A stretch of DNA of 8,470 nucleotides, taken from positions 1 to 8,470 of the forward strand of contig JALTZH010000239.1 in assembly GCA_027051265.1 (NCBI GenBank). Reading direction: 5' to 3'. This document shows positions 1 to 8,470 of this stretch, piece by piece. Source of the stretch: an archaeon (GTDB lineage Archaea; Hydrothermarchaeota; Hydrothermarchaeia; JALTZZ01; JALUTC01). The translations under genes were made by a program, and so were the position numbers. Numbering within the stretch: the first letter of the stretch is position 1; every line of letters starts with the position of its first letter. The notes under the pieces are model-generated. The model did no database searches. It was not told where the DNA came from and worked only from the letters and a program-made list of their open reading frames with translations.

Positions 1-24
1 ATTTAAAACACTATAAAATTACAA

Positions 25-29
25 GAGGT
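25..29 (+). promoter_or_regulatory. Shine-Dalgarno for the GT2 gene
   Basis: GAGGT lies 7 nt before the ATG at 37, a good match to an archaeal anti-SD. It supports that ATG as the true start and implies a leadered transcript. The gene is therefore probably internal to an operon, or has a promoter further upstream than the window shows. Confidence 0.6.
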
Positions 30-36
30 TAATAAT

Positions 37-747
37 ATGTACGAAATTTCCATAATAATGCCCTGTTATAAAGGAGAGGATTTTATTGAAAAAAGTATAC
101 ATACGGTTGAAAGAATAGTCTCCAACTTTTCCAAAAGCTTTGAGATTATTGTTGTGATCGATGGTTTCGTAGATAAAACGTATGAAAAAGCTAAGCGTCT
201 TGAAAATGTTTATAAAAACTTGAAGGTTATAGGTTATAAAAGAAATATTGGAAAAGGCTTTGCCATAAAATATGGATTTAAATATGCTTCTGGAAAATAC
301 GTTTTATTTTTCGATTCCGATTTGGAGATACATCCCGAATGCATTAAAATAGGTCTTAATTATATAAAGAAAGGATATGATATTGCAATAGCTTCAAAGA
401 GGCATAGATTTTCCAGGATTGAATATTCACGGTTTAGGAGATTCCTAAGCCTATGTTATAATATATTTTTAAGGTGTCTTTTTAACATAAGTTTAAGAGA
501 TACACAAACAGGATTGAAAATTTTTAGAAAAGAGATCTTGAACAGTATTTTAAGCAGATCCATTATTAGAAAGTATGCGTTTGATGTTGAACTCCTTGTA
601 TTAGCTAATAAGATGAAATATAGAATTATTGAATTCCCAGTAATCATTAAGAGTAATAGAAAGGGATTTCCTATGAGAGAGGTATTTTATATCCTTAGAG
701 ACACTTTAATAATTGCATATAGATTATATTTTAAGAAATATGATTAA
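37..747 (+). CDS. Family 2 glycosyltransferase (dolichol-phosphate sugar synthase-like)
   Basis: A 236-aa GT-A fold inverting glycosyltransferase, expected to move a sugar from a nucleotide donor to a polyprenyl-phosphate or other lipid/glycan acceptor at the inner face of the membrane. The N-terminal strand SIIMPCYKGED is followed by the nucleotide-binding Asp in VIDGF (about residue 42). Next come RNIGKGFA (70-77) and the metal-binding DSD (93-95). The DTQTGLK motif (155-161) and FDVELL (182-187) are typical of DPM1-like GT2 enzymes. The length fits a DPM1-type catalytic domain, and no C-terminal membrane segment is visible, so it is probably soluble or peripheral. Start at 37 is supported by GAGGT. 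It is the first of four tightly linked + strand genes that include another glycosyltransferase, which points to surface-glycan synthesis. Donor and acceptor cannot be read from sequence. The family call is firm; the dolichol-phosphate specificity is inferred. Confidence 0.93.
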   Translation: MYEISIIMPCYKGEDFIEKSIHTVERIVSNFSKSFEIIVVIDGFVDKTYEKAKRLENVYKNLKVIGYKRNIGKGFAIKYGFKYASGKYVLFFDSDLEIHPECIKIGLNYIKKGYDIAIASKRHRFSRIEYSRFRRFLSLCYNIFLRCLFNISLRDTQTGLKIFRKEILNSILSRSIIRKYAFDVELLVLANKMKYRIIEFPVIIKSNRKGFPMREVFYILRDTLIIAYRLYFKKYD

Positions 748-1714
748 GGGAGCTTTTGTATTGAATTATAAGGCTTTGGATGAGAGAATTTACAAATACG
801 GTTTTAAGGAGTTATTCTTCAGTCTGGATACGCCTATAGAACTTTTGAAAGATATGAGAAGAAAATTTCGAATAATACTGGAATTTAAGCCCTTTGAATC
901 GAATGGAAAATATATCACAAACATATATAATGAAAAGGAAGATTTAAAAGCGTTATCATGTCCTACCGATATAGAAAATTGGGAGAGAAATATTGAAAAG
1001 TTGAGAGAAAAATTGTCATATGTTGATGCTATTGCGTTGGATTTTGTGAGATTTCCATCTTTCTCAAATGGAAAATTCTTCCTTTCATGTTTCTGTAAAA
1101 ATTGTGAAAGATTTGCAAAAGATTTAAGATATGATTTTAACATTCTAAAAGATTCCGTCATTAAATTTTTAAAGCTTGATTTAAAAGGTGCGAGTTTATG
1201 GTTTGAATATAGGAGAAAAGTTCTCGAGGAGTATTTAAAATATATCAAAAAACGTATAAATATAGAAGTAAGAGCTTTTGTTTTCACACCAACCCTCTCA
1301 TATTTTGTCGGTCAGGATTATAAAACATTTCTAAATTATTTGCATAAGTTACATCCAATGATATATCCCGAAGGAAATCTTGGACCAGCATGTATTGGAT
1401 ATGAAATATATCATTTTTCAAAACTATTAAATATTGATGTTTCAAAAGTATATGAAATATTGAACATTAATATTCCAAATCTGCCAAGAACGAGAGAAGA
1501 TTTATATGAGAAAGGAATGCCAAACGATATAATAAGGTATGAGATTGAAAAATGTAAGATTTATGGTATGGAAAGAATTGAGCCGATAATTACATGTATA
1601 AAAATAACTTCCGATGAGTTAAAAATCAGGTTGGATAAATGTAAAGAGGCAAATGTTAAATACATTCATTTGTTTGGATATCCATCCGAGGCAATTTTCT
1701 GTTTAAGTTTATGA
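740..1714 (+). CDS. GHL-type TIM-barrel protein, putative glycoside hydrolase
   Basis: About 324 aa from the ATG at 740, which overlaps the previous gene by 8 nt. An in-frame ATG at 713 would add nine residues, and a TTG at 761 follows a GGGAG. I prefer 740 because GAFVL looks like the first barrel strand. Successive strand-like segments follow: ELFFSLD (24-30), RIILEF (44-49), VDAIALDFVRFP (95-106), VRAFVF (177-182), PMIYPEG (206-212) and YIHLFGY (308-314). The DAIALDFVRFP motif, with Asp/Arg at a strand end, and the following CxCxxC cluster (117-122) resemble uncharacterised glycosidase-like (GHL/DUF4015-type) barrels, where such acidic residues are proposed as catalytic. No signal peptide is seen, so it appears cytoplasmic. 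Its place between a GT2 and an MFS transporter suggests glycan trimming or turnover. The fold call is moderately firm; activity and substrate are unknown. Confidence 0.72.
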   Translation: MIKGAFVLNYKALDERIYKYGFKELFFSLDTPIELLKDMRRKFRIILEFKPFESNGKYITNIYNEKEDLKALSCPTDIENWERNIEKLREKLSYVDAIALDFVRFPSFSNGKFFLSCFCKNCERFAKDLRYDFNILKDSVIKFLKLDLKGASLWFEYRRKVLEEYLKYIKKRINIEVRAFVFTPTLSYFVGQDYKTFLNYLHKLHPMIYPEGNLGPACIGYEIYHFSKLLNIDVSKVYEILNINIPNLPRTREDLYEKGMPNDIIRYEIEKCKIYGMERIEPIITCIKITSDELKIRLDKCKEANVKYIHLFGYPSEAIFCLSL

Positions 1715-1721
1715 AAAATAC

Positions 1722-2807
1722 ATGCTGAAAATCATTCTTCCAATATCGATTTCACTATTTTTTCTAATGTTTGCATACAATTCCGTTGAATCAATTTTAC
1801 CCCTTAAAACGTATGGTACCGATATTTATGAATATGTAACGTTATGCTTATCAATTGTATATTTAACGCTTACGTTATTTAACATAATTTCGGGATATCT
1901 TGTTAGTATAAAACCCGCCGGTAGCTTAATAATTTTTGGACCAATAGGTTATTTTTTGTTTTCATTCTCATTCTTATATCAGAATATATATTTTTGGATT
2001 GTTTCATCCATAATTTTAGGAATAACCGCTTCAATATATTGGATATCTTTAAAAGCTTTAATTTTCAGAGAGATTGAAAGGAAACATTGGGGAAAAGCTT
2101 TTGGTCTTACAACATTGATAACATTATTGGGAAGTGGTTTGGGCCCATTTATATTATTTAAAAAGTATTCATTATTAAATACAATTTTGGAAATTTCTTT
2201 GATTTTATCACTATTTTCAATTCTACCCCTGATATTTCTCAAAAATAAAGGGAGAGACATGAAGAATAGGCATGGAATCACTTTTCACATATTAAGTGAG
2301 AAAAAGCTCCTTCTATATTCGTTGGCAGCATATTCATTATCCGTTTACTTACCGTTTATAATAATTGTTATTCCATACATTTCGAGTAGTGAAAAAATTC
2401 TTGGAGAATACAGATTGATATCATATTCATTACCCGGAATGCTCTCACTTTTAGGAGGAATAATATATGATAAATATAAAAAAATAATTCCGGTATTTCT
2501 AATAATTGCAACTCTATCGATAATGTTGATAAATTATAACTTATTATTCCTCGGATTTATTCTCACATCTTCAATATCTCTCGCATCGCCTGGAATACAA
2601 GCATTATTGGGAGAAATAGTTCCCAAAAAATATTTGGGAGCAACATTAGGTTTCATAGGATTTTTGTCGGGAATTGGTGTATCATTGAATATTTATATTT
2701 TTGCATATATTCTTTCAAATTTAAATCTTATACATGCATTGGTTTATGCTGCATTAAATCTATTTTTAGCATCGATTTTAATTAGTTATATTCTTAGAAA
2801 AATATGA
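1722..2807 (+). CDS. MFS-type transporter, 12 predicted TM segments
   Basis: A 361-aa, almost wholly hydrophobic protein with about twelve membrane helices, roughly at 4-20, 38-60, 68-84, 88-110, 125-146, 155-173, 196-220, 232-249, 256-270, 274-294, 306-330 and 336-358. A charged central loop (174-195, KNKGRDMKNRHG) separates the two six-helix halves. Major-facilitator traits include a degenerate motif A after TM8 (GGIIYDKYKK, 245-254), KHWGKAFGLTTL entering TM5, and PKKYLGATLGFIGFL entering TM11. At 361 aa it is shorter than the usual 400 or so. It starts 7 nt after the preceding stop, with no clear Shine-Dalgarno, and its TGA overlaps the ATG of the next gene (ATGA), so translation is probably coupled. 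Lying among glycosyltransferases, it could export a glycan unit or import a sugar or breakdown product. The substrate is not deducible; the superfamily call is fairly safe. Confidence 0.82.
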   Translation: MLKIILPISISLFFLMFAYNSVESILPLKTYGTDIYEYVTLCLSIVYLTLTLFNIISGYLVSIKPAGSLIIFGPIGYFLFSFSFLYQNIYFWIVSSIILGITASIYWISLKALIFREIERKHWGKAFGLTTLITLLGSGLGPFILFKKYSLLNTILEISLILSLFSILPLIFLKNKGRDMKNRHGITFHILSEKKLLLYSLAAYSLSVYLPFIIIVIPYISSSEKILGEYRLISYSLPGMLSLLGGIIYDKYKKIIPVFLIIATLSIMLINYNLLFLGFILTSSISLASPGIQALLGEIVPKKYLGATLGFIGFLSGIGVSLNIYIFAYILSNLNLIHALVYAALNLFLASILISYILRKI

Positions 2808-3880
2808 AAATTCTTTGGTTAAATTGGAGAGACATAAAAAATCCCGAGGCTGGTGGAGCTGAAATATATACGCATGAGATTGCAAAAAGATTGGTGAGAA
2901 AAGGTTATGAGATAACACTTCTCACATCCAAATTTAAGAATTGTAAAGCAATGGAAGTTATAGATGGTATTAAAATTATAAGATTGGGAAGAAAATATAC
3001 CGTATATGAAAAGGCAGAAAGGTTTTGTAAACGTCATTCCAAGGAATACGATTTAATAATCGATGAAATAAATACGAGACCATTTTTAACACCGAAATAT
3101 GTCAATAAATGTAAGATTGTTGCATTGATACATCAGCTAGCAAGGGAATTCTGGTTTTATGAAACACCATTTCCAATAAGTTTCGTAGGTTATTACATAC
3201 TTGAGAATATGTGGTTGAAGAATTACGTTGATATATCAACAATAACGGTTTCTGATTCTACGGCTAAAGATCTTAAACGCTTAGGTTTTAAAAGAGTATA
3301 TATTGTATATAATGGATTGAATGTTACACCCGTTAATAAAATCCCTGAGAAATCGGATAAGCCAACTATAATATTTGTTGGTAGAATGAAAAGAGCAAAA
3401 AAGCCGCAGGATGTAATTGAGGCGTTTAAAATAATCAAGCAAGAAATTAAAGATGCTGAGTTATGGATGGTTGGTGATGGTTATATGAGAAAAATACTCG
3501 AAAGAAAAAATGTTAAAGATGTGAAATTTTTCGGCTACCTAAAAAAAGAGCAAAAGGATGAATTTGTCAAACATGCTTGGGTTATTGCCGTTCCTGGAGT
3601 GAGAGAAGGTTGGGGTCAAGTTGTTACCGATGCAAATGCTTTAGGAACTCCTGCAGTTGGTTATAATATACCAGGTTTAAGGGATTCGATAAAACATGGT
3701 TACAATGGTTTGCTCGTTGATTGTAATCCCAAAGCATTAGCCGAGGCTATAATTAAGATATTGTTGGATGATAATTTAAGAAGGACATTGAGCAGAAATG
3801 CAATTAAATGGGCTAGGAGATTTAGCTGGGATAAAAGTGCTGAGAAATTCGAAAGAATAATGTTAACCTTAACCCATTAA
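2804..3880 (+). CDS. Family 4 (GT-B) glycosyltransferase
   Basis: A 358-aa retaining GT-B glycosyltransferase with two Rossmann domains. The N-domain begins MKILWLNWRD, with the acceptor-side motif PEAGGAE (14-20) and HQ (110-111). The C-domain begins near residue 187 with PTIIFVGRMKRAKKP, where R194 and K199/K200 probably contact donor phosphate. AELWMVGDG (218-226) and KFFGYL (241-246) follow. The E-x7-E donor-binding element reads EGWGQVVTD (268-276), so the second acidic residue is Asp rather than the usual Glu. GTPAVGYNIPGLRDSI (281-296) and HGYNGLLV (298-305) are typical of the family. The length is normal and no membrane segment is seen, so it is cytoplasmic, possibly membrane-associated. 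It overlaps the MFS gene by 4 nt and closes the + strand unit. It would add a sugar to a lipid-linked glycan; the specificity is unknown. Confidence 0.93.
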   Translation: MKILWLNWRDIKNPEAGGAEIYTHEIAKRLVRKGYEITLLTSKFKNCKAMEVIDGIKIIRLGRKYTVYEKAERFCKRHSKEYDLIIDEINTRPFLTPKYVNKCKIVALIHQLAREFWFYETPFPISFVGYYILENMWLKNYVDISTITVSDSTAKDLKRLGFKRVYIVYNGLNVTPVNKIPEKSDKPTIIFVGRMKRAKKPQDVIEAFKIIKQEIKDAELWMVGDGYMRKILERKNVKDVKFFGYLKKEQKDEFVKHAWVIAVPGVREGWGQVVTDANALGTPAVGYNIPGLRDSIKHGYNGLLVDCNPKALAEAIIKILLDDNLRRTLSRNAIKWARRFSWDKSAEKFERIMLTLTH

Positions 3881-3887
3881 TCATAAG

Positions 3888-3900
3888 TAAGTTTTCTTTA
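3888..3900 (+). terminator. Possible oligo-T terminator after the GT4 gene
   Basis: The + strand just past the GT4 stop carries a T-rich stretch (GTTTTCTTTA, 3891-3900). It lies in the 17-bp gap between two convergent genes and runs into the end of the TOPRIM gene. Archaeal transcription often ends at such short T tracts. There is no hairpin, and the tract is weak. Confidence 0.22.
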
Positions 3901-4560
3901 TGTTAAATTATCTATAACTTCTTTTATCCTTAACACATCTCTTAAATCAATACTACATTTGCTTAAGTATATTTGAATTCTTGGTTTTTCTTTATGAAGG
4001 AGAATGATTTTTAGTGGAAGAATCAAACTCGCTTTGGTTAAATTTTTATTCCTAATAATTTCGCATAATTCGTTTTCGATTTCCAACCTTTGCCTTTCCA
4101 AAAGTAATGATTCGAATTCATTCGAGATGTTCTTATTGCATAGCTTAACATCCGTTCCTAAAAATATCACATATATTTTAAATTTTTCATATTTATATTC
4201 ATGCTTATTAGAATCCATATGAAAGTTTGGAAATTCTTCCCGAAGACGTTCCAACTCTCTGTTAACGATATGTTTAACATCGCTATCGAAGTATAAAAAT
4301 ATGGCAGCAATGTTATCTTCATGAAACCTTTTATAATGTTTTAGAGTCAATTTAAAAATCTTTAACGCATTCGCATATCCGTTAGCAACATATGTATATA
4401 ATTTTTTGCCACGTATATTATAATGGAACATGAATTGTTCATCGTTAAGAAATGTTATGCTTCTAAAATATTTTATAAGCTTTGTGTTTAATTCCATTTC
4501 AATGTAATAACGAATAGCTTCCATTATTTCGGTGTCTTCTGCTATAATTATTGTACCCAT
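3898..4560 (-). CDS. TOPRIM-like protein, partner of the adjacent OLD-type ATPase
   Basis: A 220-aa protein starting TIIIAEDTEIMEAI, a strand-acid-helix pattern matching the TOPRIM entry with E8 as the conserved Glu. The second TOPRIM element is AIFLYFDSD (86-94), a hydrophobic strand ending in DxD (D92, D94). KIYVIFLGTDV (128-138) is likely the next core strand, and EFESLLLER (148-156) starts a helical C-terminal half. Such domains in OLD, GajA and AriB proteins coordinate metal for nucleic-acid cleavage; nuclease activity here is inferred. It begins 1 nt after the ATPase stop, and GGAGAT inside the last ATPase codons can act as Shine-Dalgarno. The two proteins are probably made together and form a complex. 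Its size is near archaeal TOPRIM-like DUF3226 proteins, and smaller than AriB (DUF4435). I cannot assign it to a named family with certainty. Confidence 0.66.
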   Translation of the reverse strand: MGTIIIAEDTEIMEAIRYYIEMELNTKLIKYFRSITFLNDEQFMFHYNIRGKKLYTYVANGYANALKIFKLTLKHYKRFHEDNIAAIFLYFDSDVKHIVNRELERLREEFPNFHMDSNKHEYKYEKFKIYVIFLGTDVKLCNKNISNEFESLLLERQRLEIENELCEIIRNKNLTKASLILPLKIILLHKEKPRIQIYLSKCSIDLRDVLRIKEVIDNLT

Positions 4561-4561
4561 A

Positions 4562-5494
4562 TCATCTTATATCTCCTCTCAATTTTAATATCTCTTCCGC
4601 TTCATCCTTATCGTATATTTCATATTCTCCCGTTTTATATAAATAAATGATTAAAACATCATCACTCTCTCTAATAATCTCTTCTATTAATTCCTTGTTC
4701 TGAGTTGTGAAGAAGAATTGCGTATTTGCATTGTTTATCAATTCGACAAATTTTGGAATGAGATCGTAATGAAATCCCGATTCGATATCATCGAATAGGA
4801 TTATGTCTGAGAAATGTGTTATAATTGCAAACGTTAGATATGTTTTAAAGCCTGTTCCTAATAAATCTATTGGTAATCTTATACCAGTTCCCTCTTCTTC
4901 ATAATATAGTAATGTTCTATCACCTTTTTTTATGAAAAGAAGATTTCTTATGGATGGATTCAATTTCCTTAAAAATTTCAGAACCTCAACATCTTTCATG
5001 TTTTCCATCAATTCTCCCCATAAATTTTCCAATCGAATGTTCGATATTATACTATAATTTAAGTAGCAGTATTTGATATTAATAAAATTATATTGAAATC
5101 TAAATATATAATCAAGTAAAGATGCGCCACTGATTTTAGAATTATCTAGCATAAGGTTAAAGTAAATATTCTTATCATGTTTTACTTCAATATTATGTTC
5201 ATCGATTTTTATACTTATATACGGAGGAAATTTTCGTTCCTTAAATAGTAGTTTATTATCAAAGTATTTGTCAAAAATTATTCGCATTATCTCATGTTGT
5301 GCCAATAAATTGTAAATTTTATCAATACCATAACCCTTAGCTATTATTAATAGGATGAGATAAATTGCTTCCAAAATTGAAGTCTTACCGGTATTATTTG
5401 ATCCCAAAATAATATTAACCTTTTTAGGTTCGAATTCTATTCGCTTAATCCTTTTAAAATTTTCAATACGTATCCTTTTTATTTTATTATTCAT
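4562..5494 (-). CDS. OLD/RecF-type AAA (ABC-class) ATPase
   Basis: A 310-aa SMC/RecF-like ATPase. IENFKRIKRIEF (10-21) is the classic first strand, and Walker A is GSNNTGKTS (31-39). A divergent insert of about 170 residues, with no obvious coiled coil, precedes the signature-like LLGTGFK (211-217). Walker B is IILFDDIESGFH (231-242), and the H-loop region reads FFFTTQNKEL (260-269). Two positions are unusual: the residue after the Walker B Asp is Asp rather than the catalytic Glu, and the H-loop His is Gln (Q265). The protein is small compared with full OLD nucleases because the TOPRIM domain sits in the separate next gene. It lies 4 nt after the membrane-protein gene, with no clear Shine-Dalgarno, so it is probably read through from that gene. 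A role as sensor/regulator of the TOPRIM partner, as in PARIS or OLD systems, is inferred; a DNA-repair role is possible. Confidence 0.85.
   Translation of the reverse strand: MNNKIKRIRIENFKRIKRIEFEPKKVNIILGSNNTGKTSILEAIYLILLIIAKGYGIDKIYNLLAQHEIMRIIFDKYFDNKLLFKERKFPPYISIKIDEHNIEVKHDKNIYFNLMLDNSKISGASLLDYIFRFQYNFINIKYCYLNYSIISNIRLENLWGELMENMKDVEVLKFLRKLNPSIRNLLFIKKGDRTLLYYEEEGTGIRLPIDLLGTGFKTYLTFAIITHFSDIILFDDIESGFHYDLIPKFVELINNANTQFFFTTQNKELIEEIIRESDDVLIIYLYKTGEYEIYDKDEAEEILKLRGDIR
4571..4576 (-). promoter_or_regulatory. Shine-Dalgarno for the TOPRIM gene inside the ATPase 3' end
   Basis: On the minus strand GGAGAT lies about 10 nt before the ATG at 4560, within the codons for the last residues (R-G-D-I-R) of the ATPase. 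It supports the TOPRIM start and coupled synthesis of the two proteins. Confidence 0.45.
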
Positions 5495-5498
5495 ATAT

Positions 5499-7052
5499 TT
5501 AATTAATACGTAATAATCTTAGACAAGGACATTTAAAGACGATTTCTCCACTTATCCAATTGTAATTCTCTGGAACAAATGCACAATTATCGATTATAAC
5601 ATATTTGACGTATTTTTTCAGACATTCAATGTCTTTATTTTTGAGACAAGATTTTATTTCACGCTGTATCTTTGTCTCCGTGCAAAAATCAAATCTCGGA
5701 TCACATCCTACCAATACAATATTTTTCGTCAAGGCATTTATCGGATTTGCTATTCTTCCATCCAACCCAGCTTTTAAGCTCCAATTGTATGTCATGTATA
5801 TTCTGAACGGAAGATATAAAACATTATCGTCCAAATTATTTAGCCTCGAGCCCAAATCCTTATAACATTTAGGATAATCTATTGGCTTAATTTGATCGTG
5901 CAAAAATATCTGCGGATAATTATATATTAAAAGGAAAGCAACAAATATTGGAAGGATAACATTCAAATACTTTTTCGAAACATTTCTCAAAGCAAATGGT
6001 ATTAATATAACGTAAGATAATAATACGAAGTAACAGAATTTATGACTATCCCTGAAAGCTTTAAATATAAATATATACTTGGATAACGTTTCGGAAAATA
6101 TTCCTAGAAATATTCCGAGGAAAAACAATATGAAAAAGAGTAATATCGTGTCATTTTTATAATTCGTTAAAAAAGAATACACGATAAGATATACAAAAAT
6201 TGATATGAATAATATATAGAGAGGAAACGGTATTTTATCTATTATTTTTTCAACGGCAACCTCTCTCCAAAATCCGAATAATCCTGCCAATTTTATGGCT
6301 TGACTTAAATCTATCGATGGTTTTGGTTTGAAAAATTCCATGTGATATTCCTCAATACCTTTAAGAGATGTAGGTTTTAGAATTGGTATGAAAATTATCC
6401 AATAAATGTTTACCAGCACGATTAAAAATAATGCGAGAAATAACTCTTTAAAAGAATTTCTTTTACGAAGAATCCTGATTATTGAATATAGTGCAAATAT
6501 TATGAAATTCATTATAAAATAATGTGCCTGAAACATTGATGCAAATGTATACGAAAAGGATAGCTTTAAAGCGTTTGCAAATCTTGGCTCGGAATAATAT
6601 TTGATTAAATAATATATAAATGCGGTGGATAAAAGCGTTGCAACAACCATACCCATTTGTCCCGAAGTAATTCTCAGATATATAAATGGATTGAACAAAA
6701 GAATTACAATTGAAAGATATCCAAGCCTATCGATTTTAAACATTTCAAAAATCCTTATAGTATAAATCCCTGCAATGATAAAAACCATTAGATAAAATAT
6801 TTCCAGAAAATTATAAGGGCCAATAATCTTCGAAACAATTACCTGAAGAATTTTAAAAGGAAGTTGAGCAATTGTAACAGCGCCCCACGTATTCAGCTCG
6901 CTGTTAAATACAATTTCAAAATATTTTTCCGGATATAATTGAGGGACATGGTCTAAATATATTAACGTGTCTTTTGAAATCAAAAACTCTCCGAAAGTTA
7001 TTACATATATTGCTACGGATATAATCGCCGCTATAAAATAATTTATTTTCAT
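5499..7052 (-). CDS. Polytopic membrane protein, GT-C-like, Cys-rich C-terminal domain
   Basis: A 517-aa protein with about ten membrane helices between residues 4 and 380, then a soluble tail (385-517). The first helix is followed by a long loop containing YLDHVPQLYPEKY (32-44); an acidic residue here is typical of lipid-sugar-using GT-C enzymes, though not diagnostic. FRDSHKF (333-339), just before a helix, resembles the R-D/E-P-x-K-F motif of large archaeal and actinobacterial GT-C-like (AftD/YfhO-like) proteins. The tail contains LYLPFR, DGRIANP and eight cysteines (396, 450, 457, 469, 477, 490, 508, 510), suggesting an extracytoplasmic disulfide-bonded domain. It probably acts on polyprenyl-linked sugars at the outer face; this is inference from architecture. 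It is first in a unit with the ATPase and TOPRIM genes (4-nt gap). No reliable TATA box for this start is seen in the 17-bp gap. Confidence 0.75.
   Translation of the reverse strand: MKINYFIAAIISVAIYVITFGEFLISKDTLIYLDHVPQLYPEKYFEIVFNSELNTWGAVTIAQLPFKILQVIVSKIIGPYNFLEIFYLMVFIIAGIYTIRIFEMFKIDRLGYLSIVILLFNPFIYLRITSGQMGMVVATLLSTAFIYYLIKYYSEPRFANALKLSFSYTFASMFQAHYFIMNFIIFALYSIIRILRKRNSFKELFLALFLIVLVNIYWIIFIPILKPTSLKGIEEYHMEFFKPKPSIDLSQAIKLAGLFGFWREVAVEKIIDKIPFPLYILFISIFVYLIVYSFLTNYKNDTILLFFILFFLGIFLGIFSETLSKYIFIFKAFRDSHKFCYFVLLSYVILIPFALRNVSKKYLNVILPIFVAFLLIYNYPQIFLHDQIKPIDYPKCYKDLGSRLNNLDDNVLYLPFRIYMTYNWSLKAGLDGRIANPINALTKNIVLVGCDPRFDFCTETKIQREIKSCLKNKDIECLKKYVKYVIIDNCAFVPENYNWISGEIVFKCPCLRLLRIN
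7032..7039 (+). promoter_or_regulatory. Candidate TATA box for the 132-aa gene
   Basis: TATAAAAT is centred about 34 nt before the ATG at 7070. At the usual archaeal spacing, transcription would start near 7062 and give a very short leader, which fits the absence of a Shine-Dalgarno. The box lies inside the opposite-strand coding sequence for the start of the membrane protein. No convincing BRE precedes it. Confidence 0.4.
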
Positions 7053-7069
7053 ACAAATATTTTTATATT

Positions 7070-7468
7070 ATGTTATCATGGAAAGAAATAATCCGTAGAG
7101 TTTTAAGCAAACCACCACATAAAGATATCAAAATTCTGAAAAACAATGTTAAACATCCTTTGGAAGAAGGATTTATTGAAACGATTGGTGAGCCTCGAGG
7201 ACAGTTAAAGGATTATGAATATATACTTAGTGATGGTAGAAGAATTCATGTAAGAGAATATTTCAATCATTACGAAGCCCATTGGGACTATGTAAGTCCA
7301 CGTATTAATCCAATAGAACATCTTAGACGTGATACTCCTCATTGGTGGATTTTTATATGGTTTGGATTTGGTATAATATATGGATATCTTATCTCAAAGG
7401 ATTTAAATAAAGCATTTAAAGAAGGAATTAAATGGTCAATGGTTGGTATAATTACAACAATTTTCTAA
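7070..7468 (+). CDS. Uncharacterised small protein with C-terminal membrane anchor
   Basis: A 132-aa protein whose function I do not recognise. The N-terminal 90 residues look soluble and carry distinctive, probably conserved, stretches: IGEPRGQLKDYEY (39-51), SDGRRIHVREY (54-64), and HWDYVSPRINP (71-81) before HLRRDTPHWW (84-93). One clear membrane helix (about 92-109) and a weaker hydrophobic end (118-132) suggest one or two C-terminal helices, with the basic N-terminal part in the cytoplasm. The order of charged and aromatic motifs followed by a membrane hairpin reads as a real, conserved protein rather than a chance frame. It diverges from the membrane-protein gene with only 17 bp between starts, and appears to be transcribed alone from the TATA box at 7032. 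A link to glycans or to the ATPase pair rests on location only. Confidence 0.75.
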   Translation: MLSWKEIIRRVLSKPPHKDIKILKNNVKHPLEEGFIETIGEPRGQLKDYEYILSDGRRIHVREYFNHYEAHWDYVSPRINPIEHLRRDTPHWWIFIWFGFGIIYGYLISKDLNKAFKEGIKWSMVGIITTIF

Positions 7469-7498
7469 TTTTGGTATAATATTCTATAAACTTTCATT

Positions 7499-7799
7499 TT
7501 AAAAATTCCAAAAAGTCTCTTTGCTCAACTTTTCCTTAGTTACAATTCTTTCATCCATCAATTTCTCAAAGTCTCTATCTATCTTACTACATAACGATAT
7601 CAACTCAGCTATATCGTGAGTTTTTCTAAAAGGTTTGTTGTGGAAAATTAAAAATGCTTTATAGTAATTTTTCCACAGCTTGTTGAGCATGAAAACAAAT
7701 CGCATCCGTAACAGGGTTTTCTGTATTTAGTTCATCCTTTGCTACTTTCATATCATTTTCAGCCTTTTTTATCCATTTCTTAGCTCTTTCTAAATTCAT
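7499..7799 (-). pseudogene. Frameshifted HEPN-domain gene downstream of MNT
   Basis: From the ATG at 7799 the frame reads MNLERAKKWIKKAENDMKVA and on to CFHAQQAVEKLL, an HEPN (COG2250-like) N-terminal half. It then hits TAA at 7661-7659. The family sequence continues in another frame as KAFLIFHNKPFRKTHDIAEL to a stop at 7499. One extra base between about 7673 and 7661 explains the break. The ATG overlaps the MNT stop (ATGA), so it was translationally coupled to MNT. The C-terminus is also abnormal: after DFEKLMDE the usual RYP segment and last helix are missing, replaced by IVTKEKLSKETFWNF, which resembles MNT residues 47-56. The joined product would be about 100 aa, against a usual 120-130. 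HEPN proteins pair with MNT proteins in toxin-antitoxin modules, but no R-x4-6-H RNase motif is visible here. Sequencing error at the A-run cannot be excluded. Confidence 0.78.
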
Positions 7800-8119
7800 A
7801 TTAAAATCCCTTCATTAAGTGCAACAGAACTAATTGTATAACTATATCTCCTTTCTTCATATAACTCATCTGCTGACTTAATAATTATATCATTGGGTAT
7901 GTTCAATCTTGCAAATATAATTTTTAGTTTTACAATAAGAGCTATCTTTATTTCATTGCTTATCTTTTCCTTGGTAACAATTAACAAATCCCAATCTGAA
8001 TCTTCTTTATAATCTCCTCTAGCACGTGAGCCGAATAAAATTATTTTGTCTATCTCAATATTATACTTTTTTGCCACGTTTAGGATTGTTTCCTTAATAA
8101 GCTTTAACTTTTTCTCCAT
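7796..8119 (-). CDS. MNT-type minimal nucleotidyltransferase (HEPN partner)
   Basis: A 107-aa nucleotidyltransferase of the MNT/COG1708 group with the pol-beta fold signature: ILFGSRARGD (27-36) followed by EDSDWDLLIV (39-48), giving GS...DxD with D42 and D44 as metal ligands. D77 in NIPNDIII (73-80) is a plausible third acidic residue. The length is normal and the frame intact. In studied MNT/HEPN modules the MNT protein neutralises its HEPN partner by transferring AMP to it, so it acts as cytoplasmic antitoxin; that role here is inferred. A strong GGAGG lies 8 nt before the ATG, inside the end of the upstream HEPN remnant. Its TGA overlaps the ATG of the downstream HEPN remnant. Both neighbouring HEPN copies are broken, so it may be an orphan antitoxin that has outlived its toxins, or may serve HEPN proteins elsewhere. 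Confidence 0.9.
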   Translation of the reverse strand: MEKKLKLIKETILNVAKKYNIEIDKIILFGSRARGDYKEDSDWDLLIVTKEKISNEIKIALIVKLKIIFARLNIPNDIIIKSADELYEERRYSYTISSVALNEGILI

Positions 8120-8122
8120 ATG

Positions 8123-8470
8123 TTATTCCTCCTTTAACTTAAGCTTTTTTAAAACAAATTCTCTAACCTTCTTAGCTATCTCTATCGCTTCCTCCGCTTC
8201 TTCTTGTGAAACTTCTATTTTTCCGGGATATCTTATATATGCATATTTTGTTAATTTACATGCCTTTTTCAAAATTTCAACGTCTTTATCTATTTGAACA
8301 CAAAGATTTAATAAGAAGTAGATGTTATGAGTTTTTGGAAAATCTATTTTATTTTTGACTAAAAAAGCTTTAAGATATTTTTTACAGCTTGTTGAGAATG
8401 GTATGCTGAATATTTTGGTTATTTAAATAATAATTTCGCTGCCTCTAAATCTTTATTTGCTTTATATTAC
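8123..8470 (-). pseudogene. Degenerate HEPN-domain gene upstream of MNT, cut by the window edge
   Basis: Translated from the right edge, the minus strand reads YKANKDLEAAKLLFK, a nonsense TAA at 8421-8419, then PKYSAYHSQQAVK. After a one-base loss in an A-run (8383-8378) it continues as YLKAFLVKNKIDFPKTHN through TKYAYIRYPG to EAEEAIEIAKKVREF and a stop at 8125-8123. This is a typical HEPN (COG2250-like) protein: HxQQAxxKxLKAF, the KTHN element, RYP and the final EEA helix. Restoring AAAAAAA would give AVKKYLKAF, matching the family. The segment before HSQQ is also about two residues shorter than usual. A further TAA at 8469-8467 is in frame with YKAN, but the window ends there. It is a diverged paralogue of the HEPN copy at 7499-7799. 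Several lesions make a true pseudogene more likely than a sequencing slip. Confidence 0.75.
8128..8132 (-). promoter_or_regulatory. Shine-Dalgarno for MNT
   Basis: GGAGG on the minus strand, 8 nt before the ATG at 8119, is a perfect Shine-Dalgarno. It lies in the last codons (K-E-E) of the upstream HEPN remnant, so the MNT start can be read even though the upstream frame is broken. Confidence 0.75.

Follow-up and report, generated by a model that had tools for sequence, protein, structure and literature searches.

A diverged archaeal OLD-like ABC ATPase encoded next to a separate DUF3226-type TOPRIM protein

The OLD and PARIS systems couple an ABC ATPase with a TOPRIM nuclease; that of PARIS, AriB, cuts tRNA (PMC12409363, PMC10568477). 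OLD and GajA carry both parts in one chain, whereas PARIS has them on separate adjacent genes, the ATPase AriA (a 464-aa chain in solved entries) being accompanied by a TOPRIM partner of the DUF4435 type. The published rule for PARIS demands an AAA_15 or AAA_21 match at the cut-off together with a DUF4435 (AriB) gene with a score of at least 27 (PMC9122126). AbiL also has a two-gene layout (AbiLi and AbiLii), and PADLOC lists as a candidate system, under the name PDC-M38, an AAA ATPase (M38A) together with a DUF3226 protein (M38B). For the DUF3226 family a PDB structure with the TOPRIM fold has been available from 2007 onwards (entry 2p62); neither DUF3226 nor PDC-M38 is named in any paper that we found in the open literature. 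ATPase-TOPRIM pairs are reportedly covered by the ABC ATPase classification of Krishnan et al. (NAR 2020). The archaeal gene pair described here is a diverged member of this widespread PDC-M38 module.

The window, meaning the whole stretch of DNA that was analysed, is a complete contig of 8,470 bases from a genome of 1.46 Mb in 257 contigs. The archaeal 16S model found no match in this fragmented genome, and archaeal RadA was therefore taken as the marker instead; two genes (G000:C131:1778-2698 and G000:C43:12241-13149) scored above its curated cut-off, one RadA lying far above it, which bears out the archaeal origin proposed in the initial annotation. That annotation had also described an ABC-class ATPase with the Walker A sequence GSNNTGKTS, followed after 1 nt by a 220-aa open reading frame with E8 and a DSD sequence at residues 92-94. 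All of this was confirmed, and both reading frames proved to lie on the minus strand, a detail that it had lacked. The ATPase gene comes first, with a single nucleotide between its stop codon and the ATG of the second gene (Table 1).

Table 1. Coordinates in the window of the gene pair, its motifs and the upstream gene
Feature	Position	Strand	Remarks
ABC-class (RecF/Rad50/OLD-like) ATPase, 310 aa	4562..5494	-	Pfam and PADLOC matches; grouped by phmmer and tree with ATPases adjoining a DUF3226 TOPRIM gene
Walker A, GSNNTGKTS, residues 31-39	5378..5404	-	N33 and K37 invariant in 10-sequence alignment
Walker B, IILFDDIES, residues 231-239	4778..4804	-	D236 replaces the usual catalytic Glu
C-terminal LRGDIR, residues 305-310	4565..4582	-	(D/E)xR ending common to TOPRIM-partnered ATPases
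Diverged DUF3226-type TOPRIM protein, 220 aa, probable nuclease subunit	3898..4560	-	hhalign, motif columns, AlphaFold2 models
TOPRIM motif 1, IIIAED, catalytic Glu candidate E8	4534..4551	-	E in 58/58 partners
Glycine motif ANGYAN, residues 59-64, G61 (GGK in relatives)	4369..4386	-	G in 54/58 partners
TOPRIM DxD, YFDSD, residues 90-94	4279..4293	-	D92 in 58/58 and D94 in 48/58 partners
FESLL, residues 149-153, fits DUF3226 LExL motif (E150)	4102..4116	-	Conservation of the column ≥90%; low confidence of the model in this part
517-aa membrane-protein gene	7052-5499	-	Its end lies 4 nt before the ATPase gene

The rest of the window holds genes of other kinds. On the plus strand, Pfam matches at positions 37-3880 mark what seems to be a locus for surface glycans, with genes for two glycosyltransferases, for an MFS transporter and for a putative glycosyl-hydrolase-like protein of 333 aa. 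At positions 7499-8119 a gene for an MNT-type nucleotidyltransferase (Polbeta, 2.2e-12) is followed by a HEPN fragment of 68 aa, likely the remnant of a toxin-antitoxin system. No known anti-phage system was found among these neighbours of the pair, which consist of the glycan genes and the small MNT/HEPN pair. The GC content of the pair (0.27-0.28) differs little from that of its flanks (0.28-0.34), so that base composition does not point to a recent import.

The ATPase is a member of the RecF/SMC class, with Pfam matches to AAA_21 (3.2e-16, 60.7 bits, cut-off 27) and AAA_15 (45.3 bits, cut-off 32.1). Its best PADLOC models were AbiLi (PDLC02336, 1.4e-31), PDC-M38A (3.6e-23) and AriA (1.5e-18). 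Among the NCBIfam models, Rad50 was matched, as was RecF (TIGR00611, 2.8e-14); the 53 bits obtained with this equivalog are far below its cut-off of 172, and membership of RecF was rejected. When the collected archaeal proteins were searched with phmmer, almost all of the closest ATPase relatives adjoined a DUF3226-like gene of 210-265 aa. In the ATPase tree the window protein fell on a long branch within a mostly archaeal set of 19 rows (support 98/98), where its pairing with the ATPase of locus L006 was without strong support. At L006 itself (G144), the ATPase and 265-aa TOPRIM pair is directly preceded by a gene (2504-3007) that, by eye, resembles HEPN.

Several conserved elements are kept in the ATPase. 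Both glycines of the motif LGTGFK (residues 212-217) are invariant in the alignment, H242 is present as well, and the C-terminal GDIR ends in R310, which is invariant in the 10-sequence alignment; a similar terminal motif was seen in 91 of 100 relatives. The Walker B pair (residues 235-236) reads DD, whereas 69 of the 73 relatives with a recognised motif have DE. This change is conservative, but it could slow hydrolysis.

To place the pair among its relatives, an alignment of related ATPases (A1) was used to fetch 80 genome loci and 44 viral loci. At 62 of the 68 genome loci that were scored, being those with a clear ATPase and enough sequence, a TOPRIM-like gene that opens with hhhE(G)xxD lay immediately downstream of the ATPase. 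A second alignment (A2) was made of 58 such partners and the window protein; 53 of its 59 members matched DUF3226 and 44 matched PDC-M38B. At L004 (1498-2937) and L007 (1489-2879) the related ATPase is followed by a protein of ∼150 aa that starts with VECKPDK, has a DEDP motif and is without a Pfam match, possibly a minimal TOPRIM. The related ATPases mostly measure 300-420 aa (59 of 68 have at most 420 aa) and their TOPRIM partners 185-245 aa. The 310 and 220 aa of the window pair are therefore ordinary, and the suggestion that compact size marks a separate subtype was dropped once the relatives had been measured. The pair is a diverged archaeal member of its kind; a new subtype is undemonstrated.

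The 220-aa protein is far less readily recognised than its neighbour. It has no match in Pfam, NCBIfam, PADLOC or the PDB sequences, and a single-sequence search of 100 archaeal relatives, the GTDB species set, viral contigs, plasmids and phages gave no relative at E ≤ 1e-3. The sole weak match (G019, E 0.003) is a 443-aa open reading frame that looks unrelated. The reading of the 220-aa protein as TOPRIM therefore needed evidence from profiles and from the fold. With 15 partner proteins, an hhalign comparison gave too little signal (P 0.052), and it took 87 sequences to reach a score of 25.2 (P 0.0017), in a register that aligns the GxN...DxD pattern. All 295 non-TOPRIM control reading frames scored below this value (best 21.2), and the only controls that scored higher were TOPRIM reading frames, as judged by alignment. 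Pairwise identity to the partners is only 11-21%. The four residues that are near-invariant in the partner family, E8, G61, D92 and E150, are all kept. Motif 1 departs from the family pattern in reading ED where the relatives have EG. Taken with the Asp-for-Glu exchange in the ATPase, this could mean that activity is altered.

Structure prediction led to the same family. The alignment-based AlphaFold2 model (mean pLDDT 70.5, core 85-94) had as its top match PH0156 of Pyrococcus horikoshii (2p62), with a Z-score of 13.1 versus 7.1 for the next entry and a Foldseek E-value of 1.2e-4. This model may lean on its DUF3226 alignment; the single-sequence model (pLDDT 54.7), which is free of such bias, again placed 2p62 on top (Z 9.5 versus 5.1 for the next). 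For the single-sequence model it was only VIA-align that set 2p62 apart from background, since Foldseek listed Rab/Arf GTPases and unrelated folds, none with a significant E-value. PH0156 resembles the window protein in its fold, its archaeal origin and the pairing of its close relatives with an ATPase, and is homologous (E 1.3e-46) to the DUF3226 partner at L051; the two differ in that identity is 17% and that the window protein is ∼20 residues shorter. From context, profile and fold together, the 220-aa protein is a TOPRIM protein of the DUF3226 type. The TOPRIM reading given to it in the initial annotation has thus been borne out by hhalign, by the motif columns and by both models, and the absence of a TOPRIM fold, which had been named as grounds for abandoning the proposal, was not what structure prediction gave.

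Compared with the known systems, the pair is closest to PDC-M38, with which it shares gene order, sizes, ATPase family, TOPRIM fold and near-invariant residues. The ATPase matches PDC-M38A and AAA_21 and clusters with the partnered ATPases, and the 220-aa protein has the DUF3226 fold with the near-invariant residues in place. The pair differs in that the TOPRIM protein is too diverged for any M38B model, giving no match to PF11536 or PDC-M38B by profile score, and in the DD and ED sequences of Walker B and motif 1. The initial annotation had called the pair split-OLD or PARIS-like. The description holds insofar as an OLD-like ATPase and a TOPRIM protein are found on two chains, and the ATPase reaches the cut-offs that the PARIS rule sets; the 220-aa protein, however, matches neither DUF4435 in Pfam nor AriB in PADLOC, and since the published rule demands DUF4435 the pair is not PARIS. 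The partner is of another type, and the ATPase is shorter than the AriA chain. Membership of the OLD family (classes 1-3) was likewise rejected, as the architecture is shared but the two domains form two reading frames instead of one polypeptide. AbiL, to which the pair was not assigned either, resembles it in its two-gene layout, in a similar C-terminal (D/E)xR and in AbiLi being the best PADLOC model for the ATPase. It differs in the partner, which has no AbiLii match in PADLOC up to E 10, and in the tree, where the archaeal set of the window stands apart from the main AbiL-like clade with its longer ATPases. What was known already is the kind of module (PADLOC) and the TOPRIM fold of the family (PDB); what is new is the diverged archaeal member.

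The distribution of the pair gives further clues to its role. DUF3226 was found in 44 of 394 archaeal relatives at E ≤ 0.01, 28 of these being above the cut-off, and is thus widespread and patchy. In G007, G008 and G018 the gene orthologous to the 517-aa one stands without the pair behind it (in G008 only ∼230 bases of contig remain beyond the gene), and the 220-aa protein has no match in the same-genus genome G001, which is 81% complete. The window pair is therefore sporadic and accessory. In five Thermococcus-like loci (L014, L011, L047, L061 and L064) an ABC ATPase and DUF3226 pair lies between apparent permease and ATP-binding genes of a tungstate/molybdate-type transporter operon.

Related pairs also occur on mobile elements. 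On two IMG/VR contigs (L147, L148) a related pair sits in a P2-like setting between a gpA-like replication protein (phrog_91) and a gpQ portal (phrog_68); this is the place where P2 carries old and tin, an anti-phage hotspot (PMC9122126). In E. coli MB06172 (L222, 6998-8706) a 98%-identical copy, annotated as an AAA ATPase and a DUF3226 protein and adjoining a broken portal gene, is inserted in a P4-like satellite, with psu on one side and the integrase on the other, and the psu-int site of P4 is a second defence hotspot (PMC9122126). Altogether 144 plasmid records matched the pair, and on ColRNAI-type plasmids of 3.8-4.2 kb from Klebsiella and Salmonella (L198, L199, L200) it is accompanied by little beyond replication or mobilisation genes. 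A different picture emerged for the chromosomes. Around 20 chromosomal relatives, at most 7 genes being taken per locus, 126 flanking proteins gave 9 hits to PADLOC models versus 87 for 129 proteins in control regions of the same contigs, these being coarse model counts of which the latter may be inflated by type I restriction genes. No enrichment of defence genes beside the pair was found at these 20 loci, and the Pfam content of the flanking genes was largely housekeeping. Of the initial proposal of a defence system, the occurrence of relatives in P2 and P4 hotspots and on small plasmids is thus in its favour; the bias towards defence islands that it had foreseen was absent from the 20 chromosomal loci, and the sporadic distribution is not that of universally conserved housekeeping genes. 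A defence role, although unproven, is likely. The likeliest reading is that of a lone accessory module on mobile elements, serving defence or competition between elements, rather than of a defence-island gene.

What the analysis shows is the anatomy of the module, namely its gene order, the homology of the ATPase, a TOPRIM fold with the matching active-site residues, a pairing of the two genes that hardly varies among relatives and a sporadic distribution of this copy. By analogy with OLD and PARIS, the ATPase would most likely act as sensor and gate, while the TOPRIM protein would cut nucleic acid. The ATPase is expected to dimerise or oligomerise on ATP through its RecF/Rad50-type domain, and the TOPRIM protein may bind it, perhaps via the conserved C-terminal (D/E)xR. 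Once an invader is sensed, E8, D92 and D94 would hold the metal with which DNA or RNA is cut, and the invader would be blocked or the cell stopped. Overall, we consider it fairly probable that the pair is a diverged archaeal module of an OLD-like ABC ATPase and a separate DUF3226-type TOPRIM protein that most likely serves to ward off viruses or plasmids, or in the competition of mobile elements with each other. There is a small chance that it stands for a separate lineage of TOPRIM nucleases gated by an ATPase, confined to archaea and having a trigger and a target of its own (archaeal tRNA, say, or a virus-specific nucleic acid), in which ATP would be bound but poorly hydrolysed since the catalytic Glu is replaced by Asp.

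Other functions have to be weighed against this reading. The RecF and Rad50 matches of the ATPase, the housekeeping genes around the chromosomal relatives and the location of the pair within a metal-transporter operon in several Thermococcus-like genomes would all fit a nucleic-acid maintenance or repair pair, akin to the ABC ATPase RecF and the TOPRIM protein RecR, in which the ATPase loads on DNA, the TOPRIM protein aids processing and no invader is opposed. We regard this as unlikely, because such a pair is hard to reconcile with a sporadic rather than conserved distribution, with relatives that 4-kb plasmids and the P2 and P4 hotspots carry as cargo, and with a RecF score so far from the curated cut-off.

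The same plasmids, of which the pair is near-sole cargo, and its tight two-gene arrangement could also point to plasmid addiction, the TOPRIM protein being a constitutive toxin that the ATPase restrains so that the element is kept. In the analogous PARIS system, however, removing either one of the genes caused no toxicity and cost the cell its defence, by which a toxin-antitoxin mechanism was excluded there (PMC9122126). With the ATPase gene in first place and a coupling that is nearly invariant, as in OLD-like pairs, we judge a toxin-antitoxin-like role here to be rather improbable. It is very improbable, and already largely refuted, that the 220-aa protein is no TOPRIM at all and that its motifs match by coincidence. 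The lack of a match in any profile library and the low identity to the partners would allow this, but the hhalign score above the controls, the motif columns and the top rank of 2p62 for both models argue against it, as does the fact that nearly all relatives have a TOPRIM gene at the same position.

These results carry a caution, in that small size is no basis for inferring a subtype. They also show that archaeal members of the ATPase and DUF3226 module can escape profile libraries when they have diverged, the partner in the window having been recovered by context and fold alone. The module occurs in bacteria and archaea, in the hotspots of P2 and P4, and on many small plasmids of clinical origin. 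Since it occurs so widely and yet DUF3226 and PDC-M38 are unnamed in open papers, it is a good target for a direct test.
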